This document shows positions 1 through 64,000 of a DNA stretch of 64,000 nucleotides, piece after piece. Within the stretch, counting starts at the first letter, position 1; every line of letters begins with the position of its first letter. A program made the translations under genes and the position numbers. The notes below the pieces were generated by a model. It saw only the letters and a list, made by a program, of their open reading frames with translations, had not been told where the DNA came from and made no database searches. Origin of the DNA: Candidatus Nitrosymbiomonas proteolyticus (GTDB taxonomy: Bacteria; Armatimonadota; Fimbriimonadia; Fimbriimonadales; Fimbriimonadaceae); the NCBI GenBank assembly GCA_017347465.1, contig AP021858.1, positions 1,116,001 to 1,180,000 on the forward strand. Reading direction: 5' to 3'.

Positions 1-1
1 G

Positions 2-160
2 CTCGTGCTGGTCACGGAATGGAACGAGTTCAAGCAGATCGATCTCGACCGCCTCGGAGGGCCGATGCGGCAGCGTCTGCTTTTCGACGGGCGAAGAGTG
101 TATTCGAAGCAACTCGCGGAACGGGCGGGCTTCGAGTATTTCACTGTCGGAAGCTCGTAG
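2..160 (+). CDS. UDP-glucose/GDP-mannose dehydrogenase, C-terminal end (5' partial)
   Basis: An open frame runs in from the window edge to a TAG at 158-160. Its 52 residues contain VTEWNEFKQIDLDRL, then DGRRVYSKQ and a final GFEYFTVG stretch. This is the pattern of the C-terminal UDP-binding domain of UDP-glucose 6-dehydrogenases and related nucleotide-sugar dehydrogenases. These enzymes make UDP-glucuronate or similar acids for cell-surface polysaccharides, which fits the glycosyltransferase that follows 21 bases downstream. The catalytic cysteine and the NAD-binding domain lie outside the window, so substrate choice cannot be judged. Confidence 0.75.
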   Translation, partial: LVLVTEWNEFKQIDLDRLGGPMRQRLLFDGRRVYSKQLAERAGFEYFTVGSS

Positions 161-181
161 CTCACACGATTCGAGGGCGTC

Positions 182-1354
182 GTGAAAATACTCCTGGTTC
201 ACAACTTCTACCAGCAGGCCGGGGGGGAAGACTCGGTTTTCGAGGCAGAGGGACGACTTCTGGAGGAACGGGGTCATGAGGTCCTCCGATTCACCGCCCA
301 CAACGACGCGATCCAGGACATGGGGAGGCTTGAGGCAGCCAGAGCCACCTTGTGGAACGGAGACATGTACTCCAAGATCGCCGAGGTTGCGGCCCAGTTC
401 CGGCCCGACGTGGCGCACTTCCACAACACCTTTCCCCTGATCTCCCCGGCAGGCTACTACGCGGCGCGGGAGCAGGGGGCGGCTGTGGTGCAAACCCTTC
501 ACAACTTCCGGCTCGCCTGCGCCAACGCGTTGTTTTTTCGTGAAGGGAAGCCATGCGAGGACTGCTTGGGGAGGAGTTTTGGGTGGCCTGCGGTGCGCCA
601 CGCCTGCTACCGGGGAAGCCGCCTCGGTTCGTTCGTGACGGCGCTGATGGTCAACCGTCACCGAGCTAGGGGGACATGGCAGCGGGCCGTCGACCGATAC
701 ATCGTCCTGACGGAATTCGCGCGGGAGAGATTCGTCCGGGCGGGACTCCCCGAACCGAAGCTGGCCGTAAAGCCGAACTTTGTGCCCGACCCCGGCGTGG
801 GGACTCATGAGGGCGGCTACGCGCTGTTCGTGGGCCGCCTGTCGGTGGAAAAGGGGGTCTCGACGCTCTTGGACGCTTGGAAGATCGTTGGGGAGAGCCT
901 ACCCTTGAAGATCGCCGGCGACGGCCCGCTCGCTGCAGAGGTCGGCGCTGCCTCGGGTTCGGGTGGGGTGGCGTGGCTGGGGGCAAGGCCGAAGTCGGAG
1001 GTGCAAGACCTGATGCGATCCGCCAAGGTGCTGGTGGTCCCATCCATCTGTTACGAAGGGTGTCCGATGGCGCTGGTCGAAGCCAAGGCGTCGGGACTTC
1101 CCGTCGTGGCTTCGGACTTGGGCGCGATGGGAACGATGGTCGAGCCGCGAAAGACGGGGCTCCTTTTCCGCGCGGATGATCCCCAAGCCCTCGCGGAGGC
1201 GGCGCTCGAAATGGACCGTGATCCTGAGTTGCGCCGAGTTTGCGCCGAGGGCGCTCGTTCGGACTACCTGCGGGCCTACAGCCCGGACGCCTCCTACCAA
1301 GCAACGCTCGCAATCTATGAGGCCGCCCTAAGCGAGTTCAAGTCGAAGAAGTAG
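182..1354 (+). CDS. Glycosyltransferase family 4 (GT-B fold)
   Basis: This 390-residue protein starts with GTG at 182. It opens with MKILLVHNFYQQAGGED, a typical N-terminal GT4 strand plus glycine loop. FVGRLSVEKG near residue 215 begins the nucleotide-sugar domain. EGCPMALVE at 292-300 is the EX7E motif that binds the donor sugar phosphate. GT4 enzymes are retaining transferases acting at the cytoplasmic face of the membrane on polysaccharide or lipid-linked acceptors. The gene follows the nucleotide-sugar dehydrogenase with no room for a promoter of its own, so both probably belong to one surface-polysaccharide operon that begins before the window. The acceptor and donor sugars are not known. 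Confidence 0.9.
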   Translation: MKILLVHNFYQQAGGEDSVFEAEGRLLEERGHEVLRFTAHNDAIQDMGRLEAARATLWNGDMYSKIAEVAAQFRPDVAHFHNTFPLISPAGYYAAREQGAAVVQTLHNFRLACANALFFREGKPCEDCLGRSFGWPAVRHACYRGSRLGSFVTALMVNRHRARGTWQRAVDRYIVLTEFARERFVRAGLPEPKLAVKPNFVPDPGVGTHEGGYALFVGRLSVEKGVSTLLDAWKIVGESLPLKIAGDGPLAAEVGAASGSGGVAWLGARPKSEVQDLMRSAKVLVVPSICYEGCPMALVEAKASGLPVVASDLGAMGTMVEPRKTGLLFRADDPQALAEAALEMDRDPELRRVCAEGARSDYLRAYSPDASYQATLAIYEAALSEFKSKK

Positions 1355-1361
1355 CCTCCGC

Positions 1362-3020
1362 CTACCCAGCCCGTGCCTGTTCGCGGATCGCGATCAGTTC
1401 CTTCATCAAGCCGTGCAGGTCGGGCGTCCGTTCGGTGCGTCCGAAAGCGTCGTGCAGGTCGGAATAGAGTTCATAGAGCCGGTCGTAGGCGGCGAGGGAA
1501 GCGGGATTGGGGACGTATTGAAGGGCCTGGACCCGGGTCATCGCCTCGATGGCGGCAGGTACGTCGGAGTGAGCCCCTCCGACGACCGATCCCATGATCG
1601 CCGCGCCGAGTGCGCAGGTCTGTGCCGAACCGCTGAGCTTCATGGGGCGTTTGCACACGTCGGCGTAGATCTGCATCGTGAGGGGGCTCTTCTCGGCGAT
1701 TCCTCCGCAGACCACGATTTCTTCGATCTTCACCCCGTACTCGGCGATGCGCTCGATGATCTTCCGCGCGCCGAATGCCGTGGCTTCGAGGAGCGAGCGG
1801 TACATCTCGGCGGCGGTCGTGTGGAGCGTTTGTCCGACGAAAAGCCCTGAGACCCTTGGGTCGAGGAGCACGTTGCGGCTGCCGTTGTTCCAATCAAGCG
1901 AAAGCAGGCCCGATCCTCCCGCGGGTAGCGAGGTGCTTTCAGCCTCCAACTCGTGGTGCTCACGTCCGGACACCTTGCTCGCAAACCACCCAAAGAGATC
2001 GCCCACCGCGGCTTGCCCGGCCTCGATCCCCTGGAAGCCGGGAACCACCGAGCCGGGAACGATCCCTGAGACTCCGAGGATGTCGGGCGTCGAGGCGTCG
2101 CCGATCATGATGTCGCAGGTGCTGGTGCCCATGATCTTCACTAGGCGGCCCGGCTTTACGCCCGCCCCGACGCCCCCTAGGTGAGCGTCGATCGCGCCCA
2201 CGGCAACGGGGATGCCCGCGGGCAGTCCCATCTGCGAGGCGATGCTCGGGTCGAGGGTCCCCGCAACTTGGTCGGAGGTGTGCGTTAGCTGATATAGCTG
2301 CGGCCGGATCGACGCGAGCGCAGGGTCGAGCCCCGCGAGAAACTCCTCATCGGGAAGTCCGCCCCAGGATTCGTGGAACATCGCCTTGTGCCCGGCCGCG
2401 CAGATGCCACGCTTTATTTGCGCGGGGTCCTGGATTCCGCAAAGCCACGCCGGGATGAAGTCTTGGCATTCAGCCCAGGTTCGAGCAGCGCGAAACACGG
2501 TGGGCGCGGTCCGCAGGCACTTGAGCGCCTTCGCCCAAAACCACTCCGACGAATACGCGCCTCCGCACTTGGCGAGGTAGGGCCTGCCCAAAGCCCGCGC
2601 GTTTTCCGAGATTTCCTCGGCCTCTTCATGGGCAGTGTGGTCCTTCCAGAGCCAGCATTGCGCCGCGAGGTCGCCCCGAAAACGCTCCGAAAGCGCGAGG
2701 GGTCGGCAGCGCTCATCCAGCGGAAGGGGCGAGGACGCCGTTGTGTCGATCCCGATTCCCACCACTTGATCTGCCGCGAATCCTGTGTCACGGCCCTGCG
2801 CGTCGTCGATGGCGGCTCGCACGGCGAGTGGCGTGCTCGTTAGGTAGTCCGCAGGGTCTTGCCGTGCCAGATGCGGGTCGTTGGGATCGAGGAGAACGCC
2901 CGACTCGCCGCTGGGGAAGTTGACGACGCCCACGCCGACCTCACTTCCATCGAGGCAATCCACAAGCAAGGCGCGAACGCTGTTGGTGCCATAGTCGACT
3001 CCGAGGGCGTACTGTTTCAT
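1362..3020 (-). CDS. araB: Ribulokinase (FGGY carbohydrate kinase)
   Basis: The protein has 552 residues, the usual ribulokinase length. The N-terminal ALGVDYGTNSVRALLVD is the FGGY phosphate-1 loop. KIMGTSTCDIMIG in the middle and VVCGGIAEKSPLTMQ in the C-terminal half are ATPase-fold motifs whose wording matches the AraB subfamily rather than glycerol or xylulose kinases. It phosphorylates L-ribulose to L-ribulose 5-phosphate in arabinose use. No araA, araD or sugar transporter lies nearby, so the rest of the pathway must be elsewhere, or the enzyme serves another ketopentose. It converges on the glycosyltransferase, 7 bases apart. Confidence 0.9.
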   Translation of the reverse strand: MKQYALGVDYGTNSVRALLVDCLDGSEVGVGVVNFPSGESGVLLDPNDPHLARQDPADYLTSTPLAVRAAIDDAQGRDTGFAADQVVGIGIDTTASSPLPLDERCRPLALSERFRGDLAAQCWLWKDHTAHEEAEEISENARALGRPYLAKCGGAYSSEWFWAKALKCLRTAPTVFRAARTWAECQDFIPAWLCGIQDPAQIKRGICAAGHKAMFHESWGGLPDEEFLAGLDPALASIRPQLYQLTHTSDQVAGTLDPSIASQMGLPAGIPVAVGAIDAHLGGVGAGVKPGRLVKIMGTSTCDIMIGDASTPDILGVSGIVPGSVVPGFQGIEAGQAAVGDLFGWFASKVSGREHHELEAESTSLPAGGSGLLSLDWNNGSRNVLLDPRVSGLFVGQTLHTTAAEMYRSLLEATAFGARKIIERIAEYGVKIEEIVVCGGIAEKSPLTMQIYADVCKRPMKLSGSAQTCALGAAIMGSVVGGAHSDVPAAIEAMTRVQALQYVPNPASLAAYDRLYELYSDLHDAFGRTERTPDLHGLMKELIAIREQARAG

Positions 3021-3168
3021 CGCTGCTTCGCATTCTATCTTGGCTTGCGATGCGCCGGATTCGAACGTACTTTACGCTGAGGTACTCTTTCGCTCCCACG
3101 CCGGGTCCTGCCTTGAATCTGGCAAGCAGGGGCGCGGGGATGCGAGCCCTGGTGGAGAGAGTGCAGCC

Positions 3169-3792
3169 ATGAACCATTCTTTGTCTTCGGATTTTCCTAT
3201 CACCGACGAGTCGTGCAAGGCGGCCACGGGTAAGACGCTCGCTGAATGGTATGCGAGCCTCGATGCAGAAGGCGCGCTCGCCAAGGGTCGCCGGGCGGCC
3301 GTTCAGTTTCTTCATGAGCAGACCAAGGAGCCGTGGTGGAGCACGACCCTAGCCGTGGAGTACGAGAAGCTGCGGGGGGTCACGAAGAAGGACGGGCTGC
3401 CCGAAGGCTATTTCATCTGCTCGACCAAGACGCTGGGCGTTCCCGTCGTTGCCGCGTTCCGAGCTTGGACCGACGCACAGGGCTGGAGCGAGTGGCTCGG
3501 CAAGGCCCTCAGCGGTGAGGTTGCCGAAGGTGCGGCGGTCGAGATCGAGAGTGGGGAGCGCCTCAGCTTCTCGCGGATTCGAGAGAACAAGGACCTGAGG
3601 TTTACGTTCGAGTGCGAGGGATATTCGACGCCGTCTCAAGTCGAGGTGCAGTTCCAGGACAAGGGAGGAAAAACTGGCCTCTTGGTCAACCACACGAGAC
3701 TCCAGACCCGGTCGGACGCGGACAGCGCGCGAGCGGCTTGGTCCGTCGCCCTCGACAGCCTTAAAAAGCTCGTGGAATCCCGCGGATCGTAG
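3169..3792 (+). CDS. SRPBCC (AHSA1/START-like) protein with N-terminal DUF4287-like segment
   Basis: I place the start at the ATG at 3169, giving 207 residues, because GGTGGAGAGAG lies just upstream. The open frame extends back to 3040 but that extension does not look like protein. Residues from about 13 to 75 (TGKTLAEWYASL, then WWSTTLAVEYEKLRG) resemble DUF4287, a short helical module often paired with this fold. The remainder resembles an activator-of-Hsp90-type SRPBCC domain: VVAAFRAWTDAQGWSEWLGK, then alternating strands and a final helix. Such proteins bind small hydrophobic ligands or partners. No ligand can be inferred. The gene stands alone, divergent from araB. Confidence 0.75.
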   Translation: MNHSLSSDFPITDESCKAATGKTLAEWYASLDAEGALAKGRRAAVQFLHEQTKEPWWSTTLAVEYEKLRGVTKKDGLPEGYFICSTKTLGVPVVAAFRAWTDAQGWSEWLGKALSGEVAEGAAVEIESGERLSFSRIRENKDLRFTFECEGYSTPSQVEVQFQDKGGKTGLLVNHTRLQTRSDADSARAAWSVALDSLKKLVESRGS

Positions 3793-3956
3793 TTGGAGCG
3801 GAGCCGATTTTTCTTCCCGGTGGCCGGATTTGGGGGAGTTCAAGGCGGTTTCAGGGCCCTTGAAATCTGTAATCCCAAACAATTGCCAGCATTTCGTTAG
3901 AGGAATCTGGCGGTTTTTGAGCTAACAATAGAAGAGACCTTTTCTGGGGGGACACG

Positions 3957-4736
3957 ATGATGAATCCGCTTGCCCTGGTGACTATCGACCGCAAGACGGG
4001 CAGGTTCGACCGGGAGTTTACGCTGAGGAGAATCTCGGCGCGGTTTCCGGACCTGTGTACGTTGGACGCCAAGCAGTGCGTCGAAATCGCGCTGGATGTG
4101 GCAGAGGAACAGGCGATCGTAGCTGACGAGGACGATAACGCCGAATACCAGCACCTTTTCGCCTTGGTGCGAAGACTCAAGAGCGTCTCGCCGAATCCGG
4201 ACGACGAGAGGCTGATCGAGAGGTTCTTGCCTTCGGCGCTGGTGATGGCGGCTGCGCTGCGGGAGATGGGGGTGATTGGCCGGAACCATCGACGTCTCGA
4301 TTGGGAGGACGAAGACCAGGTGGCCATCGCCTTTGAGCACACCTGGCTGAAGACCCGCTTCGCCGAGGGGCAGGACATCCTTGGGCAAGCGGTTCGGAAG
4401 GCGTTCGCCGTGCCGCTCGAATTCGAGGGCGTGGCCAACATTCATTTGATCCGGCTCCTCAGCACGGCGTATTACCTTCACGAAGCCAATCAGGGCGAGT
4501 CGTTCCTCCTGCCGGTTCGCAAGTTGGCGACCCCGCTTCGGGTCAGCGCGACGCTGATCAGCCAGCTAATCGACAAGGGCTGCCGGTTGGGAATCCTCAA
4601 GGTTTCGAACCCTTACTACAACTGGGAATCCGGCGTTGCGCGCCGCTTCCAGTTCGACGTCGACAACCCGAGGGTACTCACACCGGGTTTACATAGAAAG
4701 GTAGAAATAGAGAAAGACAGGGAACCCCAATTCTGA
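3957..4736 (+). CDS. Orphan protein with a possible C-terminal winged helix
   Basis: I do not recognise this 259-residue protein. It starts at ATG 3957 (a second ATG follows at once) behind a GGGGGG ribosome-binding run. The N-terminal two thirds are acidic and helical. Residues about 180-230 contain LLPVRKLATPLRVSATLISQ, a GILKV turn and ARRFQFDV. That order resembles the winged-helix segments of phage or plasmid replication and primase-associated proteins, where a helix-turn-helix is followed by a beta hairpin. This resemblance is weak. No mobile-element gene is adjacent, and 164 bases of non-coding DNA precede it. Confidence 0.75.
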   Translation: MMNPLALVTIDRKTGRFDREFTLRRISARFPDLCTLDAKQCVEIALDVAEEQAIVADEDDNAEYQHLFALVRRLKSVSPNPDDERLIERFLPSALVMAAALREMGVIGRNHRRLDWEDEDQVAIAFEHTWLKTRFAEGQDILGQAVRKAFAVPLEFEGVANIHLIRLLSTAYYLHEANQGESFLLPVRKLATPLRVSATLISQLIDKGCRLGILKVSNPYYNWESGVARRFQFDVDNPRVLTPGLHRKVEIEKDREPQF

Positions 4737-4842
4737 TGGAAGATAGAGGCCGGATGTTTTTGCTGGGTACTGGTTTTTCCCCGCAAAACTACGGGCCGTC
4801 AAGGGAGGCTCCGCGGGGTCTCTGGCCCTAACGACTTACGGG

Positions 4843-7203
4843 TCAGGACCAGTCGATCTCGTGGGAACCGGCGACCGAGCGCAGTCGGAGGTCCTCTAGG
4901 GGCGAATCGGCGTGCACCTCGAGGGAACCAGCGAGGAGCGTGAAAGTTCGGGGAGAGAGACGCGCGGTGCCGGCCGTGACACGGGCATCGACGAGAGGCG
5001 TAGCGGGTTCGAGCAACACCCGTTCGGAGCCGATGCTCCTCGCCCGCACCGCGGCCGCCGAAACCTCGATCTCTTTGGGTTCGCAGAGCAGCGTCCAGGC
5101 GACTTCGGGGCCTTCCGTCGCGGCGCACAGCACGGTCGTTGTTGGGTCGAGGCCCCCCAAATCGAGGCTTCCGACGACTCTTCGCTCGCTGGGTGCAAGT
5201 TCGGCAACGCGAAACACCTTATCCCGCAAGACGTCTCCTGTCGCCAGCGACACGGCGCGGAGAAAGGGGGTTCGCGCAATCGGCTCGCGGCCGTCGTTGA
5301 CCAGCACCAGGTGAGCGGTAGGGCCGTCGAGAACGAGACTCAGCAAGTGGGGCGCAAACAGCCGGGGCAGTTCCTCCGCAGCGGCCTTCCGCTCCCCGGC
5401 GAAGTCGATCAGCGACCAACTCAGCACGGGCCAGCAATCGTTGAGTTGCCAGATCAGCGCCCCCTTGCAGTGCTCGCTTCTGCGGAAGCGCTCGATCGCG
5501 CATCGCATGGCGTCGCGCTGGTTGAATTGGGTGCTGTACACGAAGTCGTCGAAGGTTTCGATCCGAGGGTAGTGAATCTCCACGAGTCCAAGGATCGTGT
5601 CGAGGCCCTTGCCGGTCTTGTCGTGCCACCTCACGACCTCGCCTCGCGGATCCCGGCCGCCATTCGGAAACGCAAGGTCCCAGCACCGCTCGGAGGGCGA
5701 CGAAGCAAACCCAAACTCGGAGCAAAACCTCGCTCCGGAGTCGGCATAGTGGACCCAATCGCCCCTGCCATGCCAGACATCCCAGTAGTGCTGGTCCCCG
5801 AAGCCTCCTTGGTTGCAGTCGCCTTCGCCTCCCCACGGACTTGTGGGAATGTAGGGCCTGTGTGGGTCCAATTCGGCCAGTGCTGCCGGGAGCACGTCGT
5901 CGTAAAGTCGCTCGCCGAAGTACCTTTCGGGCCTTCGGTCCTCGCCGCCCCACGCCTGCTCGTACATGGTCAGGTTCTCGTTGTTGCCGCACCATAGAGC
6001 GAGCGACGGGTGGTTGCGAAGCCGGACGATGGCAGATTCGGCTTCAGCGCGCGCGGACCGGGCGTACTCCCCATCGTCGGGATAGTAGCTGCAAGCATAC
6101 GGGAAGTCCTGCCAGATCAAGATTCCAAGCTCGTCGGCAACCTCATAGAAGGCGTCCGATTCATAGAGCCCCCCACCCCAAACGCGGAGCATGTTCATGC
6201 CCAGAGCCTGGGCTTCTTCGAGCTTGCCGCGAACCCGTCCGGGCGTAATTGCGCTGGGAAACGAGTGGTCGGGAATCCAGTTCGCGCCACGCGCCCAGAT
6301 CGGCTCTCCGTTGAGCACGAACTCGAAACTCTCGCCGAAGGAGTCGGGTTCGCGGCGGAGTTCGACTGTTCGCAGCCCGATGTTCTGCGAAAGGGTGTGC
6401 CCCCCGCACGTGCTTACCAGACGATACAGGGCCGGGTGGCCGAGGTCGTGGGTCCACCACAAGACCGGGTTCGAAATCGTGATCTCTCCGTCGCCTTCGA
6501 TCTCCTCCACCAGATCGCCCGCGGGGCCGAAGATCTGGTGCCGAGCCGATCCGCCGCCTTCCAGCGTGGAGTGAACGTCCAGAACGACTTGCCCGCTTGC
6601 GTGGCGTTGGGCGACCCGCACATCCCGGACTCGCTGTGCGTATTCCACAAGGCTGACCGGCTTCCAAATGCCACAAGAGATGAGCTTGGGGCCCCAGTCC
6701 CAGCCGAACATATACTGCGCTTTTCGGATGAAGCTCCGCGCGTCGAAGTTCGCAACCGTCGGCACGACCCCGTTTCTTCGAAAGTACTCTTCGCGGCGCG
6801 ACTTCCCTACTTGCTCGGCGGGGGAGAATTGCAGGTGCAGGCAGTTGCGTCCTTCGCGTAGCCTCCGGCTGACCTCAGCCTCGTGCGAAACGAACATATT
6901 GTCGAACGTGCCGATTTCCTCGCCGTTGAGAAGGACCCTGCAGACCGTATCGAGCCCTTCGAAGAAGAGCGCGCGATGGGGGAACTCCGCATCAGGGGCC
7001 CATTCGAATTTCGTACGATATTCCCAGGTCACCCGGTCGACCCAAGCCACCTCCCGTTCGTTTTCTCCCCAAAAAGGGTCGGGAATGCGGCCCAGGCGCA
7101 AGAGGTCGAGGTGGACGTGGCCAGGGACCTCCGCAGGTTGCCATTCCGGACGTTCCTCGCCTCCGCGGGCAAACTCCCAAGATTCGAGCCGAGTGACCCT
7201 CAC
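4843..7203 (-). CDS. Glycoside hydrolase family 2, beta-mannosidase type
   Basis: The 786-residue protein starts with GTG at 7203, one base after the stop of the GHL10 gene. It has the GH2 order: a jelly-roll sugar-binding domain with WEYRTKFEW, an immunoglobulin-like domain, then a TIM barrel. WCGNNE places the acid/base glutamate at residue 409. CSEFGF places the nucleophile at residue 496. MLRVWGGGLYESDAFYEVAD is a beta-mannosidase-like barrel signature. It should release terminal beta-linked mannose from oligosaccharides or glycans. No signal peptide is visible, so it is probably cytoplasmic. It closes the minus-strand group that begins with the lipoprotein at 12803. Confidence 0.92.
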   Translation of the reverse strand: MRVTRLESWEFARGGEERPEWQPAEVPGHVHLDLLRLGRIPDPFWGENEREVAWVDRVTWEYRTKFEWAPDAEFPHRALFFEGLDTVCRVLLNGEEIGTFDNMFVSHEAEVSRRLREGRNCLHLQFSPAEQVGKSRREEYFRRNGVVPTVANFDARSFIRKAQYMFGWDWGPKLISCGIWKPVSLVEYAQRVRDVRVAQRHASGQVVLDVHSTLEGGGSARHQIFGPAGDLVEEIEGDGEITISNPVLWWTHDLGHPALYRLVSTCGGHTLSQNIGLRTVELRREPDSFGESFEFVLNGEPIWARGANWIPDHSFPSAITPGRVRGKLEEAQALGMNMLRVWGGGLYESDAFYEVADELGILIWQDFPYACSYYPDDGEYARSARAEAESAIVRLRNHPSLALWCGNNENLTMYEQAWGGEDRRPERYFGERLYDDVLPAALAELDPHRPYIPTSPWGGEGDCNQGGFGDQHYWDVWHGRGDWVHYADSGARFCSEFGFASSPSERCWDLAFPNGGRDPRGEVVRWHDKTGKGLDTILGLVEIHYPRIETFDDFVYSTQFNQRDAMRCAIERFRRSEHCKGALIWQLNDCWPVLSWSLIDFAGERKAAAEELPRLFAPHLLSLVLDGPTAHLVLVNDGREPIARTPFLRAVSLATGDVLRDKVFRVAELAPSERRVVGSLDLGGLDPTTTVLCAATEGPEVAWTLLCEPKEIEVSAAAVRARSIGSERVLLEPATPLVDARVTAGTARLSPRTFTLLAGSLEVHADSPLEDLRLRSVAGSHEIDWS

Positions 7204-7204
7204 C

Positions 7205-9025
7205 TTACTGACCCGTTCCTAGCGCTCCCGCAGCGACGACCAGCGGCCCCGGCAACCGTCCTTTGGCCTCCTCCTCGGCGCGTCGGGACCGGATGCGCGA
7301 GAGTTCTTGAGGGTTCATGTGGGGAGCGCGCGCGGGGACCCGAAACGCCGCAGCCATCACGTCCCAGTACCGGTCGATGTCGTGCGAGAGGTCGAAGACC
7401 ATCACGCCTTGCGTCGAGGCGCACGCAGCCGAAAAGGCCCTTCCGAACGCCTGCGGGTCGGCGGGGTATTGCATCAGCATAATGCCGGCATAGGTCCACG
7501 CCCGGTCCCCCGCAATCTGGTTCGAGAGGTAGCCCGCGTACTCAACCGAATGGCCGATCGGAACGTCGGTCTCCATCGCTTCAAAAACGGTCGCAGTGGG
7601 ATAGTAGCAGCCCGTAATCAGCAGATCGAGGCTGTCGGCGAATCCGGAACGGCGGTATTCAGGGGTGGCGAACCAGAAACCGCCTTCGAAGCTCGGCGCA
7701 GCGTAGTTCGAGCCGATGCCGGCGTACTCCCCGTACCACGACCCCGCGTACACTCCGAAGACCGCTTGGGGCCTCTTCGACTTCACGATCGTTCGGGCCG
7801 CCCGCACGTACTCGGTGAGCTTTGCGGCCCGCCACTCCAACCATTTCTGGTAATAGGGACCTGGGCGAATCCCCCTCCGAAAGTCGGGCGTGAAGGTGTA
7901 CCGAAACACGTCGTTAGGCCAAGTGAGGCGTCGGCCCACCTCTCGCTCGAACTCCGCGCGGGTCGGCTCGCTGAAGTCGGCGTTCATTCCCGCGTACCGG
8001 AGCCGGTCGTCATAGAGCACGCCGTCGACGTCGTAGTTCGCAACTACCTCGCCAAGAACGGCAAGCGCCCGCTCGACCACTTTCGGGTGGGTGGGGTTCA
8101 TCATGAGCGGCACTTGCTGCCTGGGCCTCGCTGAAATTGGCACGAACACCGGGTCGGCGACGATTTCGAGTTTGCGTCCGGGCAACGCGTGCTGGCGCAG
8201 GAACTCGCCCGCGGGGCCGTTGCCCGCAAGAAGGCTCCCGCCTCGGGGGATGGTGGGCAGGGCCGAGCCGAAGCCCCCCGATTCGAACCCATCGACGATA
8301 CGGAAGTTGCGGTCGATCGTGACGGCGAAGTTCCCAGGTGTGGGTTGCGGCCGACGGGCAGAATCGTTGAAGACGTGCAGCGATTCGGGGATCAACTGCG
8401 GGGGATTGGCGGCTTCGGAAATGGGGAACCTATGCACCGCTGCGCCCGTGTCGATCCGCGCCATCGGCTGAAGCTCATAGAGCACGGTTTGAAGCTCCGG
8501 GGCCTCGTAGCCTGGGCCAACTCGAAAGTCGCGGTGCCCCTCGCTGAAGGCGTTGAGGCTGATGAGGAGGGAAAGCCCGTTCGCCCGCGCCTCGCGCACC
8601 ATCGCGCCCAATGGGTCGAAATCGGCCGGAAGTTCCTTGCCCTTCCACGCACGCAATTTCGGCGCGAGTTGGCTCGGATAGACGACTTGACCGCTGATGG
8701 GCTTCACGTCGAAAACGATCGTGTTGAATCCAACCTCGCGGACCTTCCTCACCAAGGAAGCGATCTTGTCGGCGGTGTTGTATCGGTCGATATTGGCCGT
8801 GCAATCAACCCAAAGCACCCGTCCCTGAAGGCCTGACGCCCGGGCCGCAAGCTGCGCGATGCCTTTTCCGTCGAGTTCTCGGTCGATCCAAATCGAAGGG
8901 ATGCCGGGCAGAGGGCGCGCGAGCACGAAGCGCGGCTGGTGGGGGGATTGAGGAGCCACCCAAGCGCCCATCGACAGAACCAGGAGCGAGAATACGCCAC
9001 GGACGGCGGCAAACCCATACCTCAC
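7205..9025 (-). CDS. GHL10 (DUF187) glycosyl-hydrolase-like secreted protein
   Basis: This protein has 606 residues. The first 25 or so form a signal peptide (VRGVFSLLVLSMGAWVAP). Next comes RVLWVDCTANIDRYNTADKI, then VGFNTIVFDVKPISGQVVYPS, the entry strands of the TIM barrel in the GHL10 (glycosyl hydrolase-like 10) family. Further barrel pieces include VDGVLYDDRLRYAG and AVFGVYAGSWYGEYAG. Members are predicted exported or cell-surface hydrolases acting on polysaccharides or peptidoglycan-like substrates; their exact reaction is poorly characterised. It lies 30 bases downstream of prcB and just before the beta-mannosidase, so it may be co-transcribed with the proteasome genes. Confidence 0.88.
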   Translation of the reverse strand: MRYGFAAVRGVFSLLVLSMGAWVAPQSPHQPRFVLARPLPGIPSIWIDRELDGKGIAQLAARASGLQGRVLWVDCTANIDRYNTADKIASLVRKVREVGFNTIVFDVKPISGQVVYPSQLAPKLRAWKGKELPADFDPLGAMVREARANGLSLLISLNAFSEGHRDFRVGPGYEAPELQTVLYELQPMARIDTGAAVHRFPISEAANPPQLIPESLHVFNDSARRPQPTPGNFAVTIDRNFRIVDGFESGGFGSALPTIPRGGSLLAGNGPAGEFLRQHALPGRKLEIVADPVFVPISARPRQQVPLMMNPTHPKVVERALAVLGEVVANYDVDGVLYDDRLRYAGMNADFSEPTRAEFEREVGRRLTWPNDVFRYTFTPDFRRGIRPGPYYQKWLEWRAAKLTEYVRAARTIVKSKRPQAVFGVYAGSWYGEYAGIGSNYAAPSFEGGFWFATPEYRRSGFADSLDLLITGCYYPTATVFEAMETDVPIGHSVEYAGYLSNQIAGDRAWTYAGIMLMQYPADPQAFGRAFSAACASTQGVMVFDLSHDIDRYWDVMAAAFRVPARAPHMNPQELSRIRSRRAEEEAKGRLPGPLVVAAGALGTGQ

Positions 9026-9055
9026 GCGTCTATTCTGACCGCTCGTGCGCGGGAG

Positions 9056-9823
9056 TTACGACCTTGCCGCGTTTTGGCCGAGTACGGCCTGTGCCGCAGC
9101 AGCGAGCCGATCGTCGGGGATCGGGCCTACCCCTTCGCGGCGCAAGACCCGCGCAGTAGGCAACACCCTGCGGAAGCCGCCAGTCGCCGAGTCCAACTCG
9201 GACGCGATGTCGAGCATGATCAGTCCGTCGGACAGAACGTCGTCGAGCGGCCTTGAATCCCAAGGTCCCTTGGTTCGGGTGAGGTACTCGAACACCCCTC
9301 GAATGCGCTCCGACCCCGATCCGGCGCAAGCGTATGCGTGGTTCTGGAACCGGGCGCCCGCGCCGTCAAAGAAGTAGAGGTGGAAGCTATCGCTCTCCGG
9401 GTCGTAAGCGGCGACGATGGGGAGGAACACCCCGATTCCCTGCATCGCGAGTTCAAAGTTCGAAGCCATCACGCGGGAGATCTCCTGGAGCTTGCCGTCG
9501 AGCGAGAGCTGGCCGAGGGTCAGTCTGCGGTAGTACTTGAATGAGTGCTTCAGGAATCGGGCGGATTCCACTGATTTCGCGAACGAACCGCTCAGGGCCA
9601 ACAAGGTGAAGTCGTCGATGGCCATGATCTTCTCTGCTTGGTCGTACATGACGAGGTTGCCCGCCGTCGCCCTGCGGTCGCCGAGCACGACCACACCTTC
9701 ATCGAACCTGAGAGCCAAAACCGTCGTACCGTGCGCCTGAAGCGCTTTGCTGGGGGCCGCGGCCCAATTCGCAGGCGGGAAGCCGACGAGTTCGGCAAAC
9801 GTTTGATGAATTGAACTTTTCAT
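9056..9823 (-). CDS. prcB: Proteasome beta subunit (Ntn hydrolase)
   Basis: This 255-residue protein carries a 32-residue propeptide ending in HG, so cleavage exposes Thr33 as the N-terminal nucleophile. Asp49 and Lys65 sit exactly at the mature positions 17 and 33 expected for the catalytic Asp and Lys (GDRRAT and AEKIMAI). LLALSGSFAKSVESARF is a proteasome-fold strand and helix. The subunit forms the proteolytic rings of a 20S particle. Its ATG overlaps the stop of the UBact gene by four bases (ATGA), which implies translational coupling. No alpha subunit gene follows; a GHL10 hydrolase does, so prcA must be elsewhere or absent. Confidence 0.93.
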   Translation of the reverse strand: MKSSIHQTFAELVGFPPANWAAAPSKALQAHGTTVLALRFDEGVVVLGDRRATAGNLVMYDQAEKIMAIDDFTLLALSGSFAKSVESARFLKHSFKYYRRLTLGQLSLDGKLQEISRVMASNFELAMQGIGVFLPIVAAYDPESDSFHLYFFDGAGARFQNHAYACAGSGSERIRGVFEYLTRTKGPWDSRPLDDVLSDGLIMLDIASELDSATGGFRRVLPTARVLRREGVGPIPDDRLAAAAQAVLGQNAARS

Positions 9824-10005
9824 TGTCCCGACCGCTGGCGGTACTTCTTGGCTTGGTCGGGATCGACCTTGCGGAGGCGCTTGATCAGTTCGTTGGGCCC
9901 GCCTGGTTTCGGCACGTTAGGGCGGCTTGGGCCTGTGTCGTCCTGCTTGGACTTGGGGGCTGGTCCCACTTTGCGGACCTTTCGTTCGTCTCCTCGAATC
10001 GTCAT
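9820..10005 (-). CDS. ubact: UBact/Pup-type protein modifier
   Basis: A 61-residue, highly charged, proline- and lysine-rich protein without hydrophobic segments, as expected for the disordered Pup-like modifiers. The C-terminus reads DPDQAKKYRQRSGQ. A terminal Arg-Ser/Thr-Gly-Glu/Gln is the signature described for UBact, the Pup relative of Armatimonadota, Nitrospirota and other lineages. The last codon is CAA (Gln), so deamidation to Glu would be needed before ligation to substrate lysines. The gene overlaps dop upstream and prcB downstream by four bases each. It should tag proteins for the proteasome encoded beside it. Its identity rests on the C-terminus and the context together. Confidence 0.9.
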   Translation of the reverse strand: MTIRGDERKVRKVGPAPKSKQDDTGPSRPNVPKPGGPNELIKRLRKVDPDQAKKYRQRSGQ

Positions 10006-11501
10006 GACTCCTCCGATAGTTGGGCTACAAGAGTACCTACGTCGGACAATCCATCGAGTTCCTGCGGATAGACTCGCTCGGGCGCAATCTCGAGTTCAAC
10101 GATCCCGCCTTCATGCCTGAGGGCTACCCGTCGCCAGTTCACCGCGACGAGGTTCGCCTTGTGATTGCGAACGAGAGCCGATCGAACGGCGGCCCTCGTC
10201 GGTTCAAGAACTCGCGCCAGCCTTTCTTCCAGTTCCGCGGGAGCGGGGCGTGGATCGACCGCGCCCATTTCCAGTAGAGCGAAGTAGAGCCCCTCGTCGG
10301 GGTCGATATTGTGGAATTCGAGGTCATAGGATTGCAGGTCTCGACTCTTCCATCCGCCGGGGAAATCGGTGGCGACCTGATCGAGAAGCAGCTTCTTTGC
10401 AGCCCAATCCGAACGCGCCGCGAAGCGCTCGAAGCACTCTTGGAGCGATTCGAGGTCCTTCTTCCAGGTTGGAATCAACGCGAGCATCTCGTTCGCGTCC
10501 TCGTCGCAGAACTCCTCGCCAGCGGTGGCCGCCTGCTCGAATGCCGCGAAATAGCCCAGCAAGACCTCGTAAGCGGAGGTGGTTCGGCCGCTTTCGAGCG
10601 GGATTTCGAAGCGGTGCGTTGCGTCTCGGCTCACCCCGTCCAGCGCGCGGGGGAGGTCGGAGATCGGAAACTTCGGAGCGCGACCCACTGCGGCGAGCAT
10701 CAGCGCGAGCTTGACGAGCCCGAACCTCGCGGCGATCGCGGCCGGGCTCAAGTTGGCGTCCCCGGCGATGACGTGGAGCCGAATCCATTGAGTCGGGTCG
10801 GCGTGAGGCTCGTCGCGCGTGTTGAACACGGGCCTTCGGTAGAGCGTATCGACGCTGCAAGAAGTCGTGAGGAAGTCCGCCCGCTGGCTGAGTTGATAGT
10901 CGCACGCCTTGCCCGACTCGCTTCCTACCTTCCCTGCGCCGCAAAGAACCGTTCTCGCCACGAGAATCGGAGACACGGCTGCGTAGAGTTCTTCGAACGC
11001 CAATGATCGGGGCGTGAGGTAGCTTTCGTGAGCGCCATAGGAAGCTCCGTGGTAGTCCGTGTTGTTCTTGTAGAGGCGAACGCGGCGTTCGGTCTGGGCC
11101 TCAAAGGCTCTAGCCGCCCTTTGAACCGCCCACTCTCCCGCCAGATCGTGACGGACCAATTCGCCGACGCTCCAACACTCCGGCGTGGCGTATTCGGGGT
11201 GTCCGTGGTCGTTGTAGAGCCTCGCGCCGTTCGGCAAGACCCGGTCGGCTCGCGATTCGGAGTCCCACGAGGAAGCGTCTTCACGCTCGAACTTCTGATC
11301 GTTCGGATCGACGCTAAGCTGGCCGACCTCGAATCCCCTGAGATCGCTACGGGGCGTCTCGTCCCGGTAGTCCCAACCTAAAAAGCACTCGCCCGGATAT
11401 GACCGGACGAGCGCTTTCGCATCTTCGACCTGATCCTCCGGCGAGCGACCTTCTACGAACAGTCCGTACTCGGTCTCTGCGCCCAGAAGGATCCGGTTCA
11501 T
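10002..11501 (-). CDS. dop: Dop/PafA-family protein, most like the deamidase/depupylase Dop
   Basis: The protein has 499 residues and the glutamine-synthetase-like fold of the Pup ligase family. LLGAETEYGLFVEG at the N-terminus provides nucleotide and metal-binding acids. In the core, QRADFLTTSCSVDTLYRRP, NTRDEPHAD and LHVIAGDANLS follow the Dop wording; PafA ligases usually have QRAEH and GDSN at these places. Dop converts the C-terminal Gln of the modifier to Glu and also removes it from substrates. That fits a modifier ending in Gln. A separate ligase is not present here, so a PafA paralogue is expected elsewhere. The ATG lies directly against the stop of the preceding lipoprotein gene. 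Confidence 0.9.
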   Translation of the reverse strand: MNRILLGAETEYGLFVEGRSPEDQVEDAKALVRSYPGECFLGWDYRDETPRSDLRGFEVGQLSVDPNDQKFEREDASSWDSESRADRVLPNGARLYNDHGHPEYATPECWSVGELVRHDLAGEWAVQRAARAFEAQTERRVRLYKNNTDYHGASYGAHESYLTPRSLAFEELYAAVSPILVARTVLCGAGKVGSESGKACDYQLSQRADFLTTSCSVDTLYRRPVFNTRDEPHADPTQWIRLHVIAGDANLSPAAIAARFGLVKLALMLAAVGRAPKFPISDLPRALDGVSRDATHRFEIPLESGRTTSAYEVLLGYFAAFEQAATAGEEFCDEDANEMLALIPTWKKDLESLQECFERFAARSDWAAKKLLLDQVATDFPGGWKSRDLQSYDLEFHNIDPDEGLYFALLEMGAVDPRPAPAELEERLARVLEPTRAAVRSALVRNHKANLVAVNWRRVALRHEGGIVELEIAPERVYPQELDGLSDVGTLVAQLSEES

Positions 11502-12803
11502 CTACAACCGCAGGACGACGAACCTGCCGGAGGCGCTATAGCCAGCGGGAACCGACCCGGAGGTGATCGCGAACCGGCCTTCGCGGATGTCGCGATAGGT
11601 CGGGCTGGGCACTCCGGCTCGGTACACGATGTCCGTAACGGTGCCGTTGACTTCGTTCGAGCCATCGCCCGTATCGACCTGGTCGATCGGCCACACGGCG
11701 AACGTACCGGCGGAAAAGTCAACTTCGCCAAAGTGCATATTGACGATTTGACCTGCGCCGTTGCGCTCGATCATGACGATCTCTTGCTTGGCTCCGTCGG
11801 TGCTGTTCGGGATGGTAATGACTTCAAAGGCGCCCACGTTCAGCAGCAGCGATTGGGTCGGGTTGGGATCCCAATAGGGCCGCCAGATGCCTTGCAGGGC
11901 GGTGATTCGTGCGATATTGCTCAAGTCTCTCGGGTCGATCTGCCGGAGGGTGTACTGGCCGGGCGCGCTGAACTGAGCGTTCGGCGGGGTGACCAAACCT
12001 TCGATCGGATCGAGCAGAGGAGTGAGGACTTCGAACGGCGAGCCGCCTTGTGCCGGATCGAGGCTGAGCGCGATCGAGTCGCCGCTGAAGTACACGCGGT
12101 TGGCGAAACCACCGGTGCTCATCTCAGGCTTATTCGCGACGTTGGTGATGTCAAACATCACGTAGTCCGAAAGGAAGGCCATGATCATGCCTTCGGTCGG
12201 ATCGAAATTGATGCCTTCGAACCTCGGGCGGTCGAACTGAACCCCCGAGCCGTCGTGGTTCAGGGTCGCGTCGTCGAGGAAGATCTGCAAGCTCGTAATT
12301 CGTCCCGGCATCGCCGTAATCCGCGTCGGGAAGAGCTCCGATAGCAGGGGCGAGCCGTTCGTGTTCTGGTACCGAACGAACGATCCGTCGAACTGCTCGA
12401 CCTCGATGGCCTGCACTTCAAGCGGGAATATCCCAAACTTTCGGCTTGCGATCGGAACGCTGAATCCCGTCATCGGCGGATTCACTTCCATGCTTTGGGA
12501 GGTGTATCCATCGAGCTGAATCTTGACCTCGCTTTGCAGCAAAGTCTCGACCAACCCAATTTCGTCTTCGATGTACAGTCGTCGAAGCACGGCCGTCGGC
12601 GAGTCGACGGCGCGGCCTTGGCCACTGTTGTACGTGGCCTCAACCCGGCCCGGCTGGTTGAAGAGAGCCGTGTTCACGGAGGCGATCGAGTCGCCACCTC
12701 CGCCGCCGCCTCCACCGCCGCCGCCTGGATCATTTCCAGCGCCAGCGCAACCGATCGCAGTCACTACGACTGCGCAAGCTAACAAGTTCGCCCAGCGATT
12801 CAA
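11502..12803 (-). CDS. Secreted lipoprotein of unknown function with polyglycine linker
   Basis: This 433-residue protein starts with TTG at 12803 behind GGAG. A signal sequence ends in VTAIGC, a lipobox with Cys19 as the lipid anchor. A run of eleven glycines follows, then a beta-rich body with repeated acidic segments (DGYTSQSMEVNPPMTGF, IFLDDATLNHDGSG). I recognise no family; the body resembles other Fimbriimonadia secreted proteins with DUF4382-like strands, but I cannot prove that. Its stop codon abuts the dop start, so it may lead the dop-ubact-prcB transcript. The polyglycine stretch is encoded by repeated GGC/GGT/GGA codons and may vary in length between strains. Confidence 0.8.
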   Translation of the reverse strand: MNRWANLLACAVVVTAIGCAGAGNDPGGGGGGGGGGGDSIASVNTALFNQPGRVEATYNSGQGRAVDSPTAVLRRLYIEDEIGLVETLLQSEVKIQLDGYTSQSMEVNPPMTGFSVPIASRKFGIFPLEVQAIEVEQFDGSFVRYQNTNGSPLLSELFPTRITAMPGRITSLQIFLDDATLNHDGSGVQFDRPRFEGINFDPTEGMIMAFLSDYVMFDITNVANKPEMSTGGFANRVYFSGDSIALSLDPAQGGSPFEVLTPLLDPIEGLVTPPNAQFSAPGQYTLRQIDPRDLSNIARITALQGIWRPYWDPNPTQSLLLNVGAFEVITIPNSTDGAKQEIVMIERNGAGQIVNMHFGEVDFSAGTFAVWPIDQVDTGDGSNEVNGTVTDIVYRAGVPSPTYRDIREGRFAITSGSVPAGYSASGRFVVLRL

Positions 12804-12967
12804 AACTCCATCACCTCACGCGTGTTTCCAGGATGGCTTACCTGAAACGGGTCTAAGTATAGCAAGATTCCCGACTCTTTTTAGCAGACGTTTTCAGAAC
12901 CCCCAATGGTTTGAGCCGTTGCAGCAAAGCCAAAACGCGCCGCGTAGGTACAATCTCTCGCACTTCC

Positions 12968-13507
12968 ATGAGATCGCAGGGAACCCTCGACCTGAATGAA
13001 GCTCTGCAACACCCGGGCCGCAAAATCCGATTCGATGTGAATTCCCGATTGGGGCCCGACTCCGACGTTGAATTGATCGACTCCGTTCAGGGCGGGCTCG
13101 AAGCCGTGAGTACCGGCAATCTGTTGTTGCTGTCGGGGGAGTTCACCGCCGGAGTGATCGTTCCTTGCGCTCGCTGCGGAAGCCCTCTGGAGGCGCCCGT
13201 GTCGTTCGAGATCGACGAGCAGTTCGCCGTCGAGGGCGTTGCGGCTTGCTACGGAACCGGCGATCAAGCCCGTGTCGTCGCGGATGAACCGTTCCCCTTG
13301 TTCGAGGGCAACAGCCTGATCCTCGACGCCCTGCTCAGGCAGAGCCTTATCGTGTCGCTGCCGATCCAGCCGCTCTGCAAGTTCGGTTGGGACCTCCCAT
13401 GTCCGAACGACACCGCCCCCCATCAATTGGGAGGCGACGTTCCGGGGCGCACCGAGTTCGAGAAGCTCAAGAACCTCATCGAGCCTACGGAGGACGAGCG
13501 GCATTGA
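12968..13507 (+). CDS. yceD: DUF177 / YceD-family protein
   Basis: I prefer the ATG at 12968 (179 residues) over the upstream start at 12911, since the extra 19 residues are not typical of the family. The protein has a conserved Cys pair (VPCARCGSPLE) and a second cluster near the C-terminus (LCKFGWDLPC), as in DUF177 proteins. YceD is linked to 23S rRNA accumulation and normally precedes rpmF and plsX. Here its stop overlaps the plsX start directly and rpmF is missing. It begins the fatty-acid and phospholipid cluster. Confidence 0.85.
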   Translation: MRSQGTLDLNEALQHPGRKIRFDVNSRLGPDSDVELIDSVQGGLEAVSTGNLLLLSGEFTAGVIVPCARCGSPLEAPVSFEIDEQFAVEGVAACYGTGDQARVVADEPFPLFEGNSLILDALLRQSLIVSLPIQPLCKFGWDLPCPNDTAPHQLGGDVPGRTEFEKLKNLIEPTEDERH

Positions 13508-14493
13508 GAATCGCGCTCGATGCCATGGGGGGCGACCATGCCCCCGAGCAGATCGTGCGCGGAGCGCTGATGGCTGCGCCGAAGCTGCGGCATGAGGTGC
13601 TCCTTGTGGGCGACCCTGACAAGATTCGGCCTCACTTGGCCGAGGCCTGTCCGAGCAATATCGGGATCCATCCTGCGACCGAGAACATCGAGATGCATGA
13701 AAAGCCGCTCGACGCGATTCGCAGGAAGAAGGACAGCTCGCTCGTGGTCGCCGCCAACCTGGTGAAGTCGGGCGAGGCGCAATGCGTCGTTTCGGCTGGG
13801 AACACCGGAGCCTGCACCGCTGCGTGCCTTTTGGCATGGCGGCAGATTCACGGGTTTCACCGTCCCGCGATCGCCAGCTTGATCCCCGGAATCGATCGTC
13901 ATTTCTTACTGCTCGACGCGGGCGCAAGCCCCGACGTCGACCCCGAGCACCTTGTGGAGTTCGCGCTGATGGGGCGAGCCTACGCCAAGAGCATGATGGG
14001 CCGAGCTTCGCCCAGCGTCCACTTGATGAACATCGGAGAAGAGGAGGGCAAAGGCAACGCGTTCAGCAAACAGAGCTACGCGCTGCTTTCGAAGTACCCT
14101 TGGTTTCGGGGAAACATCGAAGGCAAGGAGCTGTTCCGATCCGGCTGCGATGTGGTCGTTTGCGACGCCTTTGTCGGCAACATCGTGTTGAAGACAGCCG
14201 AAGGCGTTGCCGAGTTCTTTGTCGAGGCGATCCGCAGGGAGGTGCCGAAGAACCCGGCGCTTCGGTTGATGTATGCTCCCCTCAAGCGGCTGATGCGGCG
14301 ACTGGCAAGGCGGATGGACTACGCTGAGGTCGGCGGTTCTCCTCTGCTCGGATTGAACGGAAACTGTATCATCTGTCATGGCAGAAGCAACGCCAAGGCG
14401 ATCTTCAACGCGCTGTTGCAGGCGCAAGCGGCGGTCGAACTCGACTTAGTGGGGCAGATACGCGACTCCATCTTGGAAGAACTCAAAGGTTAG
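13504..14493 (+). CDS. plsX: Phosphate acyltransferase PlsX
   Basis: This is a 329-residue protein. I choose TTG at 13504, which overlaps the yceD stop (TTGA) and has GGAGG about 12 bases upstream. The first residues are then RIALDAMGGDHAPE, exactly the PlsX beginning. Other family motifs are VVSAGNTGACTAACLL, LLLDAGASPDVDPEHL and DVVVCDAFVGNIVLKTAEG. PlsX converts acyl-ACP to acyl-phosphate for the first acylation of glycerol 3-phosphate in phospholipid synthesis; it is a peripheral membrane enzyme. It lies four bases before fabH, the usual pairing. Confidence 0.95.
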   Translation: MRIALDAMGGDHAPEQIVRGALMAAPKLRHEVLLVGDPDKIRPHLAEACPSNIGIHPATENIEMHEKPLDAIRRKKDSSLVVAANLVKSGEAQCVVSAGNTGACTAACLLAWRQIHGFHRPAIASLIPGIDRHFLLLDAGASPDVDPEHLVEFALMGRAYAKSMMGRASPSVHLMNIGEEEGKGNAFSKQSYALLSKYPWFRGNIEGKELFRSGCDVVVCDAFVGNIVLKTAEGVAEFFVEAIRREVPKNPALRLMYAPLKRLMRRLARRMDYAEVGGSPLLGLNGNCIICHGRSNAKAIFNALLQAQAAVELDLVGQIRDSILEELKG

Positions 14494-14497
14494 AGGA

Positions 14498-15484
14498 ATG
14501 TCGATTCGTAGTGTAATCGTCGGAATCGGGCATAGCGTCCCTGACCAGGTCCTGACCAATGAGGACCTCGAACGGATTGTGGATACGACGGACGAGTGGA
14601 TCGTCCAGAGAACGGGCATCAAGGAGCGGCGGATTTGCTCGGAGGACGAAACCGCCAGCGTCTTGGGAACTCGCGCTGCCCAGAAGGCCCTTGCGAGCGC
14701 CGGCGTCGACCCGATGGACTTGGACCTGGTGATCTGCGGGACGGTGACCGGAGACATGCCGTTCCCATCGACGGCCTGCCTGATTCAAGAGAACATCGGA
14801 GCGAAAAACGCCGCCGCGTTCGACGTGGGAGCGGCCTGTGCCGGATTCATCTACTCGCTCAATGTGGCTTCCTCCATGCTCGAATCGGGACGGGCGAAAA
14901 GGGCGCTCGTCATCGGCGCGGACGTTCTGACCAAGTTCGTGGACTGGACCGACCGCTCCACCTGCGTTTTGTTCGGCGACGGGGCGGGCGCGGTCGTTCT
15001 CGAATCCCGAGCGAACACCGATCGAGGGGTGATCAACACAGTTATTCGCTCGGATGGGGCGGGCGCGGTCCATATCGACCTCCAGGCGGGTGGCTCTCGG
15101 TTTCCCACCGGCACGCTCGAAAAAACGAACGCTCGAACGGCGATCTTCATGGCGGGCCGAGAGGTGTACCGTTTTGCGGTGCAAGCGATGGGCGACGCCT
15201 GCTGCAAGGTTCTCGAACAAGCCGGGATGGAGGCCTCTGATGTGGACCTCTTCGTGCCGCACCAAGCGAACCTTCGCATCATCCTCTCCGCGGCCGAGCG
15301 CATCAACCTACCGGAAGACAAGGTGTTTCTTAACATCGAGAAGTACGGCAATACAAGCGGAGGCTCGATCCCGTTGGCGCTTTCAGAAGCGGCGGAGTCG
15401 GGAAGGCTGCAAGAGGGAATGGTCGTGATGACCGTCGGGTTCGGAGCGGGCTTGGTGTGGGGCGCGAACCTGATCCGCTGGTGA
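14498..15484 (+). CDS. fabH: Beta-ketoacyl-ACP synthase III
   Basis: This 328-residue thiolase-fold enzyme has the full catalytic triad: Cys114 in FDVGAACAGFIY, His255 in VPHQANLRI and Asn285 in KYGNTSGGSIPLAL. The N-terminal TDEWIVQRTGIKERR is a FabH signature. It condenses acetyl-CoA or a branched acyl-CoA with malonyl-ACP to start fatty acid synthesis. It is translated from the same transcript as plsX. A 67-base gap then leads to the unknown 669-residue gene, so the usual direct link from fabH to fabD is interrupted here. Confidence 0.96.
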   Translation: MSIRSVIVGIGHSVPDQVLTNEDLERIVDTTDEWIVQRTGIKERRICSEDETASVLGTRAAQKALASAGVDPMDLDLVICGTVTGDMPFPSTACLIQENIGAKNAAAFDVGAACAGFIYSLNVASSMLESGRAKRALVIGADVLTKFVDWTDRSTCVLFGDGAGAVVLESRANTDRGVINTVIRSDGAGAVHIDLQAGGSRFPTGTLEKTNARTAIFMAGREVYRFAVQAMGDACCKVLEQAGMEASDVDLFVPHQANLRIILSAAERINLPEDKVFLNIEKYGNTSGGSIPLALSEAAESGRLQEGMVVMTVGFGAGLVWGANLIRW

Positions 15485-15551
15485 TAGGCCGCTTGCCAAC
15501 GCCCGGAGCGGGGATGCCGTATGATGGGTAAGAGGAGTCCAAGCCCAGCGG

Positions 15552-17561
15552 ATGGACTGTAAGCCGTTTTCTTTGGCGGAAGCGGTCGACGAACTCGACC
15601 GAAGAGCCCCCGACGCCCCATTGTTGGCGCTCGGGCAAACCGTGCTTTGGGACGAGCCCATGAAGGCGGGTCTCGCCCTTGAACTCGCCAGACGCGGCTC
15701 CCCCCGTAAGCTCATTGCGGGAGTTCACGACACCGACTATCTTTCCAAACACCCCTCACCCGATCACAGCGGCAAAAGATTCGTGGCCTTGCCCCATAAC
15801 GACACCACCACTCGGAGCCTATGGAGCGCGGCGGGCGAGTTTTCGGCGTTGTTCGGCTCGGAAACGGTGGTCTCGCGGCACGAATTGACCCTCCACGGAG
15901 CCAATTTGGACCGGGTGGCCCGGCGGCATCCCGGACTGCTGGATGAGGCGACGGAAGCCTTCGGATGGAGAGGCCTTGTGTCGCTCGATCCCGTGCCTCC
16001 CGTCGTGTGCGAATTGGAACTCGAGCCGATTCTCCCGGAACTGCTCGCAGCCCTCAAGTGGGCGGGCGACCGGACCGTTCAATGCGTCGAACCGCCCGAG
16101 CGCATCGAGGCAGGCCATAAGTTCGAGGAACTCATGTCCATCGTCCAGACGACGGCGGCCTCCGACGTTCGGACCCTGGCGGACCTCTATGCCGAACTCT
16201 TGCCCTCCCTGTACTCGTTTGCGTCCGGGGCGCACACCGAGATCGAAGTCACGAGAACGTCGGACCTGCTTCAGTTCAACACCCACACCTGCGAGCGCCC
16301 CCGGTTCGAGGTGCTTGGCGCGTTCCTCGATCCTGAGCGCTCCGCTCTGGCCGCCGAGGCGTACAACAGCGCGGTCGAAGGCACAGAAATCTACACGCTC
16401 GACCGTTTCGGGTCGGGGGCGGTCCCGTTCGACGTTCTGATTCCTGGAAAGGGGCGAGGCACGCTTCGTTTGGGCAACCGGAGCGCGATCATCATGACTC
16501 CCGAGACTCAGTTTGTGCCCCTCGAACGGCCGGCAACTTCGGTCTTCGACTTGGCGAAGGCGTTGGAGAGCAAATTCGGTCCGAACTGCGTGATTTTAGG
16601 CAAGGCGGTCACGCTGATCTCCATGTTGGCGCGGGAGTTCGTGTTCGTGTTTCACGAAGGGGCGAGCGGGTACGTGCGGCACACTGCCAAGTTCCTTCGG
16701 CAGATGGCGGATCGTGGGATCGACCTGAAGGTCCATCCGATTTTGCGGGTGCGCTACTCCGCATGGGACGCTCTGGCGGATTGCAGACTGTGGTTTCGCT
16801 TGCCGGATGAACTGCAGGGACCTTTTGGAACGGGGGACCTGTGCGCGCCGAGCTTGGCTTCCCGTTGGAGACAGGTGAAATCCGAACAAACGCAACTCAT
16901 GGCGACGTTTGCGGAGATTCGGCGGCCGCTCGACCTGATCCGGTTCCTCGATGAACGCGTGGGGGGAGCCTGGAACACGCTGGCCCAGGAGTACGAAGCC
17001 ATCCATGAGCGGCTGGCGACGATTTCGGCGGAGGTGAGCCAGGAGCGCGAGCGTCGCAAGGAAACCCTCGCGGAGTTGAAGCGGCTCCGCACTCTCCGGG
17101 CGCAAACCGAGGTCCAGAAAGGCGAGCACTTCCGATCTCACATTTTTCGGCGGGAGCCCGAACCCGAAAGGCTCGAAGAACGGCGGGGCTTCGAAGGCGC
17201 TCTCAAGGACCTGGCGAGGGACATCGAGCAAGCTCGGATCGATGTTCGCGCGTCGCTTCAAAGGCAACGGGGCGTCGTGCGGAGTGACGAAGTGCTTCAG
17301 CTTCACGATCGCAGGCGGAGCATCGAGATCGAGGCCGAAGTCAAACGGATTCGGATGCTCCGACAGGCCGTGATCGCCTCGCGCGGACTGGAAAGCGCGG
17401 GCCGCCGCCCCAGCGCATGGTGGTTTCCCGTTGTGTGTCCTTCGGGCACTTGGTTCGAAAAGACCTGGTCCACCGCCGAACTCTACTGGGAGCCTTTGAG
17501 CGCGCCGTCCGCATCTGAGAAGCCGAAGCCGACCGCCAGCACGCAAGGCGTCGTTGGGTAA
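15552..17561 (+). CDS. Large orphan protein inserted in the fatty-acid gene cluster
   Basis: I do not recognise this 669-residue protein. It starts at ATG 15552 and has no signal peptide or clear membrane segment. Residues 1-200 contain paired strands and VHDTDYLSKH, HNDTTTRSLWSA and SRHELTLHGANLD, rich in His and Asp. The middle (VPFDVLIPGKGRGTLRLGN, then NCVILGKAVTLISMLAREF) looks like a mixed alpha/beta domain. Residues about 470-610 are a long charged coiled coil (YEAIHERLATISAEVSQERE onward). The C-terminus is WWFPVVCPSGTWFEKTW. It lies between fabH and fabD on the same strand with only 9 bases before fabD, so it is probably co-transcribed with them. Confidence 0.85.
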   Translation: MDCKPFSLAEAVDELDRRAPDAPLLALGQTVLWDEPMKAGLALELARRGSPRKLIAGVHDTDYLSKHPSPDHSGKRFVALPHNDTTTRSLWSAAGEFSALFGSETVVSRHELTLHGANLDRVARRHPGLLDEATEAFGWRGLVSLDPVPPVVCELELEPILPELLAALKWAGDRTVQCVEPPERIEAGHKFEELMSIVQTTAASDVRTLADLYAELLPSLYSFASGAHTEIEVTRTSDLLQFNTHTCERPRFEVLGAFLDPERSALAAEAYNSAVEGTEIYTLDRFGSGAVPFDVLIPGKGRGTLRLGNRSAIIMTPETQFVPLERPATSVFDLAKALESKFGPNCVILGKAVTLISMLAREFVFVFHEGASGYVRHTAKFLRQMADRGIDLKVHPILRVRYSAWDALADCRLWFRLPDELQGPFGTGDLCAPSLASRWRQVKSEQTQLMATFAEIRRPLDLIRFLDERVGGAWNTLAQEYEAIHERLATISAEVSQERERRKETLAELKRLRTLRAQTEVQKGEHFRSHIFRREPEPERLEERRGFEGALKDLARDIEQARIDVRASLQRQRGVVRSDEVLQLHDRRRSIEIEAEVKRIRMLRQAVIASRGLESAGRRPSAWWFPVVCPSGTWFEKTWSTAELYWEPLSAPSASEKPKPTASTQGVVG

Positions 17562-17570
17562 ATTGGCCCC

Positions 17571-18533
17571 ATGCTCGCCGCGATGTTCCCCGGCCAAGGC
17601 TCCCAAACCCCTGGGATGGGAAAGGACCTCTTCGAGACCTATTCAGAGGCTCGCGATGTGTTTGCGTCGGTCCGCAGAGGCTCGGGAATCGACCCTGAGC
17701 GGCTTTGCTTTGAACTCGAGGAGGACGAGCTTAGGCAGACGCAAAACGCTCAACTGGCGTTGTATGCGGTGGGCGTTGCGGCTTATCGCTGCTTGGAAGC
17801 GCGGCTCGGCGAGGGGCGCGAGTTCGCCGCGATGGCGGGGCATAGCGTCGGAGAGTATGCGGCGCTGGCTTGTTCGGGGGCGTTGAGCGTCGAGGAAGGC
17901 GCGAGGCTGGTGAAGATCAGGGGCGATCTTATGGCGGAGGCGGGGATACAGCGCCCGGGAACGATGAGGGCGGTCCTTGGACTCGACCGCGACCCCTTGG
18001 CGGCCCTATGCGAGGCGGTGTCGAGTGAAGGGGCGGCCGTCGTAATCGCGAACGACAACGCTCCCGGCCAGCAGGTCATCAGCGGTTCGGCCGAAGGAGT
18101 CGAAAGGGCCGCGGAGCGAGCGCAAGAGGTGGGCGCCAAGAGAATCGTCGAGATCAAGGTCAGCGGCGCGTTTCATAGCCCGCTGATGGACGAGGCCGCC
18201 GCAGAGATGGGAAAGGTCCTTCGGACTGCGAAGTTCCAGGCGGCTCCCGGTGATCCGAAGGTCTATGCCAACGTCACTTCTTCGGTCGTGGACTTGCCGG
18301 GCGCTTGGCCTCGGCTCCTCGAAACGCAACTGCGAAGCGCAGTCCGGTGGCGAGAATCCGTACTCAACATGGCTCGCGACGGCGTCCGGACCCTGGTGGA
18401 GTTCGGCCCGAGGAACGTGCTTTGCGGCCTTGTCAAGCGGATCGCTCCCGCCTTAGCCACATGCAGCGTCGCCGACTCAGAGAGCCTCGAACGAACGCTC
18501 GAAGCCCTCTCCCGGAGCGAGGTGACGGCGTGA
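17571..18533 (+). CDS. fabD: Malonyl-CoA:ACP transacylase
   Basis: This is a 320-residue protein. The FPGQGSQTPGMG start is the FabD oxyanion region, and GHSVGEYAAL places the nucleophile at Ser92, the same number as in E. coli. FHSPLMDEAAAEM contains the catalytic His. It transfers malonyl from CoA to acyl carrier protein for chain elongation. Its TGA overlaps the GTG start of fabG (GTGA), so the two are coupled. No acpP or fabF gene is found in the cluster. Confidence 0.95.
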   Translation: MLAAMFPGQGSQTPGMGKDLFETYSEARDVFASVRRGSGIDPERLCFELEEDELRQTQNAQLALYAVGVAAYRCLEARLGEGREFAAMAGHSVGEYAALACSGALSVEEGARLVKIRGDLMAEAGIQRPGTMRAVLGLDRDPLAALCEAVSSEGAAVVIANDNAPGQQVISGSAEGVERAAERAQEVGAKRIVEIKVSGAFHSPLMDEAAAEMGKVLRTAKFQAAPGDPKVYANVTSSVVDLPGAWPRLLETQLRSAVRWRESVLNMARDGVRTLVEFGPRNVLCGLVKRIAPALATCSVADSESLERTLEALSRSEVTA

Positions 18534-19261
18534 GCTTGTCGGGCCAGGTGGTGATTGTTACGGGGGCAAGCCGAGGCATTGGGCGGGCGATAGCAGGAGC
18601 GTTCGCCGAGCAAGGCGCGCGAGTTGCCTGCGTCGCCACGACTCAGGAGGGCGCGAACCAAGCTGCGTCGGAAATCGGACCTTTGGCGAAGGGTTACGCC
18701 TGCGACGTGAGTCAAGCATCTGAGGTGGAGGCGTTGATCCCCCGCATCGAGGCCGATCTTGGGACGCCTGCCGTTCTCGTCAACAACGCAGGCATCGCCC
18801 GCGACACATTGATGCTCCGCATGAAGGAAGAGGATTGGCAAGCCGTGCTCGATGTCAATCTGAAGGGGGCGTTTTTGATGATCCGCGCCTGTCTGAAGCC
18901 GATGCTCAAGGCGCGCTACGGGCGGATCGTGAACGTGAGCAGCGTAGTGGGGCTGCACGGTCAGGCGGGACAGGCGAATTACGCCGCGAGCAAGGCGGGA
19001 CTCATCGGTCTGACCAAAGCGGTCGCCAAAGAGGTTGGAAGTCGAGGAATCACCTGCAACGCCCTCGCGCCGGGATTCATTGAAACCGACATGACCTCCA
19101 AGCTCTCCGAGGAGTTCCAGAACCACGTGAAGCAGAACTCGTGCGCGGGGCGGTTAGGCGTTCCCGAAGACCTCGTGGGGCCGGTCCTGTTCCTGAGCTC
19201 GCCTGAGTCCGGGTACGTGACGGGCCAGGTCCTCGTCGTCGACGGCGGCCTCTTCGTCTGA
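18530..19261 (+). CDS. fabG: 3-oxoacyl-ACP reductase
   Basis: I place the start at GTG 18530, overlapping the fabD stop; this gives 243 residues starting MSLSGQVVIVTGASRGIGR, the right length and beginning for FabG. The longer frame back to 18305 lies within fabD. The NADPH loop is GASRGIG. The catalytic set is Ser138, Tyr151 and Lys155 (NVSSVVGLHGQ and NYAASKAGL). NNAG and GFIETDM are SDR motifs. It reduces 3-oxoacyl-ACP during elongation. A weak hairpin (ACTTTCA/TGAAAGT) lies in the 71-base gap before menG. Confidence 0.95.
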   Translation: MSLSGQVVIVTGASRGIGRAIAGAFAEQGARVACVATTQEGANQAASEIGPLAKGYACDVSQASEVEALIPRIEADLGTPAVLVNNAGIARDTLMLRMKEEDWQAVLDVNLKGAFLMIRACLKPMLKARYGRIVNVSSVVGLHGQAGQANYAASKAGLIGLTKAVAKEVGSRGITCNALAPGFIETDMTSKLSEEFQNHVKQNSCAGRLGVPEDLVGPVLFLSSPESGYVTGQVLVVDGGLFV

Positions 19262-19332
19262 CGGCCTCCCGGCAGCGTACTTTCATTCTTTTCTGAAAGT
19301 TCGGTCGTTCTCTGGAGTAAACTTGTGCCCAA

Positions 19333-20058
19333 ATGTCGGCCTCTTCCGCGCCCCTTGCGCCGTGGGAATGCGAAGGTTCGGAAAAGCGAGAGGCGGTCCG
19401 GGGGATTTTCGCCCAGATCGCCCCGCATTACGACCGCATGAACTCGATCATGTCGATGTCGCTGCATGGAATGTGGCGGCAGGCGGGCCTTCGCGCTGTG
19501 GGCCTGCGGCCGATGGATCAAGTGCTCGATCTGTGTTGCGGCACGGGGGACTTCCTAGTTTCCGCTCTTAGGCGGCTGGGGCAAGGCGGAAGGGCGACGG
19601 GGGTCGACTTTTGCGCTCCTATGCTGAGCCTCGCCTCCAAGAAGGCGCCCCAAGCCCGGCTCGCGCTCGCCGACGCCTGCCGATTGCCTTTCCGCGCCGA
19701 GTCTTTCGACGTCGTGACCGTCGGTTGGGGCCTTCGCAATTTGGCTGACCTCGATGCGGGCCTGCAAGAAGCGGCCCGGGTACTCCGGCCTGGGGGAAGA
19801 ATCGTGAGCGTCGACATGGCGGTTCCGCGCAACCGCCTGATCCGTGGCGTCTCTCGGTGGCTGGGGGTTGCGGTGCTCCCTCGCATCGGAGCTTGGTTCG
19901 GCTCGAAGACCGCCTATGAGTATCTTCCGCGAAGCACGCAGGCCTTCGCGACGCGCGAAGAGCTTGCGGCCGCTTTTGAGAACGCGGGATTCCGCGGAGT
20001 CCTTTGGAAGGACCTCATGATGGGCAACATTTGCGTCCATTGGGGGATCAAGGAATGA
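19333..20058 (+). CDS. menG: Demethylmenaquinone methyltransferase (MenG/UbiE family)
   Basis: This 241-residue class I methyltransferase has the SAM-binding motif VLDLCCGTGDFL. FAQIAPHYDRMNSIMSM near residue 30 and the later VGWGLRNLADLDAGLQEAARVLRPGG are UbiE/MenG family hallmarks. It carries out the last C-methylation in menaquinone synthesis. The next gene, a polyprenyl diphosphate synthase, makes the side chain of the same quinone and overlaps it by four bases (ATGA). The pairing matches the common menG-hepT arrangement. I call menaquinone rather than ubiquinone from context only. Confidence 0.93.
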   Translation: MSASSAPLAPWECEGSEKREAVRGIFAQIAPHYDRMNSIMSMSLHGMWRQAGLRAVGLRPMDQVLDLCCGTGDFLVSALRRLGQGGRATGVDFCAPMLSLASKKAPQARLALADACRLPFRAESFDVVTVGWGLRNLADLDAGLQEAARVLRPGGRIVSVDMAVPRNRLIRGVSRWLGVAVLPRIGAWFGSKTAYEYLPRSTQAFATREELAAAFENAGFRGVLWKDLMMGNICVHWGIKE

Positions 20059-21059
20059 AGACCTTCTACGAGCCCGAAAGCGAGAGCGACTTCGCGACGA
20101 GGCTCAGCGAAATTCAGGACGAAGTCCGCTTGGTCGAAGTCGTTTTGGAATCAAGCGTCCAATCGCCGTTCGAACTCGTCGAGACGATCTGCTCCCATGT
20201 TCTCCGTTCGGGGGGGAAGCGGCTGCGGCCGGCGCTGACGCTGCTTTGCGCGAGGTCGGTGGCGCGGGACTTCGACGAGGATCGCGCCCGGAGGATCGGG
20301 GCCTGCCTGGAGATGATCCACATGGCGACCCTGATGCACGACGATGTGATTGACCACGCTACGCTGCGGCGCGGAAGAGCGACGGCCTCGTCCGAATTTG
20401 GAAACACCGCCGCGATCCTGTGCGGTGACGTGCTTCTCTCGAAGGCGATGTCGATTCTTGCCGAGGACGGCGATCTCGCCCTAATCCGGTCGGTCTCGCG
20501 CGCCGTCGTCGATCTCGCCGAGGGAGAGGTCTGGGAACTCGATCAGCGAGGCCGGTGGGACCTCACTCCCGAAACCCACTTCGAGATCCTTCGAGCCAAG
20601 ACGGCATCGTTCATTCAGGTCTGTTGCGAGTCCGGAGCAAGGGTCGCCGGAGCGAGCGACCGGTGTCGAGAAGCGCTGGGTAACTACGGTTATCACCTCG
20701 GGATGGCGTTTCAGCTCGTCGACGACCTCATCGACTATCGCTCCGAGGAAAGCGTTTCGGGCAAACCCCGGGCGGGGGATTTCCGAGAGGGATGCGCCAC
20801 GATGCCGCTGATCCTCCTTTTGCAGAGGGTGGAGGCTTCGAGGAAGGACCAAGTCGTTCGGTGGTTCGGCAACGGCGCGTCGGAAGAACAAATCGGGCAG
20901 GTTTGCGCGTGGATGGGCGAAGTAGGGGCCTTCGAGGAGGCCGAGACGCTCGCTCAGGAGCACGTCGAGAAGGCGAAGAGCGCGGTCCAGGGCAATTCGC
21001 TTCTCGATGGGGAACTCCTTTCTGGGATCGCAGACTACGTTCTTCGCCGCCAGTCCTGA
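20055..21059 (+). CDS. Long-chain polyprenyl diphosphate synthase
   Basis: The ATG at 20055 overlaps the menG stop and gives 334 residues. The two aspartate-rich motifs are DDVID at residues 96-100 and DDLID at 223-227. GGKRLRPAL near residue 57 binds isopentenyl diphosphate. The residues before the first motif (MIHMATLMH) are small, as in enzymes making C35-C45 chains rather than farnesyl or geranylgeranyl products. It likely makes the isoprenoid tail of menaquinone. The exact chain length cannot be read from sequence. Its stop overlaps the following HAD gene start. Confidence 0.92.
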   Translation: MKTFYEPESESDFATRLSEIQDEVRLVEVVLESSVQSPFELVETICSHVLRSGGKRLRPALTLLCARSVARDFDEDRARRIGACLEMIHMATLMHDDVIDHATLRRGRATASSEFGNTAAILCGDVLLSKAMSILAEDGDLALIRSVSRAVVDLAEGEVWELDQRGRWDLTPETHFEILRAKTASFIQVCCESGARVAGASDRCREALGNYGYHLGMAFQLVDDLIDYRSEESVSGKPRAGDFREGCATMPLILLLQRVEASRKDQVVRWFGNGASEEQIGQVCAWMGEVGAFEEAETLAQEHVEKAKSAVQGNSLLDGELLSGIADYVLRRQS

Positions 21060-21850
21060 TGGGGATCGACCTACTTATTTTCGACTTGGACGGGACCGTT
21101 TACCGAGGGACGGAACCGACGCCCCACGCAGCCGAAACGCTCGCGCGATTGCGACGCTCAGGGCGAAGGGTCCGGTTCGCGACCAACAACTCCGCGATCC
21201 TTGCTGAAGAAGTCGTCGAGCGTCTGCGGGGGGTGGGGATCGAGGCGGAGGAGGCCGAGGTGTTGACCTCGGCGCAGGTCGCCGCTGAGTACGCGCTAAC
21301 CGAAGGGCTGAGGTCTGCGTTCGTCGTGGGCGATCCCGGCCTGTGCCACACGTTGCGACGCGGGGGGATCGGCGTGGTGAATGCGGGCGAGCCGGGCGAC
21401 GTCTCGGACCTTTCGGAAGGCACTCCGGATTGCGTGATCGCCGGCATCTGCCGGACCTTCAGCTATGAGCTTCTCGACGGCGCGATGCAGTGGATTCGAT
21501 CGGGGGCCAGGTTCCTCGCGACGAACCGGGACGCTACCTATCCCCTCGAACAGGGCCGATTGCAGCCGGGGGCAGGTCCCATCGTAGCCGCAATCGAAGC
21601 CGCGAGCCAGACGAGTCCGACGACGATGGGCAAGCCAGAGCCGCGAATGGTCGAGCGCTTCGTTCGGGAGACCGGCGTTCCTGCAGAACGGACCCTCGTG
21701 ATCGGCGATCGGGTCGATACTGACATCGAATCGGGCCTCAGGGCGGGATGTCAGGTTCACCTGGTTCTATGCGGGGTGACTTCCTCGGCTCCAGAAGGGG
21801 TCCCTGCGAGCCCCGATCTTCGGGGGATTCTCGCCCGCTGCTCACTCTGA
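21059..21850 (+). CDS. HAD superfamily IIA (NagD-like) phosphatase
   Basis: The ATG at 21059 overlaps the preceding TGA, giving 263 residues. Motif I is IFDLDGTVYRG with Asp9 (nucleophile) and Asp11. ATNNSA gives motif II. GKPEPRMVERF and VIGDRVDTDIESGLRAG give motifs III and IV. The cap between motifs II and III marks the IIA subfamily, which includes NagD, 4-nitrophenylphosphatases and phosphoglycolate phosphatases. Its substrate cannot be predicted. Coupling to the polyprenyl synthase may only be transcriptional. It overlaps the convergent membrane-protein gene by 9 bases. Confidence 0.88.
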   Translation: MGIDLLIFDLDGTVYRGTEPTPHAAETLARLRRSGRRVRFATNNSAILAEEVVERLRGVGIEAEEAEVLTSAQVAAEYALTEGLRSAFVVGDPGLCHTLRRGGIGVVNAGEPGDVSDLSEGTPDCVIAGICRTFSYELLDGAMQWIRSGARFLATNRDATYPLEQGRLQPGAGPIVAAIEAASQTSPTTMGKPEPRMVERFVRETGVPAERTLVIGDRVDTDIESGLRAGCQVHLVLCGVTSSAPEGVPASPDLRGILARCSL

Positions 21851-22681
21851 GACTCGAAGCTCGCCGTCGAGTTCGGTTTCCGCTTCCCGGATCGACTTCA
21901 GTTCGCTCAGGCAAGCTTCGAGAGCTTTTGAGCCGCCAAACACCTCGTCGAACTCCTCCTCTCGCAAGACCTCCTTCGCGGCTTGCTCGACTTCGGCTGC
22001 GAGCAGCTTTAGCCTCTCTGCTACCTCCCGCGCGGGGTCGTATTCGGGGGGAAGGTGGGCCGTCGGGCTTCGCTTAGGAGGCTGGTCGAGCAGGTCCTCG
22101 ACGAACTCGTTGACGACGTCCTGCCAGTTCGTCTTCGTTTCGCGTTTGTAAAGGTGAGATTCGAGGATCAGGAGCACGTCGTCCATCGCCAGCGAGGAAG
22201 CTTCGATGGCGCGGTCCCGCACTCCCTTCCAATGCACAGGCAGGGATTCCTGCGTCCAAAACGGCCCACCCAGGGCGCGGTGAATGCGCAGCCAGTGCCG
22301 AGCGCACTCGTCCAGTAGCTCGGCCAAGGTTGGATCGAGGTCCTTCGTGAGACGGTTTTGCTTGTGAGTCACCCAAAGCAAGCGATAGATTCGCGCCATT
22401 TCTTGGATTCGCTGCGAGCGGGCGTCCTTCGGGCGAAACGCCTCTCGGAGGATTAGGTGGAGCGAGATTCCGATCAAGGGCAGGCCCACGAACGCCGTCG
22501 CGAGCATCGAGCCGATCGGCCCCAGAAACCGTAAGAGCGCGAAGTAGAGCGCTCCCGAAAGAAGGAGCGACGAGACGGCGACCACCCCAGCGCCAGGATT
22601 GGGAGTATGAGACCGGCCGGCGTTCCTTTCCAGAAACTCCGCCAAGTTCTCGTATCGTTTCTTTCGCTTCGAAAAGAGCAT
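21842..22681 (-). CDS. Membrane protein of unknown function
   Basis: I prefer ATG 22681 (279 residues) over the TTG at 22696, since GGGGGCGG lies upstream. The N-terminus is basic (LFSKRKKRYENLAEFLER). Two hydrophobic segments follow at about residues 36-52 and 57-80 (VVAVSSLLLSGALYFALL and MLATAFVGLPLIGISLHLI). The C-terminal 180 residues are a soluble helical domain, highly charged, ending in a likely coiled coil. I recognise no family. It lies 42 bases after ruvB on the same strand and may share its transcript, but nothing links it to recombination. Confidence 0.8.
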   Translation of the reverse strand: MLFSKRKKRYENLAEFLERNAGRSHTPNPGAGVVAVSSLLLSGALYFALLRFLGPIGSMLATAFVGLPLIGISLHLILREAFRPKDARSQRIQEMARIYRLLWVTHKQNRLTKDLDPTLAELLDECARHWLRIHRALGGPFWTQESLPVHWKGVRDRAIEASSLAMDDVLLILESHLYKRETKTNWQDVVNEFVEDLLDQPPKRSPTAHLPPEYDPAREVAERLKLLAAEVEQAAKEVLREEEFDEVFGGSKALEACLSELKSIREAETELDGELRVSE

Positions 22682-22723
22682 GTCGTCCGCCCCCAATCCT
22701 TACGGCCCGCGGGCGCCAAGGGA

Positions 22724-23776
22724 TTACCCGTTTTTCGGATCGTCTTCTTCGAAGAGTCCGCGCTCGCGCCGCTTTTGGGGAGGGGTCAGGCCCATGTGCA
22801 AGTAGGCTCGGGACGTGACGCATCGGCCGCGCGGGGTCCGCTGGAGGAAACCCTGCTGCATCAGGTACGGCTCATAAACGTCCTCGATGGTTCCCGCGTC
22901 TTCGCCGGTCGCCGCTGCGAGGGTTTCGATCCCGACCGGGCCGCCTTCGAACTTGAGGATGATCGTTTCGAGAAGGAGCCGGTCGACGCGGTCGAGGCCC
23001 GTTTCGTCTACCTCCAATTGAGCCAGCGCCGACTCGGCGATTCCGTCGTCGATGGCCGCCTTTCCTGCAACTTGAGCGAAGTCCCGAACGCGGCGGAGAA
23101 GCCGATTGGCGATGCGGGGCGTCCCCCTGGACCTTCGGGCGATCTCATGAGCGCCGTCCGATTCGACCACCATGCCGAGGATCGCCGCCGAGCGGCAGAC
23201 GATCTCAAATAGGGCCTGCTCGTCGTAGAACGGAAAGTGCGTCACGATTCCGAACCGGTCCCGCAAGGGGCCTGTGAGCAAACCTTGGCGCGTGGTCGCC
23301 CCGATCACCGTAATGGGCGGTAAGTCGAGACGAATCGACCTGGCGGCGGGGCCTTTGCCGATCAAGATGTCCACTTTGTAGTCCTCCATCGCCGGGTAGA
23401 GGATCTCCTCGACGCTCCTGCCGAGACGGTGGATCTCGTCGATGAACAATACGGCGCCGGATTCGATGTTCGTGAGGATTCCCACGAGGTCGCCCGCGCG
23501 CTCGATGGCGGGGCCGCTCGTGACGTGGATCTCGACGCCCATCTCTTCGGCGACGATGTGGGCGATCGTGGTCTTGCCCAAGCCTGGAGGGCCGTAAAGC
23601 AGCAAGTGGTCCATCGGTTCGCCGCGACCTCGGGCCGCCTCCAAAAACACAGCGAGGTTCTCCTTGATCTTGGGCTGCCCGATAAACTCCGATAGCTTTC
23701 GAGGCCGAAGCGAGGTTTCGGCGGTTCGCTCTCCGGTCTCCAGTTCGGGCGTGAGTTGGGTGTTCGTGCGGTCCAT
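22724..23776 (-). CDS. ruvB: Holliday junction branch-migration ATPase RuvB
   Basis: This AAA+ protein of 350 residues has Walker [11 protein letters not shown] at residues 61-70 and Walker [29 protein letters not shown] holds the sensor and arginine-finger region. The C-terminal winged helix includes [18 protein letters not shown]. The start has a clear AAAGGAGAA ribosome-binding site. RuvB hexamers drive Holliday junction migration together with RuvA, encoded 15 bases upstream. RuvC is not in the window. Confidence 0.97.
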
Positions 23777-23791
23777 CGCTTCTATTCTCCT

Positions 23792-24388
23792 TTACTTCGA
23801 GAGCTGCCGGAGCGCGAGTTTGAGTTGTTCCTCGACGGTTTCCGCCTGGCCCCTAACCTCCCGCGCAACGCTCTCGGCGTCGGGGCGCCGGTATCCGAGG
23901 GCGACCAGCGCATCGACCAGCGTGTCAGACTCCGGAGTCCGGGCTGCGGCACGCTGAACCTGCCCGGCCCTGCGAAGGAAGCTCTCTTCGCGCACTTTGT
24001 CCTTGAGTTCCAAGAGAATCCGCTCGGCAAGTTTCAGCCCCACTCCGCTCGCCCGCACGAGCACCCTCGCGTCTTGGCCAAGAATCGCCTGAGCCACCGT
24101 CTCTTCGCCAAGCTGCCCGATGAGCGACATCGCGAGTCTGGGACCGCAGCCTTTGACCTCACAAAGCAAATCGAAAAGCCTCAACTGCTCGGCGTCGAGG
24201 AAGCCGTAAAGCGTGTTGGAATCCTCGCGCACAACCTGTCGGATCCGAAAGACCACCTCGTCTCCAAGAGGGGGCAGCATCGCGGCCACGTATTCGGGAA
24301 GCGTCACCTGGTAGCCGACTCCTGCGACATCGACGATGACGGTGCTTCCTTCGACTTCAGCCAACTCCCCGCGTAGGCGTCCGATCAT
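23792..24388 (-). CDS. ruvA: Holliday junction DNA-binding protein RuvA
   Basis: This 198-residue protein begins with MIGRLRGELAEVEGSTVIVD and VAGVGYQVTLP, the OB-fold domain of RuvA. VKGCGPRLAMSLIGQLG and GVGLKLAERILLELKDKV are its two helix-hairpin-helix motifs. The C-terminal residues 150-198 (DALVALGYRRPDAESVAREV) form domain III, which touches RuvB. It binds four-way junctions and loads RuvB. It sits between thyX and ruvB in a closely spaced minus-strand set. Confidence 0.96.
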   Translation of the reverse strand: MIGRLRGELAEVEGSTVIVDVAGVGYQVTLPEYVAAMLPPLGDEVVFRIRQVVREDSNTLYGFLDAEQLRLFDLLCEVKGCGPRLAMSLIGQLGEETVAQAILGQDARVLVRASGVGLKLAERILLELKDKVREESFLRRAGQVQRAAARTPESDTLVDALVALGYRRPDAESVAREVRGQAETVEEQLKLALRQLSK

Positions 24389-24397
24389 GAGCGAAGG

Positions 24398-25288
24398 TTA
24401 CCCCATGTCTACCGGTTTGGGGCCTTCAAACTCATCAGGCGCATCGATCGACGCCATTTTGGAGATTCGTTCGAGCTTCTCACGAAACCGAGCGAGGGCC
24501 CTTCCTTCCAAGCTGGACTCCTGCCCGCGCAGCATCTGCTGGAGAGACACGCACTCGGCGCGGCTGAACCTCACGGAGTGGAGGATGTGCTCCTCGAACG
24601 CCTCGTAGGCGATGGGCGCGACGGCTTGGGCGCACTTGGCCATCGCCTCTGCATACACCCGGATTTCGTATTGCGCGTGCTCGTCCATCCTTAGCGCCAA
24701 GAAGTGGAAGAGGTTGTGAAGGTCGATTTGCCAGTACCACTCGGTGTACAGCGACAGCGGCAGGTTGATCCGCGCGAGTTCCCTTGCGACATTGGCTTCG
24801 AGCAGTGATTCGTATTGGGCGTACAGCCTCGACTGCTCTTCTTCCATCCTTCTCAGGATCGCTAGCGCGTCTTCCAGCGGAATCACCTCGTCAGAACGGC
24901 CCTGTTTGTTGCGCTCGCTTTGAAACCTCATCTGCTCCGGCTCGGGCAAATAAAACTCGTCCCGCATCACCGAATACCGCCCGCTGATCTCGTTGAGTCG
25001 GGCCGTACGGTGCCGCACCCACTGGCGGGCGACGAAAATCGGCATCTTGGCGTGAAACGTAAGTTGAACCTGCTCGAACGGCGACGTGTGGTGGTGCTGC
25101 ATCAGATAGTGGATGAGCCCCCGGTCTTGGCGGAACGACTTGGTCCCGGACCCGTAGCTCACGCGGGCCGACTGCACGATGCGTTCGTCCCCGCCCAAGT
25201 AGTCCACCAGGCGGACGAATCCCTTATCGAGGACCTGAATCTCCTGGTCGACGAGCGCCTCGGCGGCCTCCACTTTCAATCGAGCCAT
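24398..25288 (-). CDS. thyX: FAD-dependent thymidylate synthase
   Basis: The protein has 296 residues. The RHRX7S motif of ThyX is intact: Arg92, His93, Arg94 and Ser102 in VRHRTARLNEISGRYSV. DLHNLFHFLALRMDEHAQ is a flavin-binding helix of the family. ThyX makes dTMP from dUMP using methylene-tetrahydrofolate and FADH2, so no classical thyA would be required. It is somewhat longer than the shortest ThyX proteins because of a C-terminal tail. The 9-base gap to ruvA suggests a shared transcript. Confidence 0.96.
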   Translation of the reverse strand: MARLKVEAAEALVDQEIQVLDKGFVRLVDYLGGDERIVQSARVSYGSGTKSFRQDRGLIHYLMQHHHTSPFEQVQLTFHAKMPIFVARQWVRHRTARLNEISGRYSVMRDEFYLPEPEQMRFQSERNKQGRSDEVIPLEDALAILRRMEEEQSRLYAQYESLLEANVARELARINLPLSLYTEWYWQIDLHNLFHFLALRMDEHAQYEIRVYAEAMAKCAQAVAPIAYEAFEEHILHSVRFSRAECVSLQQMLRGQESSLEGRALARFREKLERISKMASIDAPDEFEGPKPVDMG

Positions 25289-25313
25289 TTGCTGATTCTG
25301 GCATGGCAGGCGA

Positions 25314-25928
25314 TCAGCTTTGCCTGCCCTCGATCGCAGCGAGCAAGATCGCTCCGGCGAGCGCGAGTCTGCGATCGACGATCGGGTTCTGATGCGCGAA
25401 CCTGATGTCCAGGTGGTAGACGAAGGGGTTGAAGCGCTGGGTGAAATCGACTGCCTTCTGAGGGCCGACCATCAGGTCGTAGCTTTGCGGCACGAGGTTC
25501 GTTAGAAACCTCCGAACCATGGCCAACGCCACTTGGTCCTCCACAATCGTGCCTATCTCGCGGTCGGATTCGTCCAGAAGAATCCAATGGTCCCTCACAA
25601 TCGACTGCCAACCCTTTCGCTTGAGGGCGCCGACCTTCTGACCCCGCCGCGCGTCCACCACGTCGTAGGCTGCCGAAAAGTCGATGATCTGCCGCGCCTT
25701 GATTGAGAGCACTTCGGTCGCCTTCGATTCGTCCGAGTAGATTCGAATGTCCTCTTTCAGCTTGAAGGCCTTCTGATGGGAGAAGAGCGCGAGCTTGCCC
25801 GACGGGTCGTAGATGCGAAAGTTCTGCCCCAGAAGCTGGAAGAGCTGGCGCTTGAGGAAATAGCTCGGCTGATTGAACGGATACTCGACGGGAGGGGGCG
25901 CGTTCACATGAGGATAATTCGACGCCAT
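25314..25928 (-). CDS. LURP-one-related/tubby-like protein
   Basis: This 204-residue protein lacks a signal peptide. It shows a repeated strand pattern: FRIYDPSGKLALFSHQKAF, then STATE-like strands (IRIYSDESKATEVLSIKAR), ALKRKGWQSIVRDHWILLD and REIGTIVEDQ. This is how LURP-one-related (DUF567) proteins, relatives of tubby and scramblase folds, are built, with a beta barrel around a C-terminal hydrophobic helix (LALAGAILLAAIEG). Bacterial members have no established reaction. The gene is divergent from comM, 62 bases apart. Confidence 0.78.
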   Translation of the reverse strand: MASNYPHVNAPPPVEYPFNQPSYFLKRQLFQLLGQNFRIYDPSGKLALFSHQKAFKLKEDIRIYSDESKATEVLSIKARQIIDFSAAYDVVDARRGQKVGALKRKGWQSIVRDHWILLDESDREIGTIVEDQVALAMVRRFLTNLVPQSYDLMVGPQKAVDFTQRFNPFVYHLDIRFAHQNPIVDRRLALAGAILLAAIEGRQS

Positions 25929-25990
25929 TGCACGAGGTCCTTCCGATTCTCGGCAGGATAACCGCTCCCGTGCGTTGTACTGTGGACCTA

Positions 25991-27508
25991 ATGATCGCGA
26001 AGGTCAACGCCGCAACGCTGATCGGCATCGATGCGGTGCCGGTCGTCGTCGAAGTCGATCTTCGCCCTTCGAGCACGCCCGAGTTCCACCTTGTGGGCCT
26101 GCCCGACCAAGCGGTGGCGGAGAGCAAAGTTCGGGTGCGGAGCGCGATTCGAAACAGCGAACTGGACTTTCCACGAGTTCACATCATCTGCAACCTCGCG
26201 CCGGGTGACGTGCGCAAGGAGGGTCCTTCGCTGGACCTGCCCATCGCCGCGGCGATCCTGGCCGCTTCGGGCCAGATCCCGAACTCCGAGTTGGAATCGA
26301 CGCTGATCTTAGGCGAGTTGGGGTTGGATGGAGAGCTTCGAGCCATCGACGGAGCGGTGAGCGCGGCGATTCTTGCGATGGAGCGGGGATTCTCGCGCCT
26401 TCTCCTCCCCTCGCAAAGCGCCCGCGAGGCGGCGCTCTCCTCCACGGTCTCCGTGTTTGGCCTCAACAGCCTGCAAGAGATGGTCGAGGTCTTGAACGGC
26501 TCGACGTTGTTGGGGCCGATGCCGGTCGAATCGAGCCACGAATCTTCGCTCCCCGCGTACGAGGTGGACTACGCGGACGTGAAGGGCCAGCGTCCGGCGA
26601 TCCGCGCCCTCGAAATCGCCGCCGCAGGGGGGCACAACGTGCTCATGACCGGTCCGCCCGGTTCGGGAAAGACGATGCTCGCTCGAAGGTTGCCCACGAT
26701 CCTGCCGGAACTCACCGTCGAGGAGAGCATTGAGGTTACGCGGGTTCTCAGCGCCTCGGGGCAGAAGGGCGGCCGGCAGGGGCTCGTATGGGAGCGCCCG
26801 TTCCGCTCGCCACACCATTCGGCCAGCCACGCTGCGATCGTGGGAGGAGGGAAGTTCCCGAAGCCCGGTGAGATCAGCATGGCGCACAAAGGCGTGCTCT
26901 TTCTCGACGAGATGCCCGAGTTTGACCGGCCTGTTCTTGAGGCACTTCGTCAACCGCTCGAAGACGGTGTGGTCACCGTCTCGCGCGCCCATGCGACCCT
27001 CACATTCCCGGCGGAGTGCATCCTTGTTGGCGCGATGAACCCTTGTCCGTGTGGATATCGGGGCCTTCCCGAGCAAAAGTGCGTGAGCAACCCTGCGCTC
27101 TGCATCAAGTACGCGGGCAGAATCAGCGGCCCGCTCATGGACCGCATCGATCTGCACATCGCGGTTCCCCGTCTCAAGCCAGAGGAACTGCTCGACAAGC
27201 CCACCGGCGAACCCAGCCAAGCGATCCGCTCCCGAGTCGTGGAAGCCCGCAATCGACAACACGCTCGTCTCGGGCGTCCGCGCCTGAACGCTTCCATGCG
27301 CCCGAGGGAAATCCGAGAGCTGGTTCCCCTCGACTCGCCGTGCAGCGACTTTATGAGGTCGATTATGGGGCGAATGAACCTGTCGGCGAGGGTCTTCGAC
27401 CGGATACTGAAGGTAGCGCGCACCATCGCCGACATCGAAGGGGTGGAGCAGCTCGACACCCGACATATCGCGGAAGCGGTGCAATATCGCGAGCGTCCAC
27501 CCGACTGA
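25991..27508 (+). CDS. comM: ComM/YifB-family AAA+ ATPase (Mg-chelatase-like)
   Basis: I place the start at ATG 25991, which gives 505 residues with the family beginning MIAKVNAATLIGIDAVPV. The Lon-like N-terminal domain is followed by Walker A GPPGSGKT at residues 221-228 and Walker B GVLFLDEMPEFDR. CPCGYRGLPEQKC is the cysteine-rich loop typical of this family. In Vibrio and Haemophilus ComM is a helicase that aids branch migration during natural transformation. No other competence gene is near, but ruvAB lie next door. Confidence 0.94.
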   Translation: MIAKVNAATLIGIDAVPVVVEVDLRPSSTPEFHLVGLPDQAVAESKVRVRSAIRNSELDFPRVHIICNLAPGDVRKEGPSLDLPIAAAILAASGQIPNSELESTLILGELGLDGELRAIDGAVSAAILAMERGFSRLLLPSQSAREAALSSTVSVFGLNSLQEMVEVLNGSTLLGPMPVESSHESSLPAYEVDYADVKGQRPAIRALEIAAAGGHNVLMTGPPGSGKTMLARRLPTILPELTVEESIEVTRVLSASGQKGGRQGLVWERPFRSPHHSASHAAIVGGGKFPKPGEISMAHKGVLFLDEMPEFDRPVLEALRQPLEDGVVTVSRAHATLTFPAECILVGAMNPCPCGYRGLPEQKCVSNPALCIKYAGRISGPLMDRIDLHIAVPRLKPEELLDKPTGEPSQAIRSRVVEARNRQHARLGRPRLNASMRPREIRELVPLDSPCSDFMRSIMGRMNLSARVFDRILKVARTIADIEGVEQLDTRHIAEAVQYRERPPD

Positions 27509-27544
27509 GAGGCGGTGCATTGGGCGCCCTTCGAACCCTTGTCC

Positions 27545-29035
27545 TCACCGGGCGCTGTCGGCGTTAGCCTCTGCGGGTTCGCTGACCCGCTCGATCTGGA
27601 CCTTCTGGATGCGCCGGCCGTCGGTTTCGAGGACCAAGAGCTTAAGACCCTCGACCTCGATAAAGTCGCCGTCCTTGGGTTGGCGTCCAAACAACCCGAA
27701 CAGGTAGCCGCCGATGGTGTCGAACTCGTCGGACTGAAGCTCGGATCGCAAAGCGTCGTTCACGTCGTCGATGTGCGTTCGTCCGTCGATGACCCAAGTT
27801 CCTTCGACCTCGATGATCTCCGGCTCCTCGACGTCGTATTCGTCCACAATGTCGCCGACAAGCTCCTCGACGATGTCTTCGATGGTGACGATCCCCGCAG
27901 TTCCCCCGAACTCGTCTTGGACGATCGCCATTTGGGATCGGCTTTGCCGAAGCTCTGCGAGCAACTCGTAGAGGTTCTTGTTCTCAGGTACGAAGATCGC
28001 GGGCCGCATCAGGTTTCGTAGGTTGGGCGCCTTGTTGCTGAACATCGCGAGAAACAGGTCCTTGGCGTGGATGATGCCGAGAATCTGGTCGTCGGTCTTA
28101 TCGTATAGGGGGATGCGCGAGTGCCCGGTCTCTTGGATCACCTTGATAAGCTCATCGGGTTCGGTGGAGATCGGCATGGCATCGAGATCGACGCGCGGAG
28201 TCATGATCTCGCGAGCGACGGTGTCGGTAAATGAAAACACCGACCGGATCAGTTCTCGCTCCTCTTGCTCGATTTCTCCGGATTCCTCTGCCGACTCGAC
28301 CAGAGTAAGAATCTCCTCTTCGGCCATGTTCAAGTTCGCAAAGCTGGCGCGGCCGCCAAACCTTGCGGTCAAGAGGCTCGCCAGACCCATGATCGCGCCA
28401 GCGGGAAGCGCAAAAACGATCGAGGTGATTCGTACCACCGGATACAGGCCCGATGCGACGGTATGGGGGTGCAGAGTCGCGTAGCTGCGAGGCACGAGGA
28501 CCCCAAAGACGATCAGGACCAAGCCTACGGGAACCATCAAGAGAAGGACTGCGAGGATGACACCAGCGTAGGTGGTTGGAACCCCAAATCGGGCGGAGAG
28601 CACATCGAGCAGGTTGGGCGCAAGCAGCAGCAGGAAAAGCACGATCGCAAGCTGAGCGGTCTGGCTGGCGAGCGAGCAGGCCGCCACGCTCTGAGCCGAG
28701 TGGTCCGCCAACGCCGTCAGCCTTTCATACCTCTTGGGGTGCTCGTCTTTGAGGTGCTTAAAGAGCCTCGGACGGAGCAGTTCGATCGCCGTCTCTGCCG
28801 CCACGAAGACCCCGTTCAAAAGCACGAGGACGAGCACGCCGGCCATCAGGAGCGTCACCGTCGTCGCGCCCACAGGGTCGAGCGTGAAGACGCTTGCTTC
28901 CAAAGCCCCCGGGGGCCTCAGGCCTGCGAAGGCCGCCGCGATCAGCGCAACGGCAAGGACCGTTCCGATCCATTGTTCGAGTCCACGATTGCCACGGGGC
29001 TTTCGTGGCGCACGTTCAGGGGGTTTATCTTTCAT
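27545..29035 (-). CDS. CNNM/CorC-type membrane protein (DUF21, CBS pair, CorC_HlyC)
   Basis: This is a 496-residue protein. After a basic N-terminus there are four or so membrane helices in a DUF21 domain (to about residue 240), including LLNGVFVAAETAIELLRPR. A CBS pair follows (VDLDAMPISTEPDELIKV and IFVPENKNLYELLAELRQ), then EIIEVEGTWVIDGRTHIDDV, the CorC_HlyC domain. Relatives are magnesium and cobalt efflux or ion-homeostasis proteins. Some are mislabelled haemolysins. It lies 21 bases before the DgkA-PAP2 gene and converges on comM. Confidence 0.9.
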   Translation of the reverse strand: MKDKPPERAPRKPRGNRGLEQWIGTVLAVALIAAAFAGLRPPGALEASVFTLDPVGATTVTLLMAGVLVLVLLNGVFVAAETAIELLRPRLFKHLKDEHPKRYERLTALADHSAQSVAACSLASQTAQLAIVLFLLLLAPNLLDVLSARFGVPTTYAGVILAVLLLMVPVGLVLIVFGVLVPRSYATLHPHTVASGLYPVVRITSIVFALPAGAIMGLASLLTARFGGRASFANLNMAEEEILTLVESAEESGEIEQEERELIRSVFSFTDTVAREIMTPRVDLDAMPISTEPDELIKVIQETGHSRIPLYDKTDDQILGIIHAKDLFLAMFSNKAPNLRNLMRPAIFVPENKNLYELLAELRQSRSQMAIVQDEFGGTAGIVTIEDIVEELVGDIVDEYDVEEPEIIEVEGTWVIDGRTHIDDVNDALRSELQSDEFDTIGGYLFGLFGRQPKDGDFIEVEGLKLLVLETDGRRIQKVQIERVSEPAEANADSAR

Positions 29036-29056
29036 GGGTTTTGAGTAGGTTGGAGT

Positions 29057-29776
29057 TCATTTCGGAACGATGTAAAACAGCGTGAGCCCGACCAGAATGC
29101 CGACCGCCGCGCCGAGAGTGATCTCGAAAAACGAGTGAATCTTGGCCTCCCAACGGCTTTGGGCGATGATGGCCGCCAGAGCGATGGCAAGCCCCCCGAC
29201 AAGAGGCTGATCGGTTAGGAACATCACGGCCGTGGCGATGAAGAACCCGAACGCCGCGTGGCCGCTTATGAGCCCACCCTTGAAAACTTGACCCCTCTTG
29301 CCCAGGCCCTTGCCGATGACGATCAACACGAAGATCACGGGGAGACCCAAGAGGAACCTCGTCGTGAGCGGAAGGCCGATCGATTCGGAGGTCAGGTTGA
29401 GCTTGATCATCTCCCATCGGCTCTCGCCAAGAAGCAGCAGCGACCCGACCACGAGCGCGATGATGGTCGTGATGAGCACCGCGCCCGCAGCGATGTCTTT
29501 GGCGAACTTCGCGAGCGGGTGGTAGGTGGGTTGCACCAGATCGACCGTGGTCTCGATCGCGCTATTGAACATCTCGGCGACGAGCACCAAGCTGATCGTG
29601 AATAGGAGCACCAGCAACTCGCGGAGGCGTAGGCCGAAAAACACGCCCGCAATCGTCACCACGAGCACCACGTAGAGGTGAAATCGCATGTGCCGCTGGG
29701 TGCGGAAAGTGTAAACGAGACCCCGCATGGCGACGTTGAACGCTTCCAGGAACCCGTGACGCCGCTCGATGCTCAT
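29057..29776 (-). CDS. Fusion of diacylglycerol/undecaprenol kinase and PAP2 phosphatase
   Basis: This 239-residue protein joins two membrane enzymes. Residues 1-125 are DgkA-like, with EMFNSAIE at 68-75 (the ExxNxxxE metal site) and KDIAAGAV at 93-100. Residues 130-239 are PAP2-like, with SGHAAFGF at 171-178 and a second conserved His in KIHSFFEITLG. The kinase half phosphorylates undecaprenol or diacylglycerol; the phosphatase half would remove a lipid phosphate. Such fusions are known and suggest recycling of the lipid carrier. The PAP2 KX6RP motif is not clear. It overlaps ybeY by four bases. Confidence 0.9.
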   Translation of the reverse strand: MSIERRHGFLEAFNVAMRGLVYTFRTQRHMRFHLYVVLVVTIAGVFFGLRLRELLVLLFTISLVLVAEMFNSAIETTVDLVQPTYHPLAKFAKDIAAGAVLITTIIALVVGSLLLLGESRWEMIKLNLTSESIGLPLTTRFLLGLPVIFVLIVIGKGLGKRGQVFKGGLISGHAAFGFFIATAVMFLTDQPLVGGLAIALAAIIAQSRWEAKIHSFFEITLGAAVGILVGLTLFYIVPK

Positions 29777-30276
29777 GATTCCACCCCTTGAGATTCGGCG
29801 TAGATCGAGCTCCAGTCCTGCTGCGGGTCCAGACCCTGATCTTGCGCGATCGAGTTCATTTCAGCGAGCATGGCCACCCGGTCGGCCTCCGATTCGTCGT
29901 CGAAACCCACCAAATGCAACGCGCCGTGAAGGGCGAGCCAAGCGATTTCGAGTTCGGGTTCGACGCCTCGCAGGGCAGCCTGGTGCAGGGCCATATCCCA
30001 AGAGACGACGATTTCGCCCAGAGCGCGCTCGGCGCTTGGGGGGCCGGGCAGAGGAGCGGCAGGAAAGGAAAGCACGTCCGTATCCGAATCGAGGGCCCGG
30101 AATTGTCGGTTCAACTCCCGAACCTTCTTACCGGACGCCAACACGAGTTCGACGGCGCGCGGGGTCTTGCAGTGACGGCCGAGGACCGCTCGAACCAGTT
30201 CGGCCGCGAGCCCAAGCGAGACTCCGCTGGCTGTGGTGTCAAGAACTTCGATTCGGTGGGTACTGGGGGGTTCCAT
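29773..30276 (-). CDS. ybeY: Endoribonuclease YbeY with altered metal site
   Basis: I prefer ATG 30276 (167 residues) to the TTG at 30306. RELNRQFRALDSDTDVLSFP is the conserved YbeY central segment. The metal-binding motif normally reads HGxLHLxGYDH; here it is HGALHLVGFDD, so His117 and His121 are kept while the third His is Asp127. YbeY matures 16S rRNA ends and takes part in ribosome quality control. Aspartate can bind zinc, so activity is not ruled out. It lies upstream of the DgkA-PAP2 gene with a four-base overlap, a common pairing. Confidence 0.93.
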   Translation of the reverse strand: MEPPSTHRIEVLDTTASGVSLGLAAELVRAVLGRHCKTPRAVELVLASGKKVRELNRQFRALDSDTDVLSFPAAPLPGPPSAERALGEIVVSWDMALHQAALRGVEPELEIAWLALHGALHLVGFDDESEADRVAMLAEMNSIAQDQGLDPQQDWSSIYAESQGVES

Positions 30277-30468
30277 ACGCGGGGATCGGGATGCCCGATC
30301 ATTCAACGGAGCAAGGGGATGCGTCGAAGGAAGAGCTTCGTGAGCGAACGGACCGGCTCGGGGGATTCGAGCCAGCGATGCCTGGGGGCCGGAGGAGGGA
30401 AGGGGGGAGATCGAGATTCAGTTCAATGCGCATACGAGCCTCATTGCTCGCCGCAGGACCCGACAAGA

Positions 30469-30639
30469 CTATTGGCGGAGTTGGCGTCGCCGCTTGGCGC
30501 GTCGGCGCTTCTCACTCGGCTTCTCATAAGCCGAATGCTCTTTCAGGTCCCGAAGGATGCCGCTCTGCTGAAGCTTGAGGTTGAAGCGCTTCAGCGCTGC
30601 ATCGATCGACTCGTTCGATTGGACGGTGACGTAAACCAA
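30469..30639 (-). CDS. rpsU: 30S ribosomal protein S21
   Basis: This short gene of 56 residues starts with TTG at 30639, eleven bases after a perfect GGAGGA. The protein begins MVYVTVQSNESIDAALKRFN, then LKLQQSGILRDLKEHSAYEK and a basic tail PSEKRRRAKRRRQLRQ. These are the conserved S21 features: the ESID-ALKRF segment, the YEKPSEKR motif and the arginine/lysine-rich end. S21 helps the small subunit pair with the mRNA leader. The codons are normal for the region. It lies between ybeY and the defence-like island, and marks the island's boundary. Confidence 0.93.
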   Translation of the reverse strand: MVYVTVQSNESIDAALKRFNLKLQQSGILRDLKEHSAYEKPSEKRRRAKRRRQLRQ

Positions 30640-30662
30640 GACTCGTTAATTCCTCCGACAGA

Positions 30663-30688
30663 GTTATATTCTGGCTGATTTTCGTCAA
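30663..30688 (-). promoter_or_regulatory. Possible rpsU promoter
   Basis: On the minus strand TTGACG (30688-30683) and TATAAC (30668-30663) lie in an AT-rich patch directly upstream of the rpsU ribosome-binding site. The spacer is 14 bases, shorter than the usual 16-18, so the assignment is weak. A GC hairpin (CCCGCC/GGCGGG, 30705-30720) stands just before it and could end transcripts that come from the vsr side. Confidence 0.3.
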
Positions 30689-30802
30689 ACTTGACAAGCG
30701 GGAGCCCGCCGGGGGGCGGGAAGCGGAGTTCTGGGGCGGCCTTATTCGGGCAGCACTTTCGGGCGCGCCAGGCTGTAGGTTGCGATGCTCTTTCCAAGGC
30801 CG

Positions 30803-31252
30803 TCACCTCGCCGGATTCATCATCGATCGAATAGTTGCGATAACTTCCTGGCCAGAGTTCTGCGCAAGTTCACATTCCCAAACAGCTACCACCTGGAAAC
30901 CCAGGCGCTCGAGCTCGCCACTAGTTCGGGTGTCTCTCTCCTTGTTTTGCTCAATCTTCGCGCGCCAGAAAGCGGCGTTGGTCTTCGGGGAAAGGTTACG
31001 TGGGCAGTGCGGGCAGCCGTGCCAGAAGCAGCCATGAACGAAGATCGCAAGCTTCGCCTTGGGGAAGACGACGTCGGGTGTTCCGGGCAAGGTGCGAACG
31101 TTCTTGCGGTAGCCCCGGAACCCGGCGGCCCAGAGCGCCTTTCGCAGCCTCTTCTCCGGCCTTGTGTCGGTGGAGGCGTTGCCCCGCATTGAGCGGCGCA
31201 CGGACTCGCGCACCTCGAACGTTTCGCGGAGCCCGTCGAGACGCCTATACAC
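30803..31252 (-). CDS. vsr: Vsr-type mismatch/patch-repair endonuclease
   Basis: I choose the GTG at 31252, overlapping the methyltransferase stop by 8 bases and giving 149 residues; ATG 31189 would cut the conserved first helix. The core RGNASTDTRPEKRLRKALW, then LPGTPDVVFPKAKLAIFVHG and the HGCFWHGCPHC motif at about residues 72-82, is that of Vsr endonucleases, with Asp in PDVVF as catalytic metal ligand. Vsr nicks beside T:G mismatches produced when 5-methylcytosine deaminates, or in some systems serves as the nuclease of a restriction unit. It is last in the GHKL, DUF2075, methyltransferase, Vsr row. It appears intact. Confidence 0.9.
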   Translation of the reverse strand: MYRRLDGLRETFEVRESVRRSMRGNASTDTRPEKRLRKALWAAGFRGYRKNVRTLPGTPDVVFPKAKLAIFVHGCFWHGCPHCPRNLSPKTNAAFWRAKIEQNKERDTRTSGELERLGFQVVAVWECELAQNSGQEVIATIRSMMNPAR

Positions 31253-32183
31253 CTGCGACCTCCCGAAGGGTCGTACCGAGCATCCCCGGCAACACCGCCA
31301 TCGCAGCGACGTAGCCGAGCGGCAATGGGACGGCGTCGCCGATCCACTTGGTGAGCAGCTTGCGGCTGAGTCCTTCGTCTTCTCCGAAGTCGTACCAAGC
31401 CGGGAACCCTTGCACGAACGCGGCTTCGGATGGGGTGAGCGTGCGCGGTTCGCAGGGGTGGACGAACCTTCCCCTTCCGGGCGTGAGGAATCCCGTGGTG
31501 ATGGTGGGAAACGGGCCATCCGGCCTGATCCTGCCGTAGACGGATTCGTAGGTGGTGCCATTTCGGTGGCACGGCGGGCGGAGGTGGAGGGGGAGGTCGT
31601 AAACGCCTTCGTTCTCCGCGTAGAACCGGAGGCGCCTCTGCGTGTCCTCATTGAACTCCGGAACCTCATTCAATAGGTTGGGCTTCGCGCGCCTTGGCAG
31701 ACGAGCAAGGAAGCTCGAAGAGGTCGGATGCGGTCCTCCGTAGATCTCACGCAGGTCGGATTCCGACGCGATTCCTGTTCGGCTTGCGAGCAGGAAGTGC
31801 CGTTTCCTCGTTTGGGGCCAACCGAAATCGGTTGCGGTAAGTACGAAATCCCGAACGATGTAACCGCTCGATTCGAGAAGCGCCTTCGCAACGCCCACCA
31901 CCTGAGAGCGAGCAATCCGAACCTCCGGAACGTTTTCGAAGATGATCGCGTGCGGGCGTAACGCCACCGCCATTGCGACCGCAGCAAAGTACAGCCCATT
32001 GCGGGCGTCGACCTTGCGCGTGGCGTTGTTGAAGTTGCTGTGTCCTTGGCACGGCGGCCCTCCAATGACAATGTCCACTTGCCCCTCTAGGTACGCGGCG
32101 GTATCTTCGAGTTGAGGATGTTTTGAAAAGCTCCACGTCTCGCGCTCCCGGCGGATATAGAACCCAGCATTCTGGCCGGTCAT
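31245..32183 (-). CDS. C5 cytosine DNA methyltransferase lacking the N-terminal SAM-binding motif
   Basis: This 312-residue frame has catalytic motif IV (GGPPCQGHSNFNN, Cys45), motif VI ENVPE at 83-87, motif VIII QTRKRHF at 124-130, the target-recognition region, motif IX (YGRIRPDGPFPTITT) and motif X (WIGDAVPLPLGY). It starts only about 35 residues before motif IV. The usual first 60-80 residues with motif I (the DxFxGxGG loop that binds SAM) are missing, and no other frame upstream supplies them. Its ATG overlaps the DUF2075 stop by four bases. As it stands the enzyme should not bind SAM well, so it may be inactive or rely on a partner. Confidence 0.85.
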   Translation of the reverse strand: MTGQNAGFYIRRERETWSFSKHPQLEDTAAYLEGQVDIVIGGPPCQGHSNFNNATRKVDARNGLYFAAVAMAVALRPHAIIFENVPEVRIARSQVVGVAKALLESSGYIVRDFVLTATDFGWPQTRKRHFLLASRTGIASESDLREIYGGPHPTSSSFLARLPRRAKPNLLNEVPEFNEDTQRRLRFYAENEGVYDLPLHLRPPCHRNGTTYESVYGRIRPDGPFPTITTGFLTPGRGRFVHPCEPRTLTPSEAAFVQGFPAWYDFGEDEGLSRKLLTKWIGDAVPLPLGYVAAMAVLPGMLGTTLREVAGV

Positions 32184-34144
32184 GCGAGAATCGGTATACC
32201 GATGCTGGCAAGGTATTCAAAGGTTGGATCGTAAAACGCCGGAGCCCTCGTCGCGTCCGAAGAGTCGCCCTCGGGCACCACGACAACCATCCCTTGCCGA
32301 GCTCTGGTGAGGAGCACTCGATAGGCATTCTTCTGGTATCTCATCCGGTCTTCGCTGCGGATTCGGTTCCAGCGGGTGCCAACGAAGTCGTAGTTCTGCC
32401 AGCCGGAGTCGCTGAAGCGAAAGTCGGCGTCCCAGACCACGCAGGTCCAGTCGAGTTCCAGCCCTTGAATGTGGAATTCGGTCGCAACATCTTCCAAATA
32501 GTACGAGGAGCGGACGTCATCTTTGCCGTCAAGGAACCAGTGGATTGGGTCGACCGGAGCGCGGACGTGGATCGCGTGGGGGCGCAGGCGCTCGGCTGCC
32601 GAGGAGACAAGGACGCCGTAGCGCTCGCTGCCGCGGGCTTGCGAGCGGATCCATTGCTTTGCTTTCTTTAGATCGCGCGTCAGCACGATTGGGAAGCTTT
32701 CGCGGCAAGCCTGCAATGCCTTGCTAGCTTCGTCCTCTTCGAACTCTAGCAGAGAGCGGACAAGGTGCGAGACGTTCTCGGCGCGGAACGAGCGCATGGA
32801 GGCGAAGAGGTGGAGCGACTCGTCAATCGTGACCCGTCCCTCGGTCTCGAGGTCCGTCAAAGTTGCCCCAGGGTCGAACTCCGGCTCCTCCAGTTGTGGG
32901 GATATATAGACATGCCAGGTGTCGAAGCTTCGAAGCGCCTCGAACCACTCCTGGATACCGCCCTCGCCGGTGTTGATCTCCTGACCGCCGCCGACGAGGC
33001 AGACGATCGTTGCCCAGTCGCCGTGCCGGTCGAGGCAGGAGATAAGGAATTCGGGTTCCGATTGGCTGAAGTTCTGGAGGTTCCGCTTGCGGCTCATGAA
33101 GGCGGCGGTCTGGGTGAGGTTCCAGGCGCGCTGTGCCTCATCGAAGAGCGCCACGTGCTCGATCGGCGGGCGTGGGTCGAGCAGGCAGTCGTCGCGGAAG
33201 TGGTGGACGTTCTGGATGAACTGCTTGACTCGCGACCGGGCTTCGCCTTTCTTGAGCTTCTCGCCGTTGTCGGCTGCCTGTCGTACGGCATCTCGGGCCA
33301 GCGCCTCGCGCAGGACGTTGACGAGGGGGCCGTTGCCGGAAAGAAAGACGCTGTAGAGGTCGCTATTCTGGTCGGTGTGGCTGTTGGCGATGTTCAGGCC
33401 GACCAGGGTTTTGCCGGCGCCCGGGACGCCGGTGACGAAGCAGATCGACTTTTGCGACCTGTCGCGGCTCCCTTCGATGATGCGCGCGACAGTGTCGGAG
33501 GTCGTCTTCAGGCTTTCCCCTGCAGCGTCACTGCGGGAGATGTCTTCAACGCTGTGGCCACGGAAGAGCGCTGCGGCGGCCTCGACGATGGTTGGCGTCG
33601 GGCTGTAGCGGCCGTTAAGCCAATCGTCGGCGTTGATGACTGGTCCGTCGGACAGGGAGATCGCTCCGGCGATGACTTCGCGTAGCTCTGAGGGCGGCAC
33701 CAGGAGCGGTTCGAGGCGGTCGGGGCGGCGGGTTAGGCGTCCGGAGCCGGGTTTGGCAGAGGTCGCTATCAGGATTGGGACGAGGACAAGATTGTGGCTC
33801 GGCTCGTGGAAGTAGTGCAGGTCGAGCGCGTAGTCATGGACCTGGTCGATGGCGGCCGTGTCGAAGGTGGTAGCGCCGGCCTTGAACTCGATTATGAACA
33901 CGCAAGGGCCGGTGATGACGATCGCGTCTACGCGTGAGCCCATGCGCGGAATGGCGTATTCAAGAATGACGTGACCGTCAAGTCCTCTGAGCTGGTTTCG
34001 CACGATCGCGAGCTGATGCAGCCACGCGTCGCGCTGCGTGGGAAGTAGCGCGAACTCGCCACTGCCGGTGAGCTCGCCGAGGATTGCGTGGTCGGCGGTG
34101 TTTTGCAGGTTCGCAATCGATGAGGCGAAGTAGTAGCGTCTCAA
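32180..34144 (-). CDS. DUF2075-family protein: N-terminal nuclease domain plus superfamily-1-type helicase
   Basis: This is a 654-residue protein starting with TTG at 34144. The N-terminus RRYYFASSIANLQ and AIPRMGSRVDAIV, with IIEFKAG (Asp73, Glu86, Lys88), is a PD-(D/E)xK-like nuclease as found ahead of DUF2075. Walker A GVPGAGKT is at 239-246 and Walker B DEAQ at 335-338. A late GLELDWTCVVWDADF and RVLLTRARQGMVVVVPEG are helicase motifs V and VI. Such proteins occur alone or in defence loci. It looks complete at both ends, unlike its two neighbours, and lies exactly between them. Confidence 0.88.
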   Translation of the reverse strand: MRRYYFASSIANLQNTADHAILGELTGSGEFALLPTQRDAWLHQLAIVRNQLRGLDGHVILEYAIPRMGSRVDAIVITGPCVFIIEFKAGATTFDTAAIDQVHDYALDLHYFHEPSHNLVLVPILIATSAKPGSGRLTRRPDRLEPLLVPPSELREVIAGAISLSDGPVINADDWLNGRYSPTPTIVEAAAALFRGHSVEDISRSDAAGESLKTTSDTVARIIEGSRDRSQKSICFVTGVPGAGKTLVGLNIANSHTDQNSDLYSVFLSGNGPLVNVLREALARDAVRQAADNGEKLKKGEARSRVKQFIQNVHHFRDDCLLDPRPPIEHVALFDEAQRAWNLTQTAAFMSRKRNLQNFSQSEPEFLISCLDRHGDWATIVCLVGGGQEINTGEGGIQEWFEALRSFDTWHVYISPQLEEPEFDPGATLTDLETEGRVTIDESLHLFASMRSFRAENVSHLVRSLLEFEEDEASKALQACRESFPIVLTRDLKKAKQWIRSQARGSERYGVLVSSAAERLRPHAIHVRAPVDPIHWFLDGKDDVRSSYYLEDVATEFHIQGLELDWTCVVWDADFRFSDSGWQNYDFVGTRWNRIRSEDRMRYQKNAYRVLLTRARQGMVVVVPEGDSSDATRAPAFYDPTFEYLASIGIPILA

Positions 34145-34147
34145 ATA

Positions 34148-34774
34148 CTATATTTGCCGCTTTCGCAGGCTGTAACGGTAGTCGTCGACGCAGATTCCGC
34201 CGACATCAAATGAGTCATTCCGGCCCAGCTTGTGGGGATCAAGATAGCTCGTCCCCCAAAGCTTGCTTCGGCCATCTGCCTCGTTAGTAACTGTATAAGC
34301 AAACACGGTGAAGAGCTGTGAATTGAGAACAGCGGCGGCCTTGCCGAATCCATAAGAGCCCCCGCCCGCGGGCTTCTCGCTCCCGCCTAGTCCGCCCATC
34401 AGGCGGTAGAAGTTGCTGCGCATATTGCGCATGTCGCCAGTCAGGCCCGTCGTGCCGTAATCGTGGATCAACAGGACGCGGCCCGAGCGCCGGGCCTCCT
34501 CGACCGGCAGGCGGAGGTCGGGCTCCACGTAGCTGTTCGCCGAGGCGTGATCCGAAAATGGCGGGCCGAGAAGCTCTTCAAGGTCGCAATCCTCCCGCAT
34601 CTCGAACTCTACGATGACCGAATCGTGAGCCTCATCGGCGGCGGCGTCCACCGCGTTCTGGATCGCCTCGCGCGCGAGCGCGAACTCTGGATCGAGGCGT
34701 TCGAACATCCGCCGAAACGCGTCGCCCCCTGCCGGTCGGTCCGGCCGTCGTTCCAGAAAAAGCCACTTCCCCAT
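34148..34774 (-). CDS. GHKL (Hsp90/MutL-like) ATPase, C-terminally truncated
   Basis: I use ATG 34774 (208 residues); a TTG at 34795 is possible. The ATPase pocket is intact: AREAIQNAVDAA (N box, Glu37 and Asn40), IHDYGTTGLTG (G1, 103-113) and GGGSYGFGKAAAV (G2, 137-149). The frame then stops at a TAG after RYSLRKRQI. Relatives found with Dcm and Vsr genes in predicted restriction systems are several hundred residues longer and carry a transducer and C-terminal domain. Here those parts are absent. The stop is followed three bases later, in the same frame, by the DUF2075 start. Confidence 0.8.
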   Translation of the reverse strand: MGKWLFLERRPDRPAGGDAFRRMFERLDPEFALAREAIQNAVDAAADEAHDSVIVEFEMREDCDLEELLGPPFSDHASANSYVEPDLRLPVEEARRSGRVLLIHDYGTTGLTGDMRNMRSNFYRLMGGLGGSEKPAGGGSYGFGKAAAVLNSQLFTVFAYTVTNEADGRSKLWGTSYLDPHKLGRNDSFDVGGICVDDYRYSLRKRQI

Positions 34775-35079
34775 TGCACCAACTACTCTGCTCAAGGCGT
34801 TTCCAAGCCAGTTAGTATCTCACATTGTCACTGGTAACGCAGTGGTTTCTTATCAAGGTTGCTGAAGAGGAAGACTTAAAGGAAACCGAGTAGCGCCCGC
34901 GCCGTATCTCGCCTCGTTCTTGTCCTCCACGGTCTCCGCCACGGCCTTTGCGGCGGTGTGGTGCCAGAGCCGACGAGTTGGATGAGATGCCGGGCAAACG
35001 CGAGCTCGGTGAGGATGACTCGGATGAGAGCCTGGAGTCTCGACGGAAGTTGGCGCGGGCGGCGGGGCAGGGCGAGGCG
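34775..35079. other. Intergenic region at the edge of the island
   Basis: This 305-base stretch lies upstream of the GHKL gene and downstream of the 2TM gene. No open frame here has convincing protein character on either strand. It is less GC-rich near 34810-34880, a plausible place for the island's promoter. I find no direct repeat, tRNA fragment or inverted terminal repeat that would mark an insertion site. Confidence 0.5.
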
Positions 35080-35766
35080 TCACTCTTCCATCTCTTCCAA
35101 GTACTCTTCGACCACTTGCTTGGCCTCCGGCAGGGAGAGGCCGGTTTTGGCGCGCAGGTGCTCGATGGCCTCCATCTTGCGCTGTTCGATATGGGCCTTG
35201 CGCTCTTGCCGGAGTGCGCGGCGCGCGGCGCGGGAGCTTCGATTCAGGGCGTCTTCCGAGAGGGTGGTACCCAAGCTGCCCAACCCAACTCCCGCGATGA
35301 TCCCGGCGGCAACGTCGTCGATCACGCCGCTTTCCCTTAGGGACTTCTTGGCTCGCCAGCGCCGGAACTCCTTCTCATAGTCGTCGCTGCCTTTGGCGAA
35401 GGTCATCCACGCGTGGGCGATCATGCCAAGCCCCCACCCAATCACCGGCCAATAGGCCCAGTCCAGGCCGCCGTCCCCTCGAAGGTCGAGGAACACCAGT
35501 CCGGTATTGACGAGCAAGTAGGTCGAGAGGTGAGTCCAGAACTCGTGCTTGACGTGCTTGTCGTAGTGGAGACGTTCTTTGACCTCGGCGGACCGCTCGC
35601 GGTATTCGGTTTCCGCCTCTTGGACGGCTTCGGGGGAGATTCCCGCTTCGGCGGCCGCGGCGAGGAGTTGTTCCCTCGACATCGCTCCTGAGGCGGATCT
35701 GCGGGCTGCCAGCAGGAGGATCTGCTCGGCTTCGTCCTCTTGAAAGAACTGTTGCTCGGATGGCAC
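35080..35766 (-). CDS. 2TM-domain membrane protein
   Basis: I place the start at GTG 35766 (228 residues). The frame could extend to 36345, but that part lies antisense to a PEP-CTERM gene and is not protein-like. Residues 30-60 (SREQLLAAAAEAGISPEAVQ) are a helical pair typical at the front of these proteins. Two membrane helices follow (FWTHLSTYLLVNTGLVFLDL and YWPVIGWGLGMIAHAWMTF) with FRRWRAKKS after them, the 2TM pattern. The C-terminus is a charged helical domain. A TACAAT sequence lies just before the GTG and no ribosome-binding site is seen, so the message may be leaderless. Function unknown. Confidence 0.8.
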   Translation of the reverse strand: MPSEQQFFQEDEAEQILLLAARRSASGAMSREQLLAAAAEAGISPEAVQEAETEYRERSAEVKERLHYDKHVKHEFWTHLSTYLLVNTGLVFLDLRGDGGLDWAYWPVIGWGLGMIAHAWMTFAKGSDDYEKEFRRWRAKKSLRESGVIDDVAAGIIAGVGLGSLGTTLSEDALNRSSRAARRALRQERKAHIEQRKMEAIEHLRAKTGLSLPEAKQVVEEYLEEMEE

Positions 35767-35913
35767 GAGGGGATTGTAGCGCGGATGCGGCTGGGTGCAG
35801 CCGCAGAGGTTCTGCGGAACGGTACTTTTGCGGTTCGCGCGGAGATTCTCGTCACAGAACCACTGGTTCGGGTCAATAGAAGAATAGCGGGATATTTCTT
35901 GTAAGGAACAACT

Positions 35914-36552
35914 ATGAAGAGACTTAGCATCATTGTTTTGGCGGGGATCGCCGCTTCGGTTAGCGCCCAGGTAGGCACGACTGGGGTTTTTGCGGGCGCG
36001 CTCGGGGAGTCGTTCGAAGGTTTCGATACTTACGGCGAAGGTGGCTTCCACTACGAGCCTGAGCCGATCTCGATTATGGGCGGGGCTGCCACGCTGGAAA
36101 CTGACCAGAACGTGCTCGCCATTTGGGAGAACAGTTGGGACACCTTTGGACTCGGAACTGCCGGCGATGCGATCGCCGCGGACGGAGTGCAAGGCGCTGG
36201 GGTCGATGCGAGCGATGACTCGATGACGTTCACGTTTAGCGGGGGCGGAGTCACGGCTTTCGGCGGCTACTGGGGTGGCGCGACCAGCTTCGGAGACCCA
36301 CTGCCGCTTGATGTCACGGTCACGCTGGCCGACTCTTCCGTGCATACCTTTGTTTTTAGCTACGAAAGCTCAAACGGCGGCAACCTGATCTGGCAAGGTT
36401 GGTCGACGTCCGGCGCGGGCATAACGGTCGTTGAGGTTGCTGGGGCTTATGTAGTGGCCGACGACCTGCGGGCGAACCCGGTTCCGGAACCCGCGTCGAT
36501 GTCGGTTCTTGGACTTGGCGCGGCCGCTCTCGTCCGACGCCGAAGAAGGTAG
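35914..36552 (+). CDS. Secreted PEP-CTERM protein
   Basis: This 212-residue protein has a signal peptide (MKRLSIIVLAGIAASVSAQ) and a beta-rich body with GDSMTFTFSGGG-like strands and FVFSYESSNGGNLIWQGW. It ends with VPEPASMSVLGLGAAALVRR, the PEP-CTERM signal: Val-Pro-Glu-Pro, a hydrophobic helix and an arginine tail. Proteins with this signal are sorted and processed at the cell surface in bacteria that make an exosortase and extracellular polymer. No exosortase gene is in the window. The ribosome-binding site is TAAGGA. A terminator hairpin lies 36 bases downstream. Function unknown. Confidence 0.87.
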   Translation: MKRLSIIVLAGIAASVSAQVGTTGVFAGALGESFEGFDTYGEGGFHYEPEPISIMGGAATLETDQNVLAIWENSWDTFGLGTAGDAIAADGVQGAGVDASDDSMTFTFSGGGVTAFGGYWGGATSFGDPLPLDVTVTLADSSVHTFVFSYESSNGGNLIWQGWSTSGAGITVVEVAGAYVVADDLRANPVPEPASMSVLGLGAAALVRRRRR

Positions 36553-36587
36553 TTCGTCTGGCGGGCAGGAATCTGCCACACGCATTG

Positions 36588-36615
36588 AGGCCCTCGCACC
36601 TGCGGGGGCCTTTAG
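36588..36615 (+). terminator. Hairpin terminator after the PEP-CTERM gene
   Basis: AGGCCCTCGC at 36588-36597 pairs with GCGGGGGCCT at 36602-36611 around an ACCT loop; one pair is G-U. A short T run follows. The position, 36 bases after the stop codon, fits an intrinsic terminator with a weak tail. Confidence 0.6.
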
Positions 36616-36711
36616 CTTGGGCTCACCCCAGCTCGAGCGAATCTGAGCCTGCGCGGCCAGTTAGCATTGTGCGAATGGGAGCGGGCGTCATTGCTGACGC
36701 TTCTGTGATCT

Positions 36712-37596
36712 TCACGACTCCGGTTGTGAGACATAAACGAACTCGCCGATGCCTCGGGCGACTCGGGTCGGGCCCTCGCCTTCCGCCATCATCACCGTAA
36801 CGCCTCGTTCGCCGGTTCGCCGGTCAATTCGGTAGTTGATGCCCTGTCCATACATGACGTGCCCGGAGCCGGCAATCACGACGAAGACCGTTGACGCGCT
36901 CTTGGGGAAGCGGTCGAGGTACTTCAGCGCCGTGTCCGCCATCCCCTCGTCCCAAAGCACCTGCGCGGCGTAGATGTTCTCGCCCTGGGTTCCCGAGACC
37001 GGATGGCCTCCCATCAGAGCCTCGAAAACGCTGCGATGGTCGGAGTTCTCCAAGTACAGCGGAGGAACTTGCGAGGACTGCTCGGGCGTGAGCGCCGAAG
37101 GCCCGCCCCTGCCGACCGCGCGCACCCAATCACGAGGGACATTGAGCGCCACCATCGGCAAGCGGTTCCTTCTCACGGCCTCAAAGATCGGCCGGTAAAG
37201 CCCGTAGTCGAAGCCCCACTGCGTCTTCCATTGGCTCCGCTCGATGAACTCGTCTTCCGAAAGCCACCCGAGCGTCCACGGGTTGAGTTCGTCTTGAACC
37301 GGGCGCGTAAACATTTCGAAGCCAACGATCACAGTCCGGTCCCGCCGAACCAGAGCCTCGACAATCGCGGCTTGCATTTCATGGTGCCGCGCCCGGTCGT
37401 GAGATTCGCCCAAATATACGAAGCGATGCCCGTCTGCGGCGGCCGCCACGTCGTCGGGACTTGTTAGTTTGCCCGTGATCGTCGAACGCATCTCTCCCAG
37501 TCCGACTTCGAGGGTTCCGGGTCGGCCGATGGGGAGTTGAAGCGGATTGACGGCTTGCGCGGTCAAGAATGCCGCTGGCGCGAGAGCAGTTAGCAT
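36712..37596 (-). CDS. ChaN-family (DUF399) protein
   Basis: This 294-residue protein has a short N-terminal signal (LTALAPAAFLTAQAV). VYLGESHDRARHHEMQ is the family's main motif, with conserved Glu and two His residues. VIVGFEMFTRPVQDELN and VVIAGSGHVMYGQGINYRI follow as in the ChaN/Tiki fold (GESH, FE and GxGH signatures). Campylobacter ChaN binds haem; eukaryotic Tiki relatives are metalloproteases. Which activity applies here is open. It is alone and divergent from the following lipoprotein gene. Confidence 0.88.
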   Translation of the reverse strand: MLTALAPAAFLTAQAVNPLQLPIGRPGTLEVGLGEMRSTITGKLTSPDDVAAAADGHRFVYLGESHDRARHHEMQAAIVEALVRRDRTVIVGFEMFTRPVQDELNPWTLGWLSEDEFIERSQWKTQWGFDYGLYRPIFEAVRRNRLPMVALNVPRDWVRAVGRGGPSALTPEQSSQVPPLYLENSDHRSVFEALMGGHPVSGTQGENIYAAQVLWDEGMADTALKYLDRFPKSASTVFVVIAGSGHVMYGQGINYRIDRRTGERGVTVMMAEGEGPTRVARGIGEFVYVSQPES

Positions 37597-37651
37597 GTCC
37601 CATTCTGACCCCCGTCGGGCCGTCTGTCAACGGGTAGCATTCTGCTCCGTG

Positions 37652-38218
37652 ATGTCCCGCTGGATGTGCGTCGTTTCGGTACTGCTGCTTGGGGGCTGTG
37701 GTTCGGATTCCAGTAAGGCCGGAGTCTCGGCTCCCGCGTCGAGCCCCCCGACCTCGATGGGGTCGCCCGCGACGCCCGAAGAGAGGCTGTTCGAGTCGCT
37801 TCGCTCTGCGGCGTTCCAGTTTGCCGCGTCGGTGACGGGGATCGAATCCTCGCTCGAAGAAGCACGGGGTCTTGCGGCGTCGAGCGCAGTCTCAGCAGAG
37901 ACCAAGGAAGCCCTCGCCGACGTGATCGACTACCTCGACTCCGCCGGATCGATCGTGAGCGAACTCACCGATATCGTCCCCAGCAGGAGCGACCTGGCCG
38001 TCCAATTCAAGAACTACAAGAAGAAGAGGGAATCGCACGCCTTGACTGCGGAAGACGCGCTGGCGGACCTGCAAGAGTGCCGGGGCCTGCTTTCGAGCAT
38101 CGTGGAATCGACGCCGGTGGGGCGCGCGAGCGGCGTCGAGCACCTGCTGTCCGTGATCGAGGTGAACATTCAGGATGTAGAGGGCGCGCTTCGAACTCTG
38201 ACGGAAGACCTCGATTGA
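37652..38218 (+). CDS. Small lipoprotein of unknown function
   Basis: I start it at ATG 37652 (188 residues). MCVVSVLLLGGCGSDS is a lipoprotein signal with lipid-anchor Cys near residue 14. The mature part begins with a Ser/Pro linker, then becomes mostly helical (VTGIESSLEEARGLAASSA and VEHLLSVIEVNIQDVEGALR). No family is recognised. It is divergent from the ChaN-like gene, 55 bases apart, and ends 8 bases before a tRNA-Leu on the other strand. Confidence 0.75.
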   Translation: MSRWMCVVSVLLLGGCGSDSSKAGVSAPASSPPTSMGSPATPEERLFESLRSAAFQFAASVTGIESSLEEARGLAASSAVSAETKEALADVIDYLDSAGSIVSELTDIVPSRSDLAVQFKNYKKKRESHALTAEDALADLQECRGLLSSIVESTPVGRASGVEHLLSVIEVNIQDVEGALRTLTEDLD

Positions 38219-38226
38219 AAGAAGGA

Positions 38227-38312
38227 TGGTGCCGGGAGCGGGACTCGAACCCGCACGAGGTCTCCCTCAACGGTTTTTGAGACCGCCGCGTCTACCATTC
38301 CGCCACCCCGGC
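38227..38312 (-). tRNA. tRNA-Leu (anticodon CAA)
   Basis: The 86-base minus-strand sequence folds as a class II tRNA. GCCGGGG pairs with TCCCGGC (one G-U). The anticodon loop is CTCAAAA with anticodon CAA, stem GCGGT/ACCGT. A long variable arm and the T arm GCGGGTTCGAGTCCCGC follow. The terminal CCA is encoded. It reads UUG codons. Confidence 0.96.
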
Positions 38313-38567
38313 AACCGGCCTGTGGGATCATACCTTCTCGTTCCCCAGGGTCCCAAGCCCGGAACTCTGCCTCCCAGATTTCCTGGCCGTACGGCGATCG
38401 ATGCTTCTCATGAGTATCTGACCCGCAGTGGAGGTCAGCGTCGAGTATTGTGGCGCGTGGGGAACGGGTCGCTCGTCGGCGGGCCGAGTAGAGGCTCGCG
38501 AGCAAGGCGGCGAGGGCGCGGACCTTGGTTCCGCTTTGCCAAGAAACGGGCTGGAACCGCAAGCACG
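38313..38567. other. Intergenic region between tRNA-Leu and ankyrin gene
   Basis: Open frames here overlap the tRNA or lack protein character. Upstream of the tRNA there may be its promoter, but I see no clear -35 and -10 pair. No repeat was found. Confidence 0.4.
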
Positions 38568-39407
38568 TCAGGGCGGCGAGCGCTTCTTCTTGTACTCCTC
38601 GATCAGTTCGATCGCGGCGGTATAGCGCTTCTGCCGGACCATCTGCTCGACTGTGCGGTTATAGACGTCTTCAAGGTCGAGCCTCGCGCCCCGGTCGAGA
38701 AGGATGCGGGCGGTCTGGAGATCTTGGGAGTCTTCTTTGAGCAGCGCGCAGTGCAAGGGGGTGTATCCATCGTCAAAGGTCTGTTCGTTGAGGTCCGCCC
38801 CGGCGTCGAGGAGGATGTTCACGCACTGAGGAAAGGCGTAGTACGCCGCGATGTGAAGTGCCTTGCTCCCGTTTCCCTTGACGGGGAGATGAACGTCCGC
38901 CCCCGCCTCGATCAGTTCCTTGACCATGAGGGGGCGCTCGGGAACTCTAGATTCCGAAGGAACGTCCCTGGACTTCAGATGAGCGTACTTTTCGTATCGA
39001 CCCAAGGCAGCGTACAGGGGGCGTTGCTCCACCAGCATTTCGTTGGGATCGCTTCCGGCTTTGAGACATGCGCGGAAAACGCCTAACGAACCAGCGAAAG
39101 CAGCCGTGTGGAGAACGCCGTTCAAGCCATAGTACATTGATGCCCCATGCTGGATCAACAAGGTGGCAATGGCCTCATCGGTGGCAGGTCTATTTCTCCC
39201 ATAGATGAGAGCCGAGAGTGCCGTATCGTAAGGGTATCGACCGTCTGTGGGCCTGATGTCGGGGTGTACTCCACGCTCAAGCAGTGCCCGAACAGAAGCG
39301 ATGTCCCGTTTCCTTACCGACTCGATCAAAGCGTCGTAGTCGCCATTGGGGTCTTGCGGCAACGGCGTCGCATTGACCGCTACGACGAGCAATAGGAATC
39401 CGATCAT
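38568..39407 (-). CDS. Secreted ankyrin-repeat protein
   Basis: This is a 279-residue protein with a signal peptide (MIGFLLLVVAVNATPLP). At least five ankyrin-like repeats follow: ASVRALLERGVHPDIRPTDG, IATLLIQHGASMYYGLNG, GVFRACLKAGSDPNE, KALHIAAYYAFPQCVNILLD and GYTPLHCALLKEDSQDLQ with GARLDLEDV. Ankyrin arrays bind partner proteins. The protein should be periplasmic or extracellular. Its ATG overlaps the stop of an upstream frame by four bases, so it was once, or still is, second in an operon. Confidence 0.85.
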   Translation of the reverse strand: MIGFLLLVVAVNATPLPQDPNGDYDALIESVRKRDIASVRALLERGVHPDIRPTDGRYPYDTALSALIYGRNRPATDEAIATLLIQHGASMYYGLNGVLHTAAFAGSLGVFRACLKAGSDPNEMLVEQRPLYAALGRYEKYAHLKSRDVPSESRVPERPLMVKELIEAGADVHLPVKGNGSKALHIAAYYAFPQCVNILLDAGADLNEQTFDDGYTPLHCALLKEDSQDLQTARILLDRGARLDLEDVYNRTVEQMVRQKRYTAAIELIEEYKKKRSPP

Positions 39408-39607
39408 AGTCCTAACTCCAAGTGAATCGAAACCGGAAGCATGGCCGCTCCCCCATTTGCGATGCGGATGAGCATGATCTTCTTTTCTCCAGGGTTCAAG
39501 GTTGTACCGACGCCGTTCGACGGGCTGATCGCGTTATTCTGGTCGAGGTCTTGGCCATTCAGCGGAAGCCGAACGATCCCCTTGCCCGCGGAAAGCCCAG
39601 AAGACCC
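39404..39607 (-). pseudogene. 3' remnant of a gene upstream of the ankyrin gene
   Basis: The minus-strand frame ending at 39404 reads convincingly for about 65 residues (IVRLPLNGQDLDQNN, TTLNPGEKKIMLIRIAN, AAMLPVSIHLELGL) and overlaps the ankyrin ATG as ATGA. Further upstream it runs into hairpin and repeat DNA (39635-39847) whose translation is low-complexity. No credible start is found near 39607. I infer that the 5' part was lost or disrupted by the repeats. A very short intact gene is the alternative. Confidence 0.45.
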
Positions 39608-39634
39608 AGACTGCGCGCTCCTTGGACAGTGATA

Positions 39635-39662
39635 CCCGGTCTGCTCTGCGAGGCAGACCGGG
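39635..39662. repeat. Perfect 10-bp-stem hairpin
   Basis: CCCGGTCTGC at 39635-39644 and GCAGACCGGG at 39653-39662 are exact inverted copies around an 8-base loop, TCTGCGAG. The stem lies in non-coding DNA between a gene remnant and the 31-base tandem repeats. There is no T run, so a repeat element of the REP type is more likely than a terminator. Confidence 0.7.
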
Positions 39663-39774
39663 GCACCCGGCCCTCTTCGCGCACCGAGGTAGTTCGCCCC
39701 GCACCGATGATCGCAGTCCCAGCCTTTCCCGGACCAACGGCCTTGACGCTCCGCCGGTCCGAGCCAATCGGTCC

Positions 39775-39847
39775 GCGGGCGCTCGCAGGACTTTGCCCGC
39801 GAGACGCGGGCGCTCGTGGGACTCTGCCCGCGAGACGCGGGCGCTCC
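39775..39847. repeat. 31-bp tandem repeat with internal hairpin
   Basis: Two full units, 39775-39805 and 39806-39836, differ at three positions; a third begins at 39837 and breaks off after about ten bases. Each unit begins GCGGGCGCTCG and ends TGCCCGCGAGAC. At each junction GCCCGCG-AGA-CGCGGGC makes a perfect 7-pair stem with a three-base loop. On the minus strand the units translate as SARVSRAKSCERPR-like strings, which I take as repeat-derived and not a gene. Confidence 0.8.
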
Positions 39848-39934
39848 CTTTGTTGCCCCCCGGATAGCGATCAGCGTCCCCTGTGCGGACATTCTTAGCA
39901 GGCACGTGTCGTCCGGGATCGGTAGAATCTATGC

Positions 39935-40909
39935 ATGATTGTGTTGGTTGCGGATAAGTTCGAGCAGTCGGGACTCGACGGGATTGCCGAGTTGGGTCAC
40001 GAGGTCCGGTATGAGCCCGCACTGAAGGACGACGCTTTGAGGGCCGGGGTTATAGAGTCCAGTGCCGAAGTCCTCATCGTTCGCTCGACCAAGGTTCCCG
40101 CCGAAGTCATGGAGGGCTCGAAGCTGAGGTTGGTCATTCGGGCAGGCGCAGGCTACAACACCATCGACGTCGCGGCCGCCACCCGTCTGGGAATCTACGT
40201 CGCGAACTGTCCCGGAAAGAACAGCCAAGCGGTGGCGGAATTGGCGTTTGGGTTGTTGCTTTCTGCCGACCGCCACATTCCCGACAACGTAGCCGATTTG
40301 AGGGCCGGGAAATGGAACAAGAAGGCGTTCTCGCAAGCTCGCGGACTTTGCGGGCGCACGCTAGGACTCGTCGGGCTGGGGATGATCGGGAAGGAGATGA
40401 TCCCCCGAGCCAAGGCGTTTGGGATGCGCGTGGTCGCTCACAGCCAGTGGCTCGACGGAACTACCGCGAAGGAGTTGGGAATTGAGAAGGTGTCGCTTGA
40501 TGATCTCGCAGAGCAAAGCGACTACGTCAGCGTGCACTGCAGCTTGCGCCCCGAAACCAAGGGGCTTCTGGGCCCTGAGTTCTTTTCGAAGATCAAGCAG
40601 GGTGCGGTCTTCGTCAACACGAGCCGCGCCGAGGTCGTGGACCAAGCTGCTCTCTTGGAAGCCGTTCACACGCGAGACGTCGTCGCCGGGCTGGATGTGT
40701 TTGAGGGTGAGCCTGACGTACCCGAAGGCGAGTATTCCGGTGTCCTCCGTAACGAACCCAAGGTGTACTGCACCCACCATATCGGCGCGAGCACGGATCA
40801 GGCGCAACAAGCGGTCGCCGACGAGGTCGTCCGCATCGTTCGGGTCTTTGAGGCATCCGGAACCCCACCGAACGCTGTGAACGAGCCTGTGAGCGCGGGC
40901 GTTCGGTAG
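39935..40909 (+). CDS. D-3-phosphoglycerate dehydrogenase-like 2-hydroxyacid dehydrogenase
   Basis: This 324-residue protein has the NAD motif GLVGLGMIGKEM at about 145-156 and the catalytic set Arg231, Glu259 and His282 (NTSRAEVVD, DVFEGEP, THHIGAST). It lacks the C-terminal ACT domain, so it would not be serine-regulated in the usual way. RAGAGYNTIDVAAA is the substrate-loop pattern of the phosphoglycerate dehydrogenase group. It probably makes 3-phosphohydroxypyruvate for serine synthesis, though other 2-hydroxyacids are possible. It converges on secA. Confidence 0.9.
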   Translation: MIVLVADKFEQSGLDGIAELGHEVRYEPALKDDALRAGVIESSAEVLIVRSTKVPAEVMEGSKLRLVIRAGAGYNTIDVAAATRLGIYVANCPGKNSQAVAELAFGLLLSADRHIPDNVADLRAGKWNKKAFSQARGLCGRTLGLVGLGMIGKEMIPRAKAFGMRVVAHSQWLDGTTAKELGIEKVSLDDLAEQSDYVSVHCSLRPETKGLLGPEFFSKIKQGAVFVNTSRAEVVDQAALLEAVHTRDVVAGLDVFEGEPDVPEGEYSGVLRNEPKVYCTHHIGASTDQAQQAVADEVVRIVRVFEASGTPPNAVNEPVSAGVR

Positions 40910-40921
40910 GGAGCCGGCGGC

Positions 40922-43900
40922 TTAAATCTTGCCTTCTTGCCTGAGCAGTGGATAGTGGCAGGCTTTGAACTTCTTGCCGCTTCCGCAGGGGCAGGGGTCG
41001 TTTCGACCCACCTTTCTCCAGTCCAAGTTCGCGGGCGCCCCATTGGGCTGCGCCGCGATCGGCTGCGGGGCATCGGGGCCTTGCTCAGCATCGTCGACTC
41101 GCATCATCTGGGGCTGCTCGACGCGTGGCTGTCGCGCCTGAACATCGGCTTGGTAGATCGTCCGCACTGCCTGATCGCGAATCTGACGCAGCGTGTGCTG
41201 GAATAGGTCGTACGTTTCCCGTTTGTAGGCAATGAGCGGGTCGGTTTGACCGTATCCCCGCAGGCCGATGCCCTCGCGGATGTAATCGACCATCTGCAGG
41301 TGTTCCATCCACCGGTCGTTCACGGCCTGGAGCATGACGTGCTGCTCGAACTGCTGCATGAGGTCGGAACCCAGCTTTTCGGCCTTACCGTCGTAGGCTT
41401 TGCGCGCGAGTTCGATGCAGTAGACCGCGATCTCTTCGCCAGGTTTGTATTGCCTCAACTCCTCGACGGTGACGTAGTCCATCGCGGGGAAGACCTCGTT
41501 CAGTTCGCTGAAGAGCTTGTCGTAGTCATAGACCTGCGCCCCCTTCGTCTCATCGAACGCCCAACAGTTCTCCACGACTTCGTTAATCATCGAATCGACG
41601 TACTTGATGAGGTCCTCGCGAACGTGCTTCCCGAAGAGAATGTCGCGCCTCATCCCGTAGATGTGTTCGCGCTGTTGGTTGAGGACATCGTCGTATTCGA
41701 GAACGTGCTTTCGGGCCTCGAAGAAGTGGTTTTCGATTCGCTCTTGGGTCTTGCGGATCATTCCGGAGAGGAACTTGGCGTCCACTTGCTCCATCGGCGG
41801 CCAAGCCTTGAGCAGCGGGTTCTGGAGCATGTTCGCGTTGAAGATCTTCCAGAGTTGGTCTTCGAGGGAGACGAAGAATCGGCTTTCGCCGGGGTCGCCT
41901 TGCCGTCCCGAACGTCCGCGCAACTGGTTGTCGATGCGCCGGCTCTCGTGCCGCTCCGTACCGAGGATGTAAACCCCGCCTAGCTTTCGGACGTCCTCCG
42001 CCAGGGAGCTTCTCTCCTGATCGTTAAGGGGCAGTGGGGGGGCGGCCCGCTCCTTCCCGCCTCGGCGATAGCTGGCGTACGTCGAAGCGTAATCGCTTTC
42101 AAACGCCTCGTCGCCCTTGGACGAGCGGGAGAGGGCGGTCTGCTCGTCCTCGATCCGTCCGCCGAGCAAGATGTCGACGCCGCGCCCGGCCATGTTGGTG
42201 GCGATGGTCACGCCGCCCTTCCTTCCGGCCTCAGCGATGATCAGCGCTTCTCGTTCGTGGAACTTCGCGTTGAGAACGTTGTGAGGGATGCCGTGTTCGA
42301 GGGCCTCCTTGAGGTTCTCCTTGTCCGAATCAGGCAGCTCGTATTCCTTCAGGAACCAGTCCATCACTTCGTCCGAGGTGGGATCGCCGGATTCAGCTAC
42401 CTTCGAAAGAATCCCCGACAGCTCTTTGCGCTCCACCTCGTCGAGCGGGCGGTTAACGGTGTTCGTGACGTCGTCTCGCAGGCTCTTGGCGGTGTCCTTC
42501 TTGACCTCGTTGTGCCAGCGTAGCTTCTGAACCAAGATCAACTTCTGAAGCATGTCGGGCGTCAACCGCGCCGAGACTTTTTCGGACATTTCGATCGATC
42601 GCGTGCCGACGAGTACGGGCTGTTGTTTGGTGTAAAGCCGCAAGATCTCGAACGCGATGCCCCTGAACTTGGCCTCAAGGGTCTTGTAAATGATGTCCGC
42701 ATGGTCGGTCCGGATCATCGGGCGATGGGTGGGGATCGTGACGACGTCGAGTCCGTAAATCTTACGGAACTCGTCCTCTTCGGTCTTGGCCGTTCCCGTC
42801 ATACCCGCGAGCTTGTTGTAGAGCCGGAAGAGGTTCTGGAACGTGATGACGGCGACGGTTTGGCTCTCGCGCTGAACAGGGACGCCCTCTTTGGCTTCGA
42901 GCGCCTGGTGCAGCCCATCGGAATAGCGTCTGCCGAACATTAGCCGTCCCGTGTTCTCATCGACGATGACGACCTCGTTGTTGCGGACCACGTAGTCCAC
43001 GTCGCGGTCGAACAGCGCGTAGGCCTTGACGCTCGCCATGAGGTGGTGGAAGAGCTTGGGTTCGTTGGCGATGTTATCGATGTCGAGAAGCTCTTCGGCG
43101 TAGTCGAGGCCTTCTTCGGTCATGCTGACGCTGTGGTTCTTCTTATCGGCGGTGTAGTGATCTTCAACCTTGAAATTCCGCACCACCTGGTCGATCTGCT
43201 TGTAGAGCGAAACGTCCTCCATCGAAGGGCCGCTGATGATGTGCGGCGTGCGGGCCTCGTCGATCAGGATGGAGTCCACTTCGTCGATGATCGCGTAGTT
43301 GAGTTCCCGCATCGATAGCTGTTCGACCTGAAACGCCATGTTATCGCGGAGGTAGTCGAACCCGAACTCGTGGTTCGTTCCGTAAACGATGTCGCAAAGG
43401 TAGGCCTCGCGCCGGGAGCAGGGGACGAGGTTGACGTACCTTGGGTCGCCTGCGACGTCGGCCCCCGGCACGTACTTGAAGCTGCCGCCCAACTCGTCCG
43501 AGTCCTCGCTCTGCCCCTGAATGATGCCGACGGTGAGCCCGAGGAAGTGATAGATCGGACCCATCCATGCGGCGTCGCGCCGGGCCAGGTAGTCGTTGAC
43601 GGTAACGAGGTGGACGCCCTTTCCGGTGAGGGCGTTCAGGTACATCGGCAGGGTGGCAACGAGGGTCTTTCCTTCGCCCGTCTTCATCTCCGCGATCCGG
43701 CCCTGATGAAGCACGAGACCTCCCAGAAGCTGCACGTCGAAGTGCCGCATCTTGAGCGTTCGCTTGCTGGCTTCTCGGACCGCTGCGAAAGCCTCGGGCA
43801 ACACGTCTTCGAGCGTTTCGCCCGCGTTGAGGCGCTCCTTGAACTTCAACGTAAGCTCCTGAAGCTCTTCGTCGGACTTGGCGGCGAAGTCTTCTTCGTA

Positions 43901-43984
43901 GGAATTGATGCGATCGACGATCGGCGCGAGGGATTCCACGTCGCGCTTGCTCGTGTCGAAGAGTTTTCTCAGATAGTCAACCAT
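40922..43984 (-). CDS. secA: Preprotein translocase ATPase SecA
   Basis: This 1020-residue protein has Walker A EMKTGEGKT at residues 99-107 and the DEVDSILIDEAR box. NMAGRGVDILLGG and RHESRRIDNQLRGRSGRQGD are the conserved motifs of the second motor domain. The C-terminal NDPCPCGSGKKFKACHY is the zinc-binding SEC-C tail that contacts SecB, lipids or ribosomes. SecA drives export through SecYEG. It is somewhat longer than E. coli SecA because of insertions, for instance around residues 150-190. A short secreted-protein gene may precede it. Confidence 0.98.
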   Translation of the reverse strand: MVDYLRKLFDTSKRDVESLAPIVDRINSYEEDFAAKSDEELQELTLKFKERLNAGETLEDVLPEAFAAVREASKRTLKMRHFDVQLLGGLVLHQGRIAEMKTGEGKTLVATLPMYLNALTGKGVHLVTVNDYLARRDAAWMGPIYHFLGLTVGIIQGQSEDSDELGGSFKYVPGADVAGDPRYVNLVPCSRREAYLCDIVYGTNHEFGFDYLRDNMAFQVEQLSMRELNYAIIDEVDSILIDEARTPHIISGPSMEDVSLYKQIDQVVRNFKVEDHYTADKKNHSVSMTEEGLDYAEELLDIDNIANEPKLFHHLMASVKAYALFDRDVDYVVRNNEVVIVDENTGRLMFGRRYSDGLHQALEAKEGVPVQRESQTVAVITFQNLFRLYNKLAGMTGTAKTEEDEFRKIYGLDVVTIPTHRPMIRTDHADIIYKTLEAKFRGIAFEILRLYTKQQPVLVGTRSIEMSEKVSARLTPDMLQKLILVQKLRWHNEVKKDTAKSLRDDVTNTVNRPLDEVERKELSGILSKVAESGDPTSDEVMDWFLKEYELPDSDKENLKEALEHGIPHNVLNAKFHEREALIIAEAGRKGGVTIATNMAGRGVDILLGGRIEDEQTALSRSSKGDEAFESDYASTYASYRRGGKERAAPPLPLNDQERSSLAEDVRKLGGVYILGTERHESRRIDNQLRGRSGRQGDPGESRFFVSLEDQLWKIFNANMLQNPLLKAWPPMEQVDAKFLSGMIRKTQERIENHFFEARKHVLEYDDVLNQQREHIYGMRRDILFGKHVREDLIKYVDSMINEVVENCWAFDETKGAQVYDYDKLFSELNEVFPAMDYVTVEELRQYKPGEEIAVYCIELARKAYDGKAEKLGSDLMQQFEQHVMLQAVNDRWMEHLQMVDYIREGIGLRGYGQTDPLIAYKRETYDLFQHTLRQIRDQAVRTIYQADVQARQPRVEQPQMMRVDDAEQGPDAPQPIAAQPNGAPANLDWRKVGRNDPCPCGSGKKFKACHYPLLRQEGKI

Positions 43985-44077
43985 AGGGGGTTCTTGTCGG
44001 TGTTTCGGACGAATCCGGAGGTTGGGGCGGCCCCGCTGGGGGGACGCAGACGACGACGCTGAGGGCGCTTGAGGCGC

Positions 44078-44473
44078 CTAGGCGAGCGGTCCGTCGCGAA
44101 TGAGGTCCGAGCGGCAACTTGGAGGGCCAGGCGGTTGGCGCAGGTGCTCGGAGCGTATGCCCTCGGTCCCTTGAGTTTTCGTGAGAAACACGGTTGCCGG
44201 AGGGTTGTCGGCGGTCTGGACGTCGAGCAGGCTCAGCAACTGGCTGAAAATGGCAAGGAAGTTCCCTTCGTTCCAAGAAAACCGATCCGCAACTCGCTGC
44301 CCTTCCGCGAGGGTCGGCGCGCCGCCTTGGGAAGTTCCTTCGTCGAAGTTGGCGGTTGCCGCGCCCTCTTCGGCCTGAAACCCCGTGGCATTCCATCCGA
44401 ATTTAGCATCCGAGTGGAACGCTCCCGGCCCATGAAGGACGGCGAGGATCAGCGCAGGAATCAACGACAACAT
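44078..44473 (-). CDS. Short putative secreted protein upstream of secA
   Basis: A 131-residue frame starts MLSLIPALILAVLHGPGAF, a plausible signal peptide. Its codons have the high third-position GC of neighbouring genes. The body (QGGAPTLAEGQRVADRFSW, FLAIFSQLLSLLDVQ) fits no family I know. An antisense frame covers nearly the same region (44069-44530) and cannot be excluded. It ends 93 bases before secA on the same strand. Confidence 0.45.
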   Translation of the reverse strand: MLSLIPALILAVLHGPGAFHSDAKFGWNATGFQAEEGAATANFDEGTSQGGAPTLAEGQRVADRFSWNEGNFLAIFSQLLSLLDVQTADNPPATVFLTKTQGTEGIRSEHLRQPPGPPSCRSDLIRDGPLA

Positions 44474-44526
44474 GAGTACAGAATCTTCGCTATTATAGAA
44501 CGCATCGGGGCCTTGAATCGTCCCCG

Positions 44527-44895
44527 TTAGGTCCCTTCGGGGTCAAGCGGGCTTTCCGCAGCGGGTTCTTTGTGCGGCTTCTCGGTGTGGCTCGCCCCCA
44601 GGGAGCGGCAAGAGACGTACAGGCGGATTCCTCGGTTCGCGATGACGGAGCCGACCACGGACATCACGAGGAGCAGGATCACGCGGACGACGATGACCGC
44701 CAGCGATTGCCCGGCGACCGTCGGGTCGATCGTTTCTTTCGTCCGGCCCGCGATGGCCACTTCGGGTGGAACGCTGAACATCGCGTAGGCGAGTTGAAAC
44801 GTGACCACGAGCAACGCGATGCCGCCGACGAAGGTGGCCAAGCCGATGAGCGATCCCATCAGGTCAGAAGTTGGCTTGGAAGTTTGCGTTTTCAT
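44527..44895 (-). CDS. Small membrane protein
   Basis: This 122-residue protein has two hydrophobic segments, LMGSLIGLATFVGGIALLVV and AVIVVRVILLLVMSVVGSVI, joined by a hydrophilic loop, and a polar C-terminal tail. No family is recognised. Its ATG overlaps the MFS exporter stop by four bases, so the pair is likely translationally coupled and the protein might assist the exporter. That last point is inference. Confidence 0.75.
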   Translation of the reverse strand: MKTQTSKPTSDLMGSLIGLATFVGGIALLVVTFQLAYAMFSVPPEVAIAGRTKETIDPTVAGQSLAVIVVRVILLLVMSVVGSVIANRGIRLYVSCRSLGASHTEKPHKEPAAESPLDPEGT

Positions 44896-46181
44896 TCTGG
44901 CTGCGTGCCTTTCGCGGGGCTTCCCTCCTGAGGATACCGCTCCTCAGCCACTGGGCGATCAGACGCATCGCCGGGCATCTTCACCCACCACGCCCCCAGC
45001 GCAGGGATCGCCATGATGGCCCCAGCCAGCAGATAAGGGGCGTAGGGCTGAAGTTCATAGAGTTTGTTTCCCGCGACCGGGCCCAGAATCCGAGCCAAAG
45101 CGCCGAGGGCTTGCGTCGCGCCAAAAACGCTGCCTTGGAGCGCGGCGGGGCTCGATTTCGAAATCAACGACCCTAGCGCAGGTTGAGCCAGGCCGGTGGC
45201 GATCCCGGTAACGATGATCACGGCGATTTGCGGCGCCCAAGGCTTCAGAAAGGGGATCAGGGCGAGGCAAGGACCCAAGGCAAGGTACGACCAGCGTACC
45301 AAGGCCGGTTCGCCAAAGCGAGGGGCCGCCCACCTGACGACCCCTCCCTGCATCACGGCGCTTACGACCCCGACCACGACAAGAATCAGCGCCCCTTCGT
45401 ATTGCTCGAGTCCGAACCAGTTCACCGACAAGCGAAAGTAGGTGCTTTCGAGGTTGGAGAACGCGAAGCTAAAGGCGAAAAACAGGGCGAGCAACAGCGC
45501 CAGGCCCTTCGTGCTGAAACCCAACCGGAGAGTCGCGAGCGTCGAGAGCTTTCGTTCGGGCTCGCGCCCTTTGCGGCTTTCGGGGAGAATCCAGTACACG
45601 AAGGCCCAGTTCACGGCGGAGAGCAGCACCGCCGACAGCCCCAACACGAGGGGCTGGGCCGCGTATTGGGCGGAAAGAGGAAGATCAGGGTGCGCGGCGA
45701 TATGCCGGGCGTGGTCGAGGCTCACAAGGAACGACCCAAGCGGCGGGCCCAGGATGAACCCGAGCCCGAACGCCGCCCCGACGACGCCCATGCCCTTGGC
45801 GCGGTTTTCTGCGGCCGTGACATCGGCCACATACGCGTACGCTACTCCAATGTTGGCGCTGGCGATTCCCGAAAGAACCCTCGCCAAAAACATCAGGGGC
45901 AGGTTGTCGGCAAACGCATAGGCAAGGAAGGCGAGCGCCGAAAGGCTCGTGGTCGCGAGAAGGATGGGCCTACGCCCGATGCGATCGCTCAGCCTTCCCA
46001 TTCCAGGGGCGAACGCAAGCTGCGCGATGCTGAACGTCGCGATGAGTAGGCCCAGAATCGCCCCCCGCGCCCCGAGCGACTCGCCCCGAAGTTGGATGTC
46101 GGGAATCACGAGCCCGAACGCCAAAAGATCGAGGAATACGGTCAGGAACAGGGCCAGCAATGGCGAAATGCGGCGGGGCAT
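44892..46181 (-). CDS. MFS exporter, tetracycline-efflux-like
   Basis: This 429-residue protein has about twelve membrane helices. GMGRLSDRIGRRPIL is the MFS motif A after helix 2. LARVLSGIASANIGVAYAYVAD and GMGVVGAAFGLGFILGPPLG (motif C) match the drug:proton antiporter branch to which TetA belongs. It would export small molecules with proton exchange. Similarity to TetA in helices does not prove resistance. It is divergent from nothing nearby; the DUF1080 gene lies upstream on the same strand, 131 bases away. Confidence 0.88.
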   Translation of the reverse strand: MPRRISPLLALFLTVFLDLLAFGLVIPDIQLRGESLGARGAILGLLIATFSIAQLAFAPGMGRLSDRIGRRPILLATTSLSALAFLAYAFADNLPLMFLARVLSGIASANIGVAYAYVADVTAAENRAKGMGVVGAAFGLGFILGPPLGSFLVSLDHARHIAAHPDLPLSAQYAAQPLVLGLSAVLLSAVNWAFVYWILPESRKGREPERKLSTLATLRLGFSTKGLALLLALFFAFSFAFSNLESTYFRLSVNWFGLEQYEGALILVVVGVVSAVMQGGVVRWAAPRFGEPALVRWSYLALGPCLALIPFLKPWAPQIAVIIVTGIATGLAQPALGSLISKSSPAALQGSVFGATQALGALARILGPVAGNKLYELQPYAPYLLAGAIMAIPALGAWWVKMPGDASDRPVAEERYPQEGSPAKGTQPE

Positions 46182-46312
46182 CGAAGTGCATTATGAAGGA
46201 ACTGAGTTGACGACGACGGATCGCTTCGGCGCTGCCACGATGGGCTCTGGAAGTGGGTGGATCGGACTACCAGAGCGGGGCCCTCGGCTATCCGAGTCAG
46301 CCTGCGAACACC

Positions 46313-46963
46313 TCAGTTATCGAGGGGAACCAGCCAGATATTCCGAAAGCGGATCGCGGAGCCGTGGTTTTGCAGCAGGATCGGCCCTTTCGTCGCCCAA
46401 GGACCCTCCAGGCCCGCGGTCGTCGCCGACTTGGGAATCTCAAAGTCGTTATGAATCCGAACCCCGTTGTGCCAAACGGAAATGCGCGGTTTGGCGATGA
46501 GGTTGCCCTTGGGATCCACCTTCGCGCCGCGCATTACGATGTCATACGAATTCCAGGTCTCAGGGGGCTTGATCGCGTTCGAGTCGGGGTCCTTAAGGCC
46601 GTACAGCGCCCCGCAACCTCCCATCGCGTAGGTCGAGTTCTGCCAGTTGTCCAGAATCTGGATTTCATATCGGCCCTGGTTGTAGACGCCGCTGTTGGCT
46701 CGGCCCTGATCCTTCTTGTCGGCCTCCAAAGGAAGCCAAAACTCCAGGTGCAGGCGGTATTCGCCGAACTCCTGCTTGGTCATGATGTCCGGAGTTCCCG
46801 ACTTGACGAGCATGGCCCCGTCGCGGACCTCCCATTGGCAGGGCTGCATCGCCCCCCGGTGAACCCACGCGTCGGTGTTCGATCCGTCGAAGAGCACGAT
46901 CGCTCCGGGCGGGGGCGACTGGGGGAACGAGCTAAGGCACAAAAGAGTGGCAAGGGCGAACAT
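46313..46963 (-). CDS. DUF1080 (3-keto-disaccharide hydrolase-like) secreted protein
   Basis: This 216-residue protein has a signal peptide (FALATLLCLSSFPQSPPP). The IVLFDGSNTDAWVHRG start of the mature part, EYRLHLEFWLP, NSGVYNQGRYEIQILDNW and CGALYGL are exact DUF1080 features, with a concanavalin-like beta sandwich. Members hydrolyse 3-keto-glycosides in some bacteria. Family members are abundant in Planctomycetota, Verrucomicrobiota and Armatimonadota. It should be exported. Confidence 0.92.
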   Translation of the reverse strand: MFALATLLCLSSFPQSPPPGAIVLFDGSNTDAWVHRGAMQPCQWEVRDGAMLVKSGTPDIMTKQEFGEYRLHLEFWLPLEADKKDQGRANSGVYNQGRYEIQILDNWQNSTYAMGGCGALYGLKDPDSNAIKPPETWNSYDIVMRGAKVDPKGNLIAKPRISVWHNGVRIHNDFEIPKSATTAGLEGPWATKGPILLQNHGSAIRFRNIWLVPLDN

Positions 46964-47103
46964 GGCGGTTTTCCAAGTATAGCCATGCCATGGCGCAGCG
47001 GTCTATTGCCAAACGGCTTCTTCTCCAAAAGCGGCCCTGTTCAGGCCAAGGGATGCACAAACTCCGGCCAGTGGGTTGGGCTTCCGGCGAACTGTGACTG
47101 GCA

Positions 47104-47139
47104 AAAGTACCAGATTCGACCTCGATTCGCGGGTACTTT
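47104..47139. promoter_or_regulatory. Inverted repeat upstream of the second PEP-CTERM gene
   Basis: AAAGTACC (47104-47111) and GGTACTTT (47132-47139) are exact inverted copies, 20 bases apart. A TATAGT at 47153-47158 could be the -10 box of the gene starting at 47220. The right arm sits 80-88 bases before the start codon. GGTACTTT also occurs 93 bases before the other PEP-CTERM gene, at 35821-35828. An operator is possible; chance is not excluded. Confidence 0.35.
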
Positions 47140-47219
47140 CGTGCTATTGGCATATAGTAGGAGGACCGTAATTGATCGTCGCCCTGACTGGGCTACGCAA
47201 AAATGGGAGGACACTTGAA

Positions 47220-47978
47220 ATGAAACGACTCGCATTGTTGGGTCTCGCGGGCTTGGCGCTTTGCGTCGCCGGCCAAGCGCAGATCCCTTATTCCACGGGC
47301 TTTGAAGCCCCCACGTACACGGCTGGCTCCAGCATCGTCGGAGTCGACGGGTGGTTTGCCGGATCGGGCAGCGGCAACTCGCAGTCCGCGAGCACCGACG
47401 TCGCCGAAAGCGGAGACCAGAGCCTGAAGTTCGACAACTCCAGCTTGACGAGCTTCTACTCGGTTCGTCGGCCGCTGGGCACGCTGCCTTCTCTGCTTGA
47501 GGTCACGGTCAGCGTCTTGGTCACGGGGAACACCCAAGCGAACCGCCTTTACGGCCTGTACCTATCGAGCAGCGCCACAGGTACGCTCGGCAGCACGATC
47601 CTGGGAATGACGATTGCCGGTGACGGCAAAGTGCGCGCAGGGAAGACTTGGGGCGCCACCTACAGTGGGGTCACGGGTCTGATCGGCACGTTTGATCCCG
47701 GCACGTACACCGACCGCTGGCTGCACATGAGGCTAACGTTCGATAGCGGAACCGGCGACGGAATGGCGGAGATCACGAACCAGATCGGCACCACGTTCTC
47801 GCAGGGATATACCTCCGTGACGGCGCCGATGGGTCTGAACCTCGGGTCCGACTATGTAACCAGCACGGATCGCCTAGGAGTCGGTTACTTCGACAACTTG
47901 GCCGTCGTGCCCGAGCCTGCTACGCTCGCAACGCTCGGCCTCGGAGTCGCCGCCCTCTTGCGCCGACGCCGAAAGTAA
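47220..47978 (+). CDS. Secreted PEP-CTERM protein
   Basis: I place the start at ATG 47220 because GGGAGGA lies 8-14 bases upstream; this gives 252 residues. A signal peptide (KRLALLGLAGLALCVAGQAQ) precedes a beta-sandwich body (STGFEAPTYTAGSS, SLEVTVSVLVTG-like strands, RWLHMRLTFDSGTGDG), reminiscent of lectin-like or carbohydrate-binding folds. It ends VPEPATLATLGLGVAALLRR, the PEP-CTERM signal. It shares sorting signal and tail with the protein at 35914 but not the body. A strong terminator follows. Confidence 0.88.
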   Translation: MKRLALLGLAGLALCVAGQAQIPYSTGFEAPTYTAGSSIVGVDGWFAGSGSGNSQSASTDVAESGDQSLKFDNSSLTSFYSVRRPLGTLPSLLEVTVSVLVTGNTQANRLYGLYLSSSATGTLGSTILGMTIAGDGKVRAGKTWGATYSGVTGLIGTFDPGTYTDRWLHMRLTFDSGTGDGMAEITNQIGTTFSQGYTSVTAPMGLNLGSDYVTSTDRLGVGYFDNLAVVPEPATLATLGLGVAALLRRRRK

Positions 47979-48003
47979 ACGCTCGTTCGAACAACTTGCG
48001 AAG

Positions 48004-48042
48004 GGGTTCCTGAGGTTCTCAGGAACCCTCTTTCGTTTCTTT
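48004..48042 (+). terminator. Intrinsic terminator
   Basis: GGGTTCCTGAG (48004-48014) and CTCAGGAACCC (48018-48028) form a perfect 11-pair stem with a three-base GTT loop, followed by a T-rich tail (TCTTTCGTTTCTTT). It lies 26 bases after the PEP-CTERM stop codon and is the best terminator in the window. Confidence 0.92.
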
Positions 48043-48131
48043 GCTCAAGTGGCCGTTATGATGCGTCCGTTCGCGAATCCCGGCAGCGTCGAAGGATACC
48101 GCCAAGCCCAGACATCCCAGAGGCTGACTCG

Positions 48132-48743
48132 TCAGGACGCTTTGCGAATGTACCTACGGCCTGGAGAGATTCGAATCTTCCTACCGGAGGGCTCGACGAA
48201 GTCGATGACGTACTGATCTTCCACGTCATCATGGTCAAACACTTGCACCACGGTGGCGGGAAGCCACTGGCGTCGATAAAGGTACAGGACCTTATCTCCT
48301 GCTTTGAAGGGCGCCTTTTCGTTGAAGAAGCCCATCGGGGCCGTGTCGATGTACACCGAGTTCGTGCTGCCCACGTACTTCACTCCAGCGCCAAGCGCTT
48401 CGCCAAGGAACCTCAGCGGCACATAGGTCGATTTGTTCTCAATGATCGGGGGCTGGTCCATCTTCAGGCTCCGGCCGTCGATCATCGCCTCAGGGTTACC
48501 AATTTGAATTTGGATCGTTCGCTCGGCTCGCCAAGCCGTGATCTGTTTGGTGGCGCTGTCGTAGTACACCACTGCGCCTAAAAGGTCGAACGTCTTTCGG
48601 AGTCCAAGTAACGTGCGGCCTCCTCGAAGGATCGGAGGCTCCCGCAGCTCCTCTTCGATCCCATCGATGAACACTCGCACTTCTTGTGACTGAGCGAGCG
48701 CCGTTGCCAGTAGTCCGATCAAGAGGGGGACGATTTTGCTCAT
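48132..48743 (-). CDS. Secreted protein with copper-amine-oxidase N-terminal-type domain and Tudor-like end
   Basis: This 203-residue protein has a signal peptide (SKIVPLLIGLLATALAQ). The mature part VFIDGIEEELREPPILRGGR, TLLGLRKTFDLLGAVVYYDS, then NKSTYVPLRFLGEALGAGV and NSVYID, is the stalk domain found at the N-terminus of copper amine oxidases and in many Gram-positive surface proteins. The last 60 residues (FKAGDKVLYLYRRQWLPATV and QYVIDFVEPSGRKIRI) resemble a Tudor/agenet-like barrel. The role is unknown; surface binding is plausible. Confidence 0.82.
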   Translation of the reverse strand: MSKIVPLLIGLLATALAQSQEVRVFIDGIEEELREPPILRGGRTLLGLRKTFDLLGAVVYYDSATKQITAWRAERTIQIQIGNPEAMIDGRSLKMDQPPIIENKSTYVPLRFLGEALGAGVKYVGSTNSVYIDTAPMGFFNEKAPFKAGDKVLYLYRRQWLPATVVQVFDHDDVEDQYVIDFVEPSGRKIRISPGRRYIRKAS

Positions 48744-48936
48744 GCGAGCACAATACCCAAAGGGTGCCGGAATCGGGAATCGCTGGATTTGAGTCTGGGG
48801 ACCCCTAAGTCAATAAGCGCCACTATCGGGGGTACGGGGGCCAGTTCGAGGGAATCAAAGTCTACAGCGAAGGAAAGGAAAGAGGCGGATCGGGCCAATC
48901 TGTAAGGGAGATTTCGAGGGTCACCGGGCGCCCCCG

Positions 48937-51510
48937 ATGGGAATCAGCGAGATCAACCATACTCACGCCATGCCGCCGCGCATTCCGATCCGTTACACCT
49001 TCGGTAACCACATGCACTGGGTCGATATGGAGTGGCTCTGGGGGTACTCCGTGTTGCCGGGTTCCGTGCGCGATATGCTGCGGTTCTGCGAAGAGACGGG
49101 AGCCAAGGGCTGCGTCAACTTCGACGGCGTGGGTTACGAGAAGATGGCCTCAGAAGCCCCCGAATCCCTCGCTGACCTGCGGGCGTCGGTGCAAGCGGGA
49201 ATCGTCGAGCCCATCGGATGCTCCTACGGACAGCCGTATGGGTTGTTTCAGGGCGGCGAATCCAACGTGCGACAGCGCGTTTATGGCGTGCGGGCGGTGT
49301 TGCGGTTACTCGGGGCACGCCCCCGCGTGTTTTGGGAAGAGGAATTCGACTTTTTCCCTCAACTGCCTCAGATTCTCGCGTCGTGCGGGTTCGAATTCGG
49401 CTCGCTATACTTTCAGTGGACCTGGCACACACCCGAAGTCCCGCTGGAAGCCCCGCCTGCCGTTTGGTGGGAAGCGCCCGATGGCTCTCGGCTTCTGGCG
49501 GCCACCCGAAACCGCTGGAACCTCCATCAGTGGCCTGAAGACTTCGCGTTGCTGCTCGATGACCTCGCCTCGGGTGATTCGGTCCCCGCCTACCCCCTCT
49601 TGATCCAGCAGTGGCTGGAACTCATGCCCTCGAGCGACTGGATGTGCCGTTCGGAATTGATGATTCCGATGTTGCGGCGGCTGCTTGCTGACGAACGGTT
49701 CTCGGTTCAAATGGGGACGCTTGGCGAGCACCTCGACGGAATCCGTAAGGACGTCGGCGACGAGCGCATTCCGGTCCGTCGTTACGGCATGGAGGACGTC
49801 TGGCATGGGATGAGCCTCGGGAAAAATGGCGACCGAATGAGGCAAGTCTCTGCTGCCGTCGAACAGTCGATCCTCGAAGCGGAGACCCTTGCCGCGCTCC
49901 TCTCGCTCTTCGGCCGCCCCTACGCTCAGTGGGACGTGTATCCGGTTTGGGAGATCGAGGAGGCCTGGCGCGAGCTTCTTGTGGCCCAACACCACGACAA
50001 CGACGAGTGCGAGGGACTTTGCGGCCATGTGGGGATGGCCTCGTACCGCCGTGCTTCGGAGTTGGCGGCGGCGGTTCGGGGGCATCAAGTGCGAGCGATG
50101 TCGCGGAGCGCGGGCAGATTCCCCAACGAGTCGCTTCTTGTCAATACGCTGGGTTGGGAGTGCGCGAGACAGCCCTTGGGAGGAAGAGGAAGGCCACTCC
50201 CGAAGAGCCTCGAAGTTCCTGCAATGGGGTGGGTCGCGGTTCGCATGGGCGCGGACGAACCGCCCAGGCTCAGGAGGCGAAAAACCCGCAACGGGTACCG
50301 GTTCTCTACAGACTCGTTCGCGGTCGATCTGATCGCGCCCGAGGACGCAGGGTGCTCGCTCGATATCGGGGGAGCGCTGGAACTGGGCCTTGGCGATATT
50401 CAGTGCAAGGTCGGAGGTTCGATTTGCCGAACCTCGATCACCGAGGAGGCGAGTCCGGATCGCACTTCTTTGTTCGTTCGTTTGGGGTCGCCGGATTGGC
50501 CCAATGAGGATTGGGCGTCCGTGACCTCATACCTGACTTCGAGCAGCGATGGTTTGTGCCAGGTGTGGGTGAACTGTCACCCCCTTGAAGGCGAGCCAGA
50601 CCCCGGAATGAACGCAGGCTGGCAGCTTCCCTTTCGCCCCAGGTTCCCCGTCGCGCACATCTACGCGGACTATCCCTACGGAACCTACGAGGTCAAGCCC
50701 AGCGGGATTCGTCGCCGTAAGTACCCGACGGGCGATTGGATGACCAGCGAGCAATGGTTCGAGGAGATCGAAGACCCCTTCACATCGCTCAGCTTCGTGG
50801 ACTTTGTCGGGGAGGACGGTTCGGGCGTGCTGGTGATTCACGATGGGACGAAGCAGTGGTTCTTGGACGAGGGGGGCCGGGTTCGTGCCCTGCTGGGAAT
50901 GGTCGATCCTTGGGACGAGGACCTTGCGACCGCTTCGTGTGAGACGCTCTTCAGAATCATCCCCCACGGCCCGATCACGAACTCGGAGCGGCACCGCCAA
51001 TCGATGCGCTTTCGAGCCGATCATTCTCGCTGGCTGTCCGCGGACTACGATCGCAAGTCGGCAGGTTTGCCCCCTTCGTTTTCGGCGCTGAAATGTTCGG
51101 CCGGAAACGTGGTGCAGACGGCCTTCTACAGGGAGGACGAGGGCTATTCGGGCCGCGACCTCGAGGAGTATGCGGGCCGAGGAATGGGGTATCCGTTCGT
51201 GTTGCGGCTGGTGGAGTTCGACGGGATCGAATGCGAGGCCGAAATCACGCTTCCGGGCCCGATTGCGGCGGCCCTCAAGACCAACCTTCTCGGCGAGCCG
51301 CTCATAGCGCTCTCCGCCGAACCCGCCGATCCGCCGCCCGGCAATTCGCCTGAGGCTGCGGCGCTGTTCGAGTGGCAAAAGGTCCGGGTGCCTGTGCGTC
51401 CCTACGAGATCGTGACGCTGTACTTGGACTTGGTTCCCGGCCGCAAACAGCCCCGCGACCTCGACGCCAAGCGTTCCGTATGGGCGACGGTGCATCGGGC
51501 GCAGCCCTAA
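48937..51510 (+). CDS. Divergent GH38-like (alpha-mannosidase-type) protein
   Basis: This 857-residue protein (start ATG 48937; ATG 48970 also possible) has a GH38-like layout: a catalytic barrel, a helical bundle near residues 270-370 with QHHDNDECEGLCGHVGM, then a large beta domain. GNHMHWVDMEWLWGYS replaces the usual HxHxDxxW metal motif, with one residue inserted. FWEEEFDFFPQLPQIL replaces the segment that normally bears the nucleophile Asp; Glu stands at that position. So either the mechanism differs or it is not an active mannosidase. There is no signal peptide. It lies alone before a PD40 protein. Confidence 0.78.
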   Translation: MGISEINHTHAMPPRIPIRYTFGNHMHWVDMEWLWGYSVLPGSVRDMLRFCEETGAKGCVNFDGVGYEKMASEAPESLADLRASVQAGIVEPIGCSYGQPYGLFQGGESNVRQRVYGVRAVLRLLGARPRVFWEEEFDFFPQLPQILASCGFEFGSLYFQWTWHTPEVPLEAPPAVWWEAPDGSRLLAATRNRWNLHQWPEDFALLLDDLASGDSVPAYPLLIQQWLELMPSSDWMCRSELMIPMLRRLLADERFSVQMGTLGEHLDGIRKDVGDERIPVRRYGMEDVWHGMSLGKNGDRMRQVSAAVEQSILEAETLAALLSLFGRPYAQWDVYPVWEIEEAWRELLVAQHHDNDECEGLCGHVGMASYRRASELAAAVRGHQVRAMSRSAGRFPNESLLVNTLGWECARQPLGGRGRPLPKSLEVPAMGWVAVRMGADEPPRLRRRKTRNGYRFSTDSFAVDLIAPEDAGCSLDIGGALELGLGDIQCKVGGSICRTSITEEASPDRTSLFVRLGSPDWPNEDWASVTSYLTSSSDGLCQVWVNCHPLEGEPDPGMNAGWQLPFRPRFPVAHIYADYPYGTYEVKPSGIRRRKYPTGDWMTSEQWFEEIEDPFTSLSFVDFVGEDGSGVLVIHDGTKQWFLDEGGRVRALLGMVDPWDEDLATASCETLFRIIPHGPITNSERHRQSMRFRADHSRWLSADYDRKSAGLPPSFSALKCSAGNVVQTAFYREDEGYSGRDLEEYAGRGMGYPFVLRLVEFDGIECEAEITLPGPIAAALKTNLLGEPLIALSAEPADPPPGNSPEAAALFEWQKVRVPVRPYEIVTLYLDLVPGRKQPRDLDAKRSVWATVHRAQP

Positions 51511-51577
51511 TGCATTCCCCCCCCATCACCTGCGACAAGCGTTCGACAAATGCGAGCGGGGAGGGTGGGGCGGGCGA

Positions 51578-52669
51578 ATGCATAATGGCTTCATGTTCAC
51601 CGCACTCGCCTGCGCCGTCGCCCTGGGGCAGAGCCCGCTGATCGAGAAGCAGGTCCCCACCCGGGCCGCGGCATGGGCCATCGCAGACTCACGCCCCATC
51701 GCCCCGCATCCGAAGGAGGTCCACCTTCGAAACGTCCGCCAGCTCACCTTCGGGGGCCAGAACGCGGAGGCCTATTGGAACCTCGATGGGTCGAAGATCG
51801 TGTACCAGACGCGCCAGCCCGAATGGCCCGACGAGCAGATCATCGTGATGAACGCCGACGGGAGCGGGAAGACGCTTACCAGCACCGGCTTTGGACGAAC
51901 GACGTGCGGCTACTTCACGCCCGACATGCGGTACGTGTACTTCAGCTCGACCCACGAGAAGAACCCCGGCGCGCAAAAGCCACTCGACTTCAGCAAAGGC
52001 TATGTCTGGATGGTGAACCCTCAGTTCAGCCTGTACCGTAGGGAACTCGCAAGCGGCAAGGTGGAGCGTGTGCTCGACCTCAAGGAGTACGTTGCCGAGA
52101 CCACCATCGACCCGCGCGGCCGGTTCATGGTGTTCACAAGCGCGTTCGAGGGGGATTTGCAGATCTACCGCGCAAAGCTGGATGGCTCGGGCCGAACTCG
52201 TTTGACGAACGAAGTCGGGTACGACGGCGGGCCGTTCGTCGATTGGAGCGGTTGCAGGGTCGTCTACCGCCGAGCCCCGATCCAATCCCCCGAACACGAG
52301 CGCGAGTACTTGGCGCTGCTGAAGGAGCACCTGGTGCGTCCGGGCTTGCTCGAACTGTGGATCATGGACTCAGACGGCAAGAACAAACGGCCCATCACGA
52401 ACTTGGGATCGGCCTCATTCGCGCCGTTCCTTCATCCCGATGGGAAGCGCGTGATCTTCAGCAGCAACTTCGGCGACCGGCGGGGCCGCGAGTTCGAACT
52501 CTGGATGATCGGTGTCGACGGGACCGGGCTGGAACGAATCACGTACGCCCCGGAGTTCGACGGGTTCCCGATGTTCAGCCGAGATGGGAAGAAGGTGGTG
52601 TGGGCTTCGAACCGCAACGGCAGCGTTCCGGGCGAGACGAACATCTTCGTGGCGGATTGGGTGGACTAG
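51578..52669 (+). CDS. TolB-like PD40 beta-propeller protein
   Basis: This 363-residue protein has a short signal peptide (FTALACAVALGQSPL); ATG 51578 or 51593 may be used. Repeated blades follow: RQLTFGGQNAEAYWNLDGSK, IIVMNADGSGKTLTS, YRAKLDGSGRTRLTNEVGYD, LWIMDSDGKNKRPITNLGSA and FPMFSRDGKKVVWASNRNG. These are PD40/TolB repeats, and the protein is predicted to be periplasmic or extracellular, binding proteins or sugars. It converges on the STN-like gene with a four-base overlap. Confidence 0.85.
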   Translation: MHNGFMFTALACAVALGQSPLIEKQVPTRAAAWAIADSRPIAPHPKEVHLRNVRQLTFGGQNAEAYWNLDGSKIVYQTRQPEWPDEQIIVMNADGSGKTLTSTGFGRTTCGYFTPDMRYVYFSSTHEKNPGAQKPLDFSKGYVWMVNPQFSLYRRELASGKVERVLDLKEYVAETTIDPRGRFMVFTSAFEGDLQIYRAKLDGSGRTRLTNEVGYDGGPFVDWSGCRVVYRRAPIQSPEHEREYLALLKEHLVRPGLLELWIMDSDGKNKRPITNLGSASFAPFLHPDGKRVIFSSNFGDRRGREFELWMIGVDGTGLERITYAPEFDGFPMFSRDGKKVVWASNRNGSVPGETNIFVADWVD

Positions 52670-54798
52670 CTAGGTGGGACGATTCCGGCAGCCTGGAGCC
52701 GCCTCCTGACGATGGCCTCCACCTTGTCTCGAAGGGCCGCCGGAAGGTCTTCGTAACGCGGGTAACCGCGAGGTTCGCGGTGTTGGGACACCAGCGAAGT
52801 CTTCATGACGGATCGATCGGTTAGCTGCATTGCATACGTCCACTCTTGGTCGGAGCCGATGACAAACGCCAATACTTCGTGCCCGCCAAAGTAATTTCCG
52901 AACGTGTCAGGGTGGAGCATTCCCAGCCGCACATTTGCGAGTTGTTGGGGCTCCATCATGAACCTGGATACGTTTTGAGTGAGTCGAGATCGCGCCTGAA
53001 CTTCTACGATCTCTTTGGTCGTTACGTCCAGGCGGAGCGAGCCGTCGGAAGGCAACCCGTTCGGGCAGACCTCGGTGACTTCAGTGGCGATGGTATTCCA
53101 GGGTTCGGGAGATCCTTCGGGATCGTACAAGGAGCCCGGGGTTTCAATCGAGATATCGCTCTGAAAGACCACGTCCTCGACCGCCGAGCGGACGTTTGGG
53201 TCGAGCAGCCGAAACGGAATGGACTCTCCTGCCAGTAAGACCTGCTTTTGCTTGGGCGAGAGGCTCCCGTGAAGTCGGAGCGACTCGAAGCTTGCGGGAA
53301 ACCCGAACCCCCGAAGGATCCCCACATCGACAATCGCAAGGAATTCCACACAAGCCGAGAATTCAGAGCCCTCCATTCCAGGGGTTGCGGCAAGCCGGGC
53401 CAGCGAGTCGACGAGGGTCATCTCTCCCTGGGCGATTTCTGCGGCCAGCCGGGCTGTTTGCTGGCGGTTGATCCTGGAGAGGATGCCGAAATAGCCGCTT
53501 GCCGTGCGGATCACCAGCCAGCCTTGGCTTTCTTCTAAGGACGTATTGGCGGCCCGTTGGGACAAGAACGTCCGCAGGACCGAAGGTGTGACGGTGTCGC
53601 CGCCAAACCTGGCGACTGCAATCATCGCGGCCGCGTCGCTCGGGGAGGCCACAAGATTCGCGTCGAGTCGCTGGGCATATTCGAGCAGGACCTCGTCCAC
53701 AAAGAGACAAGGATCGTGTTGGTCGGGCCGCTTTTGGATGTTCTTGAGAGCTTCGGAGGGGGGAGGAAGCGGGGGGTCTGTGGGTGACGCATTGGCCCAA
53801 CGAATCCGCCGCAGTGCCTCACGGGTCACTGCGCCCACCGTCAATGGATCCTCATCCGACGTCGTCGAGTTCATGGGTAACCAAGGGCTGGGGGACAACA
53901 GCACCCGAACCCGCGAAAGATAAGAGCCTTCGGTATCGACGATGTTCACAGACAGCGTGTCGGAACCACCGCGACCGCTCTCGAGAACTGCGATTACCTT
54001 GCGAAGTTGGAGTGCCTTGCCAGGTCCGCTTGACCAGATTCGATTCAAGCTAGCTTCGAGATTAGGAACGGGCGCCCTCTCGCCCTGGGGAGCAGCTTCG
54101 AGCCACGCGCGACACTCCTTTTCGTACTCCGCCATCAACGGTTCGAGCTTGAGTGGCAAGGGGCGCTGGGTCTTCGTCGGATTGGAGGCGAAAACGACGC
54201 GGCGGCCGACGTCAACTTGAACCAACGCCACTGGGTCGAGATTGGCGGCGATCCTGCGCGCGAGTCTTCCGGGAGGAGTCTGAGTCTGAAGAGCGAGGCC
54301 CCGCTCCCAGAGCTTTGTGTCGTAGTCCGCTCCTACGTCGTTGATGATCCCTTGAAGCCGTGCCCAGCCCGCCGTCGCCTCCGTCACCGAGTAGGCGCGT
54401 TCCGATTCGAGTTCGCGCCTGAGCTTCTGCTGGGCTTCTTGAATCCAACGAAGGCGCTGTGCCGTGAACTCGGCCTTAAGCTGGGCCATTCGCTCCTTCG
54501 ACCTTTTGAGCAGATAGCCCTTGTCGGTTTTCTCCCAGTCTGCGTGGGTGGCGTGAGCGATTTTTTCGCGCAATAGGTCCAGGGGCACGTCTTTGACGTG
54601 GACGATCAAAGGCTCCGATTCCATGTTGGCGGAGACCTCCAGCTTGGTCCCCGAGACTTTGGAAAGCTCCTCCAAGGCCGACTTCAGGCTCCTAGCGCGC
54701 AAGGTCAAGGTGATCTGGGGTTCGGAAGGGCGGCCCCGAACTCCCGGAGCGGGATCGATTGAAGCGTGAATCGCCAGAGCTAGCCAAATCGAAAGCAT
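52666..54798 (-). CDS. Secreted STN-domain-like protein, copy A
   Basis: I place the start at ATG 54798 (710 residues), because GAGGAAACGT lies upstream and the earlier frame is not protein-like. A signal peptide (LSIWLALAIHAS) is followed at about 28-100 by ITLTLRARSLKSALEELSKV, GTKLEVSANM and LKRSKERM: an STN-like (secretin/TonB short N-terminal) domain. The rest is unknown but includes TDEDPLTVGAVTREAL and DPCLFVDEVLLEYAQRLDAN. It is a tandem paralogue of the gene at 54938-57055, with strong DNA identity only in the first 200 bases. Outer-surface location is plausible. Confidence 0.82.
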   Translation of the reverse strand: MLSIWLALAIHASIDPAPGVRGRPSEPQITLTLRARSLKSALEELSKVSGTKLEVSANMESEPLIVHVKDVPLDLLREKIAHATHADWEKTDKGYLLKRSKERMAQLKAEFTAQRLRWIQEAQQKLRRELESERAYSVTEATAGWARLQGIINDVGADYDTKLWERGLALQTQTPPGRLARRIAANLDPVALVQVDVGRRVVFASNPTKTQRPLPLKLEPLMAEYEKECRAWLEAAPQGERAPVPNLEASLNRIWSSGPGKALQLRKVIAVLESGRGGSDTLSVNIVDTEGSYLSRVRVLLSPSPWLPMNSTTSDEDPLTVGAVTREALRRIRWANASPTDPPLPPPSEALKNIQKRPDQHDPCLFVDEVLLEYAQRLDANLVASPSDAAAMIAVARFGGDTVTPSVLRTFLSQRAANTSLEESQGWLVIRTASGYFGILSRINRQQTARLAAEIAQGEMTLVDSLARLAATPGMEGSEFSACVEFLAIVDVGILRGFGFPASFESLRLHGSLSPKQKQVLLAGESIPFRLLDPNVRSAVEDVVFQSDISIETPGSLYDPEGSPEPWNTIATEVTEVCPNGLPSDGSLRLDVTTKEIVEVQARSRLTQNVSRFMMEPQQLANVRLGMLHPDTFGNYFGGHEVLAFVIGSDQEWTYAMQLTDRSVMKTSLVSQHREPRGYPRYEDLPAALRDKVEAIVRRRLQAAGIVPPS
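54619..54725. repeat. 107-bp exact direct repeat, copy A
   Basis: This segment, inside the STN-like part of copy A, is identical base for base to 56876-56982 in copy B. The next 75 bases towards the start codon are also close, with a 41-base exact stretch, while the remaining 600 codons have diverged strongly. Confidence 0.9.
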
Positions 54799-54937
54799 AC
54801 GTTTCCTCAATAAGCTTAGTACATTCCTGACCGAATCGAGACAAGAAATCGGCAAGGCGAACCAGGAAAGATGCCTTACTGTCACCCAAGAGCGACAAAC
54901 AATTGGGGTCCCAGAAACGAGACGCGAATGAACGGAC

Positions 54938-57055
54938 TCAGGAACCGGGAGGGATATCAAGACGACGCTTCACGATCGCGTCGACCTTTTCCCTGAACGA
55001 AGCGGGCAAGTCCTCATACTTGGAGTACACGCGCTCGTCCATGCGCCGATTGCGAATACTGGCAAACTTGGTGGCTTCTTCTGTGAGGAGAATCCTGTAG
55101 CTCCAGTTTTCTTCTGTACCGGATTGGAAGGACTCGAAAGTGGCTTGCGTGCCAAAGTTCTGAAAGCGCGCGGGATCGATCCGCGAGAGCCGATCGGACG
55201 CCATCGAATCGGGGCTCATGACGTACGTGGCCGGATGCCCCGCGGCAGATAGTCCCTTGCCGATCACGATCTCTTGGCTCGACGCCGTGAGCATGAGCGT
55301 TCCGTTCAGGGGCAGGCCGTTCGGGCATATCTCGGTGATTTCGGACGAAAGGTTGCTCCAAGGCGACCGGTTGCGGGCGTCGGAGTTGTTTTGCGGAGCC
55401 GAGAGGCTCATTCCGCTGGTCGAATCAAAAACGAGCAAACGGAGGGTCTCTCTCGTCGAAGGATCGAGAGCGCTGATCGGAATCTCAGCGCCCTCCAAGA
55501 GTCTCCGCCGCGCCTCGGTGGGGAGGGTCCCGTGGAGCCGATAGACCAAGAACTGCCCCGTTTGGTTGGCCTCCCCTAGACTGGGGTGCAAGAGGGACAG
55601 CCATGCGACTCCAAACTGAAACCCGAACTCGGTCATCCCGGGCGAGGCGGCGTACCTGGCGAGCGCGTCGATCGTCGCGCCTTCGGGGACAACGACGTCG
55701 GGGGCGAATCTTGCCAACGCCGTTCGGTTCAATCGCATTTGAACACCCATCCGTCCGCCCGGAGGGCGAACGACCAACCAGCCAGGAGACTCAACGATGC
55801 TGGCTGTATCGAACCTGCTCCTCAGTTCCGCCCTGAGAATGCTCGGCGTGAGGGTTTCTCGATTTACCGGCATGAGGAAGAAGAGCGATACATCGGGTGG
55901 GGAAGACACGAGGTTCGCCCCATAAAGATCGGCCCAGTCGAACAAGAGTTCATCGACGAGTCGATTGGGGTCGTTTTGGTCGGGTCGCAGAATCAAGCTC
56001 TTGAATTCATCGGAGGGCGCTCCGGCGGGCTTGGGGTCGCCGGGCCCGAACATTTGGCGGGCACGGTCCGCCGCCTCTTGAAGAAGCGGGCTGAGGGTCA
56101 AGGGGGACTTGTCTTCGGGACGGACCGCTTCCTGGATTACAGGAGGACTCTCAAGGTGAACCCGATGGCGAGCGATGTAATCGCCTGCCTTATCTGCGAC
56201 GATGACTTCGAACCAAGGCGTCATTCCCAGTCGATGGGTAACGACCACGAGCACCTTGCCGAGTTCAGGCGTCTGTTGCCCTTCCAACGCCCAGAGGAAC
56301 CGCAGCGCCTCGTTCCCGAACGGGGAAGTCTCTCTCGCGCCCCTCGGAGTGGCTTCAATCCATATGCGCATTTCGGCTTCGAACGCACGAATCGCAGGTT
56401 CGATACTCCTGCCCAGGGGTCGCTGCGCGCGATTGGGCCGGAGAGCGAGGACGACACGCTCGTCGAGCGGCGCCGCTGCAATCACGGCAGGATCGATGCT
56501 TGCCGCAATCCTCTTCGCCAACCTGCCCACTGGCGTCACCAACATGATCTGGATTTCGGAACCGGGCTCGAAGGATCGCTCTCCGCTGCGGAGACGGGCC
56601 TCGGTGGCCTCCATTCTCGCCCACGCGGCTTGAGCGTTGGCAGCGGTGTACTCGCCTTCGTTTTCGATGCCGGCCCGGAGTCGGTCGAGAACCTCTTTCC
56701 ATGCGCGGGTCCGCGCCTCGATCTCCTCTTTCTCCTGTTTCGCGATCAACTCGGGCGAGCGCTTCAGCCGGTACCCGTCAGGGGTCTTTTCCCACTCTGC
56801 GAAGGTTGCTTCCGCGATCTTTTCGAGAAGGGTGGCAAAGGGAACATCCTTCACCTTGAGGAGAAGGGGCTCCCATTCCATGTTGGCGGAGACCTCCAGC
56901 TTGGTCCCCGAGACTTTGGAAAGCTCCTCCAAGGCCGACTTCAGGCTCCTAGCGCGCAAGGTCAAGGTGATCTGGGGTTCGGCAGAGCGGCCCCGAACCC
57001 CCGAAGCAGGATCGGTCGAAGCGTGAATCGCCAGAGCTAGCCAAATCGAAAGCAT
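54938..57055 (-). CDS. Secreted STN-domain-like protein, copy B
   Basis: The ATG at 57055 follows an AAAAGGGAA ribosome-binding site and gives 705 residues. The signal peptide and STN-like domain are nearly identical to copy A (residues 26-59 are the same), but beyond residue 60 the two proteins share only scattered blocks such as TTPSILR, RFAPDVVVPEGATID and ISALDPSTRETLRL. Both have the order STN domain, long helical region, repeated mixed segments, and a DKVDAIVKRRLD-like end. Function unknown; secretion and interaction at the envelope are suggested. It is divergent from the M55 gene. Confidence 0.82.
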   Translation of the reverse strand: MLSIWLALAIHASTDPASGVRGRSAEPQITLTLRARSLKSALEELSKVSGTKLEVSANMEWEPLLLKVKDVPFATLLEKIAEATFAEWEKTPDGYRLKRSPELIAKQEKEEIEARTRAWKEVLDRLRAGIENEGEYTAANAQAAWARMEATEARLRSGERSFEPGSEIQIMLVTPVGRLAKRIAASIDPAVIAAAPLDERVVLALRPNRAQRPLGRSIEPAIRAFEAEMRIWIEATPRGARETSPFGNEALRFLWALEGQQTPELGKVLVVVTHRLGMTPWFEVIVADKAGDYIARHRVHLESPPVIQEAVRPEDKSPLTLSPLLQEAADRARQMFGPGDPKPAGAPSDEFKSLILRPDQNDPNRLVDELLFDWADLYGANLVSSPPDVSLFFLMPVNRETLTPSILRAELRSRFDTASIVESPGWLVVRPPGGRMGVQMRLNRTALARFAPDVVVPEGATIDALARYAASPGMTEFGFQFGVAWLSLLHPSLGEANQTGQFLVYRLHGTLPTEARRRLLEGAEIPISALDPSTRETLRLLVFDSTSGMSLSAPQNNSDARNRSPWSNLSSEITEICPNGLPLNGTLMLTASSQEIVIGKGLSAAGHPATYVMSPDSMASDRLSRIDPARFQNFGTQATFESFQSGTEENWSYRILLTEEATKFASIRNRRMDERVYSKYEDLPASFREKVDAIVKRRLDIPPGS
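56876..56982. repeat. 107-bp exact direct repeat, copy B
   Basis: Identical to 54619-54725. The two copies lie about 2.26 kb apart in the same orientation, in the same position of paralogous genes, so recombination between them would delete one gene body and fuse the other. Confidence 0.9.
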
Positions 57056-57070
57056 ACGATTCCCTTTTCC

Positions 57071-57078
57071 AGTATAGT
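57071..57078. promoter_or_regulatory. Candidate shared -10 region between divergent genes
   Basis: In the 58 bases between copy B and the M55 gene, AGTATAGT reads TATAGT on the plus strand (57073-57078) and TATACT on the minus strand (57076-57071). Both are good -10 boxes and both point to a start codon within 20-40 bases. No clear -35 boxes are seen. Confidence 0.35.
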
Positions 57079-57113
57079 CCATTCCAGCAGGAAACGCGAC
57101 CGAATTCGGCAAA

Positions 57114-57968
57114 ATGAACGACGATATGCGTGTCTTCATTTCCGCCGATATCGAAGGGTGTACGGGGCTGGTGTCGTGGTCGCAGTGCGGGCGCCCCGAC
57201 GGACAGCACTACGATTTTGGGTTCGCTCGCAGGATGATGACGCACGACGTGAACGCGGCGATTCGGGGTGCTCGTTTTGGGGGCGCAAAGCAGGTTCTCG
57301 TCAAGGATTCCCACGGAAGCAGTAAGAACCTTCTTGTCGACGAGTTGGAGCCCGGAACTCAGCTGATGTCGGGGCACGGCGCAGCGGTCGATGGCATGAT
57401 GCAGGGGGTCGATTCGACTTTTGACTGCGCAGTCTTGATCGGCTACCACGCGATGGCGGGCACCCGCGCGGGGGTGATGGAGCACACGATTTCGGGGCGG
57501 GTTCATCGGCTCTGGATCAACGGGCAGCCGGCGGGCGAGATCGCGATGAGCGCCGGTGTCGCCGGGCAGTATGGGGTTCCCGTGGTGTCGGTGAGCAGCG
57601 ACCGAGCCGGTTGCGACGAGGCGGAAGAACTCCTCGACGGGGTTGAAACCGCATGCGTCAAGTACGGGGTCGGGCGGCACATGGCGCGGTGCTTGCACCC
57701 CTCGGAGACCGCAGTGCTCATCGAAGAGGCCGCACGCCGCGGGGTTCAGGCATGCAAGGGCCATTTTGCCTGGAGACCGGAGTCGCCCGTGACCTTTCGC
57801 ATCGAGTTCAACCGGTCCGAAGAAGCCGACGCCGCCGGGAAGCTCGTGGGATGCGAGAGGATCGACGCATATACGGTCGAGTTTTCCGGCCCCGACTACG
57901 CCACCGCTCACAGGGGAGCTTGGAACCTGTTGCAACTCGGTTCGCTGGGTTCTTCAGCGGACCAATAG
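57114..57968 (+). CDS. M55-family D-aminopeptidase (DppA-like)
   Basis: This 284-residue protein (ATG 57114, or 57126) begins MRVFISADIEGCTGLVSW. Asp and Glu of SADIEG bind zinc in DppA, and KDSHGSSKNLL and LIGYHAMAGTRAGVMEHTIS supply further conserved residues. DppA forms decamers and cleaves D-Ala-containing peptides. It may recycle cell-wall peptides. It is cytoplasmic and divergent from STN copy B. tRNA-Ser follows on the same strand. Confidence 0.93.
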   Translation: MNDDMRVFISADIEGCTGLVSWSQCGRPDGQHYDFGFARRMMTHDVNAAIRGARFGGAKQVLVKDSHGSSKNLLVDELEPGTQLMSGHGAAVDGMMQGVDSTFDCAVLIGYHAMAGTRAGVMEHTISGRVHRLWINGQPAGEIAMSAGVAGQYGVPVVSVSSDRAGCDEAEELLDGVETACVKYGVGRHMARCLHPSETAVLIEEAARRGVQACKGHFAWRPESPVTFRIEFNRSEEADAAGKLVGCERIDAYTVEFSGPDYATAHRGAWNLLQLGSLGSSADQ

Positions 57969-58022
57969 TCGGAGGGCCGAACGATTGTGCCCCAAAAACC
58001 GATCATGTATACTTGACTCTGC

Positions 58023-58115
58023 GGAGAGATGGCTGAGTGGTCGAAAGCGCCCGCCTGCTAAGTGGGTAAGGGGTGTTGAGCTCCTTCTCGGGTTCGAATC
58101 CCGATCTCTCCGCCA
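58023..58115 (+). tRNA. tRNA-Ser (anticodon GCT)
   Basis: A 93-base class II tRNA: GGAGAGA pairs with TCTCTCC. The anticodon loop CTGCTAA carries GCT inside stem CCCGC/GTGGG. There is a long variable arm and T arm CGGGTTCGAATCCCG, then an encoded CCA. It reads AGC and AGU codons. Confidence 0.96.
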
Positions 58116-58130
58116 GTTTCGACTTTGATC

Positions 58131-59120
58131 ATGCGCTTCGTCGTCAGCCTTGCCATCTTGGTTGCCGCCACCGTTGCGAGCTTCGGCCAGACGCTCGAAA
58201 CCTACCTTGAATTGCGGAAGAAGCACGGCATCACGCAAGCCGTCGGAATCCAAGCGCTTGAAACTCTGATCGGGGAGCGGGTGGTCGAGATTCAGGGGGT
58301 CGTCCACGGAATCTCGCGAGCAGGCAGCAGCACGATCCTCCTCGTCGAGCGGTCCGACGGCCAGCAGCTCAGCATCCGCGCTCCGGTCGTGCCCGATTGG
58401 CTCGAGACGGGCAATCTGACACCGGCAAGGCTCCTCGTTCGGGCCGAGCGCAAGCACGAATACTCCGATTTGGAGGCTTGGCTGATCGGCGCGGCGACCG
58501 AGCGTTCGATCGCGATGATTGAGCGTGAGGCGAGGCTGAAGGCGGAGCGCGAAGCCGCCAAGAGAGCCGCGCGCACGACTCAACCCCCCGCCTCTCGCTC
58601 CGGCGCGAAGACCACGACGGCAGCCGACTGGAACCTCCAGCCGCACGAGGCCGTTCCCGTTTACGCAGGGTTCATCAAGAATCGAAACAAGAAGTTGACG
58701 GATCAGCAAGCCCTCGACATCGCCCAAGGCATCGTCGGCTTTAGCGTCAAATATGGAATCGATGCAAGGCTCATCTTGGCGATGGTGATGGTGGAGAGCG
58801 GCTTCAACCCGGGCGCGACGAGCCGGGCAGGGGCGATGGGGTTGGGACAGTTGATGCCCGGAACCGCCAAGGGGATGGGGCTGAACAACGCCTACGACAC
58901 GTTCCAGAACCTGTACGCGACCGTGAGGATCGTTCGGGGTCACATCGACAAGTATCACAAGCAAACCGGCGACCCTTACGATGCCCTGGTGCTGGCTCTC
59001 GCCGCGTACAACGCCGGGTCTGGCGCTGTGCGAAAGCACGGCGGGGTACCCCCCTACCAAGAAACTCAGAATTACATCGAGAAGGTGGTCGCCGCTTACC
59101 GCGCCCTGTGCGGTAACTGA
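58131..59120 (+). CDS. Lytic transglycosylase (SLT domain)
   Basis: I choose ATG 58131 over TTG 58125, giving 329 residues. A signal peptide (MRFVVSLAILVAATVASFG) leads a novel N-terminal region of about 100 residues with a charged helix (REARLKAEREAAKRAAR). The C-terminal 130 residues are an SLT domain: Glu222 in VESGFNPGATSRAGAMGLGQ is the catalytic acid, followed by GLGQLMPGTAKGMGL and ALAAYNAGSGAVRKHGG. It cleaves peptidoglycan between MurNAc and GlcNAc to leave anhydro ends. It sits right after tRNA-Ser and overlaps the next convergent gene by 25 bases. Confidence 0.92.
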   Translation: MRFVVSLAILVAATVASFGQTLETYLELRKKHGITQAVGIQALETLIGERVVEIQGVVHGISRAGSSTILLVERSDGQQLSIRAPVVPDWLETGNLTPARLLVRAERKHEYSDLEAWLIGAATERSIAMIEREARLKAEREAAKRAARTTQPPASRSGAKTTTAADWNLQPHEAVPVYAGFIKNRNKKLTDQQALDIAQGIVGFSVKYGIDARLILAMVMVESGFNPGATSRAGAMGLGQLMPGTAKGMGLNNAYDTFQNLYATVRIVRGHIDKYHKQTGDPYDALVLALAAYNAGSGAVRKHGGVPPYQETQNYIEKVVAAYRALCGN

Positions 59121-59689
59121 GCGCTGAGCCCATTCGGCGGCAGCCACATCTCCCCCAGAACCACCCGATAAGCCGGGGTGTATGCCGCAGCGTAGGCCGC
59201 CGAATGGTGAATTGGGGGATAGGAGAGCGCTGCGCAGGAGCGGTCGAGCCGGTCCCACTCGGATTTCGTGAGGTTTCCGATCTCCCCCTTGGCTAGCCGC
59301 TGCCCGAGGGCGTTCCAGGCGTCGAGGAACACGCTTTTTGTGGGGCGAAACCTCTCCGCCGAGGCTACGAACACGGCAAGGAGCATCTCGCGATCTCCGC
59401 CTCGCCGTTTGTACGGGCGGAGGTTCACCCGGAGGATTCTCCCCTCGGGGTCGAGAGGGACGACGAGCGGTTCGTCGGAATTGGATTCGGCCAAGCTTGC
59501 CCACTCCCTCGCGAGCCACATGCGAGGCCCCGTGGCGTCACGGATCGCGTGCTCGCCTCCGAGAGTCGCGTGGTACAGCCATTTGTACGCATCTTCGATG
59601 CGGAGCTTTGGCGTGGAGACCCACTGGCGAGTCGAGAATTCCAGGAGGTTTGCCGGGTTGAGGGCGAGGGCGGCGAGCACCGTCAGCAT
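59096..59689 (-). CDS. Putative secreted protein of unknown function
   Basis: This 197-residue protein begins MLTVLAALALNPANLLEF, a likely signal peptide. GEMWLPPNGLSAQLPH closes it; the rest is mixed, with IEDAYKWLYHATLGGEHAI and PLVVPLDPEGRILRVNLRPY in the middle. No domain is recognised. It ends inside the 3' end of the transglycosylase gene on the opposite strand and lies 14 bases after the nucleoside phosphorylase on the same strand. Confidence 0.75.
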   Translation of the reverse strand: MLTVLAALALNPANLLEFSTRQWVSTPKLRIEDAYKWLYHATLGGEHAIRDATGPRMWLAREWASLAESNSDEPLVVPLDPEGRILRVNLRPYKRRGGDREMLLAVFVASAERFRPTKSVFLDAWNALGQRLAKGEIGNLTKSEWDRLDRSCAALSYPPIHHSAAYAAAYTPAYRVVLGEMWLPPNGLSAQLPHRAR

Positions 59690-59703
59690 GGGGGCGTTCT
59701 ACC

Positions 59704-61005
59704 CTAAAGGACCGCGATCACCACGGGTCGTGGCGGGAAGGGCTCTGCTTGAACTTCGAGCGCGCTCAGGAGCCGGTTTACGGCTTCTTCGGCGTCGGCC
59801 TCGCTCCGCGCATGGACTTCGAAGACGACTTGGCCGGGTGTGAGGGCGTCGCCGACCTCCACGCGGGTCCCGACTCCGACCGAAGCGTCGATGCTCTCGC
59901 CCTTTGCGTTCCTGCCGCCCCCGAGCGCCACCACTGCTTCTCCGACCTTCCGTGCGTCGATTCGCCCGACAAAGCCCGATTCGCCCCTCCATGTGAGGGT
60001 GGTTTGCACGGGCGCCACGCACCATTCCTCAGTGGCAAGCGGATCGACGCTCGCTCCCTGAGCGCGGAACCAAGCTCGCGCCTTTTCGGCAGCTTTGCCT
60101 GAATCGAGAGCCGAACCTGCGACCTCCGCGCCCTCTTCGAGCGAGGGGGCAAGGCCCGATGAAAGGAGCGCAAGCCCCGCAAGCCGCACGCAAAGCTCCC
60201 GAAACCGCCCTCGCTCCTCGCCCTTCAGCGTTCGCACCGCCTCCTTGAGTTCGAGTGCGTTTCCCGCCCAAATCCCGAGCGGCTGTTCCATGTCCGTGAT
60301 CGCAATCCTCAAGCTGAGTCCGCACCCCTCACCTACCGACTTCAACCACTCGGCGAGTTCGGTGGCACGCTCCAAGGTCGGCATAAAGCCCCCCGAGCCG
60401 CACTTCACATCGAGGACGATGCGGTCCGCTCCTCCGGCGATCTTCTTGCTCAGGATGCTGCTGACGATGAGCGGAAGCGAATCGACCGCGCCGATGGCGT
60501 CCCTGAGCGAATAGAGCGTTCGATCCGCAGGAACCAGCCGAGGGGTTTGCCCCGTGAGCGCGAGCCCGATTTCGCCCGCTTGCCGGATCATCTCTTCGGG
60601 CGTCAGGTCGGTTCGGAATCCCGGAAGCGATTCGAGCTTATCGAGGGTCCCTCCCGTGATGCCCAACCCGCGGCCGCTCATCTTGACGAGCGTGGCCCCG
60701 CAACTGGCTAGGAGCGGCAGGAGCGCAAGAGTCGTCTTGTCGCCGACCCCGCCCGTGCTGTGCTTGTCGATCCGTGGGGAAGGCAAAGCGCTGAGGTCGA
60801 GCCGCTCGCCGGTGTCGGCCATCGCTTGCGTGAGCCAAACGGTTTGTTCGCGGTCGAGCGGGTTCAAATACGCGGCCATCAGCCAAGCGGCGAGTTGGTA
60901 ATCTGGGATCGAGGAATCCGCGGCCGAAGCTGCAAGGCGTCGCAGTTCCTCCTCGGTGTGCCGAATTCCGTCCCTCCGCTTGGCGATGAGGTCGATGGCG
61001 CGCAT
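59704..61005 (-). CDS. Pyrimidine-nucleoside/thymidine phosphorylase
   Basis: This 433-residue protein shows the classic motifs of family 2 nucleoside phosphorylases: RIDKHSTGGVGDKTTLALLP binds phosphate, and VKMSGRGLGITGGTLDKLES is the family signature. DVKCGSGGFMP and TDMEQPLG follow. The N-terminal RAIDLIAKRRDGIRHTEEEL and C-terminal lid match the Bacillus Pdp type more than DeoA. It splits thymidine, uridine or deoxyuridine with phosphate. The small membrane gene lies upstream on the same strand, and mtnA beyond it. Confidence 0.94.
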   Translation of the reverse strand: MRAIDLIAKRRDGIRHTEEELRRLAASAADSSIPDYQLAAWLMAAYLNPLDREQTVWLTQAMADTGERLDLSALPSPRIDKHSTGGVGDKTTLALLPLLASCGATLVKMSGRGLGITGGTLDKLESLPGFRTDLTPEEMIRQAGEIGLALTGQTPRLVPADRTLYSLRDAIGAVDSLPLIVSSILSKKIAGGADRIVLDVKCGSGGFMPTLERATELAEWLKSVGEGCGLSLRIAITDMEQPLGIWAGNALELKEAVRTLKGEERGRFRELCVRLAGLALLSSGLAPSLEEGAEVAGSALDSGKAAEKARAWFRAQGASVDPLATEEWCVAPVQTTLTWRGESGFVGRIDARKVGEAVVALGGGRNAKGESIDASVGVGTRVEVGDALTPGQVVFEVHARSEADAEEAVNRLLSALEVQAEPFPPRPVVIAVL

Positions 61006-61014
61006 AGAGCGCTT

Positions 61015-61203
61015 CTACCCTAAAACGTAAGCGAACACGTACACCAGGCCGACGCATAAGGCGACCGCTCCGATCACCCATCCCATCCAAGCCAAGCCAT
61101 CGACGTCGCCGATCACGGTCTCGGTGAGAACCCTCCATAAGGAGGTCGGAGGAGGCCCCCCGCGGGCGTCGTAGGAATTGGGAGAGTCTTGGCTGTCAGG
61201 CAT
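61015..61203 (-). CDS. Small single-helix membrane protein
   Basis: A 62-residue protein with a polar N-terminus (PDSQDSPNSYDARGGPPP) and one C-terminal membrane helix (MGWVIGAVALCVGLVYVFAY). It lies 9 bases before the phosphorylase and 45 bases after mtnA on the same strand. No family is recognised. It could be a tail-anchored accessory protein. Confidence 0.6.
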   Translation of the reverse strand: MPDSQDSPNSYDARGGPPPTSLWRVLTETVIGDVDGLAWMGWVIGAVALCVGLVYVFAYVLG

Positions 61204-61248
61204 GGTCCTTTCGTCCGACTATCGTACTAAGAACTGAGTTCCCTCTCA

Positions 61249-62259
61249 TTATCGGCAGTCCTTCTTTCCTAACGACTGTTCAAATGCATAGGGAGGTTCG
61301 AACATACCTCTTTCTGTGATGATTCCCGCAATCCACTTTGCCGGCGTAACGTCAAACGCGGGGTTCCAAACTGGACACCCGCGCGGTCCCATGGGGATTC
61401 CTTGCACCTCGACGACCTCGCTCGCGTCCCTTTCTTCGATGGGGATGTCTTTTCCGGTAGAAGTACTGGGATCAAGGGTAGAAAGGGGGGCCGCCACGTA
61501 GAAGGGGATTCCGTGGTGGTGGGCAAGAACCGCGAGCGAGTAGGTTCCGATCTTGTTGGCCGTGTCGCCGTTCGCCGCGATTCGATCCGCGCCGACGATC
61601 ACGGCGGTCACCTCGCCCTTCGCCATCAAAGCGCCGGCTGCGCCATCGGGGATCACCTGGAAGGGGATGCCGTCCCGTAGGAGTTCCCAAGCCGTGAGCC
61701 GAAGTCCTTGGAGCCGGGGACGGGTTTCGCAAGCGAACAACGCCTGCAATCGACCTTCTGCATGGACGGCTCGAACGATGCCGAGCGCCGTTCCGAACCC
61801 GGCCGTAGCCAGCGATCCCGTGTTGCAGATCGTCAGGATCCGGACGGGGTCGCGGAGCGCCCTAGCTCCCACAGCCCCAATGGCTTGGTTCACCGCGACG
61901 TCCTCGGCCTCGATCGCTTGGGCTTCGGCCAAAGCAGCCTCCGGCGTCCAGGGCTCGACCTTTGCCATCCGTTCGAGCGCCCAGAACAGGTTGACGGCGG
62001 TCGGACGGGCGTCCGCGAGGCCCTCGCTTGCCTTCAGGCGATCTTTCCCCTTAAGCGCGGCAAGGACCATTCCATAGGCCGCCGCGACCCCGATCGCCGG
62101 AGCGCCACGCACCACCATCTCCCGAATCGCCCACGCGACTTCTTCCCAAGAGGTCAGTTCGAGCCACCGCTCCTCCTCGGGAAGCGCGCGCTGATCGAGC
62201 AGCCAGAGCGCCTCGCCTCGCCACTCCAGAGCACGGAACCCGGCTGCGTCACTACTCAC
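61249..62259 (-). CDS. mtnA: S-methyl-5-thioribose-1-phosphate isomerase
   Basis: I place the start at GTG 62259, which overlaps the upstream stop by 8 bases and gives 336 residues starting MSSDAAGFRALEWRGEALWL; longer versions read into the PD40 gene. VRGAPAIGVAAAYGMVLA binds substrate. ICNTGSLATAGFGTALG holds the catalytic Cys and GADRIAANGDTANKIGTY the catalytic Asp. The enzyme isomerises methylthioribose 1-phosphate in methionine salvage. No other mtn gene is near. It is downstream of the PD40 protein gene in the fmt row. Confidence 0.93.
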   Translation of the reverse strand: MSSDAAGFRALEWRGEALWLLDQRALPEEERWLELTSWEEVAWAIREMVVRGAPAIGVAAAYGMVLAALKGKDRLKASEGLADARPTAVNLFWALERMAKVEPWTPEAALAEAQAIEAEDVAVNQAIGAVGARALRDPVRILTICNTGSLATAGFGTALGIVRAVHAEGRLQALFACETRPRLQGLRLTAWELLRDGIPFQVIPDGAAGALMAKGEVTAVIVGADRIAANGDTANKIGTYSLAVLAHHHGIPFYVAAPLSTLDPSTSTGKDIPIEERDASEVVEVQGIPMGPRGCPVWNPAFDVTPAKWIAGIITERGMFEPPYAFEQSLGKKDCR

Positions 62260-63556
62260 GGGGCGATTGGGGGCTCGGGATGGGGTTGCCGAAGTTGCCT
62301 CGGCCCTTCGAGAGGTCCGTCTCGCCTGAGCCGTCCTTTCGGATGCGCCAAAGCGAGCCCTTGCCGTCCTCCCCCTGGCGGATGAAGTAGATCGTGCTGG
62401 AATCGGGTCCCCAGGTGGCCTGGTAGATGGGGCCCGCCAGAACGACGGTCGCCCCTTGCACACCGCCGGTCGTCGCGGGAACGACTACGAGTTGCTCGGG
62501 GGTGACGTTGCGCGAGTCGTCGTACTTCCCGACGATCATTAAGAGGCTCAGGCCGTCAGGTGACACCTTGACATTCGTGAAAGCAACGTCGTCGCTTTCG
62601 CTCAAGGTCACCAATTGGTGGTTCTGAACCTTGCCGCCTTCGATCTGGAACATCCCGACCACATGCCGGAAAGGGATCACCAGCCTGCCGTCCTTCTTGT
62701 ACTCGTCAGGGGCCGCGCTGGGGTCCGGAAAGGTGAACCCGACGACGGAGTAGAACACGGTGTTATCGAGGGGGCTGACATCGAAGTAGACCCTGTCGCC
62801 CACCCCGACGGCGCTGGGTGGGGAGTCGTCGATGAGGCTCTGGCAGAGCAGCATCTCATAGCCGTCCTCTCGCCGAGCGACGGCAGCGATTCCGGTCTTC
62901 CCAACGGGCCAAAGCGCCTCGCGGAACGACTTGGCGCCGAGTTGCTGGTAAAAGGCCTCGAATTGGTTGCCGACCCCTTCACCTTCTCCGGTTCGCTGGC
63001 TCGGAACGGGGGGCATCACCTGCTGAATCGCACCGACCTTCGGGTCGAATTGAAGAACGTACCCTCCCGCGATCACGAGCGCAAACTTGTTCGCGTTTGA
63101 CGCCGACTCCGGCGGGAAGTGAATCTGCGAGAGGCTTCGGCTGCCGGTTGAGCGGCGATCGACGCGGTCGCTGCCGAGGTTCCACCGATAGGCGTGGAAA
63201 CTGCGCTCCTCCCGGTCGCTGATGAAGTACAAGCGGTTACCGTCAGGCGTCCAAGCAGGGTCCTTGTCGGTCATACCCTCTTCGTAGCCGGGCGCGGGCC
63301 TGACTTCGCCGTCGGGAGTGAACACGACCACCCGCGAGCCCTCGTCCAAGTACTCGATCGCCGCCACATGGCCGGTCGTATCGACGCTCACGGGGAGATC
63401 GACGTCGTGCCCGCAACTCCTCACCCCCTGATAGGCGAAAAGGAGACCAGCCAGCACGAAGAGTCCGACCGCGAACCGCACGAGCATACGCCTCAGAATC
63501 TTCGGCTGAGTCGGCTGCGGAGGCGGGGACGGTGTGAGATCAGTTTTCTTTGCCAT
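62252..63556 (-). CDS. Membrane-anchored PD40/TolB-like propeller protein
   Basis: This 434-residue protein has a cytoplasmic N-terminus and one signal-anchor helix at about 26-46 (LVRFAVGLFVLAGLLFAYQG). Blade motifs include DPAWTPDGNRLYFISDREER, VYFDVSPLDNTVFYSV, VKVSPDGLSLLMIVGKYDD and ATWGPDSSTIYFIRQGEDGK, so the C-terminal part is an external beta-propeller. Function is unknown. It overlaps fmt by 17 bases and mtnA by 8 bases, so the three are probably co-transcribed. Confidence 0.85.
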   Translation of the reverse strand: MAKKTDLTPSPPPQPTQPKILRRMLVRFAVGLFVLAGLLFAYQGVRSCGHDVDLPVSVDTTGHVAAIEYLDEGSRVVVFTPDGEVRPAPGYEEGMTDKDPAWTPDGNRLYFISDREERSFHAYRWNLGSDRVDRRSTGSRSLSQIHFPPESASNANKFALVIAGGYVLQFDPKVGAIQQVMPPVPSQRTGEGEGVGNQFEAFYQQLGAKSFREALWPVGKTGIAAVARREDGYEMLLCQSLIDDSPPSAVGVGDRVYFDVSPLDNTVFYSVVGFTFPDPSAAPDEYKKDGRLVIPFRHVVGMFQIEGGKVQNHQLVTLSESDDVAFTNVKVSPDGLSLLMIVGKYDDSRNVTPEQLVVVPATTGGVQGATVVLAGPIYQATWGPDSSTIYFIRQGEDGKGSLWRIRKDGSGETDLSKGRGNFGNPIPSPQSPRE

Positions 63557-64000
63557 GAAGTAGGTTCATTCCCGGTTGGATTCGGTAGCCGTTGGCGAAT
63601 TCGAGTCCCGACATTCTCTTTTTACCTTCAGGAGCCACCTGGAGCCATGAGAGCGCTCCCTCGGAGTGGGCCACCACGAGCTCGGGCGAGGTCCGAATCG
63701 CCTCCCCCGGCGCCGCTGGATCGGGCCGGGGTCTCACCTCCAAGAGCTTTACGCGGCCCCATACTGTACGGACGAACGCCCCCGGCATTTCGGTGAACGC
63801 GCGAAAGCGGCGGTACTCCTCTGCAGCCGGGCGCAAGAAACTGATTTCAGCCTCCGACTTCTCCACCTTCGGCGCGTAAGTCGCATCGCGGTCGTTCTGG
63901 GGGGTGCGCGGGTAGTCGCCTGCAGCTATGCGGCTGATCCACTTTTCGATCAGGCTGGCGGCGATCCGCGAGAGGCGCGACTCGAGTTCGGACGCCGTCT
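63540..64000 (-). CDS. fmt: Methionyl-tRNA formyltransferase, C-terminal part (5' partial)
   Basis: The frame enters from the window edge and ends at 63540. QNDRDATYAPKVEKSEAEI near 63880 is the linker between the catalytic and C-terminal domains of Fmt. RFRAFTEMPGAFVRTVWGRV and LEVRP follow, and GYRIQPGMNLLHGKEN ends the OB-like C-terminal domain that grips the tRNA acceptor. Fmt formylates initiator Met-tRNA. The catalytic N-terminal domain lies outside the window. Confidence 0.9.
   Translation of the reverse strand, partial: TASELESRLSRIAASLIEKWISRIAAGDYPRTPQNDRDATYAPKVEKSEAEISFLRPAAEEYRRFRAFTEMPGAFVRTVWGRVKLLEVRPRPDPAAPGEAIRTSPELVVAHSEGALSWLQVAPEGKKRMSGLEFANGYRIQPGMNLLHGKEN

Follow-up and report, generated by a model that had tools for sequence, protein, structure and literature searches.

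A complete PDC-S41 nuclease-helicase gene in the apparent remains of an M33-Dcm-Vsr operon at a probable defence-gene turnover site

Four tightly packed minus-strand genes in Candidatus Nitrosymbiomonas proteolyticus raise the question of whether their close spacing marks one defence system. They lie in the window, by which we mean the whole stretch of 64,000 nucleotides analysed, between rpsU (start near 30639) and a 2TM gene (near 35080). ORF calls and the sequence agree with the preliminary description on this layout of four same-strand genes with junctions of a few bases. In the order of transcription these are a GHKL fragment, S41 (DUF2075/SLFN-g3), a C5 methyltransferase (MTase) fragment and Vsr, spaced by +3, −4 and −8 nt. 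The same description took the set for a compact four-gene version of a known type of restriction system. Two of the four, the GHKL and MTase genes, prove to be cut short where they meet the DUF2075 gene. At a probability of roughly 0.83, we read the locus as a turnover site that holds an inactivated M33-Dcm-Vsr operon, its middle replaced by a presumably stand-alone S41 gene. The features are as follows; L133 and L089 are intact relatives described below.

30803..31252, minus strand: vsr, 149 aa, GTG start, apparently intact (Pfam Vsr 8.2e-25; 46% identity to the L133 Vsr)
31245..32183, minus strand: 3' fragment of a C5-cytosine MTase gene, 312 aa (alignment to L133 and L089)
32159..32183, minus strand: junction 2, where the S41 stop (32182-32180) overlaps the ATG of the MTase fragment (32183) (sequence)
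32180..34144, minus strand: PDC-S41, complete, 654 aa, TTG start (PADLOC, Pfam, invariant motifs, model)
34141..34150, minus strand: junction 1, with the GHKL stop (34150-34148), 3 nt and the S41 TTG (34144) (sequence)
34148..34795, minus strand: GHKL fragment, 5' part of a PDC-M33A-type gene, 215 aa (PADLOC, alignment to L133)
30738..35066, no strand: strain-specific segment (comparison with a same-species genome)

The S41 gene is whole. It matches the PADLOC profile PDC-S41 at 4e-271 over positions 1-653 of 657, a full-length match, and Pfam SLFN-g3_helicase at 2e-80. The protein consists of an N-terminal PD-(D/E)XK nuclease and a Schlafen-group-3/DUF2075 SF1 helicase, and the PD-(D/E)XK motif bears out the earlier suggestion that the DUF2075 protein carries a nuclease domain of its own. 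The residues that are invariant in 37 sequences are all present: E62, D73, E86-x-K88, the Walker A GVPGAGKT and DEAQR. Both ends of the protein, RRYYFASSI and FEYLASIGIPILA, coincide with the natural termini of relatives. The helicase part of the predicted model (pLDDT 86) superposes on UvrD (Z 18.8, rmsd 4.0, 325 residues aligned) and on SLFN11 (Z 17.8, rmsd 3.9, 280 aligned), a comparison that bears on the helicase part and barely covers the nuclease-domain fold. Weak PDB matches of the S41 profile, mostly to a potassium-channel construct, were judged to be chance. Searched against phages and plasmids, S41 matched one phage record and four plasmids. A literature search found no experimental record of S41 and no paper on PDC-S41, PDC-M33 or DUF6339; DUF2075 appears there only in passing, in unrelated papers.

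The two flanking genes had been assigned to the right families, GHKL and C5 MTase, but their truncation had been missed. The GHKL ORF extends to 34795, the start chosen earlier being an internal ATG at 34774. It matches PADLOC PDC-M33A at 2.8e-20, with the best stretch at profile positions 107-189 of 627, and shares 31.5% identity with the intact L133 GHKL protein (600 aa) over residues 3-196 of the latter; Pfam gave no match for this ORF. The N, G1 and G2 boxes are kept (RE..QN..D, D.GTTGL and GGGSYGFGK). Relatives in the family have about 590-660 aa, and the window's 215 aa represent the first ~195-205 residues of a protein of about 600. The rest is gone, and the full-length GHKL protein A of a PDC-M33 operon is absent from the window. 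Among the genomes of the phylum the fragment's sole match is the L089 operon. Its predicted structure has a mean pLDDT of 38, from an alignment of four sequences, and a PDB sequence search with the M33A profile returned no match.

On the other side of S41, the MTase has lost its beginning. The Pfam DNA_methylase match (2e-31) begins only at position 48 of the family profile, and the best PADLOC C5 MTase profile is matched only from position 79 of 368. By blastp, residues 8-298 align with residues 130-431 of the 434-aa MTase of L133 at 44.6% identity; identity to the L089 MTase is 42.8%, and these two M33 operons hold the closest MTases among all sequences compared. Motifs IV (PPCQ), VI (ENV), VIII (QTRKR), IX and X are kept. 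About 120 N-terminal residues are missing, including motif I, which binds SAM and reads VDAFCGSGG in a relative, and the window therefore has no C5 MTase with motifs I-X such as belongs to a PDC-M33 operon. We considered whether the GDAVP of motif X is a mark of decay and rejected this, as the intact L133 enzyme has the same residues. The 2.81-Mb genome contains no further C5 MTase match, so that no second polypeptide able to complement a split enzyme is seen. Viral contigs searched for the MTase held no relative.

Vsr follows the MTase directly, as it would in a PDC-M33 operon, and contains the core motif LPGTPDVVF...FVHGCFWH. The ORF caller gives it 288 aa, overlapping the MTase. Since the domain lies within the final 130 residues and a GTG start codon at 31252 overlaps the stop codon of the MTase, the likely size of Vsr is 149 aa.

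What the whole operon looks like can be seen in L133, from a Rhodanobacteraceae MAG (genome G303), where GHKL, B, DUF6339, C5 MTase and Vsr are intact and contiguous at 5607-10848:

5607-7409: GHKL, 600 aa
7406-8332: B, 308 aa
8338-9078: C/DUF6339, 246 aa
9079-10383: C5 MTase, 434 aa
10393-10848: Vsr, 151 aa

L089 (genome G097), from the window genome's own family, has, in succession, GHKL, a 272-aa protein, DUF6339 (PDC-M33C) and an MTase of 391 aa that includes motif I; a Vsr was looked for at this operon and not found. A, B and C also occur together on two plasmids, one from Rhizobium, where they come after a Z1-domain gene, and one from Deinococcus, with MTase-Vsr nearby, and in a viral contig as well. 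Searched against plasmids, the DUF6339 protein gave no match. Some 3.3 kb of the L133 operon, between GHKL residue ~196-200 and MTase residue ~125-130, have no counterpart in the window, where the 1.97-kb S41 gene stands instead. With tblastn over window positions 30700-35100 we found no B above chance and no C, GHKL C-terminus or MTase N-terminus. The genome is also without a PF19866 (DUF6339) match, a weak test given that control genomes were silent too.

The junctions are tight on both sides of S41. At junction 1, similarity to GHKL proteins ends ~10-20 codons before the GHKL stop and similarity to S41 begins at the TTG. At junction 2, S41 and the MTase fragment overlap by 4 nt (ATGA), and similarity to intact MTases begins at codon 8. 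The MTase and Vsr overlap by 8 nt, GTGTATAG. Neither fragment has internal stops or frameshifts. Junctions that so resemble ordinary operon overlaps could reflect a recent event or a retained function.

If function was retained, the four genes might be a genuine, rewired system: the GHKL domain, S41, an MTase without its SAM site and the Vsr nickase would come together in a new complex to sense and cut foreign DNA, with the MTase reading either a DNA sequence or its methylation. In favour of this, none of the four ORFs is interrupted, their spacing and overlaps are typical of co-translated genes, and the Vsr catalytic core, the target-recognition part of the MTase and the GHKL boxes remain. 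The four families, whose joint recurrence the preliminary description had made the test of its proposal, were not found together again in the loci and genomes compared. We compared 94 S41 loci besides the window, 80 across bacteria and 14 from the phylum, and an M33 A, B or C gene was present in 0 of the 94. An MTase piece adjoins S41 in one of them and belongs to a different MTase family. Within the phylum, 2 of 291 genomes have M33A and 22 have S41, and only the window's genome has both; M33A was found in 1 of 50 other S41 genomes, away from S41. Furthermore, the truncation points of the two fragments coincide with the two ends of S41 while their relatives are full length, and the S5 domain that is combined with GHKL in such ATPases (PMC2292703) is missing here. 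We therefore hold a rewired system to be very improbable. The earlier proposal of a set that senses or cuts unmodified foreign DNA is likewise unsupported: with two of its genes truncated, it is unlikely that the four are adapted to one another so as to methylate self and cut non-self, or that they work as a unit.

An arrangement unique in the data searched could also be an artefact, with an M33 operon joined to S41 from another organism during assembly or binning. The source genome is a single 2.81-Mb contig, 99% complete and 0.06% contaminated, and GC is alike in the fragments, S41 and the flanks (0.61-0.64). Two neat start/stop-overlap junctions would, moreover, both have to be artefacts. 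A chimera of this kind is hardly credible.

Strain comparison places the segment at a variable site. In a same-species genome (G135), the flanks are 96-97% identical up to 30737 and from 35067, and the site is occupied by a 6.7-kb type III R-M system composed of Res, a RhuM-like protein (PDC-S05) and Mod. At that same chromosomal site in a same-species genome, L092 3782-10381 shows the RhuM-like gene lying between Res and Mod. A congener (G136) has neither insert, and its rpsU is followed within ~50 bp by the gene found at 36.7 kb in the window. Because G135 has the type III system there and G136 neither insert, we consider the rpsU/2TM site to be one of defence-gene turnover. The assignment of the region to defence stands. 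Beside the site there is a second small indel: window 35792-36710, with a PEP-CTERM-type protein gene at 35914-36552, is absent from G135.

Taken together, these results favour the replacement of an operon's middle. A PDC-M33 operon of five genes (A, B, C, C5 MTase, Vsr), MORC-like and of restriction type, would have been present at the site or have come into it, and its middle would then have been lost, from residue ~200 of A through residue ~125 of the MTase. A complete S41 gene would have come to lie in the gap in the same direction, possibly coupled translationally to both flanking fragments. Because no intact M33 operon was found at this site, we infer replacement, rather than de novo assembly, from relatives at 31-46% protein identity. 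The old operon would be dead as a system, B, C and the C-terminal part of the ATPase being gone. No 5mC self-mark is to be expected from an MTase without its SAM-binding motif, and with B, C, the GHKL C-terminal part and the SAM site all absent, family knowledge gives no reason to expect either ATP-driven restriction or self-methylation from it. By the same knowledge, S41 is probably the working part, a predicted one-gene nuclease-helicase that, if expressed and active, might alone unwind and cut invading nucleic acid. Vsr is perhaps still working, although with its partner MTase gone no 5mC of its own system is known for it to repair.

The loss could have come about in steps, with S41 inserted beside or inside the M33-Dcm-Vsr operon and the flanks lost later by separate deletions. 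This variant differs from a direct replacement in history, not in function. It would explain loss on both sides and accords with other genomes in which S41 lies next to broken pieces of vsr or of an MTase gene, but it requires that the two deletions each ended only a few bases from the start or the stop codon of S41. We regard such a history as possible though unlikely.

The broken vsr pieces deserve a closer look. Within 500 bp of S41 they are found in 5 of the 94 loci against 0.37 expected from the density further out (exploratory Poisson P 5e-5; conditional binomial P 4e-4), a count that is a lead only, as the 500-bp limit was set post hoc and one of the far fragments is marginal. The truncated or stop-bearing fragments beside S41 are these:

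L122 1-116
L007 384-476
L039 2464-2535
L045 7495-7830
L026 3550-3753

In L122, S41 is followed by a vsr without its first ~39 residues, and in L007 the first 31 residues of a vsr precede S41. These cases raise the idea that S41 genes have a preference for landing in loci concerned with 5-methylcytosine (vsr, Dcm, M33) and break them. We consider it rather doubtful; were it true, no case would be clearer than the window, and S41 would be a gene-sized module displacing 5-methylcytosine-handling systems.

Other neighbourhoods of S41 vary. In a Prevotellaceae locus (L075 8001-12325), an N-terminal fragment of a C5 MTase starts 5 bp beyond S41, and after it come a nuclease-like ORF of 171 aa and a C-terminal fragment of an MTase. 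A 1558-aa gene lies closely downstream of S41 in L070, L072 and L079, overlapping it by 4 bp at two of these loci, and is a recurring partner in rumen Bacteroidales. A family of ~110-130 aa (IRLNYLYRDSGNYKKFGS...) recurs beside S41 in L007, L013, L027, L031 and L083. At other loci S41 adjoins tRNA-like genes, as judged from the translated pattern. S41 relatives as a whole share no common partner, but a few have tight downstream genes; the window copy is tightly flanked by gene fragments.

The locus illustrates that genes lying side by side with operon-like overlaps do not amount to a system if two of them are stumps, and it corrects a call that was plausible but wrong. It also offers, at single-gene resolution, a case of one defence gene in the place of another defence operon's core at a turnover site. 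For experiments, the intact five-gene GHKL-B-DUF6339-Dcm-Vsr operon of L133 is the proper test object.

Among known systems, the MORC/paraMORC restriction-modification context with GHKL, Dcm and Vsr was described by Iyer, Abhiman and Aravind in 2008 (PMC2292703). The GHKL proteins there carry an S5 domain and their usual partner is an SFII helicase (PMC2292703). The ancestry that the preliminary description drew from this context holds, in that the window likewise combines a GHKL protein with Dcm and Vsr; it lacks the S5 region, however, its helicase is SF1 (UvrD/SLFN11-like) and not SFII, and the locus falls outside that class. As a site, it resembles the defence hotspots between core genes of Pseudomonas aeruginosa (PMC10250203) in having the same core flanks with defence cargo that differs by strain. 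Unlike those hotspots, it lies at another place, rpsU and the 2TM gene, and the comparison covers three genomes of the genus. The likeness to PDC-M33 (A, GHKL; B; C, DUF6339) with MTase and Vsr lies in the same order and direction at 31-46% protein identity, whereas B, C, the C-terminal two thirds of A and the MTase N-terminus, motif I included, are gone and S41 is there instead. To the single-gene PADLOC candidate PDC-S41 the likeness is full, in length, in all catalytic motifs and in a start and stop placed as in relatives. Unlike the PDC-S41 genes of the 94 other loci, which are without M33 neighbours, the window copy sits tight inside the remains of another defence operon.
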